NCBI GenBank assembly: GCA_015234525.1
Contig: JADGMX010000041.1
Coordinates: 248,001 to 312,000 of the forward strand
Direction: 5' to 3'
Origin: Flavobacterium sp.
GTDB taxonomy: Bacteria; Bacteroidota; Bacteroidia; Flavobacteriales; Flavobacteriaceae
DNA: 64,000 nt
The position numbers were made by a program, and so were the translations under genes. Each line of letters starts with the position of its first letter. Position 1 is the stretch's first letter. Below the pieces are notes generated by a model. The model was not told where the DNA came from. It did no database searches and saw only the letters and a program-made list of their open reading frames with translations. Below, piece after piece: positions 1 through 64,000 of the stretch.

Positions 1-553
1 CATCAATTTTAACAATGATGACGCTGTCTTTGAGTTCGTCTTTCATTTTCGCGAGAAACGGCGCCATTTTTTTGCACGGCCCACACCATTCGGCGTAGAA
101 ATCGATAAGAACTTTTCGATCTGATTTTACAAGTTGTTCGAAATCGGCAACCGACATTCCGCTATCGCGATGGGAAGCGGTTACGGTTGGTTTTCCGGCT
201 GCGTTCCATTTTACGATGCCGCCATCAAGGTTGTATACTTCCTGAAATCCCATTGCTTTAAGCTTTTTCACTGCCGATGAACTTCTTCCACCTGAAAGAC
301 AATAGACTAAAACCGGTTTAGACTTATCGAGTTTTGCCGCGTTTTTCTCGAAATCAGCTGATTTTATGTCGGCGTTTTGTGCATTTTTAATATGTTGAGG
401 GCCGAATTCTTCGCTTGTCCGCACATCTAAAATTTGAACATCGCCGCTCATTTTCTCGGCAAATGCGTCGGGTGAAAGATCGGTTGATTTTTCAGATTGA
501 CCCTGACAGCCGAAAGCGATAAAAGCGACTAAAACGTAAAGTAAGTTTTTCAT
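1..553 (-). CDS. Rhodanese-thioredoxin fusion lipoprotein (C-terminus outside window)
   Basis: This gene is absent from the ORF track because its stop codon lies beyond the left edge. Translation from the ATG at 553 gives a lipoprotein signal ([16 protein letters not shown], lipobox IAFGC). A rhodanese-like domain follows, with active-site loop CLSGGRS, and then a thioredoxin fold with WCGPCK. The visible part ends ...VIIVKID inside the thioredoxin domain. By family knowledge, the protein probably handles sulfur or disulfide chemistry at the membrane on the periplasmic side. Its ATG overlaps the recF stop codon (ATGA), so translation is probably coupled to recF. The partner and substrate are unknown. 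Confidence 0.9.
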
Positions 554-1638
554 GATTTGGAGATATTAAACATTTTATAACTCTGGTGAGTCGATCGGAC
601 AATGGCTTCGGTGCGTTCCGGATGCGTGTCAGAAATAAACAGTTGGCCAAAATCGTCGTTGTTGACCATTTCGACGATCTTGCTCACGCGAAATTCATCT
701 AATTTATCAAATATGTCGTCAAACAACAAAATCGGTTTTTGGCCGCTTTTCTTCCGAAGAAATTCGAATTGCGCCAATTTCAGTGCAATCAGAAACGATT
801 TTTGCTGGCCTTGCGACCCGAATTTTTTGATCGGATGACCATCAATCTCAAACAATAAATCGTCTTTGTGGATTCCGGTTGAGGTATATTGCAAAACTTT
901 GTCGCGATCGAACGTTTGCGCGAGCAATTCCAAATAATCCTTGTCGGAGAGGTCACTTTGATAAATCAGCTGGACGTTCTCGGCAGATTCGGTGATGGCG
1001 TGATGATGCTTGTTGAAAATCGGAATAAAATCGCCGATAAAGTTTCGCCTGCTTTCAAAAATCGGCTGACCAAGCGCGTTGAGTTGCTCGTTGTAAATCT
1101 GCAGGGTTTCTTTGTCAAACGTGCGATTCGCCGCAAAATACTTCAATAGCGCATTCCGCTGCGACAATACTTTTTGATACTGAATCAATCGCTGAAGATA
1201 CATCGGATCTAACTGCGAGATCACGCTGTCGATAAAACGGCGTCTTGTCTCGCTGCCTTCGGTAATCAAATCGCGATCGGAAGGCGAAATCATCACCAGC
1301 GGAATAAAGCCCACATGTTCCGAAAATTTGTCATACGATTTGCCATTTCGCTTTAGGATTTTCTTTTGTCCTTTTTTCAAGCTGCAAACAACAGTTTCTT
1401 CACGGCCGTCTTTTTCAAACGCGCCTTCAACAACAAAAAATTCTTCGCCATGCCGAATGTTTTGCACCGCTAAAGGATTAAAATAGCTTTTGCCGTGCGC
1501 GAGATGATATATCGAATCCAGAACATTTGTTTTGCCAATGCCATTTCGGCCAACAAAACAATTGATCTTCTGATCGAAATCGAAGTTGCCCTCGTCAATA
1601 TTTTTGTAGTTAAAAAGTGAAAGTCGCTTTAAATGCAT
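550..1638 (-). CDS. recF: DNA replication and repair protein RecF
   Basis: RecF is an SMC-like ATPase that helps load RecA at single-strand gaps. From the internal ATG at 1638 the protein has 362 residues, the usual family length. It has Walker A GRNGIGKT (about residues 30-37), a signature-like GSQGQQKS and Walker [13 protein letters not shown]. The track start at 1695 is rejected because a TAnnTTTG promoter box lies at 1673-1666, between the two candidate starts. The stop overlaps the start of the thioredoxin lipoprotein (ATGA), making a two-gene operon. The gene is not next to dnaA or dnaN in this window. Confidence 0.93.
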
Positions 1639-1665
1639 TCCTCGTGAAGACGTTGGAGATTGGTG

Positions 1666-1673
1666 CAAAAGTA
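1666..1673 (-). promoter_or_regulatory. Promoter -7 box of recF
   Basis: TACTTTTG on the minus strand fits the Bacteroidetes -7 consensus TAnnTTTG. A TTG lies 19 nt further upstream (1695-1693) and fits the -33 element. The box is about 28 nt before the chosen recF ATG. Confidence 0.7.
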
Positions 1674-1838
1674 CGTCGGATTTACGCCATCGCAAAACGT
1701 CTGCAAATTATTGAAAAAAAAGGGATTTGAGTGGTTTTAAAATCTTGAATTTCGCGGTTCTCAGCTGATTTCCGATAGTGAAAAATCAGAGGAAAAGATT
1801 AAAGTCGGTTATTTTTGTGTGAGTTTGAATAAAAATTT

Positions 1839-1846
1839 TATTTTTG
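1839..1846 (+). promoter_or_regulatory. Promoter -7 box of the TPR protein-ribH operon
   Basis: TATTTTTG matches TAnnTTTG, with TTG at 1815-1817 as a possible -33 element (21-nt spacing). The ATG at 1868 follows 21 nt later. Confidence 0.6.
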
Positions 1847-1867
1847 CGGCTCACTAATTTAAAATAA

Positions 1868-2650
1868 ATGGCAACGTATAACAAACGAGGTTACAAACTT
1901 CCTAAGGAAAAAGCGGAAAAAGGTGACGAATATATCGAAGACGACGTAATGATCGACGAAACTGAAAGTACCACAGCAGGCGTTTTTTCTAAACTGGATG
2001 AAGGTGCTTCAAAGACAGAAGAATGGGTAGCTAAAAATCAAAAGTATATTCTTATCATACTTGGAGCAATAGCGTTGCTTACTGTCGGTTATGTCGTTTA
2101 TCAGAAATTTGTTGCTGAGCCAAAGGAAACTGAAGCAGCAAACGAAATGTTCGTTGCACAACAAAATTTCCAACAAGCTATTGACGGTGTTGCCAGCGAT
2201 TCACTTTTCAATCTTGCCCTTAACGGTGCCGATGGAAAACTAGGATTTATTCAAATCGCCGATCAGTATTCAGGTACTGATGCCGGAAATCTTGCTAATT
2301 ACTACGCCGGAGTTTCATTCCTGCACACAGGTAAGTACGTTGACGCGATTAAATATCTTGACGAGTTCAAAGCCGACAGCAAAATGCTTGATGCTTTGGC
2401 AAAAGGCGCAATTGGCGATGCTTTTGCTCAGCGTAACCAACTAAAAGAAGCGGCTGAATACTACGTAAAAGCTGCTGATGTTGAGGAAAATGAATTCACA
2501 AGACCACGTTTCTTGCTAAAAGCCGGTCAGGTTCAATTGGCACTCGGAAACAAAGCAGACGCACTTAAGAATTTTACTGAGATCAAAGAAAAATACATGT
2601 CAACTCCGGAAGGCGCTACCATCGACGCCATGATCGGATTGGCACAATAA
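1868..2650 (+). CDS. Membrane-anchored tetratricopeptide-repeat protein
   Basis: A 260-residue protein with a charged cytoplasmic N-terminus and one membrane helix at about residues 60-79 (YILIILGAIALLTVGYVVYQ). The remaining part is alpha-helical with TPR-like features (LANYYAGVSFLHTGKY, RFLLKAGQVQLALGNKADAL). The topology resembles YfgM-type ancillary proteins of the envelope, but this is an analogy. It is followed by ribH after one base, so the two genes are probably co-transcribed. It is likely an assembly or scaffolding factor; the partner cannot be read from the sequence. Confidence 0.85.
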   Translation: MATYNKRGYKLPKEKAEKGDEYIEDDVMIDETESTTAGVFSKLDEGASKTEEWVAKNQKYILIILGAIALLTVGYVVYQKFVAEPKETEAANEMFVAQQNFQQAIDGVASDSLFNLALNGADGKLGFIQIADQYSGTDAGNLANYYAGVSFLHTGKYVDAIKYLDEFKADSKMLDALAKGAIGDAFAQRNQLKEAAEYYVKAADVEENEFTRPRFLLKAGQVQLALGNKADALKNFTEIKEKYMSTPEGATIDAMIGLAQ

Positions 2651-2651
2651 G

Positions 2652-3140
2652 ATGGCCACAGCAAATAAAAATCTTTCAGAATACGACAAAAATGCAATCC
2701 CAAACGCGAAGGACATTCGGTTTGGGATTGTTGTTTCTGAGTGGAACGATCACATTACCAACGGACTCTACAATGGTGCTGAAGCGGCACTATTAGACTG
2801 TGGCGCGGTTGCCGAAAATATTATTCGGTGGAACGTTCCCGGGAGTTTCGAGCTGATTTACGGCGCGAAATTGATGTCGCAAGCCCGAAATGTAGACGTG
2901 GTGATCGTCATCGGTTGCGTGATTAAAGGCGAGACGCTGCACTTCGATTTTGTGTGCGATGGCGTTACCCAAGGAATCAAGGACCTCAATGTTCACGGCG
3001 ATATTCCGGTCATTTTCTGCGTATTGACCGATAATAACGAGCAGCAATCAATCGATCGAAGCGGTGGTGCTCACGGCAACAAGGGAACCGAAGCCGCAAT
3101 CGCTGCAATTAAAATGGCGGATTTGCGTCGAAACGCGTAG
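2652..3140 (+). CDS. ribH: 6,7-dimethyl-8-ribityllumazine synthase
   Basis: RibH condenses 5-amino-6-ribitylamino-uracil with 3,4-dihydroxy-2-butanone 4-phosphate in the penultimate step of riboflavin synthesis. The 162-residue length is normal. Family motifs are GSFELIYGAKLM, GCVIKGETLHFDFV (containing the catalytic histidine) and PVIFCVLTDNN. It starts one base after the TPR gene stop. No other riboflavin gene is nearby, so the pathway is scattered in this genome. Repeat element R1 begins six bases after the stop codon. Confidence 0.95.
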   Translation: MATANKNLSEYDKNAIPNAKDIRFGIVVSEWNDHITNGLYNGAEAALLDCGAVAENIIRWNVPGSFELIYGAKLMSQARNVDVVIVIGCVIKGETLHFDFVCDGVTQGIKDLNVHGDIPVIFCVLTDNNEQQSIDRSGGAHGNKGTEAAIAAIKMADLRRNA

Positions 3141-3145
3141 TTTTT

Positions 3146-3260
3146 GGGCGTTACCTGCGGCCCGTGCTGTTCGCTGCAATCTTTTTTAAGCCAGATATCA
3201 GTTGCCATTATTTCACATTCCAGGTAGCTTAAAAAGGATTTCCGCTTCCATCACTAACGC
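3146..3260 (+). repeat. Dispersed structured element R1 (subtype A)
   Basis: First of twelve related intergenic elements. The ends pair as GCGTTA (3148-3153) with TAACGC (3255-3260). The core is GCTGTTCGCTGCAATC, then a hairpin arm CTTTTTTAAGC (3181-3191) facing GCTTAAAAAG (3227-3236), then GGATTTCCGCTTCCATC. It lies on the sense strand six bases after ribH. Confidence 0.8.
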
Positions 3261-3343
3261 GAAATGTGATAATGTAACAATGTAGCAATGTGGAAATGTA
3301 GCAATGTGGAAATTTCACAATTTGGAAATTTGAGAATTTGAAA
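3261..3343 (+). repeat. AT-rich quasi-tandem repeat tract
   Basis: Imperfect 8-16-base units such as AATGTAGCAATGTGG and ACAATTTGGAAATTTGAG are reiterated. Together with R1 this fills most of the 329-base gap between ribH and mutL. The 16-mer TGGAAATGTAGCAATG (3291-3306) recurs exactly at 62830-62845. The ORF called here on minus (3229..3429) is repeat sequence and not a credible gene. Confidence 0.75.
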
Positions 3344-3469
3344 AGGCGAGCTGAGGGAGTCGCGGTTTCGCAAAGAAATTTTGGCGAGGTCGGTGCATTT
3401 TCAGATGTTAACATCAAACCTCGTTTCAACTAATTTGACTAACTTTACACGTTATTCGAAACGCCATTC

Positions 3470-5332
3470 ATGTCTAGTATCATCCAATTACTTCCCGACC
3501 ACGTTGCCAATCAGATAGCGGCTGGAGAAGTTGTTCAACGGCCCGCATCGGTAGTCAAGGAACTTCTTGAAAATGCGGTCGATGCAAAGGCAACCGATAT
3601 AAAATTAATCATTAAAGACGCTGGAAAATCGCTTGTTCAAGTCATTGATAATGGCGTTGGAATGAGTGTTACCGACGCGCGACTTTGCTTCGAGCGACAT
3701 GCAACTTCCAAGATTCGCAAAGCCGAAGACCTCTTCACGCTTTTCACAAAGGGTTTCCGCGGAGAAGCATTGGCTTCAATTGCGGCAATCGCGCATGTCG
3801 AGATGAAAACGCGTCAGGAAGACGACGAGCTCGGTCATCACATTATCATCGAAGGAAGCCGATTTGTGAGTCAGGATGTGGCCGTTCTGCCAAAAGGAAC
3901 CTCATTCGCAATAAAAAATCTGTTTTTCAATATTCCCGCTCGCCGGAACTTTCTAAAATCGGAAGTTGTCGAACAGCGTCACATCGTCGATGAATTTCAG
4001 CGGGTTGCTCTGGCGCATCCACAAATTCACTTTACCATGTATCACAATGGAAGTGAAATGTTCAACCTTCCGCCATCAAATCTGCGACAGCGTATCGTCG
4101 GAATTTTTTCTGGAAAAACCAATGAAAAACTCGTTCCGATTCAGGAAGAGACCGAAATTCTCAGCATCCAGGGCTTTGTCACCAAACCGGAATTTGCCAA
4201 GAAAAATCGCGGTGAACAATTCTTTTTTGTCAATAACCGGTATATCAAGAGCGGCTATTTGCATCATGCGGTAATGTCGGCTTATGAAGGCCTGTTAAAA
4301 GATGGCTGCCAACCCGGATATTTTATTTATTTAAATGTTCCGCCACATTCGATTGATATCAACATTCACCCAACCAAGACCGAGATTAAATTCGACGATG
4401 AACATGCGCTTTATGCCATTCTTCGATCAACAGTCAAACATAGTCTGGGTCAGTTTAATGTAAGTCCGGTGCTCGATTTTGATCGCGATTCAAATCTCGA
4501 TACTCCGTATTCGTATCAAAACAAAGACGCTGCTTATCCGCTGATTCAGGTTGATAGCAACTACAATCCGTTTATCGACCAAAAGCAAGAGCGAACCGCA
4601 ACCGGAACAAACTTTAGACCGTATAAAAACGAATCGCCATCGTGGGAATCAATGTACACCGATCTGAAAACCGATACCGAAACGCTGACCGGAAATTTTA
4701 ACGACATTCAGTTTGAAAACGAGGAAGTCACATCGTCGCTTTTCGATGATCAGCCAATCGCGACACAGGTTCACAAGACTTATCAAATTCACCGAAAATA
4801 CATTGTCAGTCCAATAAAATCAGGAATGGTGATTATCGATCAACAGCGCGCGCACCAACGGGTTTTGTATGAAGGATTCTTAACGAGCATGACCGTTTTT
4901 CAAGCGTCAAGTCAGCAGTTACTATTCCCTTTAAATTTGTATTTTTCGTCAGGCGAATTACAGCTGATAAACGAATTGAAACCGTCATTGGTCAACACTG
5001 GCTTTGTGTTTGAAGAAACCGCTGCCGATCACGTGATTATTTCCGGAGTTCCCGTCAATGTGACTGAAAGCGAAGTGTCGATCGTACTCGAGCAATTGCT
5101 CAGCGACCTTCACGACGGCATTCCGGAGAGCAGTTTTAGCCAGAATGATTCGATTGCCAAATCAATGGCGCGTAGTCTCGCCGTAAAAACCGGGACTTAT
5201 CTAACCGAAAAGGAACAGGAAAATCTGTTGAATAACCTTTTTGCGTGTAAGGAACCAAATGTTTCACCATTTCAAAAACCGACCTTCATCACCGTAAGTG
5301 TAGAAGATCTCGATAAAAAGTTTACAGTATGA
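3470..5332 (+). CDS. mutL: DNA mismatch repair protein MutL
   Basis: A 620-residue MutL with the N-terminal GHKL ATPase motifs ENAVDAKAT, DNGVGMS and TKGFRGEALASI. The C-terminal dimerisation domain is present, but its endonuclease motifs look degenerate: DQQRAHQRVLYE replaces DQHAxxExxxxE, SPFQKPT replaces CPHGRPT, and the ACR-type cysteine is missing. The ATPase and matchmaker role is secure; nicking activity is doubtful on motif grounds. The stop overlaps the next gene by ATGA, so it heads a run of four genes with two rhomboid proteases and a phosphodiesterase-like hydrolase. Confidence 0.95.
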   Translation: MSSIIQLLPDHVANQIAAGEVVQRPASVVKELLENAVDAKATDIKLIIKDAGKSLVQVIDNGVGMSVTDARLCFERHATSKIRKAEDLFTLFTKGFRGEALASIAAIAHVEMKTRQEDDELGHHIIIEGSRFVSQDVAVLPKGTSFAIKNLFFNIPARRNFLKSEVVEQRHIVDEFQRVALAHPQIHFTMYHNGSEMFNLPPSNLRQRIVGIFSGKTNEKLVPIQEETEILSIQGFVTKPEFAKKNRGEQFFFVNNRYIKSGYLHHAVMSAYEGLLKDGCQPGYFIYLNVPPHSIDINIHPTKTEIKFDDEHALYAILRSTVKHSLGQFNVSPVLDFDRDSNLDTPYSYQNKDAAYPLIQVDSNYNPFIDQKQERTATGTNFRPYKNESPSWESMYTDLKTDTETLTGNFNDIQFENEEVTSSLFDDQPIATQVHKTYQIHRKYIVSPIKSGMVIIDQQRAHQRVLYEGFLTSMTVFQASSQQLLFPLNLYFSSGELQLINELKPSLVNTGFVFEETAADHVIISGVPVNVTESEVSIVLEQLLSDLHDGIPESSFSQNDSIAKSMARSLAVKTGTYLTEKEQENLLNNLFACKEPNVSPFQKPTFITVSVEDLDKKFTV

Positions 5333-6078
5333 TGAATATCACACCGGTTGTCAAGCAACTTTTGATAATCAATATTCTATTTTTTATAGGAACAGAATTC
5401 GTTGGCGACCAGGCCTATCGGATATTCTCGCTGTTCTTTCCCGAAAATCCGAACTTTCAGTTTTGGCAGCCGCTTTCCCATATGTTTATGCATGGAAACT
5501 TGATGCATATCTTTTTTAACATGTTTGCGCTTTTTTCTTTTGGTTCGGCTCTGGAACAAATGTGGGGCGGGAAGAAGTTTTTGTTTTTTTATATTTCGTG
5601 CGGACTCGGCGCTGCGCTTCTTCATACGGGGGTGAATTACTACGAATATTTGCAAGGCTATGATTTACTGATCAACGCCGGATTTTCAGATACCGAAATC
5701 ATGTCGCTTTTAAACGGCGGACAAGTGCCTTTGGGAACTCGCGAGAATATTGATTCGGCTTTGTTGCAGAATTTTTATAGCGCGTATCACGTTCCGGCCG
5801 TTGGCGCTTCAGGAGCGGTTTACGGACTTTTGGTCGCCTTTGCGTTTATGGTTCCGAATGCCGAACTTATGATGCTTTTCATTCCAATTCCGATTAAAGC
5901 CAAATATTTTGTACCCGGACTTTTACTGCTGGATCTTTATCTGGGAATCACCGGAAAATCTATCTTTGGAGGCGGCGGTGGAATCGCACACTTTGCACAT
6001 ATCGGTGGTGCATTAGTCGGCTTTATTATGATGTATTTCTGGAAAAAGACTCAATTCGATAACAACAGATGGTACTAA
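5329..6078 (+). CDS. Rhomboid family intramembrane serine protease (first of pair)
   Basis: A 249-residue polytopic membrane protein. The nucleophile motif is GASGAVYG and the dyad histidine is in HFAHIGGALVG. The N-terminal rhomboid helix region reads HMFMHGNLMHIFFNMFALFSFGSALE. All catalytic features are present, so an active protease cutting within membrane helices is expected; substrates are unknown. An unusual glycine run (FGGGGGIAHFAH) precedes the histidine helix. The start overlaps mutL (ATGATG), and the second ATG is an alternative start. Confidence 0.92.
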   Translation: MMNITPVVKQLLIINILFFIGTEFVGDQAYRIFSLFFPENPNFQFWQPLSHMFMHGNLMHIFFNMFALFSFGSALEQMWGGKKFLFFYISCGLGAALLHTGVNYYEYLQGYDLLINAGFSDTEIMSLLNGGQVPLGTRENIDSALLQNFYSAYHVPAVGASGAVYGLLVAFAFMVPNAELMMLFIPIPIKAKYFVPGLLLLDLYLGITGKSIFGGGGGIAHFAHIGGALVGFIMMYFWKKTQFDNNRWY

Positions 6079-6079
6079 G

Positions 6080-6943
6080 ATGAATTTTTTAGATGAATTA
6101 AAATGGCAGTATAAATCCGGTGGATTCGAGCAAAAAGTAATCTATTGGAACGTGGCTGTTTTTCTGATCTCACTCGTTTTATTCTTTAAGTTTAAGGCGG
6201 GCTACTTCGATTATCCGTCGTGGTTGGCGTTGCATTCTGATTTCGGTACTGCAATAACGCGCCCATGGACGTTTCTGACTTATGCGTTTTTTCACGCCAA
6301 TTTTTTTCACCTGCTTTTTAACATGATCATCCTGAATTTTGCAGGCCGCCTCTTTATCACGTATTTCACGCAATCTCAGTTTATCGGATTGTATATCTTG
6401 AGTGCAATTTTTGCTGGGATTATCTTTGTCTTTTCGTATTATCTCCTTGATCTTCGCTCGACGATTGTTGGCGCATCAGGTGCGATAATGGCTATTTTGG
6501 TCGCTACAACCACATATGCCCCGATGATGCAATTGCGTTTGCTGCTAATCGGAACCGTGCGGTTGTGGCAATTAACAGCCGTAGTTGTATTATTGGATCT
6601 CATCTATATATTTGCAGATAACACCGGTGGACATATCGCACATTTAGCAGGAGCTTTCTTCGGATTTGCCTATATCAAATTGTTGCAGAACGGAACAGAT
6701 CTCAGCAAGATTTTTACGATGGTTTCAGATGCTGTTTCAAAGCGCTTTTCGAAGAACAGAGTACCATTCACGAAGGTGCACCGCAATAGTCCGGTAACGC
6801 CGCCAAAAACAACATCGCGGATCGTCACAAAAGACAAAACGCAACAACAAATCGACGAAATTCTCGATAAGATAAGTCAATCAGGTTACGACAGCCTGAC
6901 AAAGGACGAAAAGGAATTTTTGTTCCGCGCCGGAAAACAATAA
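6080..6943 (+). CDS. Rhomboid family intramembrane serine protease (second of pair)
   Basis: A second rhomboid of 287 residues, one base after the first. The catalytic serine motif is GASGAIMAI and the histidine helix is GGHIAHLAGAFFGF. Beyond the last membrane helix is a cytosolic tail of about 80 residues ending DEILDKISQSGYDSLTKDEKEFLFRAGKQ, a helical module common at the end of Bacteroidetes rhomboids. Tandem rhomboids after mutL suggest a lineage-specific gene order, not a functional link to mismatch repair. Probably both are translated from one mRNA. Confidence 0.92.
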   Translation: MNFLDELKWQYKSGGFEQKVIYWNVAVFLISLVLFFKFKAGYFDYPSWLALHSDFGTAITRPWTFLTYAFFHANFFHLLFNMIILNFAGRLFITYFTQSQFIGLYILSAIFAGIIFVFSYYLLDLRSTIVGASGAIMAILVATTTYAPMMQLRLLLIGTVRLWQLTAVVVLLDLIYIFADNTGGHIAHLAGAFFGFAYIKLLQNGTDLSKIFTMVSDAVSKRFSKNRVPFTKVHRNSPVTPPKTTSRIVTKDKTQQQIDEILDKISQSGYDSLTKDEKEFLFRAGKQ

Positions 6944-6946
6944 GCA

Positions 6947-7993
6947 ATGAAACGACTTTCGTGGTTTAATAAGACGGTGTTCTTTTTTAATATACTGATA
7001 GCGGTACTAACATTCCTCGCTTATGTTTTGCCGTTTCTTGCCCCGAAGCTCTTTCCGATCTTATCCGTTCTCACTTTTATTCTGCCGCTATTTCTGATTT
7101 TAAACGGCATCTTTTTCTTTTATTGGGCAATTCAGCTCCGACGACAAGTTGTGCTTTCGGGAATCGTTCTCTTGATCGGGATTACATTTATCAATAAATT
7201 TTACAAATTCTCGTCAATCGATTTGCCGGAACATGAACGCGATTTTACGGTGATGAGTTACAACGCACGACTGTTTAATCTCTTTAAGTGGATTGCATCC
7301 GACGATGTACCAAAAGAAATCCAGAAATTTATCAATGAACAAAATCCGGATATCTTGTGTATTCAGGAATATTCGTCGGCCGCAAACATCGATTTAAAAG
7401 CTTATCCGCATAAATTCATTTTGATGCGTGGCGATAAAATTAAAACCGGTCACGGAATTTTTTCAAAATACAAAATCATCGATCAGGGCAACATCGACTT
7501 CCCAAATTCGGATAACAATGTCGTTTATGCCGATCTCAAAAAAGGTTTGGATACGATCAGGGTTTATAGCATGCATCTGCAATCCACTAAAATTACACCC
7601 GATGTCGACGGCATAAGTCAGGATATCAACGGACTCGATCAAAGACGGTCGTCACAAATTTTTAGGCGGATGAGCATCGCTTTTCGCGAACAGCAACTTC
7701 AGGCTGAAATCATTCGCAAGCACAAAGAAGAGTCGCCTTATCCGGTTATCATTTGCGGGGATATGAATAACAGCGCGTTTTCGTACGTATATCGAAGCAT
7801 CAAAGGTGACCTGAATGATACGTTTGAAGAAGGCGGAAATGGTTTTGGCCAAACCTACCATTTTAAGTACTATCCGGCCCGAATCGACTATATTTTTGCA
7901 GATAAAAAGATGAAAGTAAAGGAATTTAAAAACTTTCCGAACTTCGTCAATTCAGATCACTATCCAATCATGACCCGACTATTTATCGAGTAA
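6947..7993 (+). CDS. Endonuclease/exonuclease/phosphatase family protein with membrane anchor
   Basis: 348 residues. The first 90 form about three hydrophobic helices; the rest is an EEP fold. Metal and catalytic motifs are MSYNARLFN, ILCIQEYSS, VIICGDMNNS and NSDHYPIM, so it looks catalytically intact. Family members cut phosphodiester or phosphomonoester bonds in nucleic acids, lipids or inositol phosphates, and the substrate cannot be chosen here. It is the last gene of the mutL run (three bases after the second rhomboid) and overlaps the convergent WbqC gene by 11 bases. Confidence 0.9.
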   Translation: MKRLSWFNKTVFFFNILIAVLTFLAYVLPFLAPKLFPILSVLTFILPLFLILNGIFFFYWAIQLRRQVVLSGIVLLIGITFINKFYKFSSIDLPEHERDFTVMSYNARLFNLFKWIASDDVPKEIQKFINEQNPDILCIQEYSSAANIDLKAYPHKFILMRGDKIKTGHGIFSKYKIIDQGNIDFPNSDNNVVYADLKKGLDTIRVYSMHLQSTKITPDVDGISQDINGLDQRRSSQIFRRMSIAFREQQLQAEIIRKHKEESPYPVIICGDMNNSAFSYVYRSIKGDLNDTFEEGGNGFGQTYHFKYYPARIDYIFADKKMKVKEFKNFPNFVNSDHYPIMTRLFIE

Positions 7994-8606
7994 TTAAATG
8001 CTGCTTTTGCAAATAATCAAGTGCATGTCGCCCTTCGTTAAAAAGCAGGTCTAGGGTGCTTAAATTGTTTAAAAACCCGTATTTTTCGCCGAAAACCTGA
8101 GTATATTGTTCAAATTCCGACTCGTCTTTCTTGCCGGTCGCCAGTAATCTAAGATCGGTTTTAGATCCTGATTCGTGGAAATATTCGGTTGTTTTTTCGA
8201 ATGATAACGACATCTTGAGACACTTCGAAATAATATCAATCGTATCAAAATTCAAATCGTGTAGAAACGTGTATTTCTTCTCAAAAACAGGCATGATCGC
8301 ATCTTCAAAGAACTCGAAAAAAGGTGAGGAGCGATAAGCAGCTTCAAGCGATTTATAATGTTGCTTCTGCCAATCGAACGCGGTCTCCAGCTTGATATCC
8401 TTTGTTTTTTGATGACGGTCTTTTGTGTGCTTTACCGGAATGTTTAGCAACTGTTTGCCATTCGGACTATAAATATACATCCGGTTGCGGTTGGTTTGCT
8501 TTTGAAAATTATCTTCAACTTCAAAAATGACTTTTTCTGCATTTGCCATCGCCACAAAATGGCTGATCGACGGAAAATAGGTCGGATAGATCAGAACTTC
8601 TTTCAT
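7983..8606 (-). CDS. WbqC family protein
   Basis: 207 residues matching the WbqC-like family by its opening (LIYPTYFPSISHFVAMANAEKVIFEVEDNFQKQTNRNRMYI) and the KHTKDRHQKTKDIKL segment. Members in other bacteria occur in polysaccharide loci, but the biochemical activity is not established to my knowledge. Its ATG shares one base with the lepB stop, so it is the last gene of the parA-to-wbqC operon. Its 3' end overlaps the EEP gene on the other strand by 11 bases. Confidence 0.85.
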   Translation of the reverse strand: MKEVLIYPTYFPSISHFVAMANAEKVIFEVEDNFQKQTNRNRMYIYSPNGKQLLNIPVKHTKDRHQKTKDIKLETAFDWQKQHYKSLEAAYRSSPFFEFFEDAIMPVFEKKYTFLHDLNFDTIDIISKCLKMSLSFEKTTEYFHESGSKTDLRLLATGKKDESEFEQYTQVFGEKYGFLNNLSTLDLLFNEGRHALDYLQKQHLITR

Positions 8607-10153
8607 TACGAATTTTGCTGTGCTTTTTTCTTTCTCTTGATGAAAAAATCGATTGCGAAGTACGCGCCGAGTAAGATCAAAAAGAATTTAAAATACGAGA
8701 CAGGTTCGCCATCGCCACCAACAGTGGTAAACATTCGCTCCCATCTGATTTTATCCAAACCGCGCTTATGCGGATCCAGACTCAACCAAATAAAGACCGG
8801 TTTTCCAACGATGTGATTTTCTGGAACATAACCCCAATTACGGCTGTCCTCCGAATTGTGACGGTTGTCTCCCATCATCCAATAATAATTCTGCTTAAAC
8901 GTATATTTTGTTGTCGGCTGACCGTTAATGCGGATCTCATTTCCGTTAACAATCAACTCATTTTGCTCATATTCCTGAATAATGCGCTTGTAGAAGGGAA
9001 GTGTCTCAACGTTCAAATCCACTGTAACATCTTTCTTCGGAATGTAAATCGGACCCATATTGTCGATGTTCCAGTTCTTGCTATACGGGAATGTTCGCGG
9101 ATCAGGGGTGTCCATCACATATCTCTCGACAGACGTGACAACAGGATTGTTGCGGAGTCTTTCTGCAGCTTCTTCGGTAATTGCCTGAAATTCGTAAGCA
9201 GTCGCATTTACTTGTCTGAAACCATCAGTAATTCCTAATTCGAATAGCAAATACGCAGGGTCAAGCGGAGTGCCGTTCGTGATTACAATATGCGCATACT
9301 GCGGTCTTGCGCGATCTGACAAAATAAGTTTCTTGCCATTAATGTGAACATACCCGTCAATAACTGACAAGCTATCGCCCGGCGTACCAACACAACGTTT
9401 AACATAGTTTGATTTTTTATCAACCGGTTTGTATGCGCGTCTTCCGGAACGGTCGAAAAATTTGTAAACCGTATCAACAGGCCAGTTAAAAACCACGATG
9501 TCGTTTTTCTCAGGAGCTTCAGTCCCGGGAAGCCTGAAATAGGGAAGTTGCGGCCAGCTCAAATACGATTTTGTGTTTACAATCGGCAGCGTATCGTGAA
9601 CCATCGGAGCAGCAATCGGTGTCATCGGCGTACGAGCACCGTAATTGAATTTACTGACAAAAAGAAAATCGCCGATCAACAATGTTTTTTCGAGTGATCC
9701 TGTCGGAATGTTAAAAGGCTGCATCACATACCCGTGAACAAGCGTGGCAACGACAATGGCAAACAACAACGAACTAATCGTGTCGCCGGCTTTTGTGTTC
9801 GGCTGTAAACTGCGGTCTGAAATGTAATTTAGCGGTTCAGTATAGTTGACGTAAACGATATATAATCCCAATGTGGCAATTCCGAGAATTGTATCAACCG
9901 TCGTATTTTTTCCAAAACTTCGCAGGGTTTCGACCCAGACCACCGGGAACATTACCAGATTTACAATCGGCACAAAAAGTAGAATTGTCCACCAGGTCGG
10001 GCGGTTTATGATTTTCATCAATACAATTGCGTTGTAGATCGGAACTGCCGCTTCCCAACGCTTTCTACCTGCCCCTTCGTATAATCGCCACGTTCCGGCA
10101 AAATGAATAATTTGAACGATCAGAAAAAAGATGAGCCATTGCATTAGTGTCAT
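8606..10153 (-). CDS. lepB: Signal peptidase I, long form with N-terminal membrane domain
   Basis: Removes signal peptides from exported proteins at the inner membrane. The catalytic serine is in MQPFNIPTGSLEKTLLIGD, the general-base lysine in YVKRCVGTPGDSL, and the C-terminal signature in YYWMMGDNRHNSEDSRNWG. At 515 residues it is much longer than typical LepB. The first about 110 residues form a separate multi-helix domain (resembling DUF5684), and a long insertion lies between the lysine box and the last signature. A last helix sits at the C-terminus. It follows dapB by 25 bases. Confidence 0.95.
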   Translation of the reverse strand: MTLMQWLIFFLIVQIIHFAGTWRLYEGAGRKRWEAAVPIYNAIVLMKIINRPTWWTILLFVPIVNLVMFPVVWVETLRSFGKNTTVDTILGIATLGLYIVYVNYTEPLNYISDRSLQPNTKAGDTISSLLFAIVVATLVHGYVMQPFNIPTGSLEKTLLIGDFLFVSKFNYGARTPMTPIAAPMVHDTLPIVNTKSYLSWPQLPYFRLPGTEAPEKNDIVVFNWPVDTVYKFFDRSGRRAYKPVDKKSNYVKRCVGTPGDSLSVIDGYVHINGKKLILSDRARPQYAHIVITNGTPLDPAYLLFELGITDGFRQVNATAYEFQAITEEAAERLRNNPVVTSVERYVMDTPDPRTFPYSKNWNIDNMGPIYIPKKDVTVDLNVETLPFYKRIIQEYEQNELIVNGNEIRINGQPTTKYTFKQNYYWMMGDNRHNSEDSRNWGYVPENHIVGKPVFIWLSLDPHKRGLDKIRWERMFTTVGGDGEPVSYFKFFLILLGAYFAIDFFIKRKKKAQQNS

Positions 10154-10178
10154 GGTATCGTATTTTATGCCTTTCGGC

Positions 10179-10880
10179 TTATTTTAAATTTAAAACATCT
10201 TTCATCGAATAAACGCCGGTTTTGCCCAGTATCCATTCAGCCGCCAGAACAGCACCAAGTGCAAAGCCATCGCGGCTATGCGCTGTATGAGAGATTTCTA
10301 TTTTATCAACATTTGAGTTATAGCTGACGATATGTGTTCCGGGAACGTTCTCAATTCGCTTGGCATCGATTAAAATCTCATCTTCTTTAGCATCTTCAAG
10401 CGCCCAACTCGAGTAGTCAGAATACTTGATGACATCGCGCGCCAGAGAAATTGCCGTTCCACTCGGAGCGTCAAGTTTTTGAGTATGGTGCGTTTCTTCC
10501 ATCGAAACCTTGTAGTCCGGAAATTTCGCCATCATTTTGGCCAGATAGGCGTTGAGTTCAAAAAACAGATTTACGCCCAGACTGAAGTTCGATCCGTAAA
10601 TAAACGACCCGCCTTTTTCTTCACATAATTTGGTGACAATCTCATAATCATCAAGCCAGCCTGTGGTACCTGAAACCACCGGAATCCCCGCATTTAAACA
10701 AGTTGTGATGTTTACTACCGCTGAAGTGGGAATGCTGAATTCAATCGCAACATCAGCTGATTCGAGTCCGTCGTAACTATCGTCAACCGACTTTCTCAAC
10801 ACAATTTCATGTCCTTTTTCCAACGCGATCTTTTCAATGGCTTTACCCATTTTGCCGTAACCCAATAATGCGATTTTCAT
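10179..10880 (-). CDS. dapB: 4-hydroxy-tetrahydrodipicolinate reductase
   Basis: Reduces 4-hydroxy-tetrahydrodipicolinate with NAD(P)H in lysine and diaminopimelate synthesis. 233 residues with dinucleotide loop GYGKMGKAI, the SGTTGW box and the catalytic segment ETHHTQKLDAPSGTA containing the proton-donor histidine and lysine. This is slightly shorter than proteobacterial DapB and similar to the compact Bacteroidetes form. The start overlaps the DUF5683 stop by one base. It lies in an operon with chromosome partition and secretion genes, so cell-wall precursor supply is grouped with growth functions. Confidence 0.96.
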   Translation of the reverse strand: MKIALLGYGKMGKAIEKIALEKGHEIVLRKSVDDSYDGLESADVAIEFSIPTSAVVNITTCLNAGIPVVSGTTGWLDDYEIVTKLCEEKGGSFIYGSNFSLGVNLFFELNAYLAKMMAKFPDYKVSMEETHHTQKLDAPSGTAISLARDVIKYSDYSSWALEDAKEDEILIDAKRIENVPGTHIVSYNSNVDKIEISHTAHSRDGFALGAVLAAEWILGKTGVYSMKDVLNLK

Positions 10881-11425
10881 CAGAAAGTGTAGTTTAGAGT
10901 GAATCCTACAATGGGCGCCGCGGTCAGCTGATTCTGATTGACCGAAGGCACAAGTGAGAGGTTTTCGTCGACGTTGAATTGCATCAAATGCGCATCAACA
11001 TTAGCGTCAACAATATTCAGAATGTAAAACAAACCGGTTACAAGTAATGACATATCGCGGTTTCGTTGATAAAGTCGCTGTGCCGCAATCAACCTCGAGT
11101 TGTCCAAAAACGTAAATTCGTCCTGCTTTCCCGCAAGACGATCTTTGTAAGCATCGCGATATTGATGATACAATCGGTTGTTTTCGATATAAAAATACAT
11201 GCTGGTTCCCATTGCCCCGTAGACAATCGGAATTTTCCAATATTTTTTATTGTAAGCCTGACCAAGTCCGGGAACAATTGCGGAAAAGAACGCAGCTTTT
11301 GCCGGTCGTAAGGGATCGATTTCAGAAGTAACTACACTGTCTTTGGCAACTAAAATCTCAACAGGTTGCGCCTTTGCTGAAAAGCACAACAGGAAAATAA
11401 AAAATATGTAGGCGTATTTAATCAC
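10880..11425 (-). CDS. DUF5683-type small membrane/envelope protein
   Basis: 181 residues with an N-terminal signal peptide (MIKYAYIFFIFLLCFSAKA) and the segment KAAFFSAIVPGLGQAYNKKYWKIPIVYGAMGTSMYF. That segment is characteristic of Bacteroidetes proteins annotated as DUF5683, with two or three hydrophobic stretches. The function is not known. It overlaps parB by eight bases and dapB by one, so it is firmly inside the parA-wbqC operon; this placement recurs, to my recollection, in other Flavobacteria. Confidence 0.8.
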   Translation of the reverse strand: MIKYAYIFFIFLLCFSAKAQPVEILVAKDSVVTSEIDPLRPAKAAFFSAIVPGLGQAYNKKYWKIPIVYGAMGTSMYFYIENNRLYHQYRDAYKDRLAGKQDEFTFLDNSRLIAAQRLYQRNRDMSLLVTGLFYILNIVDANVDAHLMQFNVDENLSLVPSVNQNQLTAAPIVGFTLNYTF

Positions 11426-12320
11426 GCTTGATCATTAGGTTTAAGATTCTGGTCAGGTCGGCCTCCGATTTAAATGGGATCGTGATTTTTCCCTTTCCGT
11501 TCGCATTCAACTTTATGTCGGCCTTCGCGCCCAAAAATTCGGCAACTTCTTTTTGCTTTTCCTCGCCGCTAAAGTTGGTCGATTTGGCTTTTGCAGCCGA
11601 TTTTGGCTTTAAACCTTCCTGGTGACTTTTTACCAAAGCTTCAGTCTCGCGAACCGAAAGGTTTTTGCTGACGATTTTTTGATAAATATCGGTTTGAACG
11701 TCCTGATCTTCGATATTGATTATCGCACGACCGTGACCCATTGAAATAAATCCGTCTCTGATTCCGGTTTGAATAATCGGATCGAGTTTCAGCAAACGCA
11801 AGTAATTGGCAATGGTTGAACGTTTCTTGCCAACGCGGTCGCTCATCTGCTCCTGAGTCAACTGAATTTCATCAATTAACCGCTGGTAAGAAAGCGCGAT
11901 CTCGATCGGATCTAAATCGTGCCGTTGAATGTTTTCAACAAGCGCCATGGTAAGCGATTCGTTGTCGTTCGCAATCCTGATATACGCCGGAATAGTAGTA
12001 AGACCTGCAATTTTCGAGGCGCGCAACCTGCGTTCGCCCGAAATAAGCTGATACTTGTTAAAGTCATTTTTTCGAACCGTAATTGGCTGAATAACACCCA
12101 GTTCACGAATAGACGTTGCCAGTTCCTGAAGCGATTCTTCATTGAAATTGCTTCGTGGTTGAAACGGGTTAATCTCAATGGCGTCGATATCGAGTTCAAC
12201 GATATTCCCGACAACCTTATCTGCATTTTTATCGGTAACAGACTGAATGTCATTTTCAGGATCTTTCAACAATGCTGATAATCCACGTCCTAAAGCCTGT
12301 TTTTTTATTGCTTTTGCCAT
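11418..12320 (-). CDS. parB: Chromosome-partitioning protein ParB
   Basis: ParB binds parS and, as a CTP-dependent clamp, spreads on DNA to recruit ParA. In 300 residues it shows the N-terminal domain (QLISGERRLRASKIAG, the GERRxRA box), MALVENIQRHDLDPIE, and a helix-turn-helix with QMSDRVGKKRSTIANYLRLLKL. A lysine-rich linker and a C-terminal dimerisation segment follow. It is five bases after parA. I could not find a perfect copy of the usual parS palindrome nearby. Confidence 0.96.
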   Translation of the reverse strand: MAKAIKKQALGRGLSALLKDPENDIQSVTDKNADKVVGNIVELDIDAIEINPFQPRSNFNEESLQELATSIRELGVIQPITVRKNDFNKYQLISGERRLRASKIAGLTTIPAYIRIANDNESLTMALVENIQRHDLDPIEIALSYQRLIDEIQLTQEQMSDRVGKKRSTIANYLRLLKLDPIIQTGIRDGFISMGHGRAIINIEDQDVQTDIYQKIVSKNLSVRETEALVKSHQEGLKPKSAAKAKSTNFSGEEKQKEVAEFLGAKADIKLNANGKGKITIPFKSEADLTRILNLMIKRD

Positions 12321-12325
12321 TTAAA

Positions 12326-13093
12326 TCAAATGCTGTTTTTCTTAATAATTTCCTGAGCCAAGCTTAAATAATTCGCTGCTCCTTTGCTGGTCGCGTCAAA
12401 ATTGATGATGCTCTCACCAAAACTCGGCGCCTCGCTTAATTTCACGTTACGTTGAATGATGGTTTTAAAAACCATGTCGGCAAAGTGTTTTTGAACTTCC
12501 TCGACAACCTGATTTGAAAGTCGCAACCTCGAATCATACATCGTCAAGAGCAAGCCTTCAATGTCTAACGCCGGATTGTGGATCTTTTGTACACTTTTAA
12601 TCGTATTTAAAAGTTTTCCAAGTCCTTCCAACGCAAAATATTCGCACTGGATCGGAATGACAACTGAATCAGCAGCAGTCAACGCGTTTAAGGTTAAAAG
12701 TCCGAGAGACGGCGCGCAATCAATTAAAATATAATCGTACTTGTCGCGAACTTCCTCAAGCGCCTTTTTCAGCATGTATTCGCGGTTTTCCTTGTCCACC
12801 AATTCGATTTCGATGGCAACAAGGTCGATGTGTGCCGGGATAACGTCAACATTTGGCGCGCTGCAGGTCAAAATCGCCTCCGACGGCAAACTGCTATGTT
12901 CAAGAATCTGGTAGGTGCCGATTTCAACAGATTCAACATCGATACCAAGCCCCGAGCTCGCATTGGCTTGTGGATCAGCATCGATTAGCAATACTTTTTT
13001 TTCAAGAACACCCAGTGAGGCCGCAAGATTTACCGAAGTTGTGGTCTTTCCCACACCGCCTTTTTGGTTCGCAATAGCAATAATTTTACCCAT
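12326..13093 (-). CDS. parA: Chromosome-partitioning ATPase ParA (Soj)
   Basis: A 255-residue deviant-Walker ATPase with NQKGGVGKTTTSVNLAASL at the N-terminus, DADPQANAS and YILIDCAPSLGLLTLNAL. It drives origin segregation with ParB. It is the first gene of a tightly packed six-gene minus-strand operon (parA, parB, DUF5683, dapB, lepB, wbqC). A -7-like TATTTTTA lies about 30 bases upstream of the ATG, but the match to the consensus is imperfect. Length and motifs fit chromosomal, not plasmid, ParA. Confidence 0.96.
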   Translation of the reverse strand: MGKIIAIANQKGGVGKTTTSVNLAASLGVLEKKVLLIDADPQANASSGLGIDVESVEIGTYQILEHSSLPSEAILTCSAPNVDVIPAHIDLVAIEIELVDKENREYMLKKALEEVRDKYDYILIDCAPSLGLLTLNALTAADSVVIPIQCEYFALEGLGKLLNTIKSVQKIHNPALDIEGLLLTMYDSRLRLSNQVVEEVQKHFADMVFKTIIQRNVKLSEAPSFGESIINFDATSKGAANYLSLAQEIIKKNSI

Positions 13094-13192
13094 CTAAAGT
13101 CTAAAATTTTGAGCGGTAAAAATACAACTATTTACGGGTTTTCAATCTTAAAAATAGCGTTATCGGATAGCGCGAAATCGAAAATTTTGATT

Positions 13193-13277
13193 AGAAGCTT
13201 TTCCCGCTTTCGCCTTTATCTCCTTATCCCGCTAAGGCGCGGGAAAAGGAGGATACCGGCTCAATCAGGGCTAGGGC
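13193..13277 (+). repeat. Dispersed structured element R2 (subtype B)
   Basis: Core AAGCTTTTCCCGCTTTCGCC, then a double hairpin arm: CTCCTT (13220-13225) with AAGGAG (13246-13251) and CCCGC (13228-13232) with GCGGG (13239-13243). It ends GGATACCGGCTCAATCAGGGCTAGGGC. It lies between parA and the SDR gene, antisense to both. Confidence 0.75.
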
Positions 13278-13291
13278 TTTTTAGGCAAATT

Positions 13292-14170
13292 TCAACCTTT
13301 ACGGCTCTTGACCATCTGTTCAAGCATGTCCCACATCGATTCAGGTACTGCTTCTAAAAGATTAAACTGACCTGCGCCTTTCAGCCATTCGCCGCCATCG
13401 ATGGTAATCACCTCGCCGTTTATGTACGCCGAAAAATCGGAAACGAGATAAGCCGCCAAATTGGCAAGCTCCTGATGATCGCCAACACGTTGCAGTGGAA
13501 CTTTCTTCGCCAGATCAAACTTTTCTTTCAAATCGCCCGGAAGCAACCGATCCCAGGCGCCTTTTGTCGGAAACGGTCCGGGAGCAATCGCATTTGATCG
13601 TATTCCGTACTTTGCCCATTCAACTGCCAGACTTCGGGTCATCGCCAAAACGCCCGCTTTTGCTGTTGCACTCGGAACCACATACGCCGATCCGGTCCAG
13701 GCATACGTAGTTACAATATTCAATATCGTGGCGCTTTGTTGTTTGCTGTCAATCCAGTGTTTGCCAAAAGCAAGTGTGCAATTCTTAGTGCCTTTTAAAA
13801 CAATGTCGATAATGGTATCGAAAGCATTGGACGACAGCCGTTCTGTGGGCGAAATGAAATTTCCGGCCGCGTTGTTCAGGAGAACGTCGACATTGCCAAA
13901 TTCGGCTACAACGGTTTCAAGCATTTTCTCTACCTGGTCATAATGGCGAACATCGCAGGCAACGGCAAGACATTTTGCATTGGTGCCGAGTTCGATTTCG
14001 GCCGCAGTGGTTTTCAGCTTTTCCAGATCGCGGGACGTGATGGCAACGTTGGCGCCGAGTTCCAGAAAATACTTCGACATGGCTTTGCCGAGTCCGCTTC
14101 CGCCACCTGTAACTACTATTGTTTTGCCGGCAAGCGCATCCTCACGCAGCATTTTTTTTGAGAAATCCAT
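13292..14170 (-). CDS. SDR oxidoreductase resembling 2,4-dienoyl-CoA reductase
   Basis: A 292-residue short-chain dehydrogenase with the nucleotide loop TGGGSGLGKAM and NNAAGNF. The catalytic tyrosine of YxxxK is absent: the segment reads VVPSATAKAGVLAMTRSLAVEWAKYGIRSNAIAPGP. This matches the 2,4-dienoyl-CoA reductase branch, which also lacks that tyrosine. It probably reduces unsaturated acyl-CoA during beta-oxidation of polyunsaturated fatty acids. It stands alone, followed by R2. A trans-2-enoyl-CoA reductase role is an alternative. Confidence 0.85.
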   Translation of the reverse strand: MDFSKKMLREDALAGKTIVVTGGGSGLGKAMSKYFLELGANVAITSRDLEKLKTTAAEIELGTNAKCLAVACDVRHYDQVEKMLETVVAEFGNVDVLLNNAAGNFISPTERLSSNAFDTIIDIVLKGTKNCTLAFGKHWIDSKQQSATILNIVTTYAWTGSAYVVPSATAKAGVLAMTRSLAVEWAKYGIRSNAIAPGPFPTKGAWDRLLPGDLKEKFDLAKKVPLQRVGDHQELANLAAYLVSDFSAYINGEVITIDGGEWLKGAGQFNLLEAVPESMWDMLEQMVKSRKG

Positions 14171-14217
14171 TTGGTTTGTTTTTGCTAAGATAGCAAACCT
14201 TAGATAGGAATGGATAC

Positions 14218-14244
14218 AAAAAAACCTGCGACATGGCAGGTTTT
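14218..14244 (-). terminator. Rho-independent terminator of the small membrane protein gene
   Basis: Stem AAAACCTGC/GCAGGTTTT with a 6-base loop, followed on the minus strand by a U run. It lies 20 bases after the stop codon at 14264. Confidence 0.85.
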
Positions 14245-14263
14245 CTTTTTCTTATCTGTCTGA

Positions 14264-14536
14264 TTACGACATTGGATCGTCGATTCTGTTTCCGCCTTCG
14301 GCATCGTGTCCGTCTTGTTTTACAAGCTTATTGTAAATACCTAGTAAAAGGAATGATGGCGCCCATTGACCTACGAATAAAGCGGTGTGGTTTCTACCCA
14401 TAACTTTCAATGATGCTGAAACTGCCATTGATCCCAGAGCTGCCCAAAGGAAAAGATCTGATGGTAATTTCGATGTTTGACTCTCAATTGCTTTTGCTAC
14501 TGGTCCTTCTTTGTGGTCGTTTTTTAAAACTGCCAT
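14264..14536 (-). CDS. Small two-helix membrane protein, function unknown
   Basis: 90 residues with hydrophobic segments around LFLWAALGSMAVSASLKVMG and HTALFVGQWAPSFLLLGIYNKL, and polar ends. It has its own terminator downstream, which supports a real, independently transcribed gene. I recall similar short proteins as conserved hypotheticals in Flavobacteria but no function. Subtype A element R3 lies upstream, beyond its promoter region. Confidence 0.75.
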   Translation of the reverse strand: MAVLKNDHKEGPVAKAIESQTSKLPSDLFLWAALGSMAVSASLKVMGRNHTALFVGQWAPSFLLLGIYNKLVKQDGHDAEGGNRIDDPMS

Positions 14537-14642
14537 AATGATTTGATTTAAATTAGTAATTATTTCTTTTTCACTAATGTAAATTTAGGACAATCGAGTA
14601 GGGCAGATTTTACACGATTTTGCTAATTAGTTGCAATATTGT

Positions 14643-14716
14643 GCGTTAGGGATGGGAAGCGATATCCCGTAGCATCGCGGAGGATTTAGCGGACAGCCCG
14701 GCCTTCGGCAACGCCC
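14643..14716 (-). repeat. Dispersed structured element R3 (subtype A, short)
   Basis: On the minus strand it reads GGGCGTTGCCGAAGGCCGGG, CTGTCCGCTAAATCC, then a short hairpin and GCTTCCCATCCCTAACGC. The ends pair GCGTT/AACGC. It begins 25 bases after the mutB stop on the same strand. At 74 bases it is the shortest copy. Confidence 0.75.
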
Positions 14717-14741
14717 GAATCATCATCAATATGCCATTTCC

Positions 14742-16868
14742 TTACGACGCGCTTTTGATCAGGACATCCAAGATTTTTATCGCGGCTTCACTGATTTTCG
14801 TACCCGGGCCGAACACTGCAACCGCGCCCGCATCGAACAGGAAATCGTAGTCCTGCGCCGGAATTACTCCGCCCACAATGACCATAATATCTTCGCGATC
14901 CCTTGCTTTTAACTCGGCTATAACCTGCGGCACCAGTGTCTTATGACCTGCTGCCAACGACGAAATCCCGAGGATATGCACATCGTTCTCAACTGCTTGT
15001 TTGGCGGCTTCTGCAGGAGTTTGGAACAGCGGACCAATGTCTACGTCGAAACCAACATCGGCATAACCGGTAGCCACCACTTTTGCGCCCCGATCGTGAC
15101 CATCCTGACCCAATTTTGCGATCATAATTCGGGGTCGGCGGCCTTCAATCTTGGCAAATTCGTCTGCCTTTTGCCTTGCGTTTGCAAAGCTTTCGTCGTC
15201 TTTGATTTCTTTGCTATACACGCCGTTAAAGGATTTAATTTGTGCTTTATACCTTCCGTAAACCACCTCAAGAGCTGAGCTTATTTCGCCTAAAGTTGCC
15301 CGTGCGCGAGCTGCAATCACGGCAAGTTCCAGCAAATTCTGATCGCCCGATTTGGCGGCAGCGGTAAGGTTTTCGAGTGCTTTGGCAACCTCGTCGCTGT
15401 TTCGAACCGATTTCATTTGCTCGAGACGCTCAATCTGACTGCGACGTACCATTTGGTTATCGACGTCCAGAATGTGGAGCGGATCCTCTTTCTGAAGCCG
15501 GTATTTGTTCACACCGACAATGATATCCTGATTAGAGTCGATTCGCGCTTGCTTTTTAGCGGCAGCTTCCTCGATTCGAAGTTTCGGAATTCCTGCCTCA
15601 ATGGCTTTGGTCATTCCGCCAAGGGATTCGACTTCTTCGATTAGTTCCCAAGCTTTTTGTGCGATTTCGGCGGTGAGTTTTTCAACATAAAAACTTCCGG
15701 CCCAAGGATCGACAGTCTTGGTTATTTTGGTTTCTTCCTGAAGGAAAATCTGGGTATTTCGTGCAATTCGAGCCGAGAAATCAGTTGGTAGCGCTATGGC
15801 CTCGTCGAGCGCATTGGTGTGAAGCGACTGTGTTCCGCCAAATGCAGCTGCAGCGGCTTCGATGGTAGTCCGAGCAACGTTATTGAAAGGATCCTGCTCG
15901 GTTAGACTCCACCCTGAGGTTTGACAATGCGTTCTCAAAGCAAGCGACTTCTCGTCTTTGGGATCGAATTGTTTCAGAAGTTTTGCCCAGATCATCCGTG
16001 CGGCGCGCATTTTTGCGATTTCCATAAAATGATTCATCCCGATGGCCCAAAAGAACGAAAGCCGCGGTGCAAATTCATCGATCTTCATTCCGGCTGCAAG
16101 TCCGGTGCGAATATATTCAAGTCCGTCAGCCAACGTATATGCGAGTTCGATATCCGCTGTCGCGCCGGCTTCCTGCATGTGATAACCTGAAATCGAAATC
16201 GAATTGAATTTTGGCATATTCTTGCTGGTATAGGCAAAAATATCGGCAATGATTTTCATCGATGGCGACGGCGGATAAATATACGTGTTACGCACCATGA
16301 ACTCCTTTAGGATGTCATTCTGGATGGTTCCTGTCAGTTGTTTTGGCAACACGCCTTGTTCTTCTGCAGCCACAATATAAAACGCCATAATCGGTAAAAC
16401 GGCGCCGTTCATTGTCATCGAAACCGACATTTCGTTAAGCGGAATCTGATCAAACAGCACCTTCATGTCTTCAACCGAGTCGATGGCAACACCTGCTTTT
16501 CCAACATCGCCCACAACGCGTTCGTGATCTGAATCATAACCGCGGTGCGTCGGCAAATCAAAAGCTATTGATAGTCCTTTTTGTCCCGCGGCGAGATTAC
16601 GGCGATAGAAAGCATTACTTTCTTCGGCAGTCGAAAACCCGGCGTATTGACGGATTGTCCACGGGCGGCGAACATACATGGTTGCATACGGCCCGCGTAG
16701 GAACGGTGCGAAACCTGCGGTGAAATCAAGGTGTTCGATATTTTGTAAATCAGCTTCCGAATATACCTGCTTGAGTGCAATGCCTTCGGCAGTCTCAAAG
16801 TCAGTTTGGTCGGTTTGATTATTTTTGGTTTCAGACTTAATTGTGATATGCTGAAGATCTTTTCTCAT
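14742..16868 (-). CDS. mutB: Methylmalonyl-CoA mutase, large (catalytic) subunit
   Basis: A 708-residue adenosylcobalamin-dependent mutase interconverting succinyl-CoA and (R)-methylmalonyl-CoA. The N-terminal TIM barrel contains [21 protein letters not shown] and [12 protein letters not shown]. The C-terminal cobalamin-binding domain has [11 protein letters not shown], with the axial-ligand histidine, and [13 protein letters not shown]. The start overlaps the preceding TonB-C-like gene by ATGA. It works with the small subunit at 17292-18650, MeaB at 41812-42897 and the adenosyltransferase at 48619-49191. R3 follows its stop codon. Confidence 0.97.
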
Positions 16869-17281
16869 TGTTTTTGTGCTTCAATTTCAATTACGGCTGT
16901 GTTTAAGGTGCGGACGACTTTTCTGTTGATTGAGCCGGGAGACCATCTTGGCAATTTTTCAGCGATCGCCACCGCCTCAGGACCTGAAATTCCAACAGTC
17001 GACCGAACGCATTTTATATCCGATAATGTTCCGTCTTTTTCAATAATAAACATTAAATATAACTTGCCGGCTTTCAATGTTTTTCCGGTTAGATGCTGCT
17101 TGATATCGGCGTAGAATTTTTCAATTCCGCCGGGATACAAAGGTTTCACATCGATACCTGAAACATCGTAAACCTTGTCATCGATCTGATTCATCGTCTG
17201 CGAATCCGGTTTGATTGCCGGCTGTTGCGCAACGGAGAATCCGGATACCGTCAAACAAATTCCAAGCAGTATATTTTTCAT
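16865..17281 (-). CDS. Exported TonB C-terminal-like domain protein inside the mutase operon
   Basis: 138 residues with a signal peptide ([20 protein letters not shown]). A domain resembling the TonB C-terminus follows ([61 protein letters not shown]). The layout is that of small Bacteroidetes periplasmic TonB-C proteins lacking a membrane anchor. It sits between mutA (11 bases) and mutB (ATGA overlap), so it is co-translated with a cytosolic enzyme although it is exported. Its function is unknown; a link to energy-coupled uptake, for example of cobalamin, is speculation. Confidence 0.85.
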
Positions 17282-17291
17282 CTTGTTTGAT

Positions 17292-18650
17292 TTACGCTTT
17301 TTCCGATTCCAGTCGGTCTTGCTCCATTTTTTCGGCCAGTCGCTTTTCGATTATTGGCGTGATCAGCGTTTTACGCGGCTTGATTTTGACAAATGGGAAC
17401 AATTCGAGATCGTGCGCCATTCGGTCGTTTTTGTTGATTTGCTTATTGGTTCCCAAAAGTATTTCCTTACCGCTATCAAAAAGCTGCTGTTCTTTTTCAG
17501 CGCTTTCAGCAATTTTACGCTGAATGGTACCTGATTTTAACTGTGCTATAAAACCACCTGCGGCCTCGATTTCTTTAAAAAGCGCCAATGCCTTTTCGGC
17601 TAATTGGGTGGTAAGGCTTTCGATATAGTAACTTCCGTCGGCTGGATTTGCAACCTTGTCAAAATAACTTTCGTGCTTTAAAATCAAAAGTTGATTTCTG
17701 GCAATCCGTTCCGCAAATTCGTTGCTTTTGTGATAAAGTGAGTCGTAAGGCATATTGGCTACGGTATCTGCGCCACCTAAAATTGCGCTCATGCACTCGC
17801 TTGTTGTCCGCAACATATTCACGTTGTAATCGTAAAGAGTTTTATTTCGTTTTCCGGGCGACACCAATAAGTGGCACGAAAGCTTGTGATTGTATTCAGC
17901 GGCCAACGTGATAAAAAGCGTTCGCATCGCACGAAGTTTCGCAATCTCAAAAAAATAGTTCGACCCAACTGCCATTTTGATTAAAATGGGTTGATCAATC
18001 GATTCGAATTTGTTGAAATATTCGTTAACATGCGCAAGCGAATAGGCGAGTTGCTGAACAATATTTGCCCCGGCGTTGTGATATAGCGCTGCGTTGACCG
18101 AAATTGCATTCGTGTTTTTGGCAACCAATTGTAAAACCTCCAGATTATCTGTTGGTTCGGTGGTGTACCAATTTCCCGATTTTGCAAAATGTCCGATTGG
18201 ATCGGTATCGGCAAACCATCTAAAACTCCGACTCAACAACGCTTTTTGCAGTTTGGTTGTAAACTCGGCCGAAAGAAACTTCAGTTCAAAAAACAAAGTT
18301 AGATTCTCGGGCAACTCCTTTATTAAGGCTTCAATGTCAGTTTGAGCGTCTTCAATGATAAATCGAATGCTTTCAGCACCGCGGTTTACCACATCTTTGG
18401 CACGGAGCGCTGATTTAGCCACGTCAAACACAAATATTTCCTGGCAAATTCTAAAAGATTCTTGCCTAGTGTCAGCCGACATGAGTGACTGATCTTCATC
18501 GCGATGATAAAAAGGTTTTACTTTTATGCCTTCCGGACTTTCCCAAACCAACGTATCGTTATAATCGGCACCGGCGAGTTCATACTGAATTTTTTGTTTC
18601 CACTGCTTTGATGAAACCGCTGGAAATTCACTGAATAAAGTGTCTGGCAT
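17292..18650 (-). CDS. mutA: Methylmalonyl-CoA mutase, small (non-catalytic) subunit
   Basis: 452 residues homologous to the barrel domain of the large subunit (VNMLRTTSECMSAILGGADTVANMPYD; RIARNQLLILKHESYFDKVANPADGSYYIE). The C-terminal cobalamin domain seen in longer small subunits is absent: the protein stops after KPRKTLITPIIEKRLAEKMEQDRLESEKA. It is expected to form a heterodimer with MutB. It is preceded by the divIC-like gene at 17 bases and is part of the udk-divIC-mutA-X-mutB run on minus. Confidence 0.94.
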   Translation of the reverse strand: MPDTLFSEFPAVSSKQWKQKIQYELAGADYNDTLVWESPEGIKVKPFYHRDEDQSLMSADTRQESFRICQEIFVFDVAKSALRAKDVVNRGAESIRFIIEDAQTDIEALIKELPENLTLFFELKFLSAEFTTKLQKALLSRSFRWFADTDPIGHFAKSGNWYTTEPTDNLEVLQLVAKNTNAISVNAALYHNAGANIVQQLAYSLAHVNEYFNKFESIDQPILIKMAVGSNYFFEIAKLRAMRTLFITLAAEYNHKLSCHLLVSPGKRNKTLYDYNVNMLRTTSECMSAILGGADTVANMPYDSLYHKSNEFAERIARNQLLILKHESYFDKVANPADGSYYIESLTTQLAEKALALFKEIEAAGGFIAQLKSGTIQRKIAESAEKEQQLFDSGKEILLGTNKQINKNDRMAHDLELFPFVKIKPRKTLITPIIEKRLAEKMEQDRLESEKA

Positions 18651-18667
18651 ATAAAATTGATTTGCAG

Positions 18668-18988
18668 TTATTTTTCGAGCGAATCATCGTCGAATTCGAT
18701 GATGTAAATGTCTTCGCTATCGCGCTTCATATAGTATTGTTCGCGCGCATACTTCTCGATGTGCTCGTCATTTTGAAGTAATTTGATATTCTTCTCGTCC
18801 TTTTTTATCTCTTCCTGATAATATCGTTTGTTGTTCTCGAGTTCGTCGATCTTTTTATCAAGTTCGCGATGATTAAAGTAGGAATAGTTGTCCAGGAAAA
18901 GCATCCAGATGGCAAAAAACAAAATCACCAGCACGTAAGTGTTGCTCAGAAACCTGATCCATTTGTTGCTGAAATTGAATTTCGCCAT
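18668..18988 (-). CDS. Septum formation initiator family protein (FtsB/DivIC-like)
   Basis: 106 residues. There is a short cytosolic N-terminus, one membrane helix (FLSNTYVLVILFFAIWMLFLD), then a coiled coil (NHRELDKKIDELENNKRYYQEEIKKDEKNIKLLQ) and an acidic tail. This is the topology of FtsB/DivIC, which links FtsL and FtsQ/DivIB in the divisome. It lies between udk and mutA on the same strand, as I recall in other Flavobacteria. Confidence 0.9.
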   Translation of the reverse strand: MAKFNFSNKWIRFLSNTYVLVILFFAIWMLFLDNYSYFNHRELDKKIDELENNKRYYQEEIKKDEKNIKLLQNDEHIEKYAREQYYMKRDSEDIYIIEFDDDSLEK

Positions 18989-19018
18989 GTTCTATATTGT
19001 TGTGCTAAATATACGAAT

Positions 19019-19627
19019 TTATGTCAGTCGCTGGTTGATTACCGCACGAACCACGTCAATGGCAACCGTATTGTATTTATCGTTCGGAATGATAATATCG
19101 GCGTAGGCCTTTGTCGGCTCAATAAATTGCTGATGCATCGGCTTAAGCGTTGTTTGGTAGCGGCTTAGAACTTCTTCCATATCACGCCCGCGCTCCGCAA
19201 TGTCGCGTTTCATTCGTCTGATCAATCGCTCATCTGAATCGGCGTGTACAAAAACTTTCACATCGCACATATCACGTAGCTCCGGACTCGACAAAATCAA
19301 AATTCCTTCAACGATCATCACTTTTCGGGGATGCGTCAAAACCGTATCTTCAGTCCTATTGTGGGTTACAAACGAGTAAACCGGCTGTTCGATAATGTTT
19401 CCGGCTTTCAATTCCTGAAGGTGCGTAACAAGCAGTTCGAAGTCAATCGCCCGAGGATGATCAAAATTAATCAGCGCCCGCTCGTCGTAACTCAGGCCAT
19501 TTGTTTCGCGGTAATAAGAGTCTTGGTGAATAATCCCTACCTCAGTTTCGGGTAGTTCGTTCATGATTTGGTGAACAACAGTGGTTTTTCCGCTTCCGGT
19601 CCCACCGGCAATTCCAATGATCAGCAT
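19019..19627 (-). CDS. udk: Uridine kinase
   Basis: Phosphorylates uridine and cytidine in pyrimidine salvage. From ATG 19627 the protein has 202 residues and starts MLIIGIAGGTGSGKTTVV (Walker A). It has QDSYYR, NFDHPRAIDFELL and HADSDERLIRRMKRD. The track start at 19645 is a TTG lying inside the TAnnTTTG box (19650-19643), so it cannot be the true start. It heads the minus-strand run into divIC and the mutase genes. Confidence 0.95.
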   Translation of the reverse strand: MLIIGIAGGTGSGKTTVVHQIMNELPETEVGIIHQDSYYRETNGLSYDERALINFDHPRAIDFELLVTHLQELKAGNIIEQPVYSFVTHNRTEDTVLTHPRKVMIVEGILILSSPELRDMCDVKVFVHADSDERLIRRMKRDIAERGRDMEEVLSRYQTTLKPMHQQFIEPTKAYADIIIPNDKYNTVAIDVVRAVINQRLT

Positions 19628-19642
19628 AGAGTAAATTTTTGG

Positions 19643-19650
19643 CAAAAGTA
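19643..19650 (-). promoter_or_regulatory. Promoter -7 box of udk
   Basis: TACTTTTG on minus, 15 bases before the ATG. It decides the udk start codon. Confidence 0.7.
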
Positions 19651-19702
19651 GGAATATTTTAGAGTTATCGATTGCCGTTTTCGTCGGAGTTGAGCATTTT
19701 TA

Positions 19703-19786
19703 GGAGCCTGATCCTGCTGTTCGCTATTATCTTTTGCGCTTCCGGTGGTCGCTCAAAAGGATAGCCGCTACCATCAGGGCTAGGGC
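19703..19786 (+). repeat. Dispersed structured element R4 (subtype B)
   Basis: Outer pairing AGCCTGAT (19705-19712) with ATCAGGGCT (19773-19781). Core CCTGCTGTTCGCTATTATC, hairpin CTTTTG...CAAAAG (19731-19759), then GGATAGCCGCTACC and CTAGGGC. It lies between the divergent udk and SDR genes. Confidence 0.8.
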
Positions 19787-19819
19787 TTGGCCAATGCAGG
19801 AATCCGACCGATAATGTTT

Positions 19820-19827
19820 TACCTTTG
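19820..19827 (+). promoter_or_regulatory. Promoter -7 box of the SDR gene
   Basis: TACCTTTG, 22 bases before the ATG at 19850. No well-spaced TTG element was found. Confidence 0.6.
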
Positions 19828-19849
19828 CCGTAAATTTTAATCATTAGAA

Positions 19850-20566
19850 ATGGAATCATTAAAAGGTAAAACTGCACTCATAACCGGCGCCGGAAAAGGC
19901 ATCGGCCGGGCAATTGCACTTGCGCTTGCTGCCGAAGGAGTTCAGGTAGCTCTCTTATCCCGAACCAAAAGTCAGCTGGAAGAAGTTGCAACCGAAATCC
20001 GAAGCAACGGAGGCAAAGCCATTGTGGTAACCGCCAACGTTGGTACTAAATCCGAGGTTGATACTGCAGTTGCAGACGTGCAAAATCAGTTGGGCCCAAT
20101 CGACATTTTGATCAATAACGCCGGAATCGGAAAATTTGGCAAGTTCATGGAACTGTCTCCTGAAGAGTGGCAAAATATTATTCAGGTGAACCTGATGGGT
20201 GTTTATTATGTTACCCGCGCGGCGCTTCCTGCTATGATCGAGCGTCAAACCGGCGATATCATCAATATTTCATCAACAGCCGGACTACGTGGAGGCGCGG
20301 TGACCAGCGCCTATAGTGCGTCAAAATTTGCGGTAATCGGATTATCTGAATCTTTGATGCAGGAAGTACGTAAGCACAATATCCGTGTGAGCACCTGGAC
20401 GCCAAGTACGGTGGCAACCGAACTCGCTTTCGAAAACAAACTTACTGACGGCAACGCTGAAAAAGTAATGCAGCCGGAAGATCTTGCTGAAATCCTAATC
20501 GCGCAACTCAAGCTTAACCGCCGAATTCAGTTAAAAGATGTGTCGATGTGGTCTACGAACCCGTAA
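19850..20566 (+). CDS. SDR family oxidoreductase, 3-oxoacyl-ACP-reductase-like
   Basis: A classical 238-residue short-chain dehydrogenase. Cofactor loop [21 protein letters not shown], catalytic serine region [12 protein letters not shown] and YSASK (intact YxxxK). It is close to the FabG/YdfG-type group, reducing a 3-keto or similar carbonyl with NADPH, but the substrate cannot be assigned. It is monocistronic: its own -7 box upstream and a terminator downstream. It is probably not the fatty-acid-synthesis FabG, since no fab genes surround it. Confidence 0.88.
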
Positions 20567-20625
20567 GCTGAAATGCTGGATCGCGCCAACTTTCGGTGAA
20601 AATTCGAAAAACGCTTGGCAGACGT

Positions 20626-20668
20626 AAAAAAATCCCCAATTTTCTTAGAAGATGTTGGGGATTTTTTT
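20626..20668. terminator. Bidirectional terminator after the SDR gene
   Basis: AAAAAAATCCCCAA and TTGGGGATTTTTTT form a strong hairpin with U runs on either strand. Confidence 0.85.
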
Positions 20669-20715
20669 GTTTTCACTTTTTGTTTTGGGCAAGCTCCACG
20701 CAAATGGCTGAAAAC

Positions 20716-20752
20716 AAAAAATCCCCTCTGCGTGGGCAGAGAGGATTTTTTT
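20716..20752. terminator. Terminator of tRNA-Pro, bidirectional
   Basis: AAAATCCCCTCTGC/GCAGAGAGGATTTTTTT hairpin directly after the 3' end of the tRNA gene on minus. The 412-base gap between the SDR gene and trxB holds only the two terminators, the tRNA and the trxB promoter. Confidence 0.8.
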
Positions 20753-20753
20753 G

Positions 20754-20828
20754 TCGGGGTGGCAGGATTCGAACCTGCGACCTCCTGGTCCCAAACCAGG
20801 CGCGATGACCGGGCTACGCTACACCCCG
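20754..20828 (-). tRNA. tRNA-Pro (anticodon UGG)
   Basis: On minus: acceptor CGGGGTG/CACCCCG, D-arm region TAGCGTAGCCCGGTCATCGCG, anticodon arm CCTGG-TTTGGGA-CCAGG with anticodon TGG, and T-arm GCAGGTTCGAATCCTGC. The discriminator base is A. CCA is not encoded (the next bases are CAA). The plus-strand ORFs here (VAGFEPATSWSQT) are translations of the tRNA complement. Confidence 0.97.
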
Positions 20829-20950
20829 AAAAGTGGATGCAAATATATAACTATATTTTATTCCAGCAAATCAATCTCAACAAATTACTCGCTTTATTTC
20901 GGAATAGCTAAAAGTGATGCATTTGCGACTAAAATTTTTATTTAAAAACT

Positions 20951-20958
20951 TACCTTTG
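20951..20958 (+). promoter_or_regulatory. Promoter -7 box of trxB
   Basis: TACCTTTG, 20 bases before the trxB ATG. A TTG at 20923-20925 is slightly far upstream (25-base spacer). Confidence 0.65.
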
Positions 20959-20978
20959 CCCCACAAAAATAGACTCAA

Positions 20979-21929
20979 ATGCAAGCTGAAATACAAGAAA
21001 AAATAAAGTGTTTGATCATCGGATCAGGTCCCGCAGGCTACACTGCAGCAATCTACGCAGCAAGAGCCGACCTGAAACCAGTGGTTTATACCGGGATGGA
21101 ACCTGGTGGTCAGTTAACAACCACAACCGAAGTTGACAATTTTCCGGGCTACCCCGAAGGCATCGACGGTCCAACAATGATGATGCAGCTTCAACAACAA
21201 GCGGAGCGTTTTGGTACCGAAGTGCGAATCGGAATGGCAACCGCAGTTGAACTATCCAATCAGCAAGGTGGCTGGCATAAGATTACAATCGATAACAGTA
21301 AAACCGTTTTGGCTCAAACTGTGATCATTTCAACCGGAGCAACAGCAAAGTACCTCGGACTTCCGAGCGAACAACGCTTGCGCGGTGGAGGAGTATCAGC
21401 TTGTGCAGTTTGCGACGGTTTCTTCTATAAAGGTCAGGATGTAGCGATTGTTGGAGCAGGTGATACCGCCGCTGAAGAAGCGACTTATCTGTCAAATCTC
21501 TGTAAAAGTGTCACAATGCTTGTTCGAAAAGAATCGATGAGAGCCTCTAAAGCGATGCAACACCGGGTAAATAACACACCAAATATTACCGTTCTTTACA
21601 ATACTGAAGTCGACGAGGTTCTTGGCGAGCAGGTTGTTGAAGGTTTGCGAATGGTAAATAATCAAACCGGAGAAAAATCAGAGATTGAGATCACCGGACT
21701 TTTTATCGCCATCGGCCATAAGCCAAATACCGAAATTTTTGATGGTCAAATTGAAATGGACGAAACAGGATATCTAATCACTCACGGAAAATCAACCAAG
21801 ACCAACAAGCCTGGAGTTTTTGCTTGCGGCGATGTTCAGGATCACGAATACCGTCAGGCAATTACCGCTGCCGGAACCGGATGCATGGCAGCGCTTGATG
21901 CTGAGCGTTACCTTGCTACTCTCGAATAA
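20979..21929 (+). CDS. trxB: Thioredoxin-disulfide reductase
   Basis: An NADPH-dependent flavoenzyme that reduces thioredoxin in the cytosol. 316 residues, normal length. FAD loop GSGPAGYTAAIYAAR, redox pair CAVCDGFFY, NADPH loop GAGDTAAEEATYL and C-terminal FAD motif VFACGDVQDHEYRQAITAAGTGCMAALDAERYL. It has its own promoter and a shared terminator with the convergent GIN gene. The sulfur-linked rhodanese-thioredoxin lipoprotein at 1-553 is a separate extracytoplasmic system. Confidence 0.97.
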   Translation: MQAEIQEKIKCLIIGSGPAGYTAAIYAARADLKPVVYTGMEPGGQLTTTTEVDNFPGYPEGIDGPTMMMQLQQQAERFGTEVRIGMATAVELSNQQGGWHKITIDNSKTVLAQTVIISTGATAKYLGLPSEQRLRGGGVSACAVCDGFFYKGQDVAIVGAGDTAAEEATYLSNLCKSVTMLVRKESMRASKAMQHRVNNTPNITVLYNTEVDEVLGEQVVEGLRMVNNQTGEKSEIEITGLFIAIGHKPNTEIFDGQIEMDETGYLITHGKSTKTNKPGVFACGDVQDHEYRQAITAAGTGCMAALDAERYLATLE

Positions 21930-21946
21930 TCAATTATATCTTTTAT

Positions 21947-21978
21947 TAAAAAACCGGCCCCTAAAGCCGGTTTTTTAT
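21947..21978. terminator. Bidirectional terminator between trxB and the GIN gene
   Basis: AAAAAACCGGC-CCCTAAA-GCCGGTTTTTT. The U run on plus overlaps the stop codon (21975-21977) of the minus-strand GIN gene. Confidence 0.88.
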
Positions 21979-22817
21979 TTTTTGGTCATTTTCTTTCTCA
22001 AGGTCGCCGCATCGTCAAACTTCCGCATGATGATTTTTGGCGATCCGTACAATTCGATTTCAGAAGTTCCCGAGGCTTCGACGATTATGTTTGTCATTGC
22101 AGTAATGCTTGCATTGGCGTTGCCTTCAGTAACAATATCAACATCCTTCGCCGTTAAGTTCTTACCGGTAAAATTGGTGCCGTTGTCGAGCCGCAGGGTT
22201 AATGAATTTACATCGCCTTCAATGTTGGCAAGCGATTTTTGATACATGTCGAATTTCAGCTTTTGCGAAGTGATCAACGCTTTCAACTGCGAATTCTTAC
22301 TGAGTTCAATAATCACATTTCCCGATACAATGTTCAACTCCGATTTCGCTTTGTCGTTGCTCATCAACGTGAACGCTTTTCCGCGGATATTTCCAAAAAA
22401 CTTACTTGAGCCAAAATTTTTCACGGTAAAATTATCAAGCATCACATCGCTTAAAGCCGTGACATACGAATCATCTTTAACAACAAGCATTTTAAAATTC
22501 GAGGTGTAGGTGATTTTGACGCTGACTTTCTTCGCACCGAAAAAATCTTTAGTTAATGATAATCTGAGTCCTCCGCCTTTTTCCTCGACCTTAATAATGT
22601 CATGCAAATTATCGTCGGCCTCGATTTCGAATCCCACATTATCACCTTTTTGCAGAAACACCTCGATGTTATCCTCGATCTCCAGGTTTTCAAATGTGGC
22701 TATGTCCCTTTGTGCTGTTGTGACAACCCGCGAGCCCTTGATCTTTTCCTTCTTCTGACCAAGTGCGATCGAACTGATACAAAGTACGCAAAACAAGACT
22801 AGGATTTTTTTCATCAT
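21975..22817 (-). CDS. Exported GIN-domain (DUF2807) protein
   Basis: About 280 residues from the ATG at 22817 (MMKKILVLFCVLCISSIALGQ signal). The following domain is a repetitive beta structure of the head-GIN/DUF2807 type (FENLEIEDNIEVFLQKGDNVGFEIEADDNL; LDNGTNFTGKNLTAKDVDIVTEGNANASI), expected to form a right-handed beta-helix in the periplasm or cell surface. The track start at 22859 lies upstream of a TATATTTG promoter box and is rejected. It is the first of three GIN proteins within 4.5 kb. Molecular function is unknown. Confidence 0.85.
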   Translation of the reverse strand: MMKKILVLFCVLCISSIALGQKKEKIKGSRVVTTAQRDIATFENLEIEDNIEVFLQKGDNVGFEIEADDNLHDIIKVEEKGGGLRLSLTKDFFGAKKVSVKITYTSNFKMLVVKDDSYVTALSDVMLDNFTVKNFGSSKFFGNIRGKAFTLMSNDKAKSELNIVSGNVIIELSKNSQLKALITSQKLKFDMYQKSLANIEGDVNSLTLRLDNGTNFTGKNLTAKDVDIVTEGNANASITAMTNIIVEASGTSEIELYGSPKIIMRKFDDAATLRKKMTKK

Positions 22818-22833
22818 GTTAGTCGTTTGGTCG

Positions 22834-22841
22834 CAAATATA
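22834..22841 (-). promoter_or_regulatory. Promoter -7 box of the GIN gene
   Basis: TATATTTG on minus, 17 bases before the chosen ATG. It separates this gene transcriptionally from the PadR-PspC-GIN run upstream. Confidence 0.6.
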
Positions 22842-22887
22842 GAAATAAGCAGATAACATTGATCGGATTTAATCGGCTAAAAAGAAA

Positions 22888-22913
22888 AAATCCCATTCAA
22901 TTGAACGGGATTC
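22888..22913 (-). terminator. Terminator of the PadR-PspC-GIN operon
   Basis: AATCCCGTTCAATTGAATGGGATT hairpin followed on minus by TTTTCTTTTT, seven bases after the GIN lipoprotein stop at 22920. Confidence 0.8.
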
Positions 22914-22919
22914 TTGATT

Positions 22920-23666
22920 TTACATTGAGACGCTACCACCGGAACTCTCAGAGCGATTAACCGATTTGGGTTCCCCTGAATATCGTATCGAACTTCCGCT
23001 CGACGCGCTGGCATCCAAACTCAGCAACGCTTTGACTCTGGTCGAACTTCCGCTGGAAGATTGAGATTCGACGTTGTTTGCCACTAAGTCGCTTGCGTCG
23101 TTACTGCTTCCGCTTGATGATGAGGTCTCAAGTGTTAACGCTTTCCCTCGCAATTTTATCGAGCTTCCGCTTGAGGATTCTGCAATCAATTCGTTGGCTT
23201 CCGCATCAACAGTAAGCTTACTTCCCGAGGAACTGCGAACCATCAACCTTTCTGATATGATTGTATTTCCGCTTCTAACCCGACTTCCACTAGAAGATTC
23301 AATCGAAGAAATAGTCGGCATTTTCACCGTTACCGTTGCTTTTTTGAATCTGAGTAAACTCACCCGGCTTGTCCGAATAATCAAAACGCCGTTTTCAACT
23401 TTGGTCACAATGGCATCCTGAATATTATCATCGGCTTCGACCACAATTGAGGTTTGGGGATCTTGAATCACAACGACGTCTAATCCCGAACTGACATCAA
23501 TGCCTGTAAAAGCTTGTGAAACCTCTCTGTTCAGTGACACAACATTACCGCTTCCGGTAAGCGTTTCGCCGAGAAAATGATCGCGACCCGAATTGCACGA
23601 TGTGAAGATGGTGACAACAACCGCTACAACGATCAGTCTGGTTAATGAAATACTAAATCGTATCAT
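22920..23666 (-). CDS. GIN-domain lipoprotein with SSSGS ladder
   Basis: 248 residues with lipobox IFTSC near residue 24. After a GIN/DUF2807 start (VSQAFTGIDVSSGLDVVVIQDPQTSIVVEADDNI), the chain carries six or seven SSSGS motifs spaced about 18-22 residues apart (ESSSGSRV, RSSSGSKL, ESSSGSSI, SSSSGSSN, QSSSGSST, SASSGSSI). The regular spacing fits one motif per coil of a beta-helix, giving a serine/glycine ladder on one face. It is the last gene of the PadR-PspC operon (one base after PspC). Probably a surface lipoprotein; function unknown. Confidence 0.87.
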   Translation of the reverse strand: MIRFSISLTRLIVVAVVVTIFTSCNSGRDHFLGETLTGSGNVVSLNREVSQAFTGIDVSSGLDVVVIQDPQTSIVVEADDNIQDAIVTKVENGVLIIRTSRVSLLRFKKATVTVKMPTISSIESSSGSRVRSGNTIISERLMVRSSSGSKLTVDAEANELIAESSSGSSIKLRGKALTLETSSSSGSSNDASDLVANNVESQSSSGSSTRVKALLSLDASASSGSSIRYSGEPKSVNRSESSGGSVSM

Positions 23667-23667
23667 A

Positions 23668-25356
23668 TTACTTGGTTTTAATTACAATCCCGTTTGCGTC
23701 AAGAGTAAGACCTTTACTTATCGTACGTAGCGAATCGTTTTGTTCAACTCGCACGCCATTTTCATTAATGGTGATCTTTGTTGCTGAATCGCCATGATCG
23801 TTTTCATCCGCCGGACAATCAAGGCACATCACGCGATTTTGTTCAACTTTGTAAATATAGTCGCCTGAAAAATGCAAATTGAAAAAATCATCATCAGATT
23901 CATCGAAATTTTGCAAACTGCTCTCGGGCTTGAAAACCATTCCGTTTGGAAGATAAAGGTAAATATTAACGGATTGGTCGCGGAATTTATTCGCAAGATC
24001 GGTTAAATAATAATTGTCCAGAATTAGCTGGTTTCCTTCAATCGAGTAGTTATACAAAATTTTATTTGCGCGTTCCTTTGCATCAATTAACGACGGCCCG
24101 TTGGCTACTTTCTCAATTTGAATGTAAGCTTTGGCATCAGCTGATCTTCTAATATGGAAATCAACATCAGTCATATATATAATGTCCTTTCCCGTTTCAT
24201 CTTTCGCAAATAAATAGTCAGGATCATCATCGATGCCGTTTGCATAAAACTCGTTGTATCTGAATTTTACAGAAAGTGTGTCCGTCGGTTGCAAGGCCAA
24301 TTCCCTTTTAGAGGTCACTTTTCCATCAAAAGCCATTTCGGTAGCTTGCTTGATTCCGATGATAATAAACCCAATCACCGACAAAATCCAAAGCGCCAAT
24401 AACGTATATTTTGCAACGCTGCCAATCGATCGCATGTTGCTAATCAATAATTTAAAACCCAGCAGCATCAAGGCGAATAACGGAATTCCAAACGCTCCAA
24501 AACCGAGAAGACTAATCAACCAAAGCGGCTGGTCGGTGTAATTCATCGCGGCAAGAAACTGGCTTCCCGGCAAGTTTACAATCGTAGTTGATCCAAAGGT
24601 GAACAAACCGATAATCATGCTTGCCAACGCCACCGATGTAAAAACAATGATCAGTGCACCAAGAATCTTGACGAAAACGTTTAAAATTGTCAGTACAAAT
24701 CCGCCAACGTTTCGCGCCACTCGATCGGCATCAACGCGAGCACCCTTAAAATCCGAGTTTTTAAATTTTTCCGACATCGCGTCAAATTCCTCACGAACCT
24801 TTCTTTCGATGTTCGAAATCGTCACCGGTTCGCCGGTCATTTCAAGTTTTTCACTGGTAGTTATCGCAGCCGGAACCACGATCCACAAAATGATATATGC
24901 CACAATTCCCGATCCGAAACCAAAAATCACAACAGCTAAAAACAAGATTTTGAACCACGCGGCATCGATTCCGAAGTAATGGCCAAGACCAGTTGCAACA
25001 CCACCGATCATTCCCTTATCAGTATCGCGATACAATTTGCGGGTGCTGCGTTTTTCTTCGAAACTCGGCGCACTTTCAACAGTTGGCTCGTCTTCAAGTC
25101 GGTAATCTTCAGGTTGACCCATGATTGCAATGATCTCGTCGAGTTCGCGCAAATTGATCACTTGGTTGTCGCTGGTGTGTTTCTCGCTGATGAGTTCCGC
25201 AATCCGCATCTCGATATCGCGAATAATCTCATCCTGTCCATTTGAATTCGACAACGATCTTTTGATGGCATCAAAGTAGCGTGTCAGCTTCTGGAACGCA
25301 TCTTCGTCGATGTGGAAGAACATTCCGCCTAGATTTATATTTACTGTCTTGTTCAT
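23668..25356 (-). CDS. PspC-domain membrane protein
   Basis: 562 residues. The N-terminal regulatory stretch (MNKTVNINLGGMFFHIDEDAFQKLTRYFDAIKR) is followed by a PspC domain at about 115-175 (RDTDKGMIGGVATGLGHYFGIDAAWFKILFLAV). Several more membrane helices lie near 220-350, and the C-terminal half is a soluble domain of unknown type. PspC proteins sense envelope stress in other phyla. It sits between a PadR repressor (two bases upstream) and a GIN lipoprotein (one base downstream), an arrangement that suggests an envelope-stress module under PadR control. That role is inference. Confidence 0.88.
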   Translation of the reverse strand: MNKTVNINLGGMFFHIDEDAFQKLTRYFDAIKRSLSNSNGQDEIIRDIEMRIAELISEKHTSDNQVINLRELDEIIAIMGQPEDYRLEDEPTVESAPSFEEKRSTRKLYRDTDKGMIGGVATGLGHYFGIDAAWFKILFLAVVIFGFGSGIVAYIILWIVVPAAITTSEKLEMTGEPVTISNIERKVREEFDAMSEKFKNSDFKGARVDADRVARNVGGFVLTILNVFVKILGALIIVFTSVALASMIIGLFTFGSTTIVNLPGSQFLAAMNYTDQPLWLISLLGFGAFGIPLFALMLLGFKLLISNMRSIGSVAKYTLLALWILSVIGFIIIGIKQATEMAFDGKVTSKRELALQPTDTLSVKFRYNEFYANGIDDDPDYLFAKDETGKDIIYMTDVDFHIRRSADAKAYIQIEKVANGPSLIDAKERANKILYNYSIEGNQLILDNYYLTDLANKFRDQSVNIYLYLPNGMVFKPESSLQNFDESDDDFFNLHFSGDYIYKVEQNRVMCLDCPADENDHGDSATKITINENGVRVEQNDSLRTISKGLTLDANGIVIKTK

Positions 25357-25358
25357 GA

Positions 25359-25691
25359 CTATCGGTTTTTAGTTGTTATTATGTTCACAGCGTCGGAAAG
25401 TTCGGTCCAGGTGCCGCTGAGTTCGTCGAGAAATGTTTGTCCGATTTCAGTCAGCCCGTAGTATTTTCGCGGCGGGCCGGAAGTCGATTCTTCCCATCGG
25501 TAATTTAGTAATCCGTCATTTTTTAGTCTCGTCAGTAAGGGGTAAACCGTTCCCTCTACTACAAGGAGCTTTGCGCTTTTTAGCGTTTCAAGTATTTCCG
25601 AAGTGTACGCATCTTTTTCTTTTAAGACCGATAAGATGCAGAACTCCAATACTCCTTTACGCATCTGGGCTTTTGTGTTCTCAATATTCAT
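25359..25691 (-). CDS. PadR family transcriptional regulator
   Basis: A 110-residue single-domain winged-helix repressor: EFCILSVLKEKDAYTSEILETLKSAKLLVVEGTVYPLLTRLKNDGLLNYRWEESTSGPPRKYYGLTEIGQTFL is the PadR signature with the wing PPRKYYGLT. It leads the operon with PspC and the GIN lipoprotein, so autoregulation of that operon is likely. The ligand or signal is unknown. Confidence 0.93.
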   Translation of the reverse strand: MNIENTKAQMRKGVLEFCILSVLKEKDAYTSEILETLKSAKLLVVEGTVYPLLTRLKNDGLLNYRWEESTSGPPRKYYGLTEIGQTFLDELSGTWTELSDAVNIITTKNR

Positions 25692-25724
25692 GGTTCCATC
25701 ATTTTTAAATTAGTAGACATCGAG

Positions 25725-26474
25725 TCAATTTTGGGCAATTACTGTATTTGGCTGTGATTTGCTGGCAACCGCACGGTCATTCATATCAAGTTTCAACGGC
25801 GTTCCCTTATAAACCACTTTGGCATGATCGTCTAGTTTTAGTGATAAATTCTCACCTGAGTAAACCTGAAGTTCAGCGCGATCTTTAGCCGTGATCCCAA
25901 GTGTTTTTGCAATAAAGTTCTTGGCATTTACAAACGAATGTCCCTCACCATATAAATTGGCAAAAACGGCATTTCCTGACAAATTGACTTTAGCATCAGC
26001 GGCAAATCTTGCGTTTAGAGTGCGACTCTGGACTCGCACGTTGCAAATCGATCCGGATAAGGCCGTGAGTGAAATATTTGACGCAGCGATCGTAGCTGAA
26101 ATTTTCGCGTCGGAGCCAACTTCAACCGTAACATTCCGGGCAAATAGCGGTTTCTCGAAAACTATCGAAGCGCCTGATTTCGCCTTGATTTTCGATATGT
26201 TCTGTCCGCTGACAAGCACTTTTACTTTTTGAGTACGTTCACCATTTCGAGCGTAAATCCGTAAGTCGCTTCCTCTTAATTCGGTAACAATGCCTTCCTG
26301 AAGCTCGGAAGGTGCCACAACTCGCAGTTCGTTTTTGTCGCTTTCCGTAAAGACGACTTCAATGTGATTTGCGGCCTCGATCGAGGTAAAATTCCCGATT
26401 TTTCGTTGCTCAAATTCTTGTGCGTTCGCAAAAAATGTGGCTAGGGCAGCGGCGGCGATTAAAATTGTTTTCAT
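25725..26474 (-). CDS. Exported GIN-domain (DUF2807) protein, third copy
   Basis: 249 residues with a cleavable signal (MKTILIAAAALATFFANAQEF) and a repetitive beta domain (FTSIEAANHIEVVFTESDKNELRVVAPSELQEGIV; KIKAKSGASIVFEKPLFARNVTVEVGSDAKISATIAASNISLTALSGSICNVRVQ). It is about as long as the two neighbours but diverged. It lies just upstream of padR on the same strand with 33 bases between, so it may be first in that transcript. Function unknown. Confidence 0.83.
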   Translation of the reverse strand: MKTILIAAAALATFFANAQEFEQRKIGNFTSIEAANHIEVVFTESDKNELRVVAPSELQEGIVTELRGSDLRIYARNGERTQKVKVLVSGQNISKIKAKSGASIVFEKPLFARNVTVEVGSDAKISATIAASNISLTALSGSICNVRVQSRTLNARFAADAKVNLSGNAVFANLYGEGHSFVNAKNFIAKTLGITAKDRAELQVYSGENLSLKLDDHAKVVYKGTPLKLDMNDRAVASKSQPNTVIAQN

Positions 26475-26528
26475 AATGTTCGTTTTTTGATTGATGATTG
26501 ATGATTAACTGATTCCTGTTGATTATTT

Positions 26529-26610
26529 TGGCAGACATTTCCTGCTGTTCGCTGTATCTTTTATAAACCAAAATGTTTATAAAAGGATGCCGCTTCCATC
26601 AGGGCTGCAA
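26529..26610 (+). repeat. Dispersed structured element R5 (subtype B)
   Basis: Outer ends GCAG (26531-26534) and CTGC (26605-26608) replace the usual AGCT/GGCT pair. Core CCTGCTGTTCGCTGTATC, perfect 11-bp stem CTTTTATAAAC/GTTTATAAAAG with a 6-base loop, then GGATGCCGCTTCCATCAGGGCT. It lies between divergent genes. Confidence 0.8.
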
Positions 26611-26722
26611 CGTACTCATAGTATTAGCTTAGACAAATATATGGCTAAAGACCGGTATCTTGTTTTACATAGTAGTAAATATTAACTTAATTTTAACAGA
26701 TTAGAATCAGTTGGATAATAGG

Positions 26723-26730
26723 TATATTTG
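26723..26730 (+). promoter_or_regulatory. Promoter -7 box of the DUF4442 gene
   Basis: TATATTTG, 12 bases before the ATG at 26742. It supports that start over the alternative ORF at 26711. The leader would be very short. Confidence 0.55.
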
Positions 26731-26741
26731 GAAAAAAAAGG

Positions 26742-27215
26742 ATGCAAGCCACACCATCATTAATGAATCTCTTTCTTCTACGGAAGTTGCCGGCAGCATA
26801 TTTTTGCGGGGTACGCGTCAAACTCATCGACGAAAATTCCTGCGTCACATCCGTAAAACACCGTTGGATCAATCAAAATCCGTTTCGCTCGATGTACTTT
26901 GCCGTTCAAGCTATGGCGGCTGAACTCAGTACCGGAGCGTTGGTATTTGATGAAGTCGCAAGATCAAAAGCGAAAATCTCAATAATCATTACCGCCAATA
27001 AATCTGAATACCATAAAAAAGCAACCGGTCGGATAACTTTTAGTTGCCGCGATAGGCTGTTGATCCGTCAAGCAATTCGAGATGCGATCGACCATAATCA
27101 ACCGCAACAAATATGGCTTAAAAGCACCGCCGTAAATCAGCAAAACGAATTGGTTTCGGAATCGCATTTTCAGTGGTCAATAAAGCTTAAATCGCCTCCG
27201 TTAAACCTGCCTTAA
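26742..27215 (+). CDS. DUF4442 hotdog-fold protein (thioesterase-like)
   Basis: 157 residues. The segment VKHRWINQNPFRSMYFAVQAMAAELSTGALVFDEV is typical of DUF4442 proteins, which belong to the hotdog fold shared by PaaI-type acyl-CoA thioesterases. A catalytic residue is not obvious, so enzymatic activity is only suggested by the fold. It stands alone upstream of the TIGR01777 epimerase gene (68-base gap). Confidence 0.8.
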   Translation: MQATPSLMNLFLLRKLPAAYFCGVRVKLIDENSCVTSVKHRWINQNPFRSMYFAVQAMAAELSTGALVFDEVARSKAKISIIITANKSEYHKKATGRITFSCRDRLLIRQAIRDAIDHNQPQQIWLKSTAVNQQNELVSESHFQWSIKLKSPPLNLP

Positions 27216-27283
27216 TTAACATTTTATTGCTTCACCGCGGGCGTAACTTTACCATCTGACAGCAAAAAAGCTGCTTCCAAACT

Positions 27284-28204
27284 ATGAGAATATTGATTAC
27301 GGGCGCTACCGGGCTTGTGGGCAGCGAAATAGTTTCGATCTTAAAACAAACCAACACGGAAATACATTTTTTGTCTACTTCTAAAGACAAACTCTCCGGC
27401 GATAATCGCATCAAAGGTTTTTATTGGGATCCGCAAGGCGGGATTATGGACGAAAACGCATTAATAGGTGTTGACGCCATTATCCATTTGGCGGGCGCTT
27501 CGATAGATCACCGCTGGACAGAAGCCTATAAGCAAGAGATTATTGAAAGCCGGGTTTTTTCAACCAATCTATTGTACACCACTTTAAAACACAACCCACA
27601 TCAGGTAACGCAGATTGTTGCCGCATCGGCCATCGGAATCTACCCCGACAGCCTTTCAAAAGTTTACACCGAAGCTTCACAATCGCGCGCAGAAGATTTT
27701 CTGGGCCACGTCGTAGTAAAGTGGGAAAACGGTCTGGATAAATTCAGCCGGATTGGCATCAAAGTCTGTAAACTCAGAACCGGTTTGGTGCTGTCGGATA
27801 AAGGCGGCGCGCTGCCACAAATGGCAAAACCGGTAAAACTCGGACTTGGAGCGGCTTTTGGTTCGGGGAAACAAATTCAGTCATGGATTCACATCAGCGA
27901 TTTGGCGCGAATGTACCTTTTTGCACTCACCAATCAGTTGGAAGGAGTTTATAATGCGGTGGCGCCAAACCCGGTATCAAATCAGGATCTTACTAGGTCC
28001 ATCGCCAATGTGCTTTCAAAAAACATCATTCTTCCAAATGTCCCTAAATTCGCCATGAAAATTGCATTAGGCGAAATGCATCAACTTCTGTTTACCGGGC
28101 AATTTGTCAGTTCCGATAAAATCTCAGAAACAGGATTTAATTTTCAATTCAGCGATATCAACGACGCACTTCGCGATTTACTCCAACAAAAAAGCCTCGC
28201 GTAA
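27284..28204 (+). CDS. TIGR01777 family NAD-dependent epimerase-like protein
   Basis: 306 residues of the extended SDR type: ITGATGLVGSEIVSIL at the N-terminus, HLAGASIDHRWTEAYKQEIIESRV, VCKLRTGLVLSDKGGALPQMAKPVKLGLGAAFGSGKQIQSWIHISDLARM, and a C-terminal LRDLLQQK. It matches the widely distributed YfcH-like family of unknown substrate. The N-terminal glycine motif shows intact nucleotide binding. A weak -7 box TAACTTTA lies about 40 bases upstream. Confidence 0.9.
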   Translation: MRILITGATGLVGSEIVSILKQTNTEIHFLSTSKDKLSGDNRIKGFYWDPQGGIMDENALIGVDAIIHLAGASIDHRWTEAYKQEIIESRVFSTNLLYTTLKHNPHQVTQIVAASAIGIYPDSLSKVYTEASQSRAEDFLGHVVVKWENGLDKFSRIGIKVCKLRTGLVLSDKGGALPQMAKPVKLGLGAAFGSGKQIQSWIHISDLARMYLFALTNQLEGVYNAVAPNPVSNQDLTRSIANVLSKNIILPNVPKFAMKIALGEMHQLLFTGQFVSSDKISETGFNFQFSDINDALRDLLQQKSLA

Positions 28205-28236
28205 AACGAAGCTTTAAAGTAAAGGTGAATTAATAA

Positions 28237-28902
28237 TTATTTAGAAGCCTTGATTGTAACTTTTAAATCAATATTGTCGTTGATAAATTTATCTCCCAAA
28301 TTATCGTAAACCGATTTCGAACCGTAGTTTACATTCCACAACGTTCGGTCGATTGCAAACTCATCACTTACAATAGTTAACTGATCTCCCTGAATGGTTA
28401 CTGATGCCGGAATTTTTATATTCTTAGTAGTTTCTTTGATCGTCAAATTGCCTTCAATCAGCGTTTTGCCATCGGCTTTATTAACACGGGTAATTTCAAA
28501 ACGACCTACCGGAAATTTACCGGTATTAAAGAAATGATCGGCGTCAGCACCCTGATTTGCGCCTTTTAAATGCGCTTCCAGATCTTCTTTTCCGTCACCC
28601 GATTTTAAATCCAGTACCGTAATGGTGCTCATGTCGATCGTGAAATTTCCACTTTCCGGAACATCGCCGTTCATGAACAAATTTCCACCCGAAAGTTTGA
28701 TGGTTCCATTGTGTTTACCAGTCGGTTTAGAACCTGTCCATTCGATTACAGATGCCGCCGTGTCTACCATATAGCTAACTGCCTCGTCAGAAGCTGCGCC
28801 GGCTTCAACAGCATTATCGGCATTCAGATTTTTGTCGTTCTTGCACGATGTGGCAAATGCGAATGATAGAACGCTCGCGACCAATAGTAAATTTCTTTTC
28901 AT
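28237..28902 (-). CDS. YceI family lipoprotein
   Basis: From ATG 28902 the protein has 221 residues: a lipoprotein signal (MKRNLLLVASVLSFAFATSCKND) followed by a YceI-like lipocalin barrel (VSYMVDTAASVIEWTGSKPTGKHNGTIKLSGGNLFMNG; DHFFNTGKFPVGRFEITRV). Family members bind isoprenoid-like or amphiphilic ligands; here the ligand is unknown. The track start at 29019 adds 39 residues before the signal and is rejected. It is divergent from grpE. Confidence 0.9.
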   Translation of the reverse strand: MKRNLLLVASVLSFAFATSCKNDKNLNADNAVEAGAASDEAVSYMVDTAASVIEWTGSKPTGKHNGTIKLSGGNLFMNGDVPESGNFTIDMSTITVLDLKSGDGKEDLEAHLKGANQGADADHFFNTGKFPVGRFEITRVNKADGKTLIEGNLTIKETTKNIKIPASVTIQGDQLTIVSDEFAIDRTLWNVNYGSKSVYDNLGDKFINDNIDLKVTIKASK

Positions 28903-29051
28903 CAGATAATTGTAAAAAGCAAACATAACAAACCACATCAATAACTTTCTTAAAATTTTATTAAAGTCGGACGGAATGGTATTTTCGCGATCCCGATGTG
29001 ACAATTTGGCACAGAACACGAAATGGCAACAAGTTTGCTAAAAGCCGCGAG

Positions 29052-29627
29052 ATGAAGTTTAAAATATTTAAAAATAAAGCCGGAATGACTACTGAAAACA
29101 CTGAAAACCAACAGGAACTTGATGACGCTACAATCGAAGCAAATGCCAATGCAGAGCAACTTGTAGTAGAAGAAATATCTGTTGAAGATAAATTGGCAGC
29201 CGATCTTGAGAAAGAAAAAGATAAATTCCTGCGTTTGTTTGCCGAATTCGAGAATTATAAACGACGAACCGCAAAAGAACGTATCGAGCTTTTTAAAACT
29301 GCCAACCAAGAAGTTTTATTAGCCATTTTGCCAGTCGTGGACGATTTTGATCGCGCTTTGGCAGAAATTCGAAAGTCTGATGACGACGCGCTTGTTAAAG
29401 GTGTTGAATTGATTTTCGAAAAGTTGAAAAACACACTAAATTCTAAAGGCCTTGAAGAAGTTGAAGTGAGAACAGGTGATGCTTTCAACGCCGACTTCGC
29501 TGAAGCAATTACGCAAATCCCGGCGCCATCGCCTGAACTTAAAGGTAAAGTGGTCGATGTACTTGAAAAGGGTTACAAACTCGGAGACAAGATCATTCGA
29601 TACCCGAAAGTGGTTATCGGCGAATAA
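29052..29627 (+). CDS. grpE: Nucleotide exchange factor GrpE
   Basis: GrpE releases ADP from DnaK. 191 residues from ATG 29052 (MKFKIFKNKAGMTTENTEN), with a long coiled coil (EDKLAADLEKEKDKFLRLFAEFENYKRRTAKERIELF) and beta domain (GLEEVEVRTGDAFNADFAEAITQIPAPS). The second ATG at 29085 is an equally plausible start; the track start at 28998 is unlikely. dnaJ follows after 22 bases, but dnaK is not in the window. No CIRCE-like element was seen upstream. Confidence 0.94.
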   Translation: MKFKIFKNKAGMTTENTENQQELDDATIEANANAEQLVVEEISVEDKLAADLEKEKDKFLRLFAEFENYKRRTAKERIELFKTANQEVLLAILPVVDDFDRALAEIRKSDDDALVKGVELIFEKLKNTLNSKGLEEVEVRTGDAFNADFAEAITQIPAPSPELKGKVVDVLEKGYKLGDKIIRYPKVVIGE

Positions 29628-29649
29628 CCAGGCTTAATCTAAACAGAAA

Positions 29650-30762
29650 ATGAAAAAAGATTTTTACGAAATACTAGGCATCAGCAAAGGCGCCTCACCG
29701 GAGGAAATCAAAAAAGCCTACCGCAAAAAAGCAATCGAGTTTCACCCTGACAAGAATCCGGGTGACAAAGCGGCTGAAGAAAATTTTAAGCTTGCAGCTG
29801 AAGCTTATGAAGTGCTCAGCGATCCCAACAAAAAGGCGAAATACGATCAGTACGGTCATCAGGCATTCGACGGCGCACAAGGTTTTGGCGGTGGTTCGAT
29901 GAACATGGACGATATTTTCAGCCAGTTTGGAGATATTTTCGGCGGCGCGTTTGGTGGCGGTTTCGGCGGCTTTAATGGCGGCGGCGGACAACGACGCATG
30001 AAAGGAAGCAACCTTCGCATTAAAGTTAAATTAACTCTGGAAGAGATTGCAAACGGCGTTGAGAAGAAAATAAAGGTTAAACGAAAAGTTCAAGCTAAAG
30101 GCGTTCGATATAAAACCTGTTCAACTTGTAATGGACAAGGTCAGGTGATGCGCGTGACCAATACGATTTTGGGTCGCATGCAATCTGCTTCCACATGTCC
30201 GACTTGTAACGGATCGGGTCAGATTATCGAAAGCAAACCAAAAGAAGCCGATGCGTACGGAATGATCACTGAAGACGAAACCGTATCAATCAAAATTCCG
30301 GCAGGTGTTACAGACGGAATGCAATTGAAAGTTTCCAATAAAGGAAATGATGCACCCGGTAACGGAATTCCCGGCGATTTGATCGTTGCGATTGAAGAAG
30401 TTGAACATCCAACACTTAAACGTGAAGGCGAAAATCTTCATCTTGATCTTTACATCTCGATCAGTGAAGCAGTGCTCGGAGTCTCAAAAGACATCGAAGC
30501 AGTAAACGGAAAAGTCCGCATCAAGCTTGAAGAAGGTATTCAATCCGGAAAAATTCTGCGACTGAAAGGTAAAGGCGTGCCAAGCATCAACGGTTATGGA
30601 AACGGCGATTTGCTTGTTCATATCAACGTCTGGACACCAAAAACCCTGACTCGCGACCAACGTGAATTTTTCGAGAAAAACCTGAACAACGAAAATTTTA
30701 ATCCAAATCCGGAACAAAACGACAAATCTTTTTTTGAAAAAGTTAAGGATATGTTTTCTTGA
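29650..30762 (+). CDS. dnaJ: Chaperone protein DnaJ (two CxxCxGxG motifs)
   Basis: A 370-residue Hsp40 co-chaperone. J-domain at residues 1-70 with HPD ([10 protein letters not shown]), a Gly/Phe-rich linker ([16 protein letters not shown]), then a reduced zinc region with only two CxxCxGxG motifs (CSTCNGQG and CPTCNGSG) where E. coli DnaJ has four. C-terminal substrate-binding domains follow. From memory, this half-cysteine-rich form is common in Flavobacteria, so it is likely a lineage trait, not damage. The gene ends in a strong terminator. Confidence 0.96.
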
Positions 30763-30777
30763 TTATAGATAATTTTT

Positions 30778-30785
30778 TATATTTG
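30778..30785 (+). promoter_or_regulatory. Promoter-like box in front of a possible small RNA
   Basis: TATATTTG 16 bases after the dnaJ stop, with TTG 16 bases upstream (30759-30761). Both parts of a Bacteroidetes promoter are present although the spacer is slightly short. Confidence 0.45.
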
Positions 30786-30790
30786 GGACG

Positions 30791-30867
30791 TTACTAGTGC
30801 GTAACTGGTAATTTCTTTTTCATAGCAATTTTTCCCATCCTTATGCAAATAAGGGTGGGTTTTTTTT
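30791..30867 (+). ncRNA. Candidate small RNA downstream of dnaJ
   Basis: Between the promoter-like box and the terminator lies a segment of about 77 bases. It has a hairpin TTACTAGT-GCGTA-ACTGGTAA at its 5' end, a U/A-rich single-stranded middle (TTTCTTTTTCATAGCAATTTTT) and a terminator hairpin. This is the layout of a typical trans-acting sRNA. The simpler view is that it is only the 3' end of the dnaJ transcript, or an RNA processed from it. Confidence 0.4.
30834..30867 (+). terminator. Strong terminator after dnaJ
   Basis: CCCATCCTTAT-GCAA-ATAAGGGTGGG hairpin followed by eight Ts. Confidence 0.92.
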
Positions 30868-30921
30868 AGAAACATCCCATTCTCCCTGCGATTTTTCTGT
30901 ACTTTTATCCAAATTTTTTTA

Positions 30922-31842
30922 ATGGAACACATTCTCAAAGTCGACAATGTAGTCAAGCAATACGGCAACTACACTGCGCTCAATAATGTCTCGATCTCCG
31001 TACCCAAAGGCAGCATCTACGGACTACTAGGACCGAACGGAGCCGGCAAAACCTCACTGATCCGAATCATAAACCAAATTACAATGCCAGACAGCGGTAG
31101 CGTTACCCTCGACGGCGAAAAACTCAGTCCGAAACACGTTCGCGAAATTGGGTATCTTCCCGAAGAACGTGGTCTTTATAAAAGCATGAAAGTCGGTGAG
31201 CAATGTCTTTACCTGGCTCAGCTTAAAGGCCTTTCAAAATCCGAAGCCAAAGCGCAACTCGACTATTGGTTCGACCGACTCGAAATCAAAGGTTGGTGGA
31301 ATAAGAAAATCGAAGAACTCTCAAAAGGAATGGCGCAAAAGATTCAATTCGTCGTTACTGTTCTTCACAAGCCAAAACTGCTGATCTTCGATGAGCCTTT
31401 CTCAGGATTCGACCCGGTTAATGCCAACATCATCAAAGACGAAATCCTTGCATTAAAAGCCGGTGGCGCAACCATCATATTTTCGACACACCGAATGGAA
31501 TCTGTCGAGGAACTCTGCGACGATATCGCCTTAATCCACAAATCCAATAAACTGATCGAAGGTCGCCTCGACGATGTAAAACGTCAGTATCGCGAGAATA
31601 CGTTTCAGGTTGGCATCATTTCCGGCAATGTCGAAGGACTCATGTTCGATCTTACCCAGCGGTTTACAGTTCAACAAACCAACTTCAAATCGCTTAACAA
31701 CGAACTCAAACTCGAAATTTCACTCAACGGCGCCGCGCCAAACGACCTGCTGCAAATCCTGGTTCAACGTGGCCAGGTAACCCACTTTGTCGAGAAAATT
31801 CCGAGTGCCAACGAAATCTTCATCCGAACCGTAAAAGACTAA
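30922..31842 (+). CDS. ABC transporter ATP-binding protein (ABC-2/NatA type)
   Basis: 306 residues. Walker A GPNGAGKTSL, signature LSKGMAQKIQF, Walker B LLIFDEPFSGFDPVN and switch histidine (STHRME). The C-terminal domain (DDVKRQYRENTFQVGII...) is the extension found in NatA-like exporters. It pairs with the permease starting six bases after its stop. Sodium or drug export is known for NatAB relatives; the substrate here is undetermined. GTG or ATG alternatives are not needed: the ATG at 30922 starts the conserved domain. Confidence 0.92.
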   Translation: MEHILKVDNVVKQYGNYTALNNVSISVPKGSIYGLLGPNGAGKTSLIRIINQITMPDSGSVTLDGEKLSPKHVREIGYLPEERGLYKSMKVGEQCLYLAQLKGLSKSEAKAQLDYWFDRLEIKGWWNKKIEELSKGMAQKIQFVVTVLHKPKLLIFDEPFSGFDPVNANIIKDEILALKAGGATIIFSTHRMESVEELCDDIALIHKSNKLIEGRLDDVKRQYRENTFQVGIISGNVEGLMFDLTQRFTVQQTNFKSLNNELKLEISLNGAAPNDLLQILVQRGQVTHFVEKIPSANEIFIRTVKD

Positions 31843-31848
31843 GCATCC

Positions 31849-33147
31849 ATGAGCATCCTAACGCTAATCATCAAACGCGAATTCATCGCTAAAGTCCGAA
31901 ACAAGTCTTTTATCGTGATGACATTCTTAAGTCCGTTGCTATTTGTCGCAATCGGCGTCCTGATAACCTATCTTTCGTCGCTTAAAGCCGATCAGAAACT
32001 CATTGCCATCCACGATGAAACCGGACAATTTGCAGCCGAATTTCAATCAGACGAAGAAACCAAATTTGTCGACCATTCCTCAACAAGCCTGCAAACGCTT
32101 CGCGATAGCCTTCAATCTGAATTCTTCGAAGCAATTCTCCACATTCCAAAAGACGCATTCACATCGAATCCGGTCACAAAAATCAACTATATTTCCAATG
32201 ATAGCCCTGGATTATTGTTCATCGCAAACATCGAAGACGTTATTTCCAAAAAGCAAACCCAGCAGAATTATATCCAATCCGGACTCGACACTGCCGCAAT
32301 CAAAAACGCTTCAGCCGAGGTCAATATCGCTCTTGCCAAAGCCACAGGCGAACAAAGCGTCAAAGGTTTGAACGAAATAAAAGTGGCTATTGGCGGCGCT
32401 TTCGGTTATCTCATCATGATGTTCATTATCATTTATGGAAATATGGTAATGCGTAGTGTCATCGAAGAAAAAACAAATCGCATCGTCGAAATCATCATCT
32501 CATCTGTCACGCCATTCCGACTCATGATGGGTAAAATCATCGGAACATCGCTCGCCGGACTTCTTCAATTCCTCATTTGGGCAATCCTCGGAATCGCACT
32601 TATGTTTATTGCAACATCGGTTTTAGGCGTAAATGTCGGTCAGCAACCCGGAATGTCAGAAGAAATTGCACACGCCTCGCAAGATGTTAGCACACTCCAA
32701 CTTTATCTCGCCGAAATCTGGAGTCTCCCCGTTGGAACAATGCTGGCTTCATTCCTGATTTTCTTTGTCGGAGGATACTTTCTTTATAGCTCAATTTATG
32801 CCGCAATCGGTGCCGCTGTCGATAATGAAACCGATTCGCAACAATTCATGCTTCCGATATTAATGCCTTTGATACTCGGCGTCTACATCGGAATTTTCAC
32901 CGTCATCAACAATCCGCACGGCGATGTCGCAACCGTATTTTCACTAATCCCGTTCACCTCGCCAATTGTAATGCTAATGCGAATTCCGTTTGGCGTTCCA
33001 ATCTGGCAAATCGTCTTGTCAATCGTGCTTCTTTTCGGCACATTTTTTCTCGTGGTTTGGTTTGCCGCCCGAATTTACCGCGTCGGAATCCTGATGTATG
33101 GCAAAAAACCAACCTATCGCGAACTCTACAAATGGCTTAAATACTAG
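31849..33147 (+). CDS. ABC transporter permease (ABC-2/NatB type)
   Basis: 432 residues. One membrane helix near residue 25 (SFIVMTFLSPLLFVAIGVLITYL), a large extracytoplasmic domain of about 150 residues, then five or so helices (GYLIMMFIIIYGNMVMRSVIEEKTNRIVEIIISSVTPFRLMMGKIIG is the ABC-2 signature). It forms the export channel for the ATPase encoded immediately upstream. Element R6 follows the gene, between it and the regulator gene. Confidence 0.92.
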   Translation: MSILTLIIKREFIAKVRNKSFIVMTFLSPLLFVAIGVLITYLSSLKADQKLIAIHDETGQFAAEFQSDEETKFVDHSSTSLQTLRDSLQSEFFEAILHIPKDAFTSNPVTKINYISNDSPGLLFIANIEDVISKKQTQQNYIQSGLDTAAIKNASAEVNIALAKATGEQSVKGLNEIKVAIGGAFGYLIMMFIIIYGNMVMRSVIEEKTNRIVEIIISSVTPFRLMMGKIIGTSLAGLLQFLIWAILGIALMFIATSVLGVNVGQQPGMSEEIAHASQDVSTLQLYLAEIWSLPVGTMLASFLIFFVGGYFLYSSIYAAIGAAVDNETDSQQFMLPILMPLILGVYIGIFTVINNPHGDVATVFSLIPFTSPIVMLMRIPFGVPIWQIVLSIVLLFGTFFLVVWFAARIYRVGILMYGKKPTYRELYKWLKY

Positions 33148-33166
33148 TTTTCAATACCGATTATTT

Positions 33167-33276
33167 GAAGCTTTTTCCCGCTCTCGCTGCAATCTTTTTA
33201 TTGCCAATCTTTGGGCTGTTTCGTACATTTACTAAAAAGCAATAAAAAGGATTTTCGCTACGATCGGGGCTAGGGC
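33167..33276 (+). repeat. Dispersed structured element R6 (subtype B)
   Basis: GAAGCTTTTTCCCGCTCTCGCTGCAATC, then a stem CTTTTTATTGC (33194-33204) with GCAATAAAAAG (33239-33249), 11 bp perfect with a 34-base loop, then GGATTTTCGCTACGATCGGGGCTAGGGC. It sits between the permease and regulator genes. Confidence 0.8.
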
Positions 33277-33315
33277 CTTATCAAAAGTTGTAGCCGCGTT
33301 ACAAAAAAACTATCT

Positions 33316-34479
33316 ATGCCAAGAATATTGATTATCGAAGACGAAGCGTCAATCAGACGTGTGCTCACAAAAATATTATCAGAAGAAAGCGATTCCTACC
33401 AGGTTGAAGAGGCCGAAGACGGTCTGGCAGGTCTCGAGAAAATTCGCAATAACGAATATGACCTTGTACTTTGCGACATCAAAATGCCGAAAATGGACGG
33501 TGTCGAAGTTCTCGAAGAGGTCAAAAAAATCAAACCCGAAATTCCAATGGTAATGATTTCCGGTCACGGCGATATGGAAACGGCAATCAACACGATGCGC
33601 CTTGGAGCTTTCGACTATATTTCCAAACCACCTGATTTAAACCGACTGCTTAACACGGTCCGAAACGCTGTCGATAAAAAGCAATTGGTGGTCGAGAATA
33701 AAATACTAAAGAAAAAGGTCAGCAAACATTATGAAATGATCGGCAACAGCAATGCCATCAACCATATCAAAGACATTATCGAAAAGGTAGCGCATACCGA
33801 TGCCCGCGTTCTCATTACCGGCCCAAACGGAACCGGAAAGGAACTGGTTGCGCACCAACTTCACGAGAAAAGTTCGCGCGCCGGCGCACCGCTGGTTGAG
33901 GTGAATTGTGCCGCAATTCCGTCTGAACTTATCGAGAGCGAACTATTCGGTCATGTTAAAGGTGCGTTCACCTCTGCAGTTAAAGATCGCGCCGGACGTT
34001 TTGAAGCTGCCGACAAAGGCACCATATTTCTTGATGAAATCGGCGATATGAGTTTGTCTGCACAGGCAAAAGTACTTCGCGTGCTTCAGGAAAATGTAAT
34101 TACGCGTGTTGGAGCCGATAAAGATATTAAAGTCGATGTTCGCGTTGTTGCAGCTACTAATAAAGACCTTCAAAAAGAAATCGCCGCCGGGAATTTCCGG
34201 GAAGATTTGTACCACCGTTTGGCGGTCATTCTGATTAAGGTCCCTGCGCTTAACGACCGACGCGACGATATTCCGCTTTTAATCGAGCATTTCACTGAAA
34301 ACATAGCATCTGAACAAGGTAATGGTTTAAAGAAATTTTCGCCTGAAGCCATTAAATTGTTGCAGGAATACGATTGGACCGGAAACATCCGTGAACTCCG
34401 AAATGTTGTCGAACGACTAATAATCCTTGGCGGAACTGAGATTTCAGAAACCGACGTAAAGCTTTTTGCAAGCAAATAA
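33316..34479 (+). CDS. NtrC-type response regulator without DNA-binding domain
   Basis: 387 residues. The receiver domain (DLVLCDIKMPKMDG with phospho-acceptor Asp; ISGHGD; YISKPPD) is followed by a sigma-54-activator AAA+ domain (TGPNGTGKELVAHQLH, LDEIGDMSLSAQAKVLRVLQ). Two oddities are visible. The sigma-54 contact loop reads GAFTSA, not GAFTGA. The protein ends at SETDVKLFASK right after the AAA+ lid, with no Fis-type helix-turn-helix. It could activate RpoN from solution or regulate by protein contact. The half-helicase gene begins one base after its stop. Confidence 0.9.
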   Translation: MPRILIIEDEASIRRVLTKILSEESDSYQVEEAEDGLAGLEKIRNNEYDLVLCDIKMPKMDGVEVLEEVKKIKPEIPMVMISGHGDMETAINTMRLGAFDYISKPPDLNRLLNTVRNAVDKKQLVVENKILKKKVSKHYEMIGNSNAINHIKDIIEKVAHTDARVLITGPNGTGKELVAHQLHEKSSRAGAPLVEVNCAAIPSELIESELFGHVKGAFTSAVKDRAGRFEAADKGTIFLDEIGDMSLSAQAKVLRVLQENVITRVGADKDIKVDVRVVAATNKDLQKEIAAGNFREDLYHRLAVILIKVPALNDRRDDIPLLIEHFTENIASEQGNGLKKFSPEAIKLLQEYDWTGNIRELRNVVERLIILGGTEISETDVKLFASK

Positions 34480-34480
34480 C

Positions 34481-35122
34481 ATGAAATTAAAGAAAATAAA
34501 ACCAGGACTTCAGCAAGCTCTTGAAGAAAACGGACTGACAGAAAGCAACGAACTTCAGCAGGAGACTTTTGCAACGATTAAAAGTGGCGCCGATTGTGTC
34601 ATCATCGCACCCGACGGTAGCGGTAAAACAACCACCATCGTAATTAACGTTATTCAACAACTTGTCAGTGAAGCTGAGGAATCGCCCCGAGCAATTATCT
34701 TTGCAGAAACCAAAGAAAAAGTTCTCGAACTTGAAGCGCTTTTTGAAAAATTTGGCGGCGATACGCCATTACAGGTTTACGGTGTGCATGATCGCGGCGA
34801 TATCGACTACGACAAAAATTACATCTCGACCGGTATCGATGTTTTAATCGGAACGCCAAATAAACTCAACGAAATGTTTTCATCGGCAGGTTATAATGTC
34901 AACCGGCTTAAAATGTTCATCGTCGATGATGCCAATGCGATCCTGAAAGCGCGCCACGATACTAAAATTGCCAGAATTTCTGATGCTATCAGTAAAACTC
35001 AAAGATTAATATTTTCAGACGTTGTTACTGAGCGACTTGAGCTCTTCGCCGACAAAATAATGGAAGAACCAAATTGGTTTGAATTTGATGACGAGGATCA
35101 CGATCAAGTATCGGAAATTTAA
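34481..35122 (+). CDS. Degenerate single-domain DEAD-box helicase-like protein
   Basis: 213 residues from ATG 34481 (the track start at 34466 is a TTG inside the regulator gene). It resembles only the N-terminal RecA-like domain of DEAD-box helicases: Q-motif-like ELQQETFATI, motif I APDGSGKTT, GTPNKL at motif Ib. Motif II is DDAN in place of DEAD, motif III is SDV in place of SAT, and the second helicase domain is missing. Unwinding is unlikely; ATP binding is possible. It is followed by an acidic tail (EFDDEDHDQVSEI). It is probably co-transcribed with the regulator. Confidence 0.85.
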   Translation: MKLKKIKPGLQQALEENGLTESNELQQETFATIKSGADCVIIAPDGSGKTTTIVINVIQQLVSEAEESPRAIIFAETKEKVLELEALFEKFGGDTPLQVYGVHDRGDIDYDKNYISTGIDVLIGTPNKLNEMFSSAGYNVNRLKMFIVDDANAILKARHDTKIARISDAISKTQRLIFSDVVTERLELFADKIMEEPNWFEFDDEDHDQVSEI

Positions 35123-35160
35123 TTTTCGCTCCTTTCTGATTTATCAATTTACCTATACAT

Positions 35161-35221
35161 TACCACAACAATTTAGTAAAAGCTACTACTAAAGCCGCGT
35201 CTTAGCTAAATTGCTGTGGTA
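35161..35221. repeat. Imperfect inverted repeat upstream of the T9SS protein gene
   Basis: TACCACAACAATTTAG (35161-35176) pairs with CTAAATTGCTGTGGTA (35206-35221) with one mismatch in 16, around a 29-base loop. It lacks a downstream U run, so it is not a typical terminator. It could be a small non-autonomous palindromic element or a regulator-binding region. Confidence 0.6.
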
Positions 35222-35300
35222 GTGCTTGTTGTATAGTTTTTATAAAAAATATGCATCGTTTTTTCATGTATTTTTAAAGCAAACAAAAAACTTTAAACTC

Positions 35301-36632
35301 ATGAAAAAAACTACCCAACTAACTTTAGGGTTAACTTTATTGCTAGCCTTTTCGTCGTTTGCTCAGGATCCGGCATTGCCACCCACCGACCCAACGGCTT
35401 CTGCGTCAGATGTAATTTCGCTATTTAGCAACACCTACACAAACGTCTCGGTCGATACCTGGCGAACTGAGTGGTCAATCGGTGATCTCGAGGAAATACA
35501 AATTAACGGTAACGACACCAAAAAGTACACAAATCTCAACTTCGTTGGCATTGAAACCGTTGGTCCAAATATGATCGACGCATCTGAAATGGCAACTTTT
35601 CACGTCGATGTTTATACCCCAAATATGACGTCTGTGCGAATCAAATTAGTTGATTTCGGTGCTGATGGCGCTTTTGGTGGCGATGACGATACGGAACACG
35701 AAATCACCTTTGTGCCTGAAATGGCGGAGTGGAATTCGTTTGATATTCCGCTTTCTGATTTTGTCGGACTTACTTCGCGAAGTAATATTGCCCAGATTAT
35801 CTTTGCCGGAACCCCGGCCGGCGAAGGTACACTGTACATTGATAATGTCTATTTCAGTGCCATTGAAGTGCAATCCGATGTGCCAAGTATCGCTGCGCCA
35901 ACACCAACCCGCGATGCCGAAAACGTGATCTCGCTCTTTAGCAACGCCTATTCAAACGTTGAGGTTGACTCCTGGCGAACTGATTGGTCGGTTGCGACAC
36001 TCGAAGATGTTCAGATTGCCGGCAACGATACAAAACTTTATACATCACTTAGTTTCGTCGGTGTTGAAACAGTTGGGCCAAATATGATCGATGCCGGAAC
36101 AATGGAATATTTTCACGTTGATGTATGGACGCCTAACATGAACCTATTCCGCGTCAAGCTGGTCGATTTTGGCGCTGATGGCGAATTTGCAGGTGGCGAT
36201 GATACCGAGCATGAACTGGTTTTCACGCCAACACCAAACACATGGAACAGCTACGACATCTTGCTATCCGACTTTGTCAATCTGACTTCGCGCTCGAATA
36301 TCGCACAAATCATTTTTTCCGGAACTCCAGCTGGCGCCGGAATCGCCTACATCGACAATGTCTATTTTACCAATCAATCATTGAGTCTTGCCGATATTTC
36401 TAGAAAAGCAATTTCAATTTTTCCGAATCCTTCAAGCAACTACATAACAATTAAATCGGAATCGGCAATCGACACGGTCGAGATCGTCAACATGCTTGGT
36501 CAATCAGTTAAATCTATAAGCGTTGGTCAATCTGAATTTAATATCGATGTTTCAGATTTTGAAACGGGCATTTATCTGATGAATATCAAAAGTAATGGTG
36601 TAATCACTAAAAAGAGATTTGCCAAAAATTAA
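35301..36632 (+). CDS. T9SS-exported protein with two tandem beta-sandwich domains
   Basis: From ATG 35301, 443 residues: signal peptide (MKKTTQLTLGLTLLLAFSSFAQ), two tandem copies of a domain of about 160 residues (SDVISLFSNTYTNVSVDTWRTEWS... and ENVISLFSNAYSNVEVDSWRTDWS...), then a type A T9SS tail (ISIFPNPSSNYITIKS...GIYLMNIKSNGVITKKRF). The domain also occurs beside glycoside-hydrolase modules in Flavobacteria as far as I recall, suggesting carbohydrate binding. Here no catalytic module is present. The track start at 35226 adds an implausible N-terminus before the signal. Confidence 0.88.
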   Translation: MKKTTQLTLGLTLLLAFSSFAQDPALPPTDPTASASDVISLFSNTYTNVSVDTWRTEWSIGDLEEIQINGNDTKKYTNLNFVGIETVGPNMIDASEMATFHVDVYTPNMTSVRIKLVDFGADGAFGGDDDTEHEITFVPEMAEWNSFDIPLSDFVGLTSRSNIAQIIFAGTPAGEGTLYIDNVYFSAIEVQSDVPSIAAPTPTRDAENVISLFSNAYSNVEVDSWRTDWSVATLEDVQIAGNDTKLYTSLSFVGVETVGPNMIDAGTMEYFHVDVWTPNMNLFRVKLVDFGADGEFAGGDDTEHELVFTPTPNTWNSYDILLSDFVNLTSRSNIAQIIFSGTPAGAGIAYIDNVYFTNQSLSLADISRKAISIFPNPSSNYITIKSESAIDTVEIVNMLGQSVKSISVGQSEFNIDVSDFETGIYLMNIKSNGVITKKRFAKN

Positions 36633-36651
36633 GTTTTTCAGGGTTAGTTTG

Positions 36652-36682
36652 AAAAGCACGTTATTAATGACGTGCTTTTTTA
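36652..36682 (+). terminator. Terminator of the T9SS protein gene
   Basis: AAAAGCACGT-TATTAATG-ACGTGCTTTTTT. Confidence 0.88.
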
Positions 36683-36713
36683 TTTTCGATAAATTCTTAA
36701 CCTTCAATTCGCT

Positions 36714-36721
36714 TATCTTTG
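36714..36721 (+). promoter_or_regulatory. Promoter -7 box of the ABC-F gene
   Basis: TATCTTTG, 18 bases before ATG 36740. It overlaps the track start (36719), which is therefore rejected. Confidence 0.65.
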
Positions 36722-36739
36722 CGCCTTCAAAATAGAAGC

Positions 36740-38371
36740 ATGATTACAGTAAATGATATTTCGGTTCAGTTTGGCGGCACAACACTTTTTAGTGACGTTT
36801 CGTTTGCAATCAACGAAAACGACAAAATAGCCTTGATGGGCAAAAACGGCGCGGGAAAATCGACGTTGTTAAAAATTATTGCCGGTGCGAGCAAACCGTC
36901 AACCGGAAATATTTCGGCTCCAAAAGAAGCTGTCATCGCTTACTTGCCACAACATTTATTGACTCAGGACGATGCTACTGTTTTTGAAGAAACATCGAAA
37001 GCTTTCTCGGAAGTCTTTAAGATGAAATCAGAGATTGATGAACTTAACGAGCAGCTTACCATCAGAACCGATTATGAGAGTGATGCATATATGAAACTGA
37101 TCGAACGCGTTTCTGAACTAAGTGAAAAATTCTATTCGATCGAAGAGGTAAATTACGAAGCCGAAGTTGAGAAAGTCTTAAAAGGACTGGGTTTCGAACG
37201 CGAAGATTTTATTCGGCCTACTTCTGAGTTTTCAGGTGGCTGGCGCATGCGAATTGAATTGGCAAAAATTCTCCTGCAAAAACCCGATCTGATTTTGCTT
37301 GATGAGCCAACCAATCACATGGATATCGAAAGTATTCAATGGCTTGAGGAATTTTTAATCAATTCGGCTAAAGCGGTAATGGTAATTTCCCACGACCGCG
37401 CGTTTGTAGATAATATTACAAACAGAACCATCGAGGTAACCATGGGTCGCATATACGACTATAAAGCCAAGTATTCACATTATCTCGAACTTCGAAAAGA
37501 CCGTCGTGCTCATCAACAAAAGGCGTACGAAGAGCAGCAAAAAATGATTGCTGAGAACACCGAATTTATCGAGCGTTTCAAAGGAACGTACTCAAAGACC
37601 CTGCAGGTTCAGTCGCGGGTAAAAATGTTGGAAAAACTTGAAATTGTTGAAGTAGACGAAGTCGATAATTCAGCGTTACGATTAAAATTTCCGCCATCGC
37701 CCCGAAGCGGTCAATATCCGGTTGTGGTCAGCGAAATGTCGAAAAGTTATGGCGATCACGTCGTGTTTAAGAATGCCAATATGGTAATCGAACGCGGTGA
37801 GAAAGTGGCATTTGTCGGTAAGAACGGCGAAGGTAAATCGACTATGATCAAGGCGTTGATGAAAGAAATTGAATTTGAAGGCAAAATTGAAATCGGACAC
37901 AATGTTCAGATCGGATATTTTGCGCAAAATCAGGCATCGTTGCTCGATGAGAATTTGACCGTTTTTGAAACCATCGACTACATTGCCGTAGGTGATATCC
38001 GCTCGAAAATTAAAGATTTACTTGGCGCGTTTATGTTTGGTGGCGATGATACAACCAAGAAAGTCAAAGTTTTGTCGGGTGGTGAAAAGACTCGTTTAGC
38101 GATGATCAAATTACTACTCGAGCCTGTAAATGTGCTGATTCTGGATGAGCCTACCAATCACCTCGACATGAAGACCAAAGACATTATCAAGGATGCGCTT
38201 CGTGATTTTGACGGTACGCTGATACTAGTTTCGCACGATCGGGATTTCCTTGACGGATTGGCCGAAAAAGTCTTTGAATTTGGCAACAAGCGAGTGAAAG
38301 AACATTTTGAAGACATCAAAGGTTTTCTCGAGCTCAAGAAAATGGAAAATCTGCGTGAGATTGAAAAATAG
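36740..38371 (+). CDS. ABC-F family ATPase (ribosome-associated type)
   Basis: 543 residues with two ABC domains and no membrane part. Domain 1: GKNGAGKSTLLKII, FSGGWRMRIELAKIL, LILLDEPTNHMD. Domain 2: GKNGEGKSTMIKAL, LSGGEKTRLAMIKLL, VLILDEPTNHLD. A charged linker (DRRAHQQKAYEEQQKMIAENTEF) lies between them. Such proteins act on the ribosome, in translation control or antibiotic protection. The size and linker suit the housekeeping YbiT/EttA-like groups, not a resistance protein. It is monocistronic. Confidence 0.93.
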   Translation: MITVNDISVQFGGTTLFSDVSFAINENDKIALMGKNGAGKSTLLKIIAGASKPSTGNISAPKEAVIAYLPQHLLTQDDATVFEETSKAFSEVFKMKSEIDELNEQLTIRTDYESDAYMKLIERVSELSEKFYSIEEVNYEAEVEKVLKGLGFEREDFIRPTSEFSGGWRMRIELAKILLQKPDLILLDEPTNHMDIESIQWLEEFLINSAKAVMVISHDRAFVDNITNRTIEVTMGRIYDYKAKYSHYLELRKDRRAHQQKAYEEQQKMIAENTEFIERFKGTYSKTLQVQSRVKMLEKLEIVEVDEVDNSALRLKFPPSPRSGQYPVVVSEMSKSYGDHVVFKNANMVIERGEKVAFVGKNGEGKSTMIKALMKEIEFEGKIEIGHNVQIGYFAQNQASLLDENLTVFETIDYIAVGDIRSKIKDLLGAFMFGGDDTTKKVKVLSGGEKTRLAMIKLLLEPVNVLILDEPTNHLDMKTKDIIKDALRDFDGTLILVSHDRDFLDGLAEKVFEFGNKRVKEHFEDIKGFLELKKMENLREIEK

Positions 38372-38372
38372 A

Positions 38373-39203
38373 TCAATCGTCGAGATCGATTTTATAAATA
38401 GCTGATTCCAGAATGTCGCTGTCGTTGTCTTCACACAACAGAAAAGTGATCTTGTCGTCGGTGTTTTGATAAAACGTGATCCCTTCGAATTTGACCGAAT
38501 CTGAAATTTCTAGAAAACGTTCCACTTTAAAATCGGCGATCGACATCTTTCCGATTGCGCTGCCGGCAACGTCTCCATCTTCATAGGTTGATGGCGTATC
38601 TTCGGCAGATGCCAAGAAATAAAAATGGTCGCCGTGAACTACAGCGTCCGTAAATCCGGATGAAATGCCGTTAATTTTTGGTAAAGTCACCGACTGATAG
38701 GCGATAGGCGAGTCGGTTGCGATTTTACCGTCGATGATAAATATTCCGTTTTCTCCCTTGGCGCCGTTTCCGCGTTGAAACAAATACCATTTTGCATTGT
38801 GGAATGCCGCGCCTTCGATATTAAAGTCTTCGATGTCGATTAAACTAACCGATCGCATTCTATCGTATAATGCGCTGAGGTCGATCTTTTGGACCGCTTT
38901 ATTGGTGAGATTTACCGTATACAAAATTTGACGCGCGTCGGTTGAACCGGATCCAAACAAGTAAATTGAGTTTTGATATTTGACAACTGCTTCAAAATCG
39001 GGTTTAAGCGCTTTGGCGATGTTTTCCGGATTTTCTGAAAGCACAACCGGAATCCGATCGAGAATTCGCGACTCGGTGTGATATTGATAGAGATATCCGG
39101 CATTATCGGAAATGACATACAAAGTCTGATCTGAAAAAATCAGTCCCGAAGCAGAACCGATTCCGACGATTCGAAACCATATTTCCAGTTTAAATTTTTG
39201 CAT
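38373..39203 (-). CDS. Beta-propeller-like protein (resembles DUF6929), function unknown
   Basis: 276 residues without a signal peptide. Repeated beta-rich stretches with short GLIFSDQTLYVISDNAGYLYQYH, SIYLFGSGSTDARQILYTVNL, GAAFHNAKWYLFQRGNGAKGENGIFIIDGK and GITFYQNTDDKITFLLCEDNDSDILESAIYKIDL suggest a six- or seven-bladed propeller. No catalytic motif was recognised. It is convergent with the ABC-F gene (one base between the stops) and R7 lies just upstream of its start. Confidence 0.75.
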   Translation of the reverse strand: MQKFKLEIWFRIVGIGSASGLIFSDQTLYVISDNAGYLYQYHTESRILDRIPVVLSENPENIAKALKPDFEAVVKYQNSIYLFGSGSTDARQILYTVNLTNKAVQKIDLSALYDRMRSVSLIDIEDFNIEGAAFHNAKWYLFQRGNGAKGENGIFIIDGKIATDSPIAYQSVTLPKINGISSGFTDAVVHGDHFYFLASAEDTPSTYEDGDVAGSAIGKMSIADFKVERFLEISDSVKFEGITFYQNTDDKITFLLCEDNDSDILESAIYKIDLDD

Positions 39204-39218
39204 TTTGATTAAATTACC

Positions 39219-39308
39219 GATCAGCCCCTAGCCCCGATTGAAGCGAAAATCCTTTTTATCCCGAAGGGTAAAAATATTGTAGTGAAAAGCGGGAATCAGC
39301 TCCTGATC
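39219..39308 (-). repeat. Dispersed structured element R7 (subtype B)
   Basis: On minus: GATCAGGAGCTGATTCCCGCTTTTCACTACAATATTTTTACCC-TTC-GGGATAAAAAGGATTTTCGCTTCAATCGGGGCTAGGGGCTGATC. The ends GATCAG/CTGATC and the inner CTGATT/AATCGG both pair. It lies between the two minus-strand genes, sense with both. Confidence 0.82.
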
Positions 39309-39380
39309 ATCAATAAAATTAGGCATAAATTTGAAAAGATCGTCGTGCACGAACTGCTGAATTATTTCGGAACAGGCATA

Positions 39381-39406
39381 AAAAAAACCCCAATTAAGGG
39401 GTTTTG
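39381..39406 (-). terminator. Terminator of the beta-barrel protein gene
   Basis: AAAACCCC-TTAATT-GGGGTTTTTTT on minus, six bases after the stop codon. Confidence 0.85.
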
Positions 39407-39411
39407 CATGA

Positions 39412-39951
39412 TTACAATCTGAATCCGTATGCCAATCGGAGTGCGATTTGGCCCATTCCTTCACCACCGTCTTCGGTTGGGAAAGCCGAGTAGTGCTCGT
39501 ATCTCAAGCTAAGGTCGATGTATTTCGTAGCGTAACCGATACCTGGAGAAAGGATTACTGTATTGTCTACGGCTCCGCTATAATCGTTGGTTACCGGGAA
39601 ACCAGCACCAGCTTCAACAAGTCCGTAGAACTGATCTTCCCACCAGAAAAATTTGAAACCAGCCTTAACCGGGATAAATCCGAGGTCTTTAACGTCGTCG
39701 CCGATAAACAAATTTGTGAAACCGGTAGTCAATGTGATCGATGTACGCTTGCTAAAATCGTATTGCGCTCTAACGTCGATACCACCAGCCCAGTCGTATA
39801 AGTCGTCCGGAACGTATCCGGCGTTCAAGCCGAAGCCTAATCTAAAGCCTTGATCGTAATTTGTAGGATCGCCGAACACCGTGTCCTGAGCACTTGCATT
39901 TGTGGTAAAAATGGCAACTACGGCCACTAATAATAATTTGATCGATTTCAT
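39412..39951 (-). CDS. Small outer-membrane beta-barrel protein
   Basis: 179 residues: signal peptide (MKSIKLLLVAVVAIFTTNASAQ) and about eight alternating amphipathic beta strands ending in a terminal aromatic/leucine residue (IALRLAYGFRL). This fits an OmpA/porin-type eight-stranded barrel. No periplasmic domain is present. It has its own promoter box and terminator. It is likely an abundant minor porin or structural barrel; the exact role is unknown. Confidence 0.85.
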   Translation of the reverse strand: MKSIKLLLVAVVAIFTTNASAQDTVFGDPTNYDQGFRLGFGLNAGYVPDDLYDWAGGIDVRAQYDFSKRTSITLTTGFTNLFIGDDVKDLGFIPVKAGFKFFWWEDQFYGLVEAGAGFPVTNDYSGAVDNTVILSPGIGYATKYIDLSLRYEHYSAFPTEDGGEGMGQIALRLAYGFRL

Positions 39952-39978
39952 ATTTGTGATTTGTTGGTTATGTTAAGG

Positions 39979-39986
39979 CAAAGATA
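39979..39986 (-). promoter_or_regulatory. Promoter -7 box of the beta-barrel gene
   Basis: TATCTTTG on minus, 27 bases before the ATG at 39951. Confidence 0.65.
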
Positions 39987-40174
39987 ATGTCCGTTTTTCA
40001 GGCTTCTTTTACATAATTTCTAGTAAATGTTAAAATCGAGTTGTGAAAAATGTAAGATTTTTAGTAAGTTTCGGAAAGCCAATTAGTTGGAGTTGATGTG
40101 GTTTTAGAGAAAATTAAAACTTTTGTGGACATTTTAAATATTTTGCCGAGTGATAACAAACCGGCTTCAAAGCG

Positions 40175-40182
40175 TACCTTTG
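40175..40182 (+). promoter_or_regulatory. Promoter -7 box of the MATE gene
   Basis: TACCTTTG, 14 bases before the GTG start at 40197. It implies a very short leader and rules out an upstream start. Confidence 0.65.
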
Positions 40183-40196
40183 CAAAAAATTAGCAG

Positions 40197-41597
40197 GTGA
40201 ATCTTAAAGTTTACTCGAAAGAGTTTGGTTATAATTTAAAACTCGCATATCCGGTTATCCTGGGAATGCTGGGTCATACGCTTACCGGAATCGTTGATAA
40301 TATAATGGTTGGCCGCATCGGAAGTACCGAACTCGCCGCCGTATCGCTCGGAAATAGTATGATTTTCATCGCAATGTCGATTGGAATTGGATTTTCAACA
40401 TCCATAACTCCGCTAGTTGCTGAAGCCGATGCGCAAGGCGACACGACCCGAATCAGAAGCATCTTTCAGAACGGTATGTTCCTTTGTACGGTTTTGGGTG
40501 CGTTGCTTTTTTTGGTGATTGTAGCTGCGAAACCGCTGATGATTTATTTGCAGCAACCCGAGGAAGTGATTACGCTGGCTTTGCCGTATTTGGATTATGT
40601 GGCATTTTCGCTGATTCCGCTGATCATGTACCAAGGTTACAAGCAATTTGCCGACGGTTTATCGCTGACAAAGTATGCCATGTGGGCGATTGTAATGGCG
40701 AATGTCGTAAATGTGGCGTTGAATTATTTGCTGATTCACGGAATTTGGATTTTTCCTGAAATGGGAATGCTCGGCGCGGGTCTTGGAACGGTAATATCCC
40801 GGATTTTGATGGTGGTATTCATGCATCTGATTTTATTCAACAATCACAAAATAAGAGCGTTCTTTCAGGAATTTCACTTACGTGAGATCAAAAAAGTGAT
40901 GATGGTCAGAATTGCGTCACTCGGTTTCCCATCAGCCATGCAAATGCTTTTTGAAATGGGATTGTTTACTTCCGCGATTTGGTTAAGCGGAAATATCGGG
41001 CCGGAATCGCAGGCAGCAAATCAAATCGCGCTTACACTTGCCACCGTGACCTTTATGTTTGCGATGGGACTAAGCGTTGCGGCAACGATTCGGGTTGGCA
41101 ACCAAAAAGGTCGGGGCGATTTCAAGCAATTGCTGATCGTGGCGCGGTCACTTTTCATTTTGGTATTGCTGATCGAGATATTATTTGCATTTTTATTTAT
41201 CGCGCTTCATCAATTCCTGCCGCAGTTTTTCCTGAATATGGAAAACCCCGAACAGATTCTGACAAATACCGAAGTAATAGCCATTGCGGCAAAGCTACTT
41301 ATTGTCGCCGCGATTTTCCAGATTTCAGACGGAATCCAGGTTGTTGTTCTCGGAGCGCTCCGGGGATTGCAGGACGTTAAAGTGCCGATGTATATCACTT
41401 TTGTAGCTTATTGGATTATCGGATTTCCGATTTCGTTTGTACTCGGACTCTACACAGACCTTAAAGCTGTTGGCGTTTGGATCGGACTTTTGGCCGGACT
41501 TACAGCAGCAGGTTTATTTTTGTATATTCGTTTTGAAAAACTGACACGGCGGTTAATCGTCCAAAAATCCCAATCAGAACCTTATGGAACTTCCTAA
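40197..41597 (+). CDS. MATE family multidrug/toxin efflux transporter
   Basis: A 466-residue membrane protein with about 12 helices. The opening NLKLAYPVILGMLGHTLTGIVDNIMVGRIGSTELAAVSLGNSMIFIAMSIGIGFSTSITPLVAEADAQGD is the MATE/NorM motif. It exports organic cations or drugs in exchange for Na+ or H+. The start codon is GTG at 40197. The last 14 bases overlap the next small acidic gene, so the two are probably one transcript. Confidence 0.94.
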   Translation: MNLKVYSKEFGYNLKLAYPVILGMLGHTLTGIVDNIMVGRIGSTELAAVSLGNSMIFIAMSIGIGFSTSITPLVAEADAQGDTTRIRSIFQNGMFLCTVLGALLFLVIVAAKPLMIYLQQPEEVITLALPYLDYVAFSLIPLIMYQGYKQFADGLSLTKYAMWAIVMANVVNVALNYLLIHGIWIFPEMGMLGAGLGTVISRILMVVFMHLILFNNHKIRAFFQEFHLREIKKVMMVRIASLGFPSAMQMLFEMGLFTSAIWLSGNIGPESQAANQIALTLATVTFMFAMGLSVAATIRVGNQKGRGDFKQLLIVARSLFILVLLIEILFAFLFIALHQFLPQFFLNMENPEQILTNTEVIAIAAKLLIVAAIFQISDGIQVVVLGALRGLQDVKVPMYITFVAYWIIGFPISFVLGLYTDLKAVGVWIGLLAGLTAAGLFLYIRFEKLTRRLIVQKSQSEPYGTS

Positions 41598-41811
41598 ATT
41601 TTTACTCGGTGACAACACCGATTTCCCTGAAGACATTTTTATCATTCACCTGGATTATCCGCGATTTATCATTAATCTTAAAGATGATGAAGTCGAGTTT
41701 CTGGAAGAAGCCGAAGATCTCGACGAGGCTGAACTCAACGAAGAAATGGAGCAGCTAATCACGCAGGCAAACGAGTTCTACGATCGCGAGGTAAAGCGCT
41801 ACGAAGAATAG
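41584..41811 (+). CDS. Small acidic conserved hypothetical protein
   Basis: 75 residues, strongly acidic (DDEVEFLEEAEDLDEAELNEEMEQL), soluble, with a hydrophobic start (LDYPRFIINL). It overlaps the MATE gene by 14 bases in another frame and abuts the convergent meaB stop. I recall similar short acidic proteins in Flavobacteria but no function. Confidence 0.7.
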   Translation: MELPKFLLGDNTDFPEDIFIIHLDYPRFIINLKDDEVEFLEEAEDLDEAELNEEMEQLITQANEFYDREVKRYEE

Positions 41812-42897
41812 TTATTTCAAGTACGTATCGAGTAATTGTTGCGCGGCGGCAAATGGCGAAATAGTGCCGTTTGTCACCTTCTTTTCCAATTCATCTAAGT
41901 GCCGCGATACGTTAACATCGCCGTAAAAACGCGTTTTTAAATCGTCATTAATGGTTTCCGACAGCCAATAAAGGTTTTGATCGGTTCGCATTTTATCGAA
42001 AAATCCGCTTTCCTTTACATGCGATTCAAATTGTTGTACAAGTTGCCAAACGTCCTCAATTCCATCACCCGTAATCGCGCTGCAAGTGGCAACATTGGGC
42101 GTCCATCCAGAAGTTTTGGCCGGAAATAAGTGAAGTGCTCTGCTAAATTCTGTTTTGGCAAGTCGGGCTTTTTTGACATTGTCGCCATCAGCCTTGTTGA
42201 TCACAATCGCGTCAGCCATTTCCATGATTCCGCGTTTAATTCCCTGTAATTCATCGCCGGCGCCTGCAATTTTTAAGAGCAGAAAAAAATCAACCATGCT
42301 ATGTACCGCCGTCTCTGATTGACCAACACCAACGGTTTCGATAATGACAACATCAAATCCGGCAGCTTCACAAATCGTAATCGTTTCACGGGTTTTTCGC
42401 GCCACACCGCCCAGGGTTTCGCCCGCTGCCGAGGGTCTGATATACGCATTTTCATCTTTAACAAGTTCTTCCATCCGGGTTTTATCTCCCAAAATGCTGC
42501 CTCGCGAAATCGAACTGCTGGGATCTACAGCAAGAACGGCAACTTTTTTACCCAATCCCGTCAGATGTTTTCCGAAAGCCTCGATAAAAGTACTTTTTCC
42601 AACACCGGGAACTCCGGTAATCCCAATTCGGATCGATTTTCCGGCATGTGGCAGACATTCTGAAATGATCTCACCGCCAAGCGAAGCATGAATCGGATTT
42701 GAACTCTCGATTAGCGTTATCGCGCGACTAATAGACGTTATATTTCCTGAAAGAATGCCGTTTACGAGCGATTTCGGATCGTGCTTTTTTTGACGCAATT
42801 CCACTATTCGAGCGGCAGATGCGACACTTATCTGGTCGGGTTTTGCCACGCCGTCCTTTTCACTCAAAGCTGAATTATGATTGTTTTTTGCCTCCAC
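41812..42897 (-). CDS. meaB: Methylmalonyl-CoA mutase-associated GTPase MeaB
   Basis: A 361-residue G3E-type GTPase that guards loading of adenosylcobalamin onto methylmalonyl-CoA mutase. Walker A GITGVPGVGKSTFIEAFG, VDPSSSISRGSILGDKTRM, ETVGVGQSE and the NKAD specificity motif (VINKADGDN) are present. It is separated by about 23 kb from mutAB here, while in many bacteria the genes adjoin. A -7-like TACTTTTA lies just upstream of the ATG. R8 lies between it and the divergent oxidase gene. Confidence 0.96.
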   Translation of the reverse strand: MEAKNNHNSALSEKDGVAKPDQISVASAARIVELRQKKHDPKSLVNGILSGNITSISRAITLIESSNPIHASLGGEIISECLPHAGKSIRIGITGVPGVGKSTFIEAFGKHLTGLGKKVAVLAVDPSSSISRGSILGDKTRMEELVKDENAYIRPSAAGETLGGVARKTRETITICEAAGFDVVIIETVGVGQSETAVHSMVDFFLLLKIAGAGDELQGIKRGIMEMADAIVINKADGDNVKKARLAKTEFSRALHLFPAKTSGWTPNVATCSAITGDGIEDVWQLVQQFESHVKESGFFDKMRTDQNLYWLSETINDDLKTRFYGDVNVSRHLDELEKKVTNGTISPFAAAQQLLDTYLK

Positions 42898-42923
42898 AGT
42901 GTAAAAGTACTTAAAATTTTTAT

Positions 42924-43021
42924 GCAGCTATTCCCGCTGTCCGCTATATCTTTTGGGTCGGCGGTTTTGCTCGCCGCAAAACCGCCGACCCAAAAGGATG
43001 CCACTTCCCATCGGGGCTGGG
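42924..43021 (+). repeat. Dispersed structured element R8 with 21-bp perfect hairpin
   Basis: Core GCAGCTATTCCCGCTGTCCGCTATAT, then CTTTTGGGTCGGCGGTTTTGC (42950-42970), loop TCGCC, and its exact reverse complement (42976-42996). GGATGCCACTTCCCATCGGGGCTGGG follows. This is the strongest hairpin of the family. It lies between the divergent meaB and oxidase genes. Confidence 0.85.
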
Positions 43022-43074
43022 ACTGGTTGGTTCAACTGAAATATATAGTACTTTTACAGCATAATTTTACGAAG

Positions 43075-44493
43075 ATGCATCAAGTCAGCGCAGCTAATAT
43101 AACTCCCGAAATTATCTCTGAACTCAGCTCGATTGTAGGCGAATCCTATATTTTTCTGGATCAGGAAACGCGAAATCGCTATGGGCACGACGAGACTGAA
43201 GATTTTATTTTTCCGCCTTCAGTGGTACTAAAACCGGGTTCAACATCCGAAGTGTCCGAAATTGCCAAAATCTGTAATCAGAATTGTATTCCGCTTACGG
43301 CAATTGGTGGTCAAACCGGACTAAGCGGCGGTGCTTTGTGCGTTTATCAGGGCGTCGGATTATCAATGGAACGCTTCAATAAAATCATTCATATTGATGA
43401 AAAAAATTTGCAGATCACTACCGAGCCGGCTGTTATCACGCAAGTGCTACGCGAAACAGTAGCTGAAAGGGGATTGTTTTATCCGCCCGATCCAAGTAGT
43501 CAGGGAAGTTGTACAATAGGAGGAAATGTTGCTGAAAACGCGGGAGGAGCGAGAGCTGTCAAATACGGCGTCACAAAGGATTACGTGCTCAATCTTGAAG
43601 TTGTTTTGGCAAACGGCGACATCATCTGGACCGGCGCAAATACGTTAAAGAATTCCACCGGATACAACCTGACCCAGCTCATGGTCGGTAGCGAAGGAAC
43701 CCTGGGAATAATTACCAAAATCGTCATGAAACTGTTGCCGGCAAACAATCACAATATTTTAATGCTGGTTCCATTTTTCGATGCCGCACAAGCCTGTGAA
43801 GCCGTAGCCGAAATATTTCGGGCGGGAATCACTCCAAGCGCACTCGAATTTATGGAACGCGACGCTATCGATTGGACCTTGCGCTATGTCGACCATGTAA
43901 GTCTGGTTATCAAAGACGACGTTCGAGCGCATTTACTGATTGAGGTCGACGGCAATCATTTGGACGTTTTATTTTCAGATGCCGAAAAGATAAGCATGGT
44001 CCTGGAGAAATTCAATATAGATGAGATTCTGTTTGCGGATACGGAAGATCAAAAAAACGCGCTTTGGAAACTGCGCCGGGCGGTAGGAGAGGCGGTCAAA
44101 TCAAATTCAGTTTACAAGGAAGAGGACACTGTTGTGCCAAGATATGAGTTGCCGACCCTGTTAAAAGGCATCAAAGCCATCGGAAATAAGTACGGCTTTA
44201 AATCGGTTTGTTACGGTCATGCCGGCGACGGAAATCTGCACGTAAATATCGTTAAAGGCGACATGTCCGACAAGAACTGGGAAACCGAAATACCTAAAGG
44301 CATCCGCGAGATATTTGAATTGACAGTTGCTCTCAAAGGCACTTTGTCGGGCGAACACGGTATCGGATATGTGCAAAAAGATTTTATGGATATCGCGTTT
44401 TCAGAAACGCAACTCGCATTGATGAAAGCCATAAAATTCAGCTTCGATCCAAACGGAATCTTGAATCCGGGTAAAATTTTTCCGCTGAGCTAG
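43075..44493 (+). CDS. FAD-linked oxidase, GlcD/D-lactate dehydrogenase-like
   Basis: From ATG 43075, 472 residues. FAD-binding PCMH domain (LTAIGGQTGLSGGALCVYQGVGLSMERFNKI; GSCTIGGNVAENAGGARAVKYGVTKDYVLNLEVVLANG) and C-terminal GlcD-type domain (CYGHAGDGNLHVNIVKG; GTLSGEHGIGYVQKDFM). It probably oxidises glycolate, D-lactate or a related 2-hydroxy acid, passing electrons to quinone; the substrate is not determinable. The track start at 42877 reads through element R8 and is rejected. It has no GlcE/GlcF partners nearby. Confidence 0.93.
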   Translation: MHQVSAANITPEIISELSSIVGESYIFLDQETRNRYGHDETEDFIFPPSVVLKPGSTSEVSEIAKICNQNCIPLTAIGGQTGLSGGALCVYQGVGLSMERFNKIIHIDEKNLQITTEPAVITQVLRETVAERGLFYPPDPSSQGSCTIGGNVAENAGGARAVKYGVTKDYVLNLEVVLANGDIIWTGANTLKNSTGYNLTQLMVGSEGTLGIITKIVMKLLPANNHNILMLVPFFDAAQACEAVAEIFRAGITPSALEFMERDAIDWTLRYVDHVSLVIKDDVRAHLLIEVDGNHLDVLFSDAEKISMVLEKFNIDEILFADTEDQKNALWKLRRAVGEAVKSNSVYKEEDTVVPRYELPTLLKGIKAIGNKYGFKSVCYGHAGDGNLHVNIVKGDMSDKNWETEIPKGIREIFELTVALKGTLSGEHGIGYVQKDFMDIAFSETQLALMKAIKFSFDPNGILNPGKIFPLS

Positions 44494-44506
44494 CCTTAAG
44501 CTGTTT

Positions 44507-44617
44507 CTAATCGCGTTTAGGTGAATTTTTCTTTTCGCGTTTTTCTTCCTTCTTTTCCTTAGCGGTTTTCAAAGGTTCTTTTTTTACGTTTTTCTTTGAG
44601 TCCATCGACTTTGCCAT
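44507..44617 (-). CDS. Lysine-rich micro-protein (36 residues)
   Basis: An ORF too short for the track: MAKSMDSKKNVKKEPLKTAKEKKEEKREKKNSPKRD, 36 residues with many lysines. It is convergent with the oxidase gene. From memory, near-identical short basic proteins occur across Flavobacterium genomes, which supports coding; the function is unknown, possibly nucleic-acid binding. A terminator for the secA gene lies further to the right on the same strand. Confidence 0.6.
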   Translation of the reverse strand: MAKSMDSKKNVKKEPLKTAKEKKEEKREKKNSPKRD

Positions 44618-44672
44618 GATTGCAGATTTTTGATTTATGTAAATGTATGTCTTTAAATTGTGATTTATACGC

Positions 44673-44706
44673 AAAAAAAATGTCCGGCGTAATTACCGGA
44701 CATTTT
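44673..44706 (-). terminator. Terminator of secA
   Basis: On minus: AAAATGTCCGG-TAATTACG-CCGGACATTTTTTTT, starting 20 bases after the secA stop. Confidence 0.9.
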
Positions 44707-44726
44707 CTATAATGGATTAAAATAGA

Positions 44727-47700
44727 TTAGTTGTTAACGACAACCCATTCGCCTGACGCAATCATCGCTTCTGCTCTTTTGTACTTCATCGTTTCAGTTT
44801 TACCACTGATCACATGTTTGATCGTAACATTGTCATTACGGTTGATTTTTGGCATCTCGCGGGTGATGGTCTCAGTTACTTGACGCGGCTGAGTTTGTCC
44901 GGCCTCGCGATTCTGCGCTGCTGCCGTTTCGCTGTTCGGGATGGTTTGAGAATCCAGATCATCTTTTGATGTTTTGTAGTTCTCTTTTGATTTTACCTCA
45001 CGAGCTTCCTGAATTTGTTGGGTGTTTTGCTGCGGAAGATCGCCTTTGAACAAGAACGAAATAACTTCTTTGTTCACACCATCAAGCATGCTTCGGAACA
45101 ATTTGAAAGCTTCAAATTTGTAGATAAGAAGCGGATCTTTTTGTTCGTGAACCGCAAGTTGCACCGATTGTTTCAACTCATCCATTTTGCGGAGGTGTTT
45201 TTTCCAGGCTTCATCAACAATCGCAAGTACGATGTTTTTCTCAAAATCAGCAATCAACTGACGACCTTCAGATTCGTATGCTTTTGCAAGATCGGTCACC
45301 ACATTAAGCGATTTTACGCCATCGGTAAACGGAACAACGATTCTCTCAAATTGGTTGTTTTGATCTTCGAAGACATTTTTGATAATCGGGAACGCTTCAC
45401 GGGCGCTTCTTGCCGTCTTTTCAGTATAATAATGCATTGCTGCTTTATACACTTTAGCAGTGAGTTCCATGTCGCCCATCTTTTCGAATTCAGTTGCCGT
45501 AACCGGTGATGTTACCGAGAAATAACGGATCAATTCGAATTCAAAGTTTTTATAATCGTTGGTTGCTTTGTTCTGAGTAGTAATCAGCTCGCAAGTATCG
45601 TACATCATATTGGCGATGTCAACTTTCAAACGCTCGCCATGAAGCGCGTGACGTCTTCTCTTGTAGACAACCTCACGTTGTGCATTCATAACATCATCGT
45701 ACTCAAGAAGTCTTTTTCGGACGCCAAAGTTGTTTTCTTCAACTTTTTTCTGAGCTCTTTCAATTGATTTTGTCATCATTGAATGCTGAATCACTTCGCC
45801 TTCTTTTAGACCCATTCGGTCCATGATTTTGGCAACGCGTTCCGATCCGAACAAACGCATCAGGTTATCTTCAAGCGATACGTAGAATTGTGAACTTCCC
45901 GGATCACCCTGACGACCGGCACGTCCTCGCAACTGACGGTCAACCCGGCGTGAATCGTGGCGTTCAGTACCAACAATCGCTAATCCGCCTGCAGCTTTAA
46001 CTTCCGGCGAAAGCTTAATATCGGTACCACGACCTGCCATGTTTGTGGCAATGGTTACAACTCCGGCTTTACCAGCTTCTTCAACGATTTGCGCTTCCTG
46101 CTTATGCATTTTCGCGTTCAATACGTTGTGCGGAATATTTCGCATTTTAAGCATTCGGCTAAGAAGTTCCGAAATCTCTACTGAGGTTGTTCCGATAAGA
46201 ACCGGACGACCGGCTTTTGAGAGTTCGGTTACGTCTTCGATAACGGCGTTGAATTTCTCACGGGTAGTTTTGTAGATAAGATCTTCTTTGTCTTTACGCG
46301 CCATTGGTTTGTTGGTCGGAATCTCGACAACATCCAATTTGTAGATTTGCCAAAGTTCGCCTGCTTCAGTGACAGCCGTTCCGGTCATACCTGAAAGCTT
46401 GCTGTACATTCTGAAATAATTCTGAAGCGTAATGGTAGCAAATGTTTGGGTAGCGGCTTCGATCTTTACATTTTCTTTGGCTTCAATCGCCTGGTGTAGT
46501 CCGTCTGAATAACGACGACCTTCCATGATACGACCGGTTTGCTCGTCGACAATCATGATCTTGTTTTCCATGATTACATACTCGACGTCTTTTTCAAATA
46601 ATGTATACGCTTTGAGAAGTTGGGTTAAGGTGTGGATTCGCTCGCTTTTCACGCTAAAATCCTGGAAAAGTTTTTCTTTTTCTTCGGCTTCGGCGTCTTT
46701 TTCAAGATTCAATTTTTCGATTCTTGCAATTTCAGAACCGATATCCGGTAATACGAAGAACGAATCGTCGGTATCCTGAGACAGGAATTTGATTCCGTTG
46801 TCGGTAAGTTCTACCTGATTGTTTTTTTCTTCAATTACAAAGTACAACGCCTCGTCGACAATATGCATGTCGCGGTTGTTGTCCTGCATATATTGGTTTT
46901 CGGTCTTTTGCAATAGTTGCTTAACACCTTCTTCACTTAGGAATTTGATTAATGCCTTATTTTTTGGAAGCGAACGGTAAGCACGCAAAAGATTGAATCC
47001 ACCGTCTTTAGTATTTCCTTCGCGGATAAGACGCTTAGCTTCAGCAAGGAAACCGTTTGCAAGTTGACGCTGAAGAGAAACAAGGTGGTCGATTTTTGGT
47101 TTTAGCTCGTTAAATTCATGACGATCGCCTTGCGGAACCGGACCAGAAATGATAAGTGGTGTTCGGGCATCGTCGATTAATACTGAATCGACCTCATCGA
47201 CAATCGCATAATTGTGTTTGCGTTGAACAAGATCGTTAGGCGAATGCGCCATATTATCACGCAAGTAATCAAAACCAAATTCGTTGTTGGTTCCGTAAGT
47301 AATATCAGCGTTATATGCTTTTTTACGAGCTTCCGAGTTTGGCTGATGGTTGTCGATACAATCGACTGTGAGTCCGTGGAATTCAAACAATGGTGCTTTC
47401 CAGCTACTATCACGTTTTGCAAGATAGTCGTTGACAGTCACCAGGTGCACGCCATTTCCGGTTAATGCGTTAAGATAAAGTGGAAGTGTAGCCACGAGTG
47501 TTTTACCTTCACCGGTTTGCATTTCGGCGATTTTACCATCGTGAAGAACCATACCACCAATGAGCTGTACATCGTAGTGGATCATGTCCCAGGTAATTTG
47601 TTTTCCGGCCGCATTCCAGGAATTGGCCCAAATGGCATTATCGCCGTCGATGGTGATATATGATTTAGTGGCTGACAATTCGCGGTCTTTAGCTGTGGCA

Positions 47701-48095
47701 AGAACCGTGATTTCAGAATTCTCCTTGAATCTTCTGGCTGTTTCTTTGACGACGGCAAAAGCTTCGGGAAGAATTTCCTTTAGTGTTTTTTCGGAAAGTT
47801 CGTACGCTTCTTTCTCCAGGGCGTCGATAGAAGTGTAAATATCTTCACGTTTATCGATATCGGCGATACCTTCAACCTCAGCTTTTAATGCTGCGATTTT
47901 GGCGTCTTTCTCGCTGCGTGCCTTGGCGATCTGCGCTTTGAATTCGGCTGTTTTATTACGGAGTTCATCGTTTGTCAAAGCCATTAAAGCTTGTTCAAAG
48001 CCTTTGATCTTGGTGATGTTTCCTTGCAATGCCTGGACGTCTTTTTGGGACTTGTTTCCGACAAAGACCTTCAGAATGCTATTTATAAAGCTCAT
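44727..48095 (-). CDS. secA: Preprotein translocase ATPase SecA, long form
   Basis: 1122 residues; motor of the Sec translocon. Walker A MQTGEGKTLVATLPLYL, VHLVTVNDYLAKRDSSW, helicase motif II region DEVDSVLIDDARTPLIISG, and GRAGRQGDPGSSQFYVSLEDNLMRLF. It is about 220 residues longer than E. coli SecA because of insertions, the usual Bacteroidetes form. The C-terminal CxCx8C zinc tail of E. coli SecA is absent; the last residues are KYKRAEAMIASGEWVVVNN. It has its own promoter and terminator. Confidence 0.97.
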   Translation of the reverse strand: MSFINSILKVFVGNKSQKDVQALQGNITKIKGFEQALMALTNDELRNKTAEFKAQIAKARSEKDAKIAALKAEVEGIADIDKREDIYTSIDALEKEAYELSEKTLKEILPEAFAVVKETARRFKENSEITVLATAKDRELSATKSYITIDGDNAIWANSWNAAGKQITWDMIHYDVQLIGGMVLHDGKIAEMQTGEGKTLVATLPLYLNALTGNGVHLVTVNDYLAKRDSSWKAPLFEFHGLTVDCIDNHQPNSEARKKAYNADITYGTNNEFGFDYLRDNMAHSPNDLVQRKHNYAIVDEVDSVLIDDARTPLIISGPVPQGDRHEFNELKPKIDHLVSLQRQLANGFLAEAKRLIREGNTKDGGFNLLRAYRSLPKNKALIKFLSEEGVKQLLQKTENQYMQDNNRDMHIVDEALYFVIEEKNNQVELTDNGIKFLSQDTDDSFFVLPDIGSEIARIEKLNLEKDAEAEEKEKLFQDFSVKSERIHTLTQLLKAYTLFEKDVEYVIMENKIMIVDEQTGRIMEGRRYSDGLHQAIEAKENVKIEAATQTFATITLQNYFRMYSKLSGMTGTAVTEAGELWQIYKLDVVEIPTNKPMARKDKEDLIYKTTREKFNAVIEDVTELSKAGRPVLIGTTSVEISELLSRMLKMRNIPHNVLNAKMHKQEAQIVEEAGKAGVVTIATNMAGRGTDIKLSPEVKAAGGLAIVGTERHDSRRVDRQLRGRAGRQGDPGSSQFYVSLEDNLMRLFGSERVAKIMDRMGLKEGEVIQHSMMTKSIERAQKKVEENNFGVRKRLLEYDDVMNAQREVVYKRRRHALHGERLKVDIANMMYDTCELITTQNKATNDYKNFEFELIRYFSVTSPVTATEFEKMGDMELTAKVYKAAMHYYTEKTARSAREAFPIIKNVFEDQNNQFERIVVPFTDGVKSLNVVTDLAKAYESEGRQLIADFEKNIVLAIVDEAWKKHLRKMDELKQSVQLAVHEQKDPLLIYKFEAFKLFRSMLDGVNKEVISFLFKGDLPQQNTQQIQEAREVKSKENYKTSKDDLDSQTIPNSETAAAQNREAGQTQPRQVTETITREMPKINRNDNVTIKHVISGKTETMKYKRAEAMIASGEWVVVNN

Positions 48096-48124
48096 AATTA
48101 TAAATTAAATATGTAATAGGTGCG

Positions 48125-48132
48125 CAAAATTA
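48125..48132 (-). promoter_or_regulatory. Promoter -7 box of secA
   Basis: TAATTTTG on minus, 30 bases before the secA ATG. Confidence 0.6.
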
Positions 48133-48135
48133 CGC

Positions 48136-48163
48136 AAAAAAAAAGCCTCGTGATGAGACTTTT
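48136..48163 (-). terminator. Terminator of the DUF2795 gene
   Basis: On minus: AAAAGTCTC-ATCAC-GAGGCTTTTTTTTT, about 15 bases after the stop at 48178. It overlaps the upstream end of the secA promoter region. Confidence 0.75.
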
Positions 48164-48177
48164 ATATGTGTTTATTC

Positions 48178-48399
48178 TTAATATTCATCCTCGTTCCAAA
48201 GGTAATCTTCGTCTGTTGGATAATCTGGCCAAATCTCTTCCATTGATTCGTAGATCTCGCCTTCGTCTTCTATCGACTGGAGGTTTTCCACTACCTCGAG
48301 CGGAGCTCCTGCGCGTATCGCATAATCAATTAGTTCATCTTTAGTTGCAGGCCACGGCGCGTCGCTGAGGTATGATGCCAATTCTAATGTCCAATACAT
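48178..48399 (-). CDS. DUF2795 domain-containing protein
   Basis: 73 residues from the ATG at 48399: MYWTLELASYLSDAPWPATKDELIDYAIRAGAPLEVVENLQSIEDEGEIYESMEEIWPDYPTDEDYLWNEDEY. The helical DUF2795 core (WPATKDELIDYAIRAGAP) is followed by an acidic tail with many tyrosines. The longer track version starts nine residues earlier and lies on the promoter side. Function unknown. It is a single gene with its own promoter box (48431-48424) and terminator. Confidence 0.85.
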   Translation of the reverse strand: MYWTLELASYLSDAPWPATKDELIDYAIRAGAPLEVVENLQSIEDEGEIYESMEEIWPDYPTDEDYLWNEDEY

Positions 48400-48423
48400 C
48401 TTCTGTCGATTTTTTAGTTTATG

Positions 48424-48431
48424 CAAAAATA
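48424..48431 (-). promoter_or_regulatory. Promoter -7 box of the DUF2795 gene
   Basis: TATTTTTG on minus, 25 bases before ATG 48399. Confidence 0.55.
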
Positions 48432-48517
48432 ATTTTTATACTCAAAAAGTCAAGTAAAATTGTACTTATTTTAAATAAAGTTAAGAACGTGGGATTAACT
48501 TAATGAGAACCAGTAAA

Positions 48518-48606
48518 ATAGCCCGGATAGTAGCGGTTATCCTTTTTTAACGCAAAGCGATAGCGACGCGTGAAAAAAGATAGTAGCGGATAGCCGGATC
48601 AGCTTC
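48518..48606 (-). repeat. Dispersed structured element R9 (subtype B)
   Basis: On minus: AAGCTGATCCGGCTATCCGCTACTATC, stem CTTTTTTCACGC with GCGTTAAAAAAG, then GGATAACCGCTACTATCCGGGCT. It begins about 12 bases after the adenosyltransferase stop, on the sense strand. Confidence 0.78.
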
Positions 48607-48618
48607 TCAAAAAACGCC

Positions 48619-49191
48619 TTATAATTTTTGTGGAATCCACTTAATTTCTTCGGCGCCGAGCTCGGTAGTCAACATCCGTGCCAGCACAAACAGGTAGTCT
48701 GAGAGCCGGTTTAGGTACTTGATAACGCGTGGATCCACGGGTTCAATCTCGTTTAATCTAACCGTTAATCGCTCTGCCCGGCGGCAAATGCAACGCGCCA
48801 CATGACAAGTTGACACGGTAATATGACCACCCGGAAGGACAAAATGCGTCATGGGTTTCAGCTTATTCTCCATTGTATCCATTTGCATTTCAAGAGCTTC
48901 GATATCAGAGTCAGTTACCAGCGGAATATTTAATCGGGGTTTCCCGTTTTTCAAAACTTCTTTTTCGGGCGGAGTTGCCAGAATTGCGCCAAGGGTAAAC
49001 AGCAAATGCTGAATATGTGTCAGGAAATTTTTGTGTTCAGGCGCGATATTGTGGTCTCGCAGCAATCCGATATACGAATTAAGTTCATCGACTGTGCCAT
49101 AACTCTCGATTCGGATGTTGTGTTTGGCAACGCGTGTTCCGCCAAAAAGTGCGGTGGTGCCGTCATCGCCGGTTTTAGTATAGATCTTCAT
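48619..49191 (-). CDS. Cob(I)alamin adenosyltransferase, PduO type
   Basis: 190 residues. It transfers adenosyl from ATP to cob(I)alamin, making the cofactor of methylmalonyl-CoA mutase. The family opening KIYTKTGDDGTTALFGGTRVAKHNIRIESYGTVDELNSYIGLLRD and the C-terminal HVARCICRRAERLTVRL box are intact. Its ATG shares a base with the stop of the upstream ABC ATPase gene (TAATG), so it is translationally coupled to it. R9 follows the stop. It serves the mutase genes at 14.7-18.7 kb and meaB. Confidence 0.95.
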   Translation of the reverse strand: MKIYTKTGDDGTTALFGGTRVAKHNIRIESYGTVDELNSYIGLLRDHNIAPEHKNFLTHIQHLLFTLGAILATPPEKEVLKNGKPRLNIPLVTDSDIEALEMQMDTMENKLKPMTHFVLPGGHITVSTCHVARCICRRAERLTVRLNEIEPVDPRVIKYLNRLSDYLFVLARMLTTELGAEEIKWIPQKL

Positions 49192-49895
49192 TAATGTGTG
49201 GTAATATTTGGATTTGCGTTGTCGCTTTCGATAAGTCCGTCGCGAAGTCGGATGATTCGGTGCGCATAAGCCGCGATATCTTCCTCGTGCGTAACCAAAA
49301 TAACGGTGTTTCCCTGTTTGTGAATGTCGTTAAAAAGGTTCATAATTTCGACTGAAGTTTTACTGTCGAGGTTTCCCGTAGGCTCATCCGCCAGAATAAT
49401 CGAAGGCCGATTGACCAGCGCCCGAGCGACAGCTACACGTTGACGTTGCCCGCCGGAAAGCTGGTTTGGCTGGTGATCCATCCGGTCTGAGAGGTTGACT
49501 TGCTTCAGCACTTCGGTGGCACGTGCATTTCGCTCCGATTTCGAGTAGCCTGCATAAATCATCGGCAGCGCTACGTTGTCGAGCGCAGTTGTTCGTGGCA
49601 AAAGATTAAAGGTCTGAAAAACAAATCCGATTTCTTTATTGCGGATTTCGGCGAGTTCATCATCCGACATTTGGCTGACGTGTTTTCCGTTGAGAATGTA
49701 TTCACCTGAAGTTGGCGTGTCTAAACAACCCAGAAGGTTCATTAAAGTTGACTTCCCCGAACCCGATGGTCCCATCAAAGCCACATATTCGCCTTTATTT
49801 ATTTGTAGGTTAATACCTTTTAATACATAAACGGTTTCGTTGCCAAGAATAAAGTCGCGTTTAATATCGGTAATCTCGATAAGAGGCTTTTCCAT
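49191..49895 (-). CDS. ABC transporter ATP-binding protein, LolD/MacB type
   Basis: A 234-residue ATPase with [33 protein letters not shown] (Walker A), [35 protein letters not shown] (signature and Walker B) and switch TLVTHEED-like [16 protein letters not shown]. The GTF-like loop [21 protein letters not shown] is typical of the LolD/MacB/FtsE subgroup that drives lipoprotein release or peptide and macrolide export. No permease is encoded beside it. It precedes the adenosyltransferase by one base overlap, an unusual pairing. Confidence 0.93.
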
Positions 49896-50082
49896 AGAAA
49901 AAATTTGGGCTAAAAATACGGATTAATATTCTGAAAGAGTCAGGCTGTCATTAGTTTTTAATTGATTATCTGCAGCTGGAGCAAAAATCTTAGTACTAAA
50001 TTATTCTTAATCTTTTGCGGGATCAAGTTCATTTTGGCAAGTTATTTCCTAATTTTATAAGTAACTAATTAAATCAACAACT

Positions 50083-50748
50083 ATGAAATCTAAGAATTTA
50101 TTACTTGGCGTTGCTGTTCTTGCAGCGGGCTTTGCTTCATGTAAGAGTGAAGAAGAAAAAAGAATGGAACGATCAGTGGAAGTTTACACAACTTACGTTG
50201 ACTCGATCGGAAATGTAGCTGAAGCAGACGCGAGAGCGAACTGGGCTGCGATCGAAGCTGAATATGAGCGTCGTAATTCGGAGGCTGAAGCCGCACTTGC
50301 AACTATGGAAAATCGTGCTGAAGCTGAAAAGAGATTGGCTGAAAACAGAGCGCGTTACGAAGAGTTAAGAGCTAAATACGCGGTTCAGGAGGCTACCTCA
50401 GACAACGCATCTGGTGACAGAGCGACCTCGTTACGTTCAGCGTTCTTTGGTTCACAAATGGGTTCAGACATGAACTTTGATTGGGTAAACAAAGACAACA
50501 TCTTGAAAGTGTACAACGATTTCTATAACGAATTCGACGAAAACAAGGACAACTACAGCCGTGAGGATTTTGACGAAATCAAAGCGATGTACGAAGCTCT
50601 TGATGCTCGTAAGAACACGGTAGAAAAAGAAGGTCTTTCGTCTTCTGATAATCGTAAAATCGCAGAACTTAAGTTGAAATTTGCTCCGAAGTTCAAATGG
50701 AACAGAATGGGCGCGAAAGCAGACGAGAACGAAGATGCTAAAAAATAA
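50083..50748 (+). CDS. Coiled-coil lipoprotein, DUF6565-like
   Basis: 221 residues with lipobox LAAGFASC around residue 20. The mature part is highly charged and helical (EKRMERSVEVYTTYVDSIGNVAEADARANWAAIEAEYERRNSEAEAALATMENRAEAEKRLAENRARYEELRAKY), then a GSQM- and Asp-rich region. It is probably a periplasm-facing outer membrane lipoprotein. I recall related Flavobacterium proteins annotated DUF6565. Function unknown. It has a terminator immediately downstream. Confidence 0.8.
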   Translation: MKSKNLLLGVAVLAAGFASCKSEEEKRMERSVEVYTTYVDSIGNVAEADARANWAAIEAEYERRNSEAEAALATMENRAEAEKRLAENRARYEELRAKYAVQEATSDNASGDRATSLRSAFFGSQMGSDMNFDWVNKDNILKVYNDFYNEFDENKDNYSREDFDEIKAMYEALDARKNTVEKEGLSSSDNRKIAELKLKFAPKFKWNRMGAKADENEDAKK

Positions 50749-50769
50749 TCGTTTTCATATTTATTTCAG

Positions 50770-50800
50770 AAGAGCAGCCACTATGGTTGCTCTTTTTTTT
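50770..50800 (+). terminator. Terminator of the coiled-coil lipoprotein gene
   Basis: AGAGCAGCCA-CTAT-GGTTGCTCTTTTTTTT. Confidence 0.88.
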
Positions 50801-50864
50801 AACGATACTTTTAAATAACGCGCCAAATTTTCCTCGTAACTTTAAGTAACAAAAAAAGTTAGCC

Positions 50865-51116
50865 ATGCCAAAGAAAGATCCGGGTCCGCAGGTTAAAAAC
50901 CCCGACCAATATGAAGCGTTAAAAGATAAAGGATACAGCAAACAAAAAGCAGCCAGAATTTCAAATAGTGAAGGCGCGGAAAAACGAGGCGGCAAATCAA
51001 AATCTTACGAAGATCAGACCAAGCAGGAGATTTACGACGAGGCCAAAAAAGTGGGTATCGAAGGTCGCTCTAAAATGACCAAAGCCGAATTGATCAAAGC
51101 GCTGCGAAACAACTAA
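50865..51116 (+). CDS. Small basic protein with Rho-N/SAP-like C-terminus
   Basis: 83 residues: MPKKDPGPQVKNPDQYEALKDKGYSKQKAARISNSEGAEKRGGKSKSYEDQTKQEIYDEAKKVGIEGRSKMTKAELIKALRNN. The N-terminal half fits the DUF7218 type, and the C-terminal half (YDEAKKVGIEGRSKMTKAELIKALR) is the Rho-N/SAP-like helix-loop-helix that binds nucleic acid in other proteins. It may coat DNA or RNA or act under stress. The gene is convergent with the methyltransferase gene (stop codons adjacent). Confidence 0.82.
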   Translation: MPKKDPGPQVKNPDQYEALKDKGYSKQKAARISNSEGAEKRGGKSKSYEDQTKQEIYDEAKKVGIEGRSKMTKAELIKALRNN

Positions 51117-51899
51117 TCACGTTCGCACCACAAAGTGCTCTTTGACTTGTTCCTGCCTAAAGAACACCAGTCCCCATTGATAAGTGTCGATGGTAACGGT
51201 GACTTTTGGATGAATTTTTATCTGTTCCCAGGCTTCGGTCATGCCTTCAGACCAATGTATGTCGTCAAATATCCAAACCGAATCATTGTGCGCGGTCTTT
51301 AACAATAAATCAAAATAGGTCAGTGTCGCGTCTTTTTGGTGATTGCCATCAAAATAGATCAGATCAAATTTGTTGTTCTCTTCAAGTGTGCTCAACACCG
51401 GTCCGAATTCGCCCACAACAATCTGTACATTGTCGACGCCTGACGCTTGCAAATTCTCAAATGCAACTTTTGCAGTTTCCCGGCAGCCTTCAATCGAAAT
51501 CACATGGCGATTTTTACCACTGGCAAGGCACACCGTAGCAAGGCCAACCGAAGTTCCGAGTTCCAGGATGCTTTTCGAATTAAAATACCGAACAAGCCGA
51601 GCCAATAATTCGGATCGCTTTGCTGAGATTCCCGCGTTCCTGGCAATCTGGCCTACTTTGCGGCTGTTCGACCGGAAAACACGTGAACCCGCTCCAAAAT
51701 CGGAAACTTCGATCGTAGTTTCAGACCCAAGTAAACGTTGTCGGTATTTCCTAATGAGTTCGTATTCCGGATATTGTTTTTTATCATAAAAACACTTAGT
51801 CGCCAAATCAAAGAGGAAAGGCGAATGCAAGCCGTGCTCATTCACTGACCGCGATAAAAATCGCAAATACGACTTTATATGAAAAATCGCATTTCTCAC
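51117..51899 (-). CDS. SAM-dependent methyltransferase, class I
   Basis: 260 residues with the SAM motif I SILELGTSVGLATVCLASG and motif II-like VISIEGCRETAKVAFENL, then FDLIYFDGNHQKDATLTYFDLLLKT and a late DDIHWSEGMTEAWEQI. It resembles the small-molecule O-methyltransferase group but could act on protein or RNA. Its ATG shares the last base of the Uup stop (51899), so the two are coupled. No specific substrate can be proposed. Confidence 0.87.
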   Translation of the reverse strand: MRNAIFHIKSYLRFLSRSVNEHGLHSPFLFDLATKCFYDKKQYPEYELIRKYRQRLLGSETTIEVSDFGAGSRVFRSNSRKVGQIARNAGISAKRSELLARLVRYFNSKSILELGTSVGLATVCLASGKNRHVISIEGCRETAKVAFENLQASGVDNVQIVVGEFGPVLSTLEENNKFDLIYFDGNHQKDATLTYFDLLLKTAHNDSVWIFDDIHWSEGMTEAWEQIKIHPKVTVTIDTYQWGLVFFRQEQVKEHFVVRT

Positions 51900-53761
51900 T
51901 AACCTTCCATTTTGGCCGAAAGCTCAAACCAGCGTTCTTCCTTGCTTTCCATTTTCTGGATGATTGTCTGAAGTTCGTTAGCGCGCATTTCGATGTCGGC
52001 GTCCGCTACTTTTCCTTCCGAAAAAAGCGCTTCTATCCGCACTTTCTCTTGTTCGAGTTCCTTGATCTCTTTTTCGATCTTTTGAAATTCTTTCTGCTCG
52101 TTAAAGGTCAGATTCCCGGTCGGATTGTTTTGCTTCCAGGCCTTTTTCTCAACTTTGTTGTCTTCTTTTTGCTGAATGTCGGCGCTGTCTTCATAAGCAC
52201 GGAAATCGGAATAGTTGCCCGGAAAATCCTCAACTTCACCATTTCCCCTAAACACAAAAAGGTGATCGACAATTTTATCCATAAAATATCGGTCGTGCGA
52301 CACAACCAGTAAACATCCCGGATAATCCAAAAGGAAACTCTCAAGAACGTTCAGCGTCACAATGTCAAGATCGTTTGTCGGCTCATCCAAAATCAAAAAG
52401 TTCGGATTCTGGATCAAAACCGTACATAAGTACAATCGCTTAAGCTCACCACCACTCAGTTTTTCAACATAATCGTGCTGTTTTTTGCGGTCGAATAAAA
52501 ATCGTTCAAGAAGTTGTCCGGCCGAGATCGTTCTGCCTTTCATCAGCGGAATATACTCGCCGTACTCCTTTATCACGTCGATGACTTTTTGCATCGGCTT
52601 CGGATTGATTCCGCTTTGTGTATAATATCCGATCTTGATCGTCTCGCCAACCACAACTTTACCCGAGTCAGGCGGAATTGTCCCTGTAATCAAATTCAGA
52701 AATGTCGACTTCCCCGTTCCATTTTTGCCGATAATCCCGATCCGCTCGCCACGCTGAAAATCAAAACTGAAATTATCAAGTATCACCCGGTCCGTAAATC
52801 GCTTGCTGATTTTGTGAAGTTCAATGATTTTGCTACCCATTCGCTCCATGTTGATCTCAAGCTCAACCTGGTTTTCTTTCCGGCGACTTTCTGCTTTCTG
52901 CTTGATGACGAAAAAATCGTCCTGACGCGACTTAGATTTGGTGGTTCGTGCTTTTGGTTGACGACGCATCCACTCGAGCTCTTTTACAAACAAGTTTTGT
53001 GCCTTGTCAATACTCGCGTTTTCAGACGCAATCCGCTGTTCTTTCTTCTCTAAATAATACGAGTAATTACCTTTATATTGATACAGTTTTCCGTTGTCGA
53101 GTTCAATGATTTCATTACATACGCGCTCAAGGAAAAACCGGTCGTGCGTTACCATAAAAAGTGTAATGTTCTCCTTGGCGAAATAACTTTCAAGCCATTC
53201 GATCATCTCAAGATCAAGGTGGTTGGTTGGTTCATCAAGTATCAAAAGGTCTGGCCGACTAATCAAGATAATCGCAAGTGACAGTCGCTTTTTCTGACCA
53301 CCAGACATGTTTTTGACCTTGAGTTTGAAATCTTCAAGCTTCAGTTTAAACAAAATCTGTTTGAATTGCGTCTCAAAATCCCACGCATTATGCTGATCCA
53401 TCCGGTCAAACGCAAGCTGATACGCTTCAGCATCATCCGGATTTTCAAGCGCTTTTTCATATTGCTCAATCACTTTCAGAACTTCGTTATCCGACGCAAA
53501 GATGCTTTCCTCAACCGTAAGTTCGTCCTGCAAATTCGGCACTTGCGACAAAAACGCCATTTTAATGTCTTTCCGAATCACAACTTGACCTGAATCGGGT
53601 TCATCTTCGCCATTAATAATGTTCATTATAGTGGTCTTTCCCGAACCATTTTTCGCGATAAACGCAATTTTTTGATCTTTATTTATACCAAATGACACGT
53701 TCTCAAACAGGGTACGCTCGCCAAACGACTTCGAAATATTTTCTACAGAAAGGTAATTCAC
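51899..53761 (-). CDS. uup: ABC-F family ATPase, Uup-like
   Basis: 620 residues from a GTG start (VNYLSVENISKSFGERTLFENVSFGINKDQKIAF). Two ABC domains: GSGKTTIMNII with MSGGQKKRLSLAIIL and LLILDEPTNHLD; GTGKSTFLNLI with LSGGELKRLYLCTVL and LILDEPTNDLD. The C-terminal part is a coiled coil (QKIEKEIKELEQEKVRIEALF), as in Uup, which acts on ribosomes and branched DNA. The track start at 53827 and the ATG at 53788 both lie upstream of the promoter box TACTTTTG, so GTG is preferred. Confidence 0.93.
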   Translation of the reverse strand: MNYLSVENISKSFGERTLFENVSFGINKDQKIAFIAKNGSGKTTIMNIINGEDEPDSGQVVIRKDIKMAFLSQVPNLQDELTVEESIFASDNEVLKVIEQYEKALENPDDAEAYQLAFDRMDQHNAWDFETQFKQILFKLKLEDFKLKVKNMSGGQKKRLSLAIILISRPDLLILDEPTNHLDLEMIEWLESYFAKENITLFMVTHDRFFLERVCNEIIELDNGKLYQYKGNYSYYLEKKEQRIASENASIDKAQNLFVKELEWMRRQPKARTTKSKSRQDDFFVIKQKAESRRKENQVELEINMERMGSKIIELHKISKRFTDRVILDNFSFDFQRGERIGIIGKNGTGKSTFLNLITGTIPPDSGKVVVGETIKIGYYTQSGINPKPMQKVIDVIKEYGEYIPLMKGRTISAGQLLERFLFDRKKQHDYVEKLSGGELKRLYLCTVLIQNPNFLILDEPTNDLDIVTLNVLESFLLDYPGCLLVVSHDRYFMDKIVDHLFVFRGNGEVEDFPGNYSDFRAYEDSADIQQKEDNKVEKKAWKQNNPTGNLTFNEQKEFQKIEKEIKELEQEKVRIEALFSEGKVADADIEMRANELQTIIQKMESKEERWFELSAKMEG

Positions 53762-53775
53762 AATATGTTTTTTTG

Positions 53776-53783
53776 CAAAAGTA
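53776..53783 (-). promoter_or_regulatory. Promoter -7 box of uup
   Basis: TACTTTTG on minus, 14 bases before the GTG start. It decides the start codon. Confidence 0.7.
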
Positions 53784-53834
53784 CGCATTAAGATGCGATT
53801 TATTTTCAGGAGCAGTAACTCGCTCATTCACTTC

Positions 53835-53906
53835 GGCCAATGTCCCGCTTTTGCCTTTATCTTGCCGCTAATCGCGACAAGGATATCGGCTCAATCGGGG
53901 CTAGGT
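53835..53906 (+). repeat. Dispersed structured element R10 (subtype B)
   Basis: CCAATGTCCCGCTTTTGCCTTTATC, short hairpin CTTG-C-CGC-TAATC-GCG-A-CAAG (53861-53881), GGATATCGGCTCAATCGGGGCTAGG. It lies antisense between uup and the desaturase gene. A separate small hairpin CCCGATT/AATCGGG lies at 53915-53936 and may end the desaturase transcript. Confidence 0.72.
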
Positions 53907-53964
53907 TTTAAACTCCCGATTGCTGTTTGAATCGGGCAAGTTCGCATCGTTCCACCCAAATTCC

Positions 53965-54744
53965 CTATTTGAATGACGCTTCTGGTTTGCGCTTCATCCG
54001 GAGTTTATCGTAAATCTCAACATATTCAGGAATCTCGGTTCCCATAATTCTGTCCCAAAATCTAAAGTATAGGCCGTAATTTCCGTTGAACCTGCTATGA
54101 TGCAAATTGTGATGCGTTGAGGTATTGATAATTGAGAATATCGCGGTCTTCCGAACAAATTTCGGCATGATCTCATACCCCAAGTGACCATAAACATTAA
54201 TCACAAAACTCGATGCGGTAAAAAGCAACACCGTTAAATCATGCATCGGCAGTAAAAATAGTAACGGCACCAGGACCAATCCTTCGCCTATGGCTTCAAG
54301 CCAATGAAACGAATACGAGGCAAACGGCGTCGGATTAATGCTTTTATGATGGACCAAATGCGCGTGCTTGTAAATTTTTGGATGGTGCATCAATCGGTGC
54401 ATCCAATAAAAATACGTATCGTGAATTATCAAACTCAGCGCTAAACTTGCACCAATCCACCAAATCGGATAGTCACCGACTTCTGAATACGCCTGAGTGT
54501 AATCGCGCAACGGCGTGGCCAGCAGCAGAAATGCAATTATCGCAAAAATTAGAGTACTGCTTGCGGAGTGAACGATCTCACGGATAAAATCCTTTCGTTT
54601 CGCCGCTCGCTTTTGAATCTTTTGCAATCTGAATTTGTCAGAGAACAAATTGTAAAAAATTAGAAATGCGATTCCCGCAATCAGAAAATACCTTGCAGCC
54701 GATTCAAAAAGTATTGCTGCAAAAATTAAAAATCCGTCTTCCAT
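53965..54744 (-). CDS. Sterol desaturase/fatty acid hydroxylase family membrane protein
   Basis: 259 residues from ATG 54744. About four membrane helices and the histidine clusters of the di-iron family: HDTYFYWMHRLMHH, HLVHHKSINPTPF and HHNLHHSRFNGNYG. These enzymes oxidise lipids (hydroxylases, desaturases, ether-lipid cleavage), and the substrate is unknown here. The track start 54786 is rejected because a TAnnTTTG box lies at 54769-54762, between the two ATGs. It stands alone. Confidence 0.92.
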   Translation of the reverse strand: MEDGFLIFAAILFESAARYFLIAGIAFLIFYNLFSDKFRLQKIQKRAAKRKDFIREIVHSASSTLIFAIIAFLLLATPLRDYTQAYSEVGDYPIWWIGASLALSLIIHDTYFYWMHRLMHHPKIYKHAHLVHHKSINPTPFASYSFHWLEAIGEGLVLVPLLFLLPMHDLTVLLFTASSFVINVYGHLGYEIMPKFVRKTAIFSIINTSTHHNLHHSRFNGNYGLYFRFWDRIMGTEIPEYVEIYDKLRMKRKPEASFK

Positions 54745-54761
54745 GACTTTGCTTTTTAGGG

Positions 54762-54769
54762 CAAAATTA
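54762..54769 (-). promoter_or_regulatory. Promoter -7 box of the desaturase-family gene
   Basis: TAATTTTG on minus, 17 bases before ATG 54744. Confidence 0.6.
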
Positions 54770-54806
54770 TCGGTGATGTGGGCCATGGCGAGTTAACAAA
54801 AGCTAA

Positions 54807-55397
54807 TTAATCTTTTCGATTGGCAATTCTTTTCCGAATCCGACTAAGCGAAACCGGCGTAATTCCGAGCATCGAGGCAATGTGCTTATCGGCAACCCGA
54901 TTTACAATGTCCATTTTCTCGTCGACAAGTTTAATATATCGCTGCTCGGGTGAAAGCAGTACAAAATCTTCAAGCATTTGAAGCGCACCGCCAAGCATCG
55001 ACATCAAAACCGATTTCCGAACCGATTCAAATTTGGGATTTTCCTCCATCGCTTTTTCAACCAAAGCATAATCAAGTTCGAGAATCGTGGTGGACTCAAT
55101 CGCCTGATATGCAAATTTTGACGGCTGATTAAAAATAATCGTATCGTGCGAGCCAACAAACTGATCTTCCCACCGAAGCAGTAACGTAGCTTGTTCACCG
55201 TTGTCTTTCTCGGCAAACGCCCGAATCAATCCTTTCTCGATAAAGGCCAGCATCCGGCTCCGATCACCAATTGAAATATAGGTTTCACCAGCGTTTAGTT
55301 GCCTCGGACTCGCTTTTGCAAACAATTCAGAAATATCTTCTAATGTGAGTTCATCAGAGAGTTCGGCGAAATCTTGTAATAATTCGGTTGACAACAT
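54807..55397 (-). CDS. Crp/Fnr family transcriptional regulator
   Basis: 196 residues. N-terminal cyclic-nucleotide-like jelly roll (SPRQLNAGETYISIGDRSRMLAFIEKGLIRAFAEKDNGEQATLLLRWEDQFVGSH) and a C-terminal helix-turn-helix (YIKLVDEKMDIVNRVADKHIASMLGITPVSLSRIRKRIA). The cNMP-binding residues are not clearly conserved, so the effector is unknown. It is divergent from hsp20 across 147 bases and could control that gene; TGTCAAATTGTCA repeats in between are a possible site. Confidence 0.92.
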   Translation of the reverse strand: MLSTELLQDFAELSDELTLEDISELFAKASPRQLNAGETYISIGDRSRMLAFIEKGLIRAFAEKDNGEQATLLLRWEDQFVGSHDTIIFNQPSKFAYQAIESTTILELDYALVEKAMEENPKFESVRKSVLMSMLGGALQMLEDFVLLSPEQRYIKLVDEKMDIVNRVADKHIASMLGITPVSLSRIRKRIANRKD

Positions 55398-55544
55398 TAA
55401 GTATTCATTTTTTTAAAAATACAAAAAGTTACAATGTCAAATTGTCATTTTAAGATGCCATTTTTTCCGAAATTTTCCACTGGCATTTCATTTGTATTTC
55501 GGCGGGCGTCAATGAATTAACGTATAACTTAAAAGTATATAGCT

Positions 55545-55985
55545 ATGAACTTGGTAAAACGAAACAACAGCTCAAGTAATTTATTTCCGGCATTAATGGA
55601 AGAATTCTTCAGACCGGATTGGATGGGCGGAAGTCAGAATTTAAACACGCTTACGGTTCCGCCGGTAAATATAAGAGAAACGGAAACCACTTTTGAAGTC
55701 GAGTTGTCGGCACCCGGATTTAACAAAGATATATTTCAGATTGAGATCGACAACGACTTGTTGAGCATTTCAGCTGAGATTAAAACTGAAAACACCACCG
55801 AAGAAGAAGGTAAATTTACAAGAAGAGAGTTTTCATCTTCGTCGTTCAAGCGATCGTTCAAACTTCCTGAAACCGTAAATCAGGATGAAATTAATGCGGG
55901 TTACGAAAATGGAATTTTAAGGGTGACTCTTCCAAAAAGAGAAGAAGCACTTCCTAAACCTAAACGTTCAATCAGCATTTCATAA
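55545..55985 (+). CDS. Hsp20/alpha-crystallin family small heat-shock protein
   Basis: 146 residues with a central alpha-crystallin domain (VPPVNIRETETTFEVELSAPGFNKDIFQIEIDNDLLSISAEIK; SFKLPETVNQDEINAGYENGILRVTLPKRE, the conserved GxLxxxxP motif). It holds unfolded proteins for refolding by DnaK/DnaJ/GrpE. The C-terminal IxI-like tail is SISIS. It is monocistronic with a strong terminator. The upstream 147-base gap holds no obvious heat-shock operator that I can name. Confidence 0.95.
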   Translation: MNLVKRNNSSSNLFPALMEEFFRPDWMGGSQNLNTLTVPPVNIRETETTFEVELSAPGFNKDIFQIEIDNDLLSISAEIKTENTTEEEGKFTRREFSSSSFKRSFKLPETVNQDEINAGYENGILRVTLPKREEALPKPKRSISIS

Positions 55986-56004
55986 GTTGCCATTTTACTA
56001 ACAA

Positions 56005-56030
56005 GAGCGCCGTTACGGCGCTTTTTTTTT
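56005..56030 (+). terminator. Terminator of the hsp20 gene
   Basis: AGCGCCG-TTA-CGGCGCTTTTTTTTT. Confidence 0.93.
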
Positions 56031-56072
56031 GACCGCAATTGTCTTTTCTGCGGTTTGGCTTATCTTTACCGC

Positions 56073-57215
56073 ATGCAGCTTTCGGTAATCATTCTTAACT
56101 ATAATGTAAGGCACTTCCTTCATCAATGCATTGATAGTGTTTCAAAGGCATTGATCGGAATCAACGCAGAGATTATCGTCGTCGATAACAATTCGCCCGA
56201 CGATAGTTGTCAGATCGTTAAGCAATTTTTCCCCAATGTGATTCTTGTCGAGAATAAAGAAAACGCCGGATTTCCGAAAGGGAATAATATTGGTGTTTCT
56301 ATCGCAAAAGGCGAACAAATCTGCATTCTAAATCCGGATACGGTTGTCGCAGAAGATACTTTTAGTAAAATTCTCAGCTTTGTTGCAAATCGCGAAAACA
56401 TGGGAATTGTCGGTGCAAAACTCGTAGATGGGCGTGGAAATTTCCTTCCTGAATCCAAACGCGGAACGCCAACGCCTTTCGTGGCCGTGACAAAGATTGC
56501 TGGGTTGTACAGCGTTTTTCCAAATCTGAAATTACTGAATCAATACTACGCCGGGCATTTAAATCACAATCAAACCGGAAAAGTCGATATTCTTGTCGGC
56601 GCTTTTATGGTGATGAAACGTGACTTATATTTAGAAGTTGGTGGTTTCGACGAGGATTGCTTTATGTATTCAGACGACATTGATCTTTCGTACACTGTTT
56701 TAAAAGCAGGTAAAGAAAATTTTTATTATCCTGAAACAACCGTAATCCATTACAAAGGTGAAAGCACGGTAAAGGACGAAAGTTATATCCGCCGATTTAG
56801 TGAAGCCATGAATTTCTTTTATAGGAAGCATTTCCGGCCGTCACCTTTTTTTAATGCGATGATGAAGATCGGGGCTTATGTTTTTGCTGTTGCCAAGTCA
56901 AAGAAAAAAGTCAAAACCCGCGATGTTTCAAATTACTTGCTGCTTTCTGAGGATGCGAATTTGAAGAATCGACTTGAAAAGCATCTCAAACTGAAGGTTG
57001 AAATCATATCTATTGATCAAATTCACCATAAAATCTTACTCGGCTTAAATCCCGAAATCATTTTTGATACGAGATCGATCCGCTACGGCGATATCATCAA
57101 AATAATGTCGGATTATGGCAAATTGAATGTGACTTTTAAAAATTTACATACTGATGCCGGGTTTTTAATCGGCAGTAATTCGAGTGACGACCGCGGTCAG
57201 GTGATCCAAATTTGA
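56073..57215 (+). CDS. Glycosyltransferase family 2 protein
   Basis: 380 residues from ATG 56073. GT-A fold: VIILNYNVRHFLHQCIDSV, IIVVDNNSPDDS, ENAGFPKGNN, CILNPDTVV (DxD-like) and GGFDEDCFMYSDDIDLSYTVLKAGKENFYYPETTVIHYKGEST, typical of rhamnosyl/galactofuranosyl-type transferases. The C-terminal about 110 residues are an added domain (KTRDVSNYLLLSEDANLKNRLEKHLKLKVEIISI) of unknown role. The TTG start of the track at 56055 lies upstream of a TATCTTTA box and is rejected. Confidence 0.92.
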   Translation: MQLSVIILNYNVRHFLHQCIDSVSKALIGINAEIIVVDNNSPDDSCQIVKQFFPNVILVENKENAGFPKGNNIGVSIAKGEQICILNPDTVVAEDTFSKILSFVANRENMGIVGAKLVDGRGNFLPESKRGTPTPFVAVTKIAGLYSVFPNLKLLNQYYAGHLNHNQTGKVDILVGAFMVMKRDLYLEVGGFDEDCFMYSDDIDLSYTVLKAGKENFYYPETTVIHYKGESTVKDESYIRRFSEAMNFFYRKHFRPSPFFNAMMKIGAYVFAVAKSKKKVKTRDVSNYLLLSEDANLKNRLEKHLKLKVEIISIDQIHHKILLGLNPEIIFDTRSIRYGDIIKIMSDYGKLNVTFKNLHTDAGFLIGSNSSDDRGQVIQI

Positions 57216-57248
57216 TCGCACACTAAACCTAAACCTTTGTCGAAAATT

Positions 57249-57256
57249 TATCTTTG
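57249..57256 (+). promoter_or_regulatory. Possible promoter -7 box of the E2 gene
   Basis: TATCTTTG, 65 bases before the E2 ATG. A second weaker match TATTTTCG lies closer to the start. Confidence 0.45.
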
Positions 57257-57321
57257 TAAGGTCAGAGCTAATATTTTTTAGTATTTTCGCACTGAAATCA
57301 ACAATTTCTACGTTTCTCATT

Positions 57322-58665
57322 ATGGCAAGATTTGAATTAAAGTTACCAAAAATGGGTGAAAGTGTCGCAGAAGCTACCATCACCAATTGGCTAAAGGAAG
57401 TTGGCGACCACATCGACGCTGATGAGGCTGTCCTGGAAATCGCTACCGATAAAGTTGACAGCGAAGTTCCATCTGAAGTTTCAGGAAAACTTGTCGAGAA
57501 ACTTTTTGAAAAGGACGATCTGGTTCAGGTTGGCCAAACCATTGCAATCATCGAGGTTGAAGGTGGAGTAGTGGTTGACGCCCCTTCGGCAGAGCCCGCT
57601 TCGGTAACTGAAATTGAAAAGACAGTTGAAGCAGCAAAGTCATATACTGCCGCACCGGTCGCAATTAATCAGGACTTTTCGAAATCAGAAAAATTCTATT
57701 CGCCGCTAGTTAAAAATATTGCTAAAGAAGAAGGTGTTTCTATCGAAGAACTCGATAGCATCAGCGGAACCGGTAGTGAAGGACGAGTGACCAAAAACGA
57801 TATCCTCGAATACCTGTCAAAACGCAAAAACGGCCAAGTGGCACAAACGCCACCGCCTGTTGCAGCAGCTCCTGAAGCGAAAACACAACAACCTTCGGCG
57901 CCTAAAGCATCGTCTGCACCAGCTCCGGCAAAACCAGCTCCGGTGTCCGTAAACGGCCAGGACGAAATTGTCGAGATGGACCGAATGCGAAAGTTGATCT
58001 CTGGATACATGGTTCAATCGCTTCAAACATCAGCTCACGTACAGTCTTTTATTGAAGTCGACGTGACAGCAATCTGGGATTGGCGCGAGAAAAACAAAAA
58101 TGTATTTGAAAAACGTGAAGGCGAAAAACTCACCTTTACACCAATATTCATGGAAATCGTAGCAAAAGCGCTAAAAGATTTCCCGATGATGAACATTTCG
58201 GTTGATGGCGAGTACATCGTCAAGAAGAAAAATATAAACCTCGGAATGGCAGCTGCACTTCCAAACGGAAACCTGATTGTACCGGTAATCAAGAACGCCG
58301 ATCAGCTGAACCTACTCGGAATGGCAAAAGCCGTAAACGATTTAGGAGCTCGTGCTAAAGCCGGAAAATTAAAGCCGGACGACACTCAGGGTGGAACGTA
58401 CACCGTGACTAACGTTGGAACTTTTGGCAGCGTATTCGGAACACCGATCATTAACCAACCGCAAGTAGGAATTCTTGCTCTTGGTGCGATCAGAAAAGTG
58501 CCGGCTGTTATTGAAACTCCGGAAGGTGATTTTATCGGAATCCGCAAAAAAATGTTCCTGTCACATAGTTATGACCATCGCGTTGTTGATGGCGCGCTAG
58601 GCGGAAGTTTCGTAAAGCGCGTTGCCGAATACATGGAAGCATTCGACGAGAACAGAAGCATATAA
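57322..58665 (+). CDS. Dihydrolipoamide acyltransferase (E2 of a 2-oxoacid dehydrogenase)
   Basis: 447 residues. Lipoyl domain at 1-80 with the lipoylated lysine in EIATDKVDSEV, an Ala/Pro-rich linker, a peripheral-subunit-binding domain (SPLVKNIAKEEGVSIEELDSISGTGSEGRVTKNDILEYL) and the catalytic domain ending SHSYDHRVVDGALGGSF (HxxxDG). The catalytic domain looks like the branched-chain or acetoin-type E2. E1 and E3 are not adjacent, so the complex cannot be named from context. It is followed by a strong terminator. Confidence 0.95.
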   Translation: MARFELKLPKMGESVAEATITNWLKEVGDHIDADEAVLEIATDKVDSEVPSEVSGKLVEKLFEKDDLVQVGQTIAIIEVEGGVVVDAPSAEPASVTEIEKTVEAAKSYTAAPVAINQDFSKSEKFYSPLVKNIAKEEGVSIEELDSISGTGSEGRVTKNDILEYLSKRKNGQVAQTPPPVAAAPEAKTQQPSAPKASSAPAPAKPAPVSVNGQDEIVEMDRMRKLISGYMVQSLQTSAHVQSFIEVDVTAIWDWREKNKNVFEKREGEKLTFTPIFMEIVAKALKDFPMMNISVDGEYIVKKKNINLGMAAALPNGNLIVPVIKNADQLNLLGMAKAVNDLGARAKAGKLKPDDTQGGTYTVTNVGTFGSVFGTPIINQPQVGILALGAIRKVPAVIETPEGDFIGIRKKMFLSHSYDHRVVDGALGGSFVKRVAEYMEAFDENRSI

Positions 58666-58671
58666 TTTGAG

Positions 58672-58699
58672 AAGCGGACAATTAGTCCGCTTTTTTTTT
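58672..58699 (+). terminator. Terminator of the E2 gene
   Basis: AGCGGAC-AATTA-GTCCGCTTTTTTTTT. Confidence 0.92.
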
Positions 58700-58730
58700 G
58701 CACTTGTTTTACCAACGGCAGAAAAAAAAT

Positions 58731-58738
58731 TATATTTG
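58731..58738 (+). promoter_or_regulatory. Promoter -7 box of the delta-60 protein gene
   Basis: TATATTTG, 17 bases before ATG 58756, with TTG at 58704-58706 (24-base spacer). Confidence 0.6.
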
Positions 58739-58755
58739 AGTATTAAAGTCTTGCT

Positions 58756-60342
58756 ATGCAGAAACTTGTTGCGTTTGTGGTTCTTCTTATCGGATGTTCT
58801 GTAACTGCACAGAACCTCACTACCGACAATGCATTTGGACAAAACGGACACACAATAACTTCAATTAAAAATCGTCAAGCAAGTATCGCATCGCTTGGTT
58901 TGCAGTCCAATAAAAAGATAATTGCATGCGGTTCGGCCTTTGACGGAAGCTCCAATCAATTGGTACTGACACGCTATTCCACCGATGGACTTCTCGATAA
59001 ATCCTTTGGAACTGCCGGACGAGTGGTTTTACCGATTGGAACGTACATGCAATACGAATCAAATTCGGTTCACATTCTAAAAAACAATTCAATTCTCGTA
59101 GCGGCAACCGATGGCGCCAAGTCGGATCAGCATATCGTCTTGCTTAAATTTCACCCAAACGGAAGTCAGGATCGAAACTTCGGCAAGAACGGAATCGCTC
59201 GCGTAAATCTGCCGCAAAAGTCAGTTGCCTCATCAATAGCTGTTCAATCTGACGGAAAAATTATTGTTGGTGGTAAAATCTCTGAAGAATATTCACTTGA
59301 TTATACAGACTTTCTTGTCGGACGTTTCCTTCCAAACGGATCTCCGGATGAAAGTTTTGGCGTAAACGGTTTTACGATGATCAATTTCGGTACAACGACC
59401 AACCGGCATGTGGTGAGTGAAGACGTTGTTCATTCCCTAAAAATCCAACCAGACGGAAAAATAATTGCCGCCGGATTTACTTTTGCCGAACCCTCGAACA
59501 GCACTTCAGATTTTGCCATGCTGCGGTTAAATTTTGACGGCAGCCCAGACACGACTTTCGGCAAGAACGGTCGCGTGATTACCAATTTTGGCCGGGGCGA
59601 AATTGCCGAATCGATTCAGCTTGCCGATGATGGTAAAATCCTTTTAAGCGGAATCTACTACTATAACGACGACGCCTCGCAGAAGATTTGTCTGGCAAAA
59701 TATAATAGCGATGGAACATTGGACACAAATTTTGGCATCAATGGTAAAGTGGTGAATGATTTTAATAACGATGCGAACTCCGGTTTTGCATTCGCATCAC
59801 ATTTACAGCCTGACGGAAAGTTGATTGTTGGCGGTTACGTCGATAACACTTCGGTTGACCTTTTCTTACAGCGATTTAATGCTGATGGAACGCCTGATGT
59901 TTCTTTCGGCTTCGACGGTCAGTTGACAATTGATCGCGGTGCTGACGAAACGGCAAATGTCATTTTCCCTTTGGCTGATGGTTCGCTTCTTTTGGGCGGT
60001 GGATCCCGACGAGGTTCAAAGCGGGATTTTTTACTGACTAAAGTCAAAACCCATTTAAAATCGAACTTTAAATTTGGAGCTGATTCTTTTTCGGTTAGTC
60101 CGAATCCATTCAAGAAATATATCGACGTCGAATTCAACATGATCCAAAACGAACCGATCGTGATTGAGGTTCGCGACGCCTTAGGTAATAATGTGACTTC
60201 TGTCGTGCCGGAAAAAATTGGCGGTAAAGGAGGCGTTTCAGAACGCATCAACTTTCCAGATACCTTATCGGCCGGCATGTATTATTTGAATATTTCTGCA
60301 GGCGACCGGGTTTCAACAGTGCGTATTCAAAAGCACGATTAG
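58756..60342 (+). CDS. Delta-60 repeat protein exported by T9SS
   Basis: 528 residues: signal peptide (MQKLVAFVVLLIGCSVTAQ), then about seven delta-60 repeats with QxDGKIIVGG and GSPDxSFGxNG signatures, each about 50-60 residues, and a type A T9SS tail (FSVSPNPFKKYIDVEFN...GMYYLNISAGDRVSTVRIQK). The repeat array is expected to form a beta-propeller or beta-solenoid on the cell surface. Adhesion is a common guess for such proteins, not shown here. Confidence 0.9.
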   Translation: MQKLVAFVVLLIGCSVTAQNLTTDNAFGQNGHTITSIKNRQASIASLGLQSNKKIIACGSAFDGSSNQLVLTRYSTDGLLDKSFGTAGRVVLPIGTYMQYESNSVHILKNNSILVAATDGAKSDQHIVLLKFHPNGSQDRNFGKNGIARVNLPQKSVASSIAVQSDGKIIVGGKISEEYSLDYTDFLVGRFLPNGSPDESFGVNGFTMINFGTTTNRHVVSEDVVHSLKIQPDGKIIAAGFTFAEPSNSTSDFAMLRLNFDGSPDTTFGKNGRVITNFGRGEIAESIQLADDGKILLSGIYYYNDDASQKICLAKYNSDGTLDTNFGINGKVVNDFNNDANSGFAFASHLQPDGKLIVGGYVDNTSVDLFLQRFNADGTPDVSFGFDGQLTIDRGADETANVIFPLADGSLLLGGGSRRGSKRDFLLTKVKTHLKSNFKFGADSFSVSPNPFKKYIDVEFNMIQNEPIVIEVRDALGNNVTSVVPEKIGGKGGVSERINFPDTLSAGMYYLNISAGDRVSTVRIQKHD

Positions 60343-60387
60343 GTTTTTCTGATTTCAATTCTTTGCGTATCTTGAAATAAAAACGTG

Positions 60388-61812
60388 ATGAAAAAGCCTA
60401 TAACCGGAAAAAACCTGATTAAAATCGGATTTAAACAGTCGGCTATTCTTGGGAAAGTTATTGACATTGCGAACAATAGCTACAGGAATCAATCAAAGCC
60501 GGAAGTCCTGCGATTATTAAAAAAACTTGTCCTATATCCTGAGAATTTTCTCGACGACGAAATTTTGGGAACGATTGCCAAGGAATTGGCTGCTGAAGCT
60601 GCTATTCCGAAAAACCAATCAATTTCCCTTTTGGAAACGCCGGAATCGTTTGCCATTTACGGTGCTGAACACATCGAAGAAGGCGCGCGAAATCAGATGG
60701 AGATTGCGATGAAATTGCCTGTTTCGGTTGCCGGCGCGCTGATGCCTGACGCGCATCAGGGCTATGGTCTCCCGATTGGCGGCGTACTTGCCGTTGATAA
60801 TGCTGTTATTCCCTATGGTGTGGGCGTCGATATCGGCTGTCGGATGGCGCTGTCGATTTATGATATTCCGGTTGAGAAACTATTAACCGACCAGGCTAAG
60901 TTTAAGCGTGAGATTGTGGCGAACACCAAATTTGGCGCGGGACAAAATTTTACTGGCAACGCCCGGGCGGATCATGCGGTTTTAGATAAACCTGAATTTA
61001 ATTTGGTGCCTTTTATTAAAAACCTAAAAGATAAAGCTTGGGCGCAACTCGGAACCTCGGGCGGCGGAAACCATTTTGTCGAATTTGGCATTATCGATTT
61101 TGAAGCGCGCGACGAAATTCTAAACATCGACCGCGGAAGCTATGTGGCTTTATTGACACACTCCGGGTCGCGGGGCTTGGGCGCCACCATTGCCGGGCAT
61201 TATACAAAAGTTGCCAAGGAAATCACTAAACTTCCAAAAGAAGCCATTAACCTGGCGTATCTCGACCTCAGTACCAACGCCGGTCAGGAATATTGGATGG
61301 CAATGAATCTTGCCGGCGATTATGCTTCGGCGTGTCATGAAGTGATTCACCATAAGATTTCAAAATCGATCGGCGGAAACCTGCTTGCAAAAGTTGAAAA
61401 TCATCACAATTTTGCATGGAAGGAGATTGTTAATGGCCAAGAAGTCATCGTTCATCGCAAGGGCGCAACACCGGCAGGCAAAGGCGTTATGGGAATCATA
61501 CCCGGAAGCATGACCGCACCCGGATTTTTAGTTCGCGGGAAAGGTGAGCAGGCATCGATCAATTCGGCTTCTCATGGCGCGGGTCGGCAGATGAGCAGAA
61601 CACAAGCGATCAAGAATATTACGGGAGCCGAAATGAAGCAGGTGTTGAGTGATTATGGCGTATCGCTGATTGGTGCGGGCAGGGACGAGGCGCCAATGGC
61701 ATATAAAGATATTAATCTGGTAATGGCATCTCAAAAAGAACTTGTGGATGTGGTGGCCAAATTTACGCCGAAGATCGTGAGGATGGCAGACGACGGGAGT
61801 CGCGAGGATTAG
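60388..61812 (+). CDS. RtcB family RNA ligase
   Basis: 474 residues from ATG 60388 (the track start three bases earlier is a GTG). RtcB joins 2',3'-cyclic phosphate or 3'-phosphate ends to 5'-OH RNA with GTP and Mn2+. Motifs: DAHQGYGLPIGGVLAVDNAVIPYGVGVDIGCRMALSIYD, LGTSGGGNHFVEFG, LTHSGSRGLG and SHGAGRQMSR (the guanylylated histidine motif). No RtcA or RtcR partner is seen. Element R11 follows the stop codon in antisense. Confidence 0.94.
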   Translation: MKKPITGKNLIKIGFKQSAILGKVIDIANNSYRNQSKPEVLRLLKKLVLYPENFLDDEILGTIAKELAAEAAIPKNQSISLLETPESFAIYGAEHIEEGARNQMEIAMKLPVSVAGALMPDAHQGYGLPIGGVLAVDNAVIPYGVGVDIGCRMALSIYDIPVEKLLTDQAKFKREIVANTKFGAGQNFTGNARADHAVLDKPEFNLVPFIKNLKDKAWAQLGTSGGGNHFVEFGIIDFEARDEILNIDRGSYVALLTHSGSRGLGATIAGHYTKVAKEITKLPKEAINLAYLDLSTNAGQEYWMAMNLAGDYASACHEVIHHKISKSIGGNLLAKVENHHNFAWKEIVNGQEVIVHRKGATPAGKGVMGIIPGSMTAPGFLVRGKGEQASINSASHGAGRQMSRTQAIKNITGAEMKQVLSDYGVSLIGAGRDEAPMAYKDINLVMASQKELVDVVAKFTPKIVRMADDGSRED

Positions 61813-61837
61813 CAGATATTTCATGACATTGGCCAAA

Positions 61838-61932
61838 GCCCTAGCCCTGATGGAAGTGGAAATCCTTTTTTAAGCGGAGCATCGCGGAGTGAAAAAAAGA
61901 TTGCAGCGAACAGCAGGAAATAGCTCCTGATC
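61838..61932 (-). repeat. Dispersed structured element R11 (subtype B)
   Basis: On minus: GATCAGGAGCTATTTCCTGCTGTTCGCTGCAATC, stem arm CTTTTTTT with AAAAAAG, inner direct repeat CTCCGC-GATG-CTCCGC, then GGATTTCCACTTCCATCAGGGCTAGGGC. It is antisense to the two plus-strand genes around it (rtcB and the exonuclease). Confidence 0.8.
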
Positions 61933-61973
61933 AAAATCGGGGTAGCCATAAAGCTTTGCCCGCATCTGTTTCT

Positions 61974-61981
61974 TATCTTTG
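61974..61981 (+). promoter_or_regulatory. Promoter -7 box of the exonuclease gene
   Basis: TATCTTTG, 17 bases before ATG 61999. It supports ATG over the TTG in the track. Confidence 0.65.
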
Positions 61982-61998
61982 CAATCTAATACTTGAAA

Positions 61999-62775
61999 AT
62001 GGAATTAAAGCTCACAAGACCAATTTGCTTTTTCGACCTGGAAACAACAGGAATGGACATTTGCAAAGACCGGATCGTCGAAATATCGATATTTAAGGTT
62101 TATCCCAATGGTAACAAGGAAAGCAGGACCTGGCTTGTGAATCCGGAAATGCCGATTCCGGCGGTGACCACTGCGGTTCACGGAATTACGAACGAAAAAG
62201 TTGCCGGCGAACCAACGTTTAAAGAATTGTCGCATACGATTTACAATATGATCAAGGATTCGGATCTGGCCGGTTATAATTCAGACCGTTTCGATATCCC
62301 GCTTTTGGCCGAAGAACTGCTTCGCGCAGGACTGGATTTCGATATGAAGAGTCGTGTGAGTGTCGATGTTCAGACGATTTTTCACAAAAAAGAAGAACGT
62401 ACCCTTAGCGCGGCCTATCGTTTTTATTGCAATCAAACCCTTGAAAACGCGCATAGTGCCGAGGCTGATACGATGGCGACTTACGAAATTTTAAAGGGAC
62501 AATTGGAAAGATATCCGGATTTGGAAAATGACATTAAATCGCTTTCCGAGTTTACGACGCGAAAGAAATCGGTTGATTTTGCCGGATTTATCGTTCTTGA
62601 CAAAGATGGCGAGGAATGTTTTTCATTCGGCAAGCACAAAGGTGTTAAAGTGGCAAAAGTCCTCGAAGCTGAACCCGGTTATTACGGTTGGATTCAGAAC
62701 GCCGACTTTCCGCTTTATACCAAAAAAGTACTGACGGCAATCAAATTGAGAAAATTGAATACGAAGGTGAGTTGA
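61999..62775 (+). CDS. DnaQ-like 3'-5' exonuclease with extra C-terminal domain
   Basis: 258 residues. Exonuclease domain at 1-165 with ExoI motif CFFDLETTGMD, ExoII region LAGYNSDRFDIPLL and ExoIII HSAEADTMATYEIL, all acidic residues present. The C-terminal FGKHKGVKVAKVLEAEPGYYGWIQNADFPLYTKKVLTAIKLRK is the small DUF3820-type module found on many DnaQ-like proteins. It acts in DNA proofreading or turnover; the polymerase partner is not encoded here. Confidence 0.93.
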   Translation: MELKLTRPICFFDLETTGMDICKDRIVEISIFKVYPNGNKESRTWLVNPEMPIPAVTTAVHGITNEKVAGEPTFKELSHTIYNMIKDSDLAGYNSDRFDIPLLAEELLRAGLDFDMKSRVSVDVQTIFHKKEERTLSAAYRFYCNQTLENAHSAEADTMATYEILKGQLERYPDLENDIKSLSEFTTRKKSVDFAGFIVLDKDGEECFSFGKHKGVKVAKVLEAEPGYYGWIQNADFPLYTKKVLTAIKLRKLNTKVS

Positions 62776-62780
62776 TGTTG

Positions 62781-62845
62781 GGGAAATTTGAAAATTTGAA
62801 GATTTGAAAATTAGCGGCCGGAGGTAATTTGGAAATGTAGCAATG
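62781..62845 (+). repeat. AT-rich quasi-tandem repeat tract, second copy
   Basis: GGGAAATTTGAAAATTTGAAGATTTGAAAATT followed by AATTTGGAAATGTAGCAATG. The 16-mer TGGAAATGTAGCAATG matches 3291-3306 exactly. Downstream, AAACCTAACA occurs twice before the FAH start. Confidence 0.7.
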
Positions 62846-62910
62846 AGCACCTTTCTTCTCCTTTTAGCCAAAACCTAACAGCCGAAACCTAACACCCAAA
62901 ACCCAAAAGA

Positions 62911-63522
62911 ATGAAAATCCTTTGTGTAGGCCGCAATTACGCCAAACATATCGAAGAGTTGAACAACGAGCGTCCGGATTCACCGGTGATTTTTTTAAAG
63001 CCGGATACCGCGATTCATGCCAAAGATCAGCCGTTTTACATTCCGGAATTCTCCAATGATGTGCATCACGAAGTCGAGCTCTTGGTTAAAATCAACAAGG
63101 TCGGGAAGTACATCGATCAGAAATTTGCGCATAAATATTATGACCAAATCGGTTTGGGAATCGACTTTACCGCGCGCGATCTTCAGCAAAAGCTTAAGGA
63201 TAAAGGCCTTCCGTGGGAAATTTCAAAAGCGTTCGACGGCTCGGCGCTCATCGGGGATTTTTTGCCGAAAAGTAGTTTGTTGTCAAAACAAAACATTAAT
63301 TTTGAATTGAAAAAAAACGGAGAAACGGTGCAGAGCGGGGATTCAGCTCATATGATCTGGAAAATCGACGAACTCATAGCCTATATTTCTCAGTATTTTA
63401 CACTAAAAACTGGCGATATTATTTTTACCGGGACACCTGAAGGCGTTGCCGCGATAAAACCCAACGACGTTTTAGAAGGATTTATAGAAAACAACAAACT
63501 ATTCAGATTACAGGTAAAATAA
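62911..63522 (+). CDS. Fumarylacetoacetate hydrolase family protein
   Basis: 203 residues of the compact FAH fold: KILCVGRNYAKHIEELNNERPDSPVIFLKPDTAI, VHHEVELLVKINKVGKYID (metal-binding E), LGIDFTARDLQQKLKDKGLPWEISKAFDGSALIGDFLP, GDIIFTGTPEGVAAIKPNDVLEGFI. Such proteins hydrolyse or decarboxylate 2-oxo-diacids; the substrate is open. The stop codon TAA overlaps the ATG of the Hpt gene by one base (TAATG), so the two are coupled. Confidence 0.93.
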   Translation: MKILCVGRNYAKHIEELNNERPDSPVIFLKPDTAIHAKDQPFYIPEFSNDVHHEVELLVKINKVGKYIDQKFAHKYYDQIGLGIDFTARDLQQKLKDKGLPWEISKAFDGSALIGDFLPKSSLLSKQNINFELKKNGETVQSGDSAHMIWKIDELIAYISQYFTLKTGDIIFTGTPEGVAAIKPNDVLEGFIENNKLFRLQVK

Positions 63523-63866
63523 TGGCTTTACATTACAATTTAGCAAAAGTTTACGCACTTTCAGACAACGATCCTGAATTTGTAAATCAGATTATCACAC
63601 TTTTTATCACAGAAGTACCACAGGATCTGACGCAAATCAAGCTCGGAATCAAAGCAAAAGATCATAAACTTGCATACAGTTACGCGCACAAAATCAAGCC
63701 TACACTCGATTTGTTGGGAATGAACCTCGCTTTCGAGGAAATTCTGCAGGTAGAAGCCTGGACAAAGCGCGAAGGCAAACGAAAGGAAATCAACGATACT
63801 TTCGACAGCATTGAATCGCAGATCGAAAAAGCGGTAAAAGAGATCAAAAAGGATTTTAATTTGTAA
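63522..63866 (+). CDS. Hpt domain phosphotransfer protein
   Basis: 114 residues, all helical, with the phospho-accepting histidine in YSYAHKIKPTLDLLGMNL (the HxxKxxxxxLG Hpt motif). It relays phosphate between hybrid kinases and response regulators. Neither a kinase nor a receiver gene is beside it; the nearest receiver in the window is the NtrC-type protein at 33.3 kb, so a link is not supported by position. It is coupled to the FAH gene. Confidence 0.9.
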   Translation: MALHYNLAKVYALSDNDPEFVNQIITLFITEVPQDLTQIKLGIKAKDHKLAYSYAHKIKPTLDLLGMNLAFEEILQVEAWTKREGKRKEINDTFDSIESQIEKAVKEIKKDFNL

Positions 63867-63874
63867 GATTATTT

Positions 63875-63961
63875 GGGCGTGCCCTTTCAGGTCGGGCTGT
63901 TCATTCCCATCTTTTTTGGCTTATCAGCACAAAAAAGGATGTCCTTTTCCATCCCTCACGC
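63875..63961 (+). repeat. Dispersed structured element R12 (subtype A)
   Basis: GGGCGTGCCC-TTTCAGGTC-GGGC, then TGTTCATTCCCATC, stem CTTTTTT with AAAAAAG, GGATGTCCTTTTCCATCCCTCACGC. Ends pair GCGTG (63877-63881) with CACGC (63957-63961), where R1 has GCGTTA/TAACGC. It begins eight bases after the Hpt stop on the sense strand. The last 39 bases of the window show no further feature. Confidence 0.8.
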
Positions 63962-64000
63962 ATTGTCGGTACATCAGCGCGTTTCTAAAATTTTCATCCT

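Follow-up and report, generated by a model that had tools for sequence, protein, structure and literature searches.

The window analysed here, a 64,000-nt stretch of a Flavobacterium sp. genome, contains a gap between a ribH-like ORF and mutL, the closest matches of which were from Flavobacterium species. This gap holds an element, R1, whose outer end lies 2 nt past the stop codon of the ribH-like ORF. R1 was identified as a copy of Flavo-1 (Rfam RF01705), matching on the minus strand at 3265-3156 with 50.2 bits against a gathering score of 42. With the Rfam covariance model, the window gave 11 Flavo-1 matches and the whole genome at least 150 copies. The end of the ribH-like ORF (window 3120-3150) consists of GCGTCGAAACGC and a T-run, continuous with the TTTGG end of the element. 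Directly adjoining R1, at 3263-3332, is an 8-bp minisatellite with AATGTAGC / AATGTGGA units, which also occurs at 62826-62855; similar octamers were found next to other Flavo-1 copies as well. Coordinates of R1 and of the other copies discussed below are given in Table 1.

Table 1. Repeat copies in the window and their structural parts.
Feature	Window coordinates	Strand	Basis
R1, complete subtype A (P1, P2, P3 and CCAAA tail)	3143-3261	-	covariance model including ends, 81.3 bits
R1 P1 5' arm, GCGTTA	3260-3255	-	sequence and pairing test
R1 P1 3' arm, TAACGC	3153-3148	-	sequence and pairing test
R1 P2, long Flavo-1 hairpin, base GTG/CAC	3164-3254	-	core-only model match; Rfam alignment
R1 P3, small hairpin GGCCGCAGG, 3' side between P2 and P1	3154-3163	-	pairing data
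R1 CCAAA tail after P1, where conservation stops	3143-3147	-	information content, 73 copies
R3, subtype A	14642-14719	+	covariance model including ends, 62.3 bits
R3 P1 arms	GCGTT 14643-14647 / AACGC 14710-14714	+	sequence
R3 inner helices	P2 14649-14699; P3 14700-14709	+	
R12, subtype A	63872-63962	-	model including ends, 90.3 bits; Rfam 45.4 bits, partial
R12 P1 arms	GCGTG 63961-63957 / CACGC 63881-63877	-	
R12 inner helices	P2 63894-63955; P3 63882-63893	-	
R4, subtype B	19706-19785	-	Rfam, 61.6 bits
R5, subtype B, CAGC/GCTG-like minority variant	26534-26610	-	Rfam, 70.5 bits
R7, subtype B	39226-39300	+	Rfam, 65.8 bits

Flavo-1 was described as a candidate RNA of Bacteroidetes (Weinberg et al., 2010; PMC2864571) and carries the Rfam type sRNA gene. 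A transcriptome study of F. psychrophilum gave no clue to its function (PMC9723704), and a review of 2022 names it without a function (PMC9029176). Its Rfam structure, which R1 shares, is the P2 hairpin with regular internal loops. The Rfam consensus of 76 nt resembles subtype B, lacks P1 and P3, and leaves the first and last eight positions unpaired, which places the outer helix considered here outside the Rfam structure. In subtype A, by contrast, the ends form P1. The Rfam model covers this subtype only in part: of the 15 subtype-A copies in a 140-kb sample it recovered 7, and R3 gave no Rfam match even at E ≤ 0.1. Counts and context studies based on Rfam are therefore incomplete, with about half of the sampled subtype-A copies missed.

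A preliminary description of this DNA had reported that the ends of R1, R3 and R12 pair, with a coordinated T-to-G and A-to-C change in R12. All three pairings and the double change were found in the sequence. A first covariance model had been trained on eight copies including their ends, so that the copies it finds are partly selected for pairing. For the main test of P1, a core-only model was therefore built from the P2 hairpin core alone; applied to 757 kb of the present genome it yielded 76 copies, with 25 more from elsewhere, and all were assigned to subtype A or B from the 5' side only. With the arm set to 7 nt and the region compared with it to 50 nt, the mean complementary run among 22 subtype-A copies of this genome was 4.91, compared with 3.76 after permutation (z 6.0), and the observed mean was reached by none of 5,000 permutations. 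When a longer 3' region was used, 29 of 30 subtype-A copies carried in their 3' flank a sequence exactly complementary to the first five bases of their own arm. The corresponding number in 10,000 permutations had a mean of 9.3 and a maximum of 19, and between subtype-A copies with unlike arms an exact complement occurred in 8% of cases. Most subtype-A copies that at first looked unpaired had a longer P3.

At least 12 kinds of P1 arm sequence, each with its own partner, were found in several families of the order; further arms in other genera and families (GCATG, GCGAT, GCAAT, GCGTA) were likewise always partnered. Within P1, in copies of this genome and of the genus, position 3 was GC or AU, position 4 UA, CG or GC, and position 5 GC, UA or CG. 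On these sequence comparisons, a predicted outer stem with compensatory changes is strongly supported for subtype A, both within this genome and in the genus and further families of the order. The predicted stem is 5-6 bp long, and its sequence appears free provided that the two arms pair.

The extension of this idea to subtype B, in which the outer helix had been proposed to be replaced by other pairing sequences in R4, R5 and R7, fared less well. The letters are present in these copies, but pairing in the common B variant (5' TAGCC) did not exceed the control, with a mean run of 3.41 versus 3.37 after permutation. Covariation of the end helix and pairing beyond shuffled controls thus hold for subtype A and not for common subtype B. 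In R4 the outer pairing takes up the CTG at the base of P2, so that it and the main hairpin are mutually exclusive. The six-base pairing of R7, GATCAG/CTGATC, lies outside the region in which B copies exceed the control. R5 belongs to a minority B variant with a CAGC/GCTG association. In this minority (5' CAGCC), GCTG stood opposite in 7 of 8 copies, and a G at that place was found in none of the copies with T; it is a single C-G association, perhaps of one lineage. Apart from it, core-found subtype-B copies contained no covarying helix equivalent to P1.

P2 is separated from the 3' arm of P1 by P3, a hairpin whose size varies between CC-GCA-GG and over 80 nt. P1, P2 and P3 are together predicted to form a three-way junction closed by P1. 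In a 47-copy alignment, 95.4% of cells were paired, and 18 of 23 pairs had changed on both sides; when the partner was slid by 1-3 columns, pairing fell to 32-46%. All five helices of the fitted structure covaried (138 doubly changed cells, 0 of 500 shuffles), although, as this alignment was fitted to the structure, the permutation test on core-found copies is the cleaner evidence. Minimum free energies of single copies, folded as RNA, were uninformative, with z values of 0.10 for R1, 1.33 for R3 and -2.73 for R12.

P1 also bounds the repeated unit, as both conservation and pairwise similarity stop at the edges of P1 and CCAAA. Across 73 copies, information content was about zero from 3 bases upstream of P1; after P1 it was high over the five bases CCAAA and then fell. 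When copies from different genomes were aligned by BLAST, the alignments commonly began and ended at the same two edges, and two B copies of one genome were identical over 91 nt with different flanks. The P1 edge and the CCAAA edge thus give the element the defined ends expected of a MITE. The core of the element is the known Rfam Flavo-1; the preliminary description had recognised neither this nor P1 as a junction-closing stem and unit boundary. The few papers that a search of mainly open literature turned up held no description of P1, P3 or the second repeat type discussed below.

Copies were predominantly intergenic (68 of 76 outside predicted ORFs) and randomly oriented to co-directional neighbours (16 sense, 20 antisense). 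Copy number within the genus ranged from 0 to at least 65, and in most of 80 relatives the ribH-mutL gap contained no element. GC skew gave no clear pattern of replication strand bias. Some elements occur as inverted, BIME-like pairs less than 300 bp apart (G000:C41:19126/19271 and 42235/42432; C49:42799/42965). A search for a long autonomous version gave none in the 1.56 Mb covered, with 757 kb from this genome and 800 kb from two relatives.

These distributional features, together with the sharp ends and the empty orthologous sites, favour a reading in which R1 is a copy of a short, dispersed, intergenic mobile element that is read by its fold and resembles REP or MITE elements. We consider this reading somewhat better supported than all others combined, with a probability of about 0.55. 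The paired P1 arms, the covarying helices and their recurrence in other genera and families support it as well. The Rfam motif is one part of a larger, three-armed fold, and it is probably by this shape that the element spreads through genomes. The element would be non-autonomous. A single strand would fold into the three-way junction of P1, P2 and P3, followed by a single-stranded CCAAA tail. By analogy with REP elements and their transposases, an enzyme encoded elsewhere would recognise this folded strand by its shape, that is, by the junction and the tail and not by arm sequence, and would place copies in intergenic DNA; complementarity of the P1 arms would then be maintained through selection by this enzyme. 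Recognition by sequence is disfavoured because the P1 arms vary with pairing kept and do not form a fixed terminal inverted repeat.

The main rival reading, which we regard as unlikely but worth serious weight, is a functional non-coding or cis-regulatory RNA in untranslated regions, the copies of which spread because they are useful. Such an RNA would be expected to show the compensatory changes seen in every helix, and some 5' transcribed regions of F. psychrophilum do overlap Flavo-1 matches (PMC9723704). In the same study, however, matches were sense or antisense alike and many lay outside transcribed regions (PMC9723704). The random gene orientation, the highly variable copy number and the empty orthologous sites in the present data also speak against a regulatory role.

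The types of base pair divide between the two readings. P1 contained no G-U pairs in 233 cells and none in 22 more copies, although exact-match A copies are free of G-U by construction. In tRNA stems of the same data, for which ARAGORN brackets only pairs, 45 of 721 cells (6%) were G-U. As both counts are constrained in this way, the comparison is suggestive only; a P1 without G-U would fit selection for pairing as DNA, or selection on both strands, which favours mobility over a regulatory RNA. Conversely, P2 contained 20 G-U cells versus about 3 A-C (one misaligned pair left out), and this tolerance of G-U is compatible with an RNA fold and counts against the mobile reading.

A bidirectional transcription terminator or stabiliser of 3' ends was considered improbable. 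It would account for an excess of copies between convergent genes (19 of 67, compared with 29 of the 187 gaps that span 120 bp or more) and for a position nearer to stop codons than to starts (median distances 35 and 86 nt). In most relatives, moreover, the ribH-mutL gap contains a separate canonical terminator, where the present genome has a weak hairpin and the element. Terminators were called in 17-18% of gaps with an element versus 24-34% of other gaps, but the gap differences were not significant (p 0.06-0.6) and masking shortens gaps. No U-tract follows the hairpin of the element; an intrinsic terminator was called in 5 of 76 elements on the Flavo strand and in 10 of 76 on the other; divergent gaps hold copies too; and the purT element described below has a separate terminator beside it. 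Insertion next to terminators was rejected, with 17 of 102 tail sides carrying one, no more than element-free gaps. An integron attC reading was rejected as well: the order of the GTT/AAC boxes is reversed, and they are not conserved.

Evidence against the mobile reading also came from another locus. Between two genes that we take, from their sequences, to be aspC-like and purT-like, at least 17 Flavobacterium genomes carry an element, identically placed and oriented in each. In these elements P1, the P2 foot and the P3 foot were kept, and the distal P2 arm was of four or so unrelated kinds; for most of the divergent ones there was no Rfam match. The fixed position and orientation beside purT, with P1 pairing preserved, counts in favour of a regulatory RNA; the site looks like retention, perhaps with a function. 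One kind of P2 arm, GTTTGAGC...GCGAGTGC, is itself dispersed, with up to six copies per genome, and 26 of the 150 genomes compared contain its pattern. When this second repeat type was collected through its inner arm, the P1 arms paired in 26 of 28 copies, with a permutation maximum of 20. As judged from these sequences, this pairing provides an independent replication of the predicted outer helix, which ties Flavo-1 to an unlisted type of repeat whose inner arm is unrelated. A dispersed element that shares the P1/P3 frame but differs in its P2 arm (GGCTTTGTTTGAGC...GCGAGTGCC) had no Rfam match in the copies tested.

These observations raise the tentative, on balance doubtful, possibility that Flavo-1 belongs to an unrecognised superfamily with a shared covarying frame (P1, P2 base, P3 and CCAAA) in which whole P2 arms are swapped. 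Its members would be moved by an enzyme able to read a folded single strand, and the same aspC-purT site would carry other arms in other species.

A further rival reading makes the element a REP element of the genome's own RAYT. In its size and dispersal, its hairpin form and its occasional inverted neighbours the element fits this reading, and one Y1_Tnp gene is present. This only Y1 transposase (RAYT-like) gene is located at G000:C49:131725-131943, where part of its 3' end is also repeated. The palindrome on its flanks, present in three copies, is however a different one, CAAAGTCGGGAGACTTTGCGCAGC. Genomes rich in Flavo-1 without a Y1 gene exist, as does the reverse, and Y1/RAYT presence did not track copy number. 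That Flavo-1 is the REP element of this RAYT is therefore very improbable, and no mobilising enzyme was found among the genes considered. No function has accompanied Flavo-1 in the lists that have carried it since 2010; the outer helix now makes its nature testable: P1 gives the true ends of the element and poses the question whether an enzyme reads the junction or a transcript acts.

Among known systems, the MITE-like repeats BOX and RUP of pneumococcus (PMC3049150) are likewise non-coding, intergenic and mobile-looking, with defined ends; unlike these, Flavo-1 has P1 arms that are no fixed terminal inverted repeat. REP/BIME elements with their RAYT are likewise short, structured intergenic repeats, present in hundreds of copies and both orientations and with covarying hairpin arms. 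Whereas a REP/BIME element is a simple hairpin, Flavo-1 is predicted to form a three-way junction with an exchangeable P2 arm, and it showed no association with a Y1 gene.
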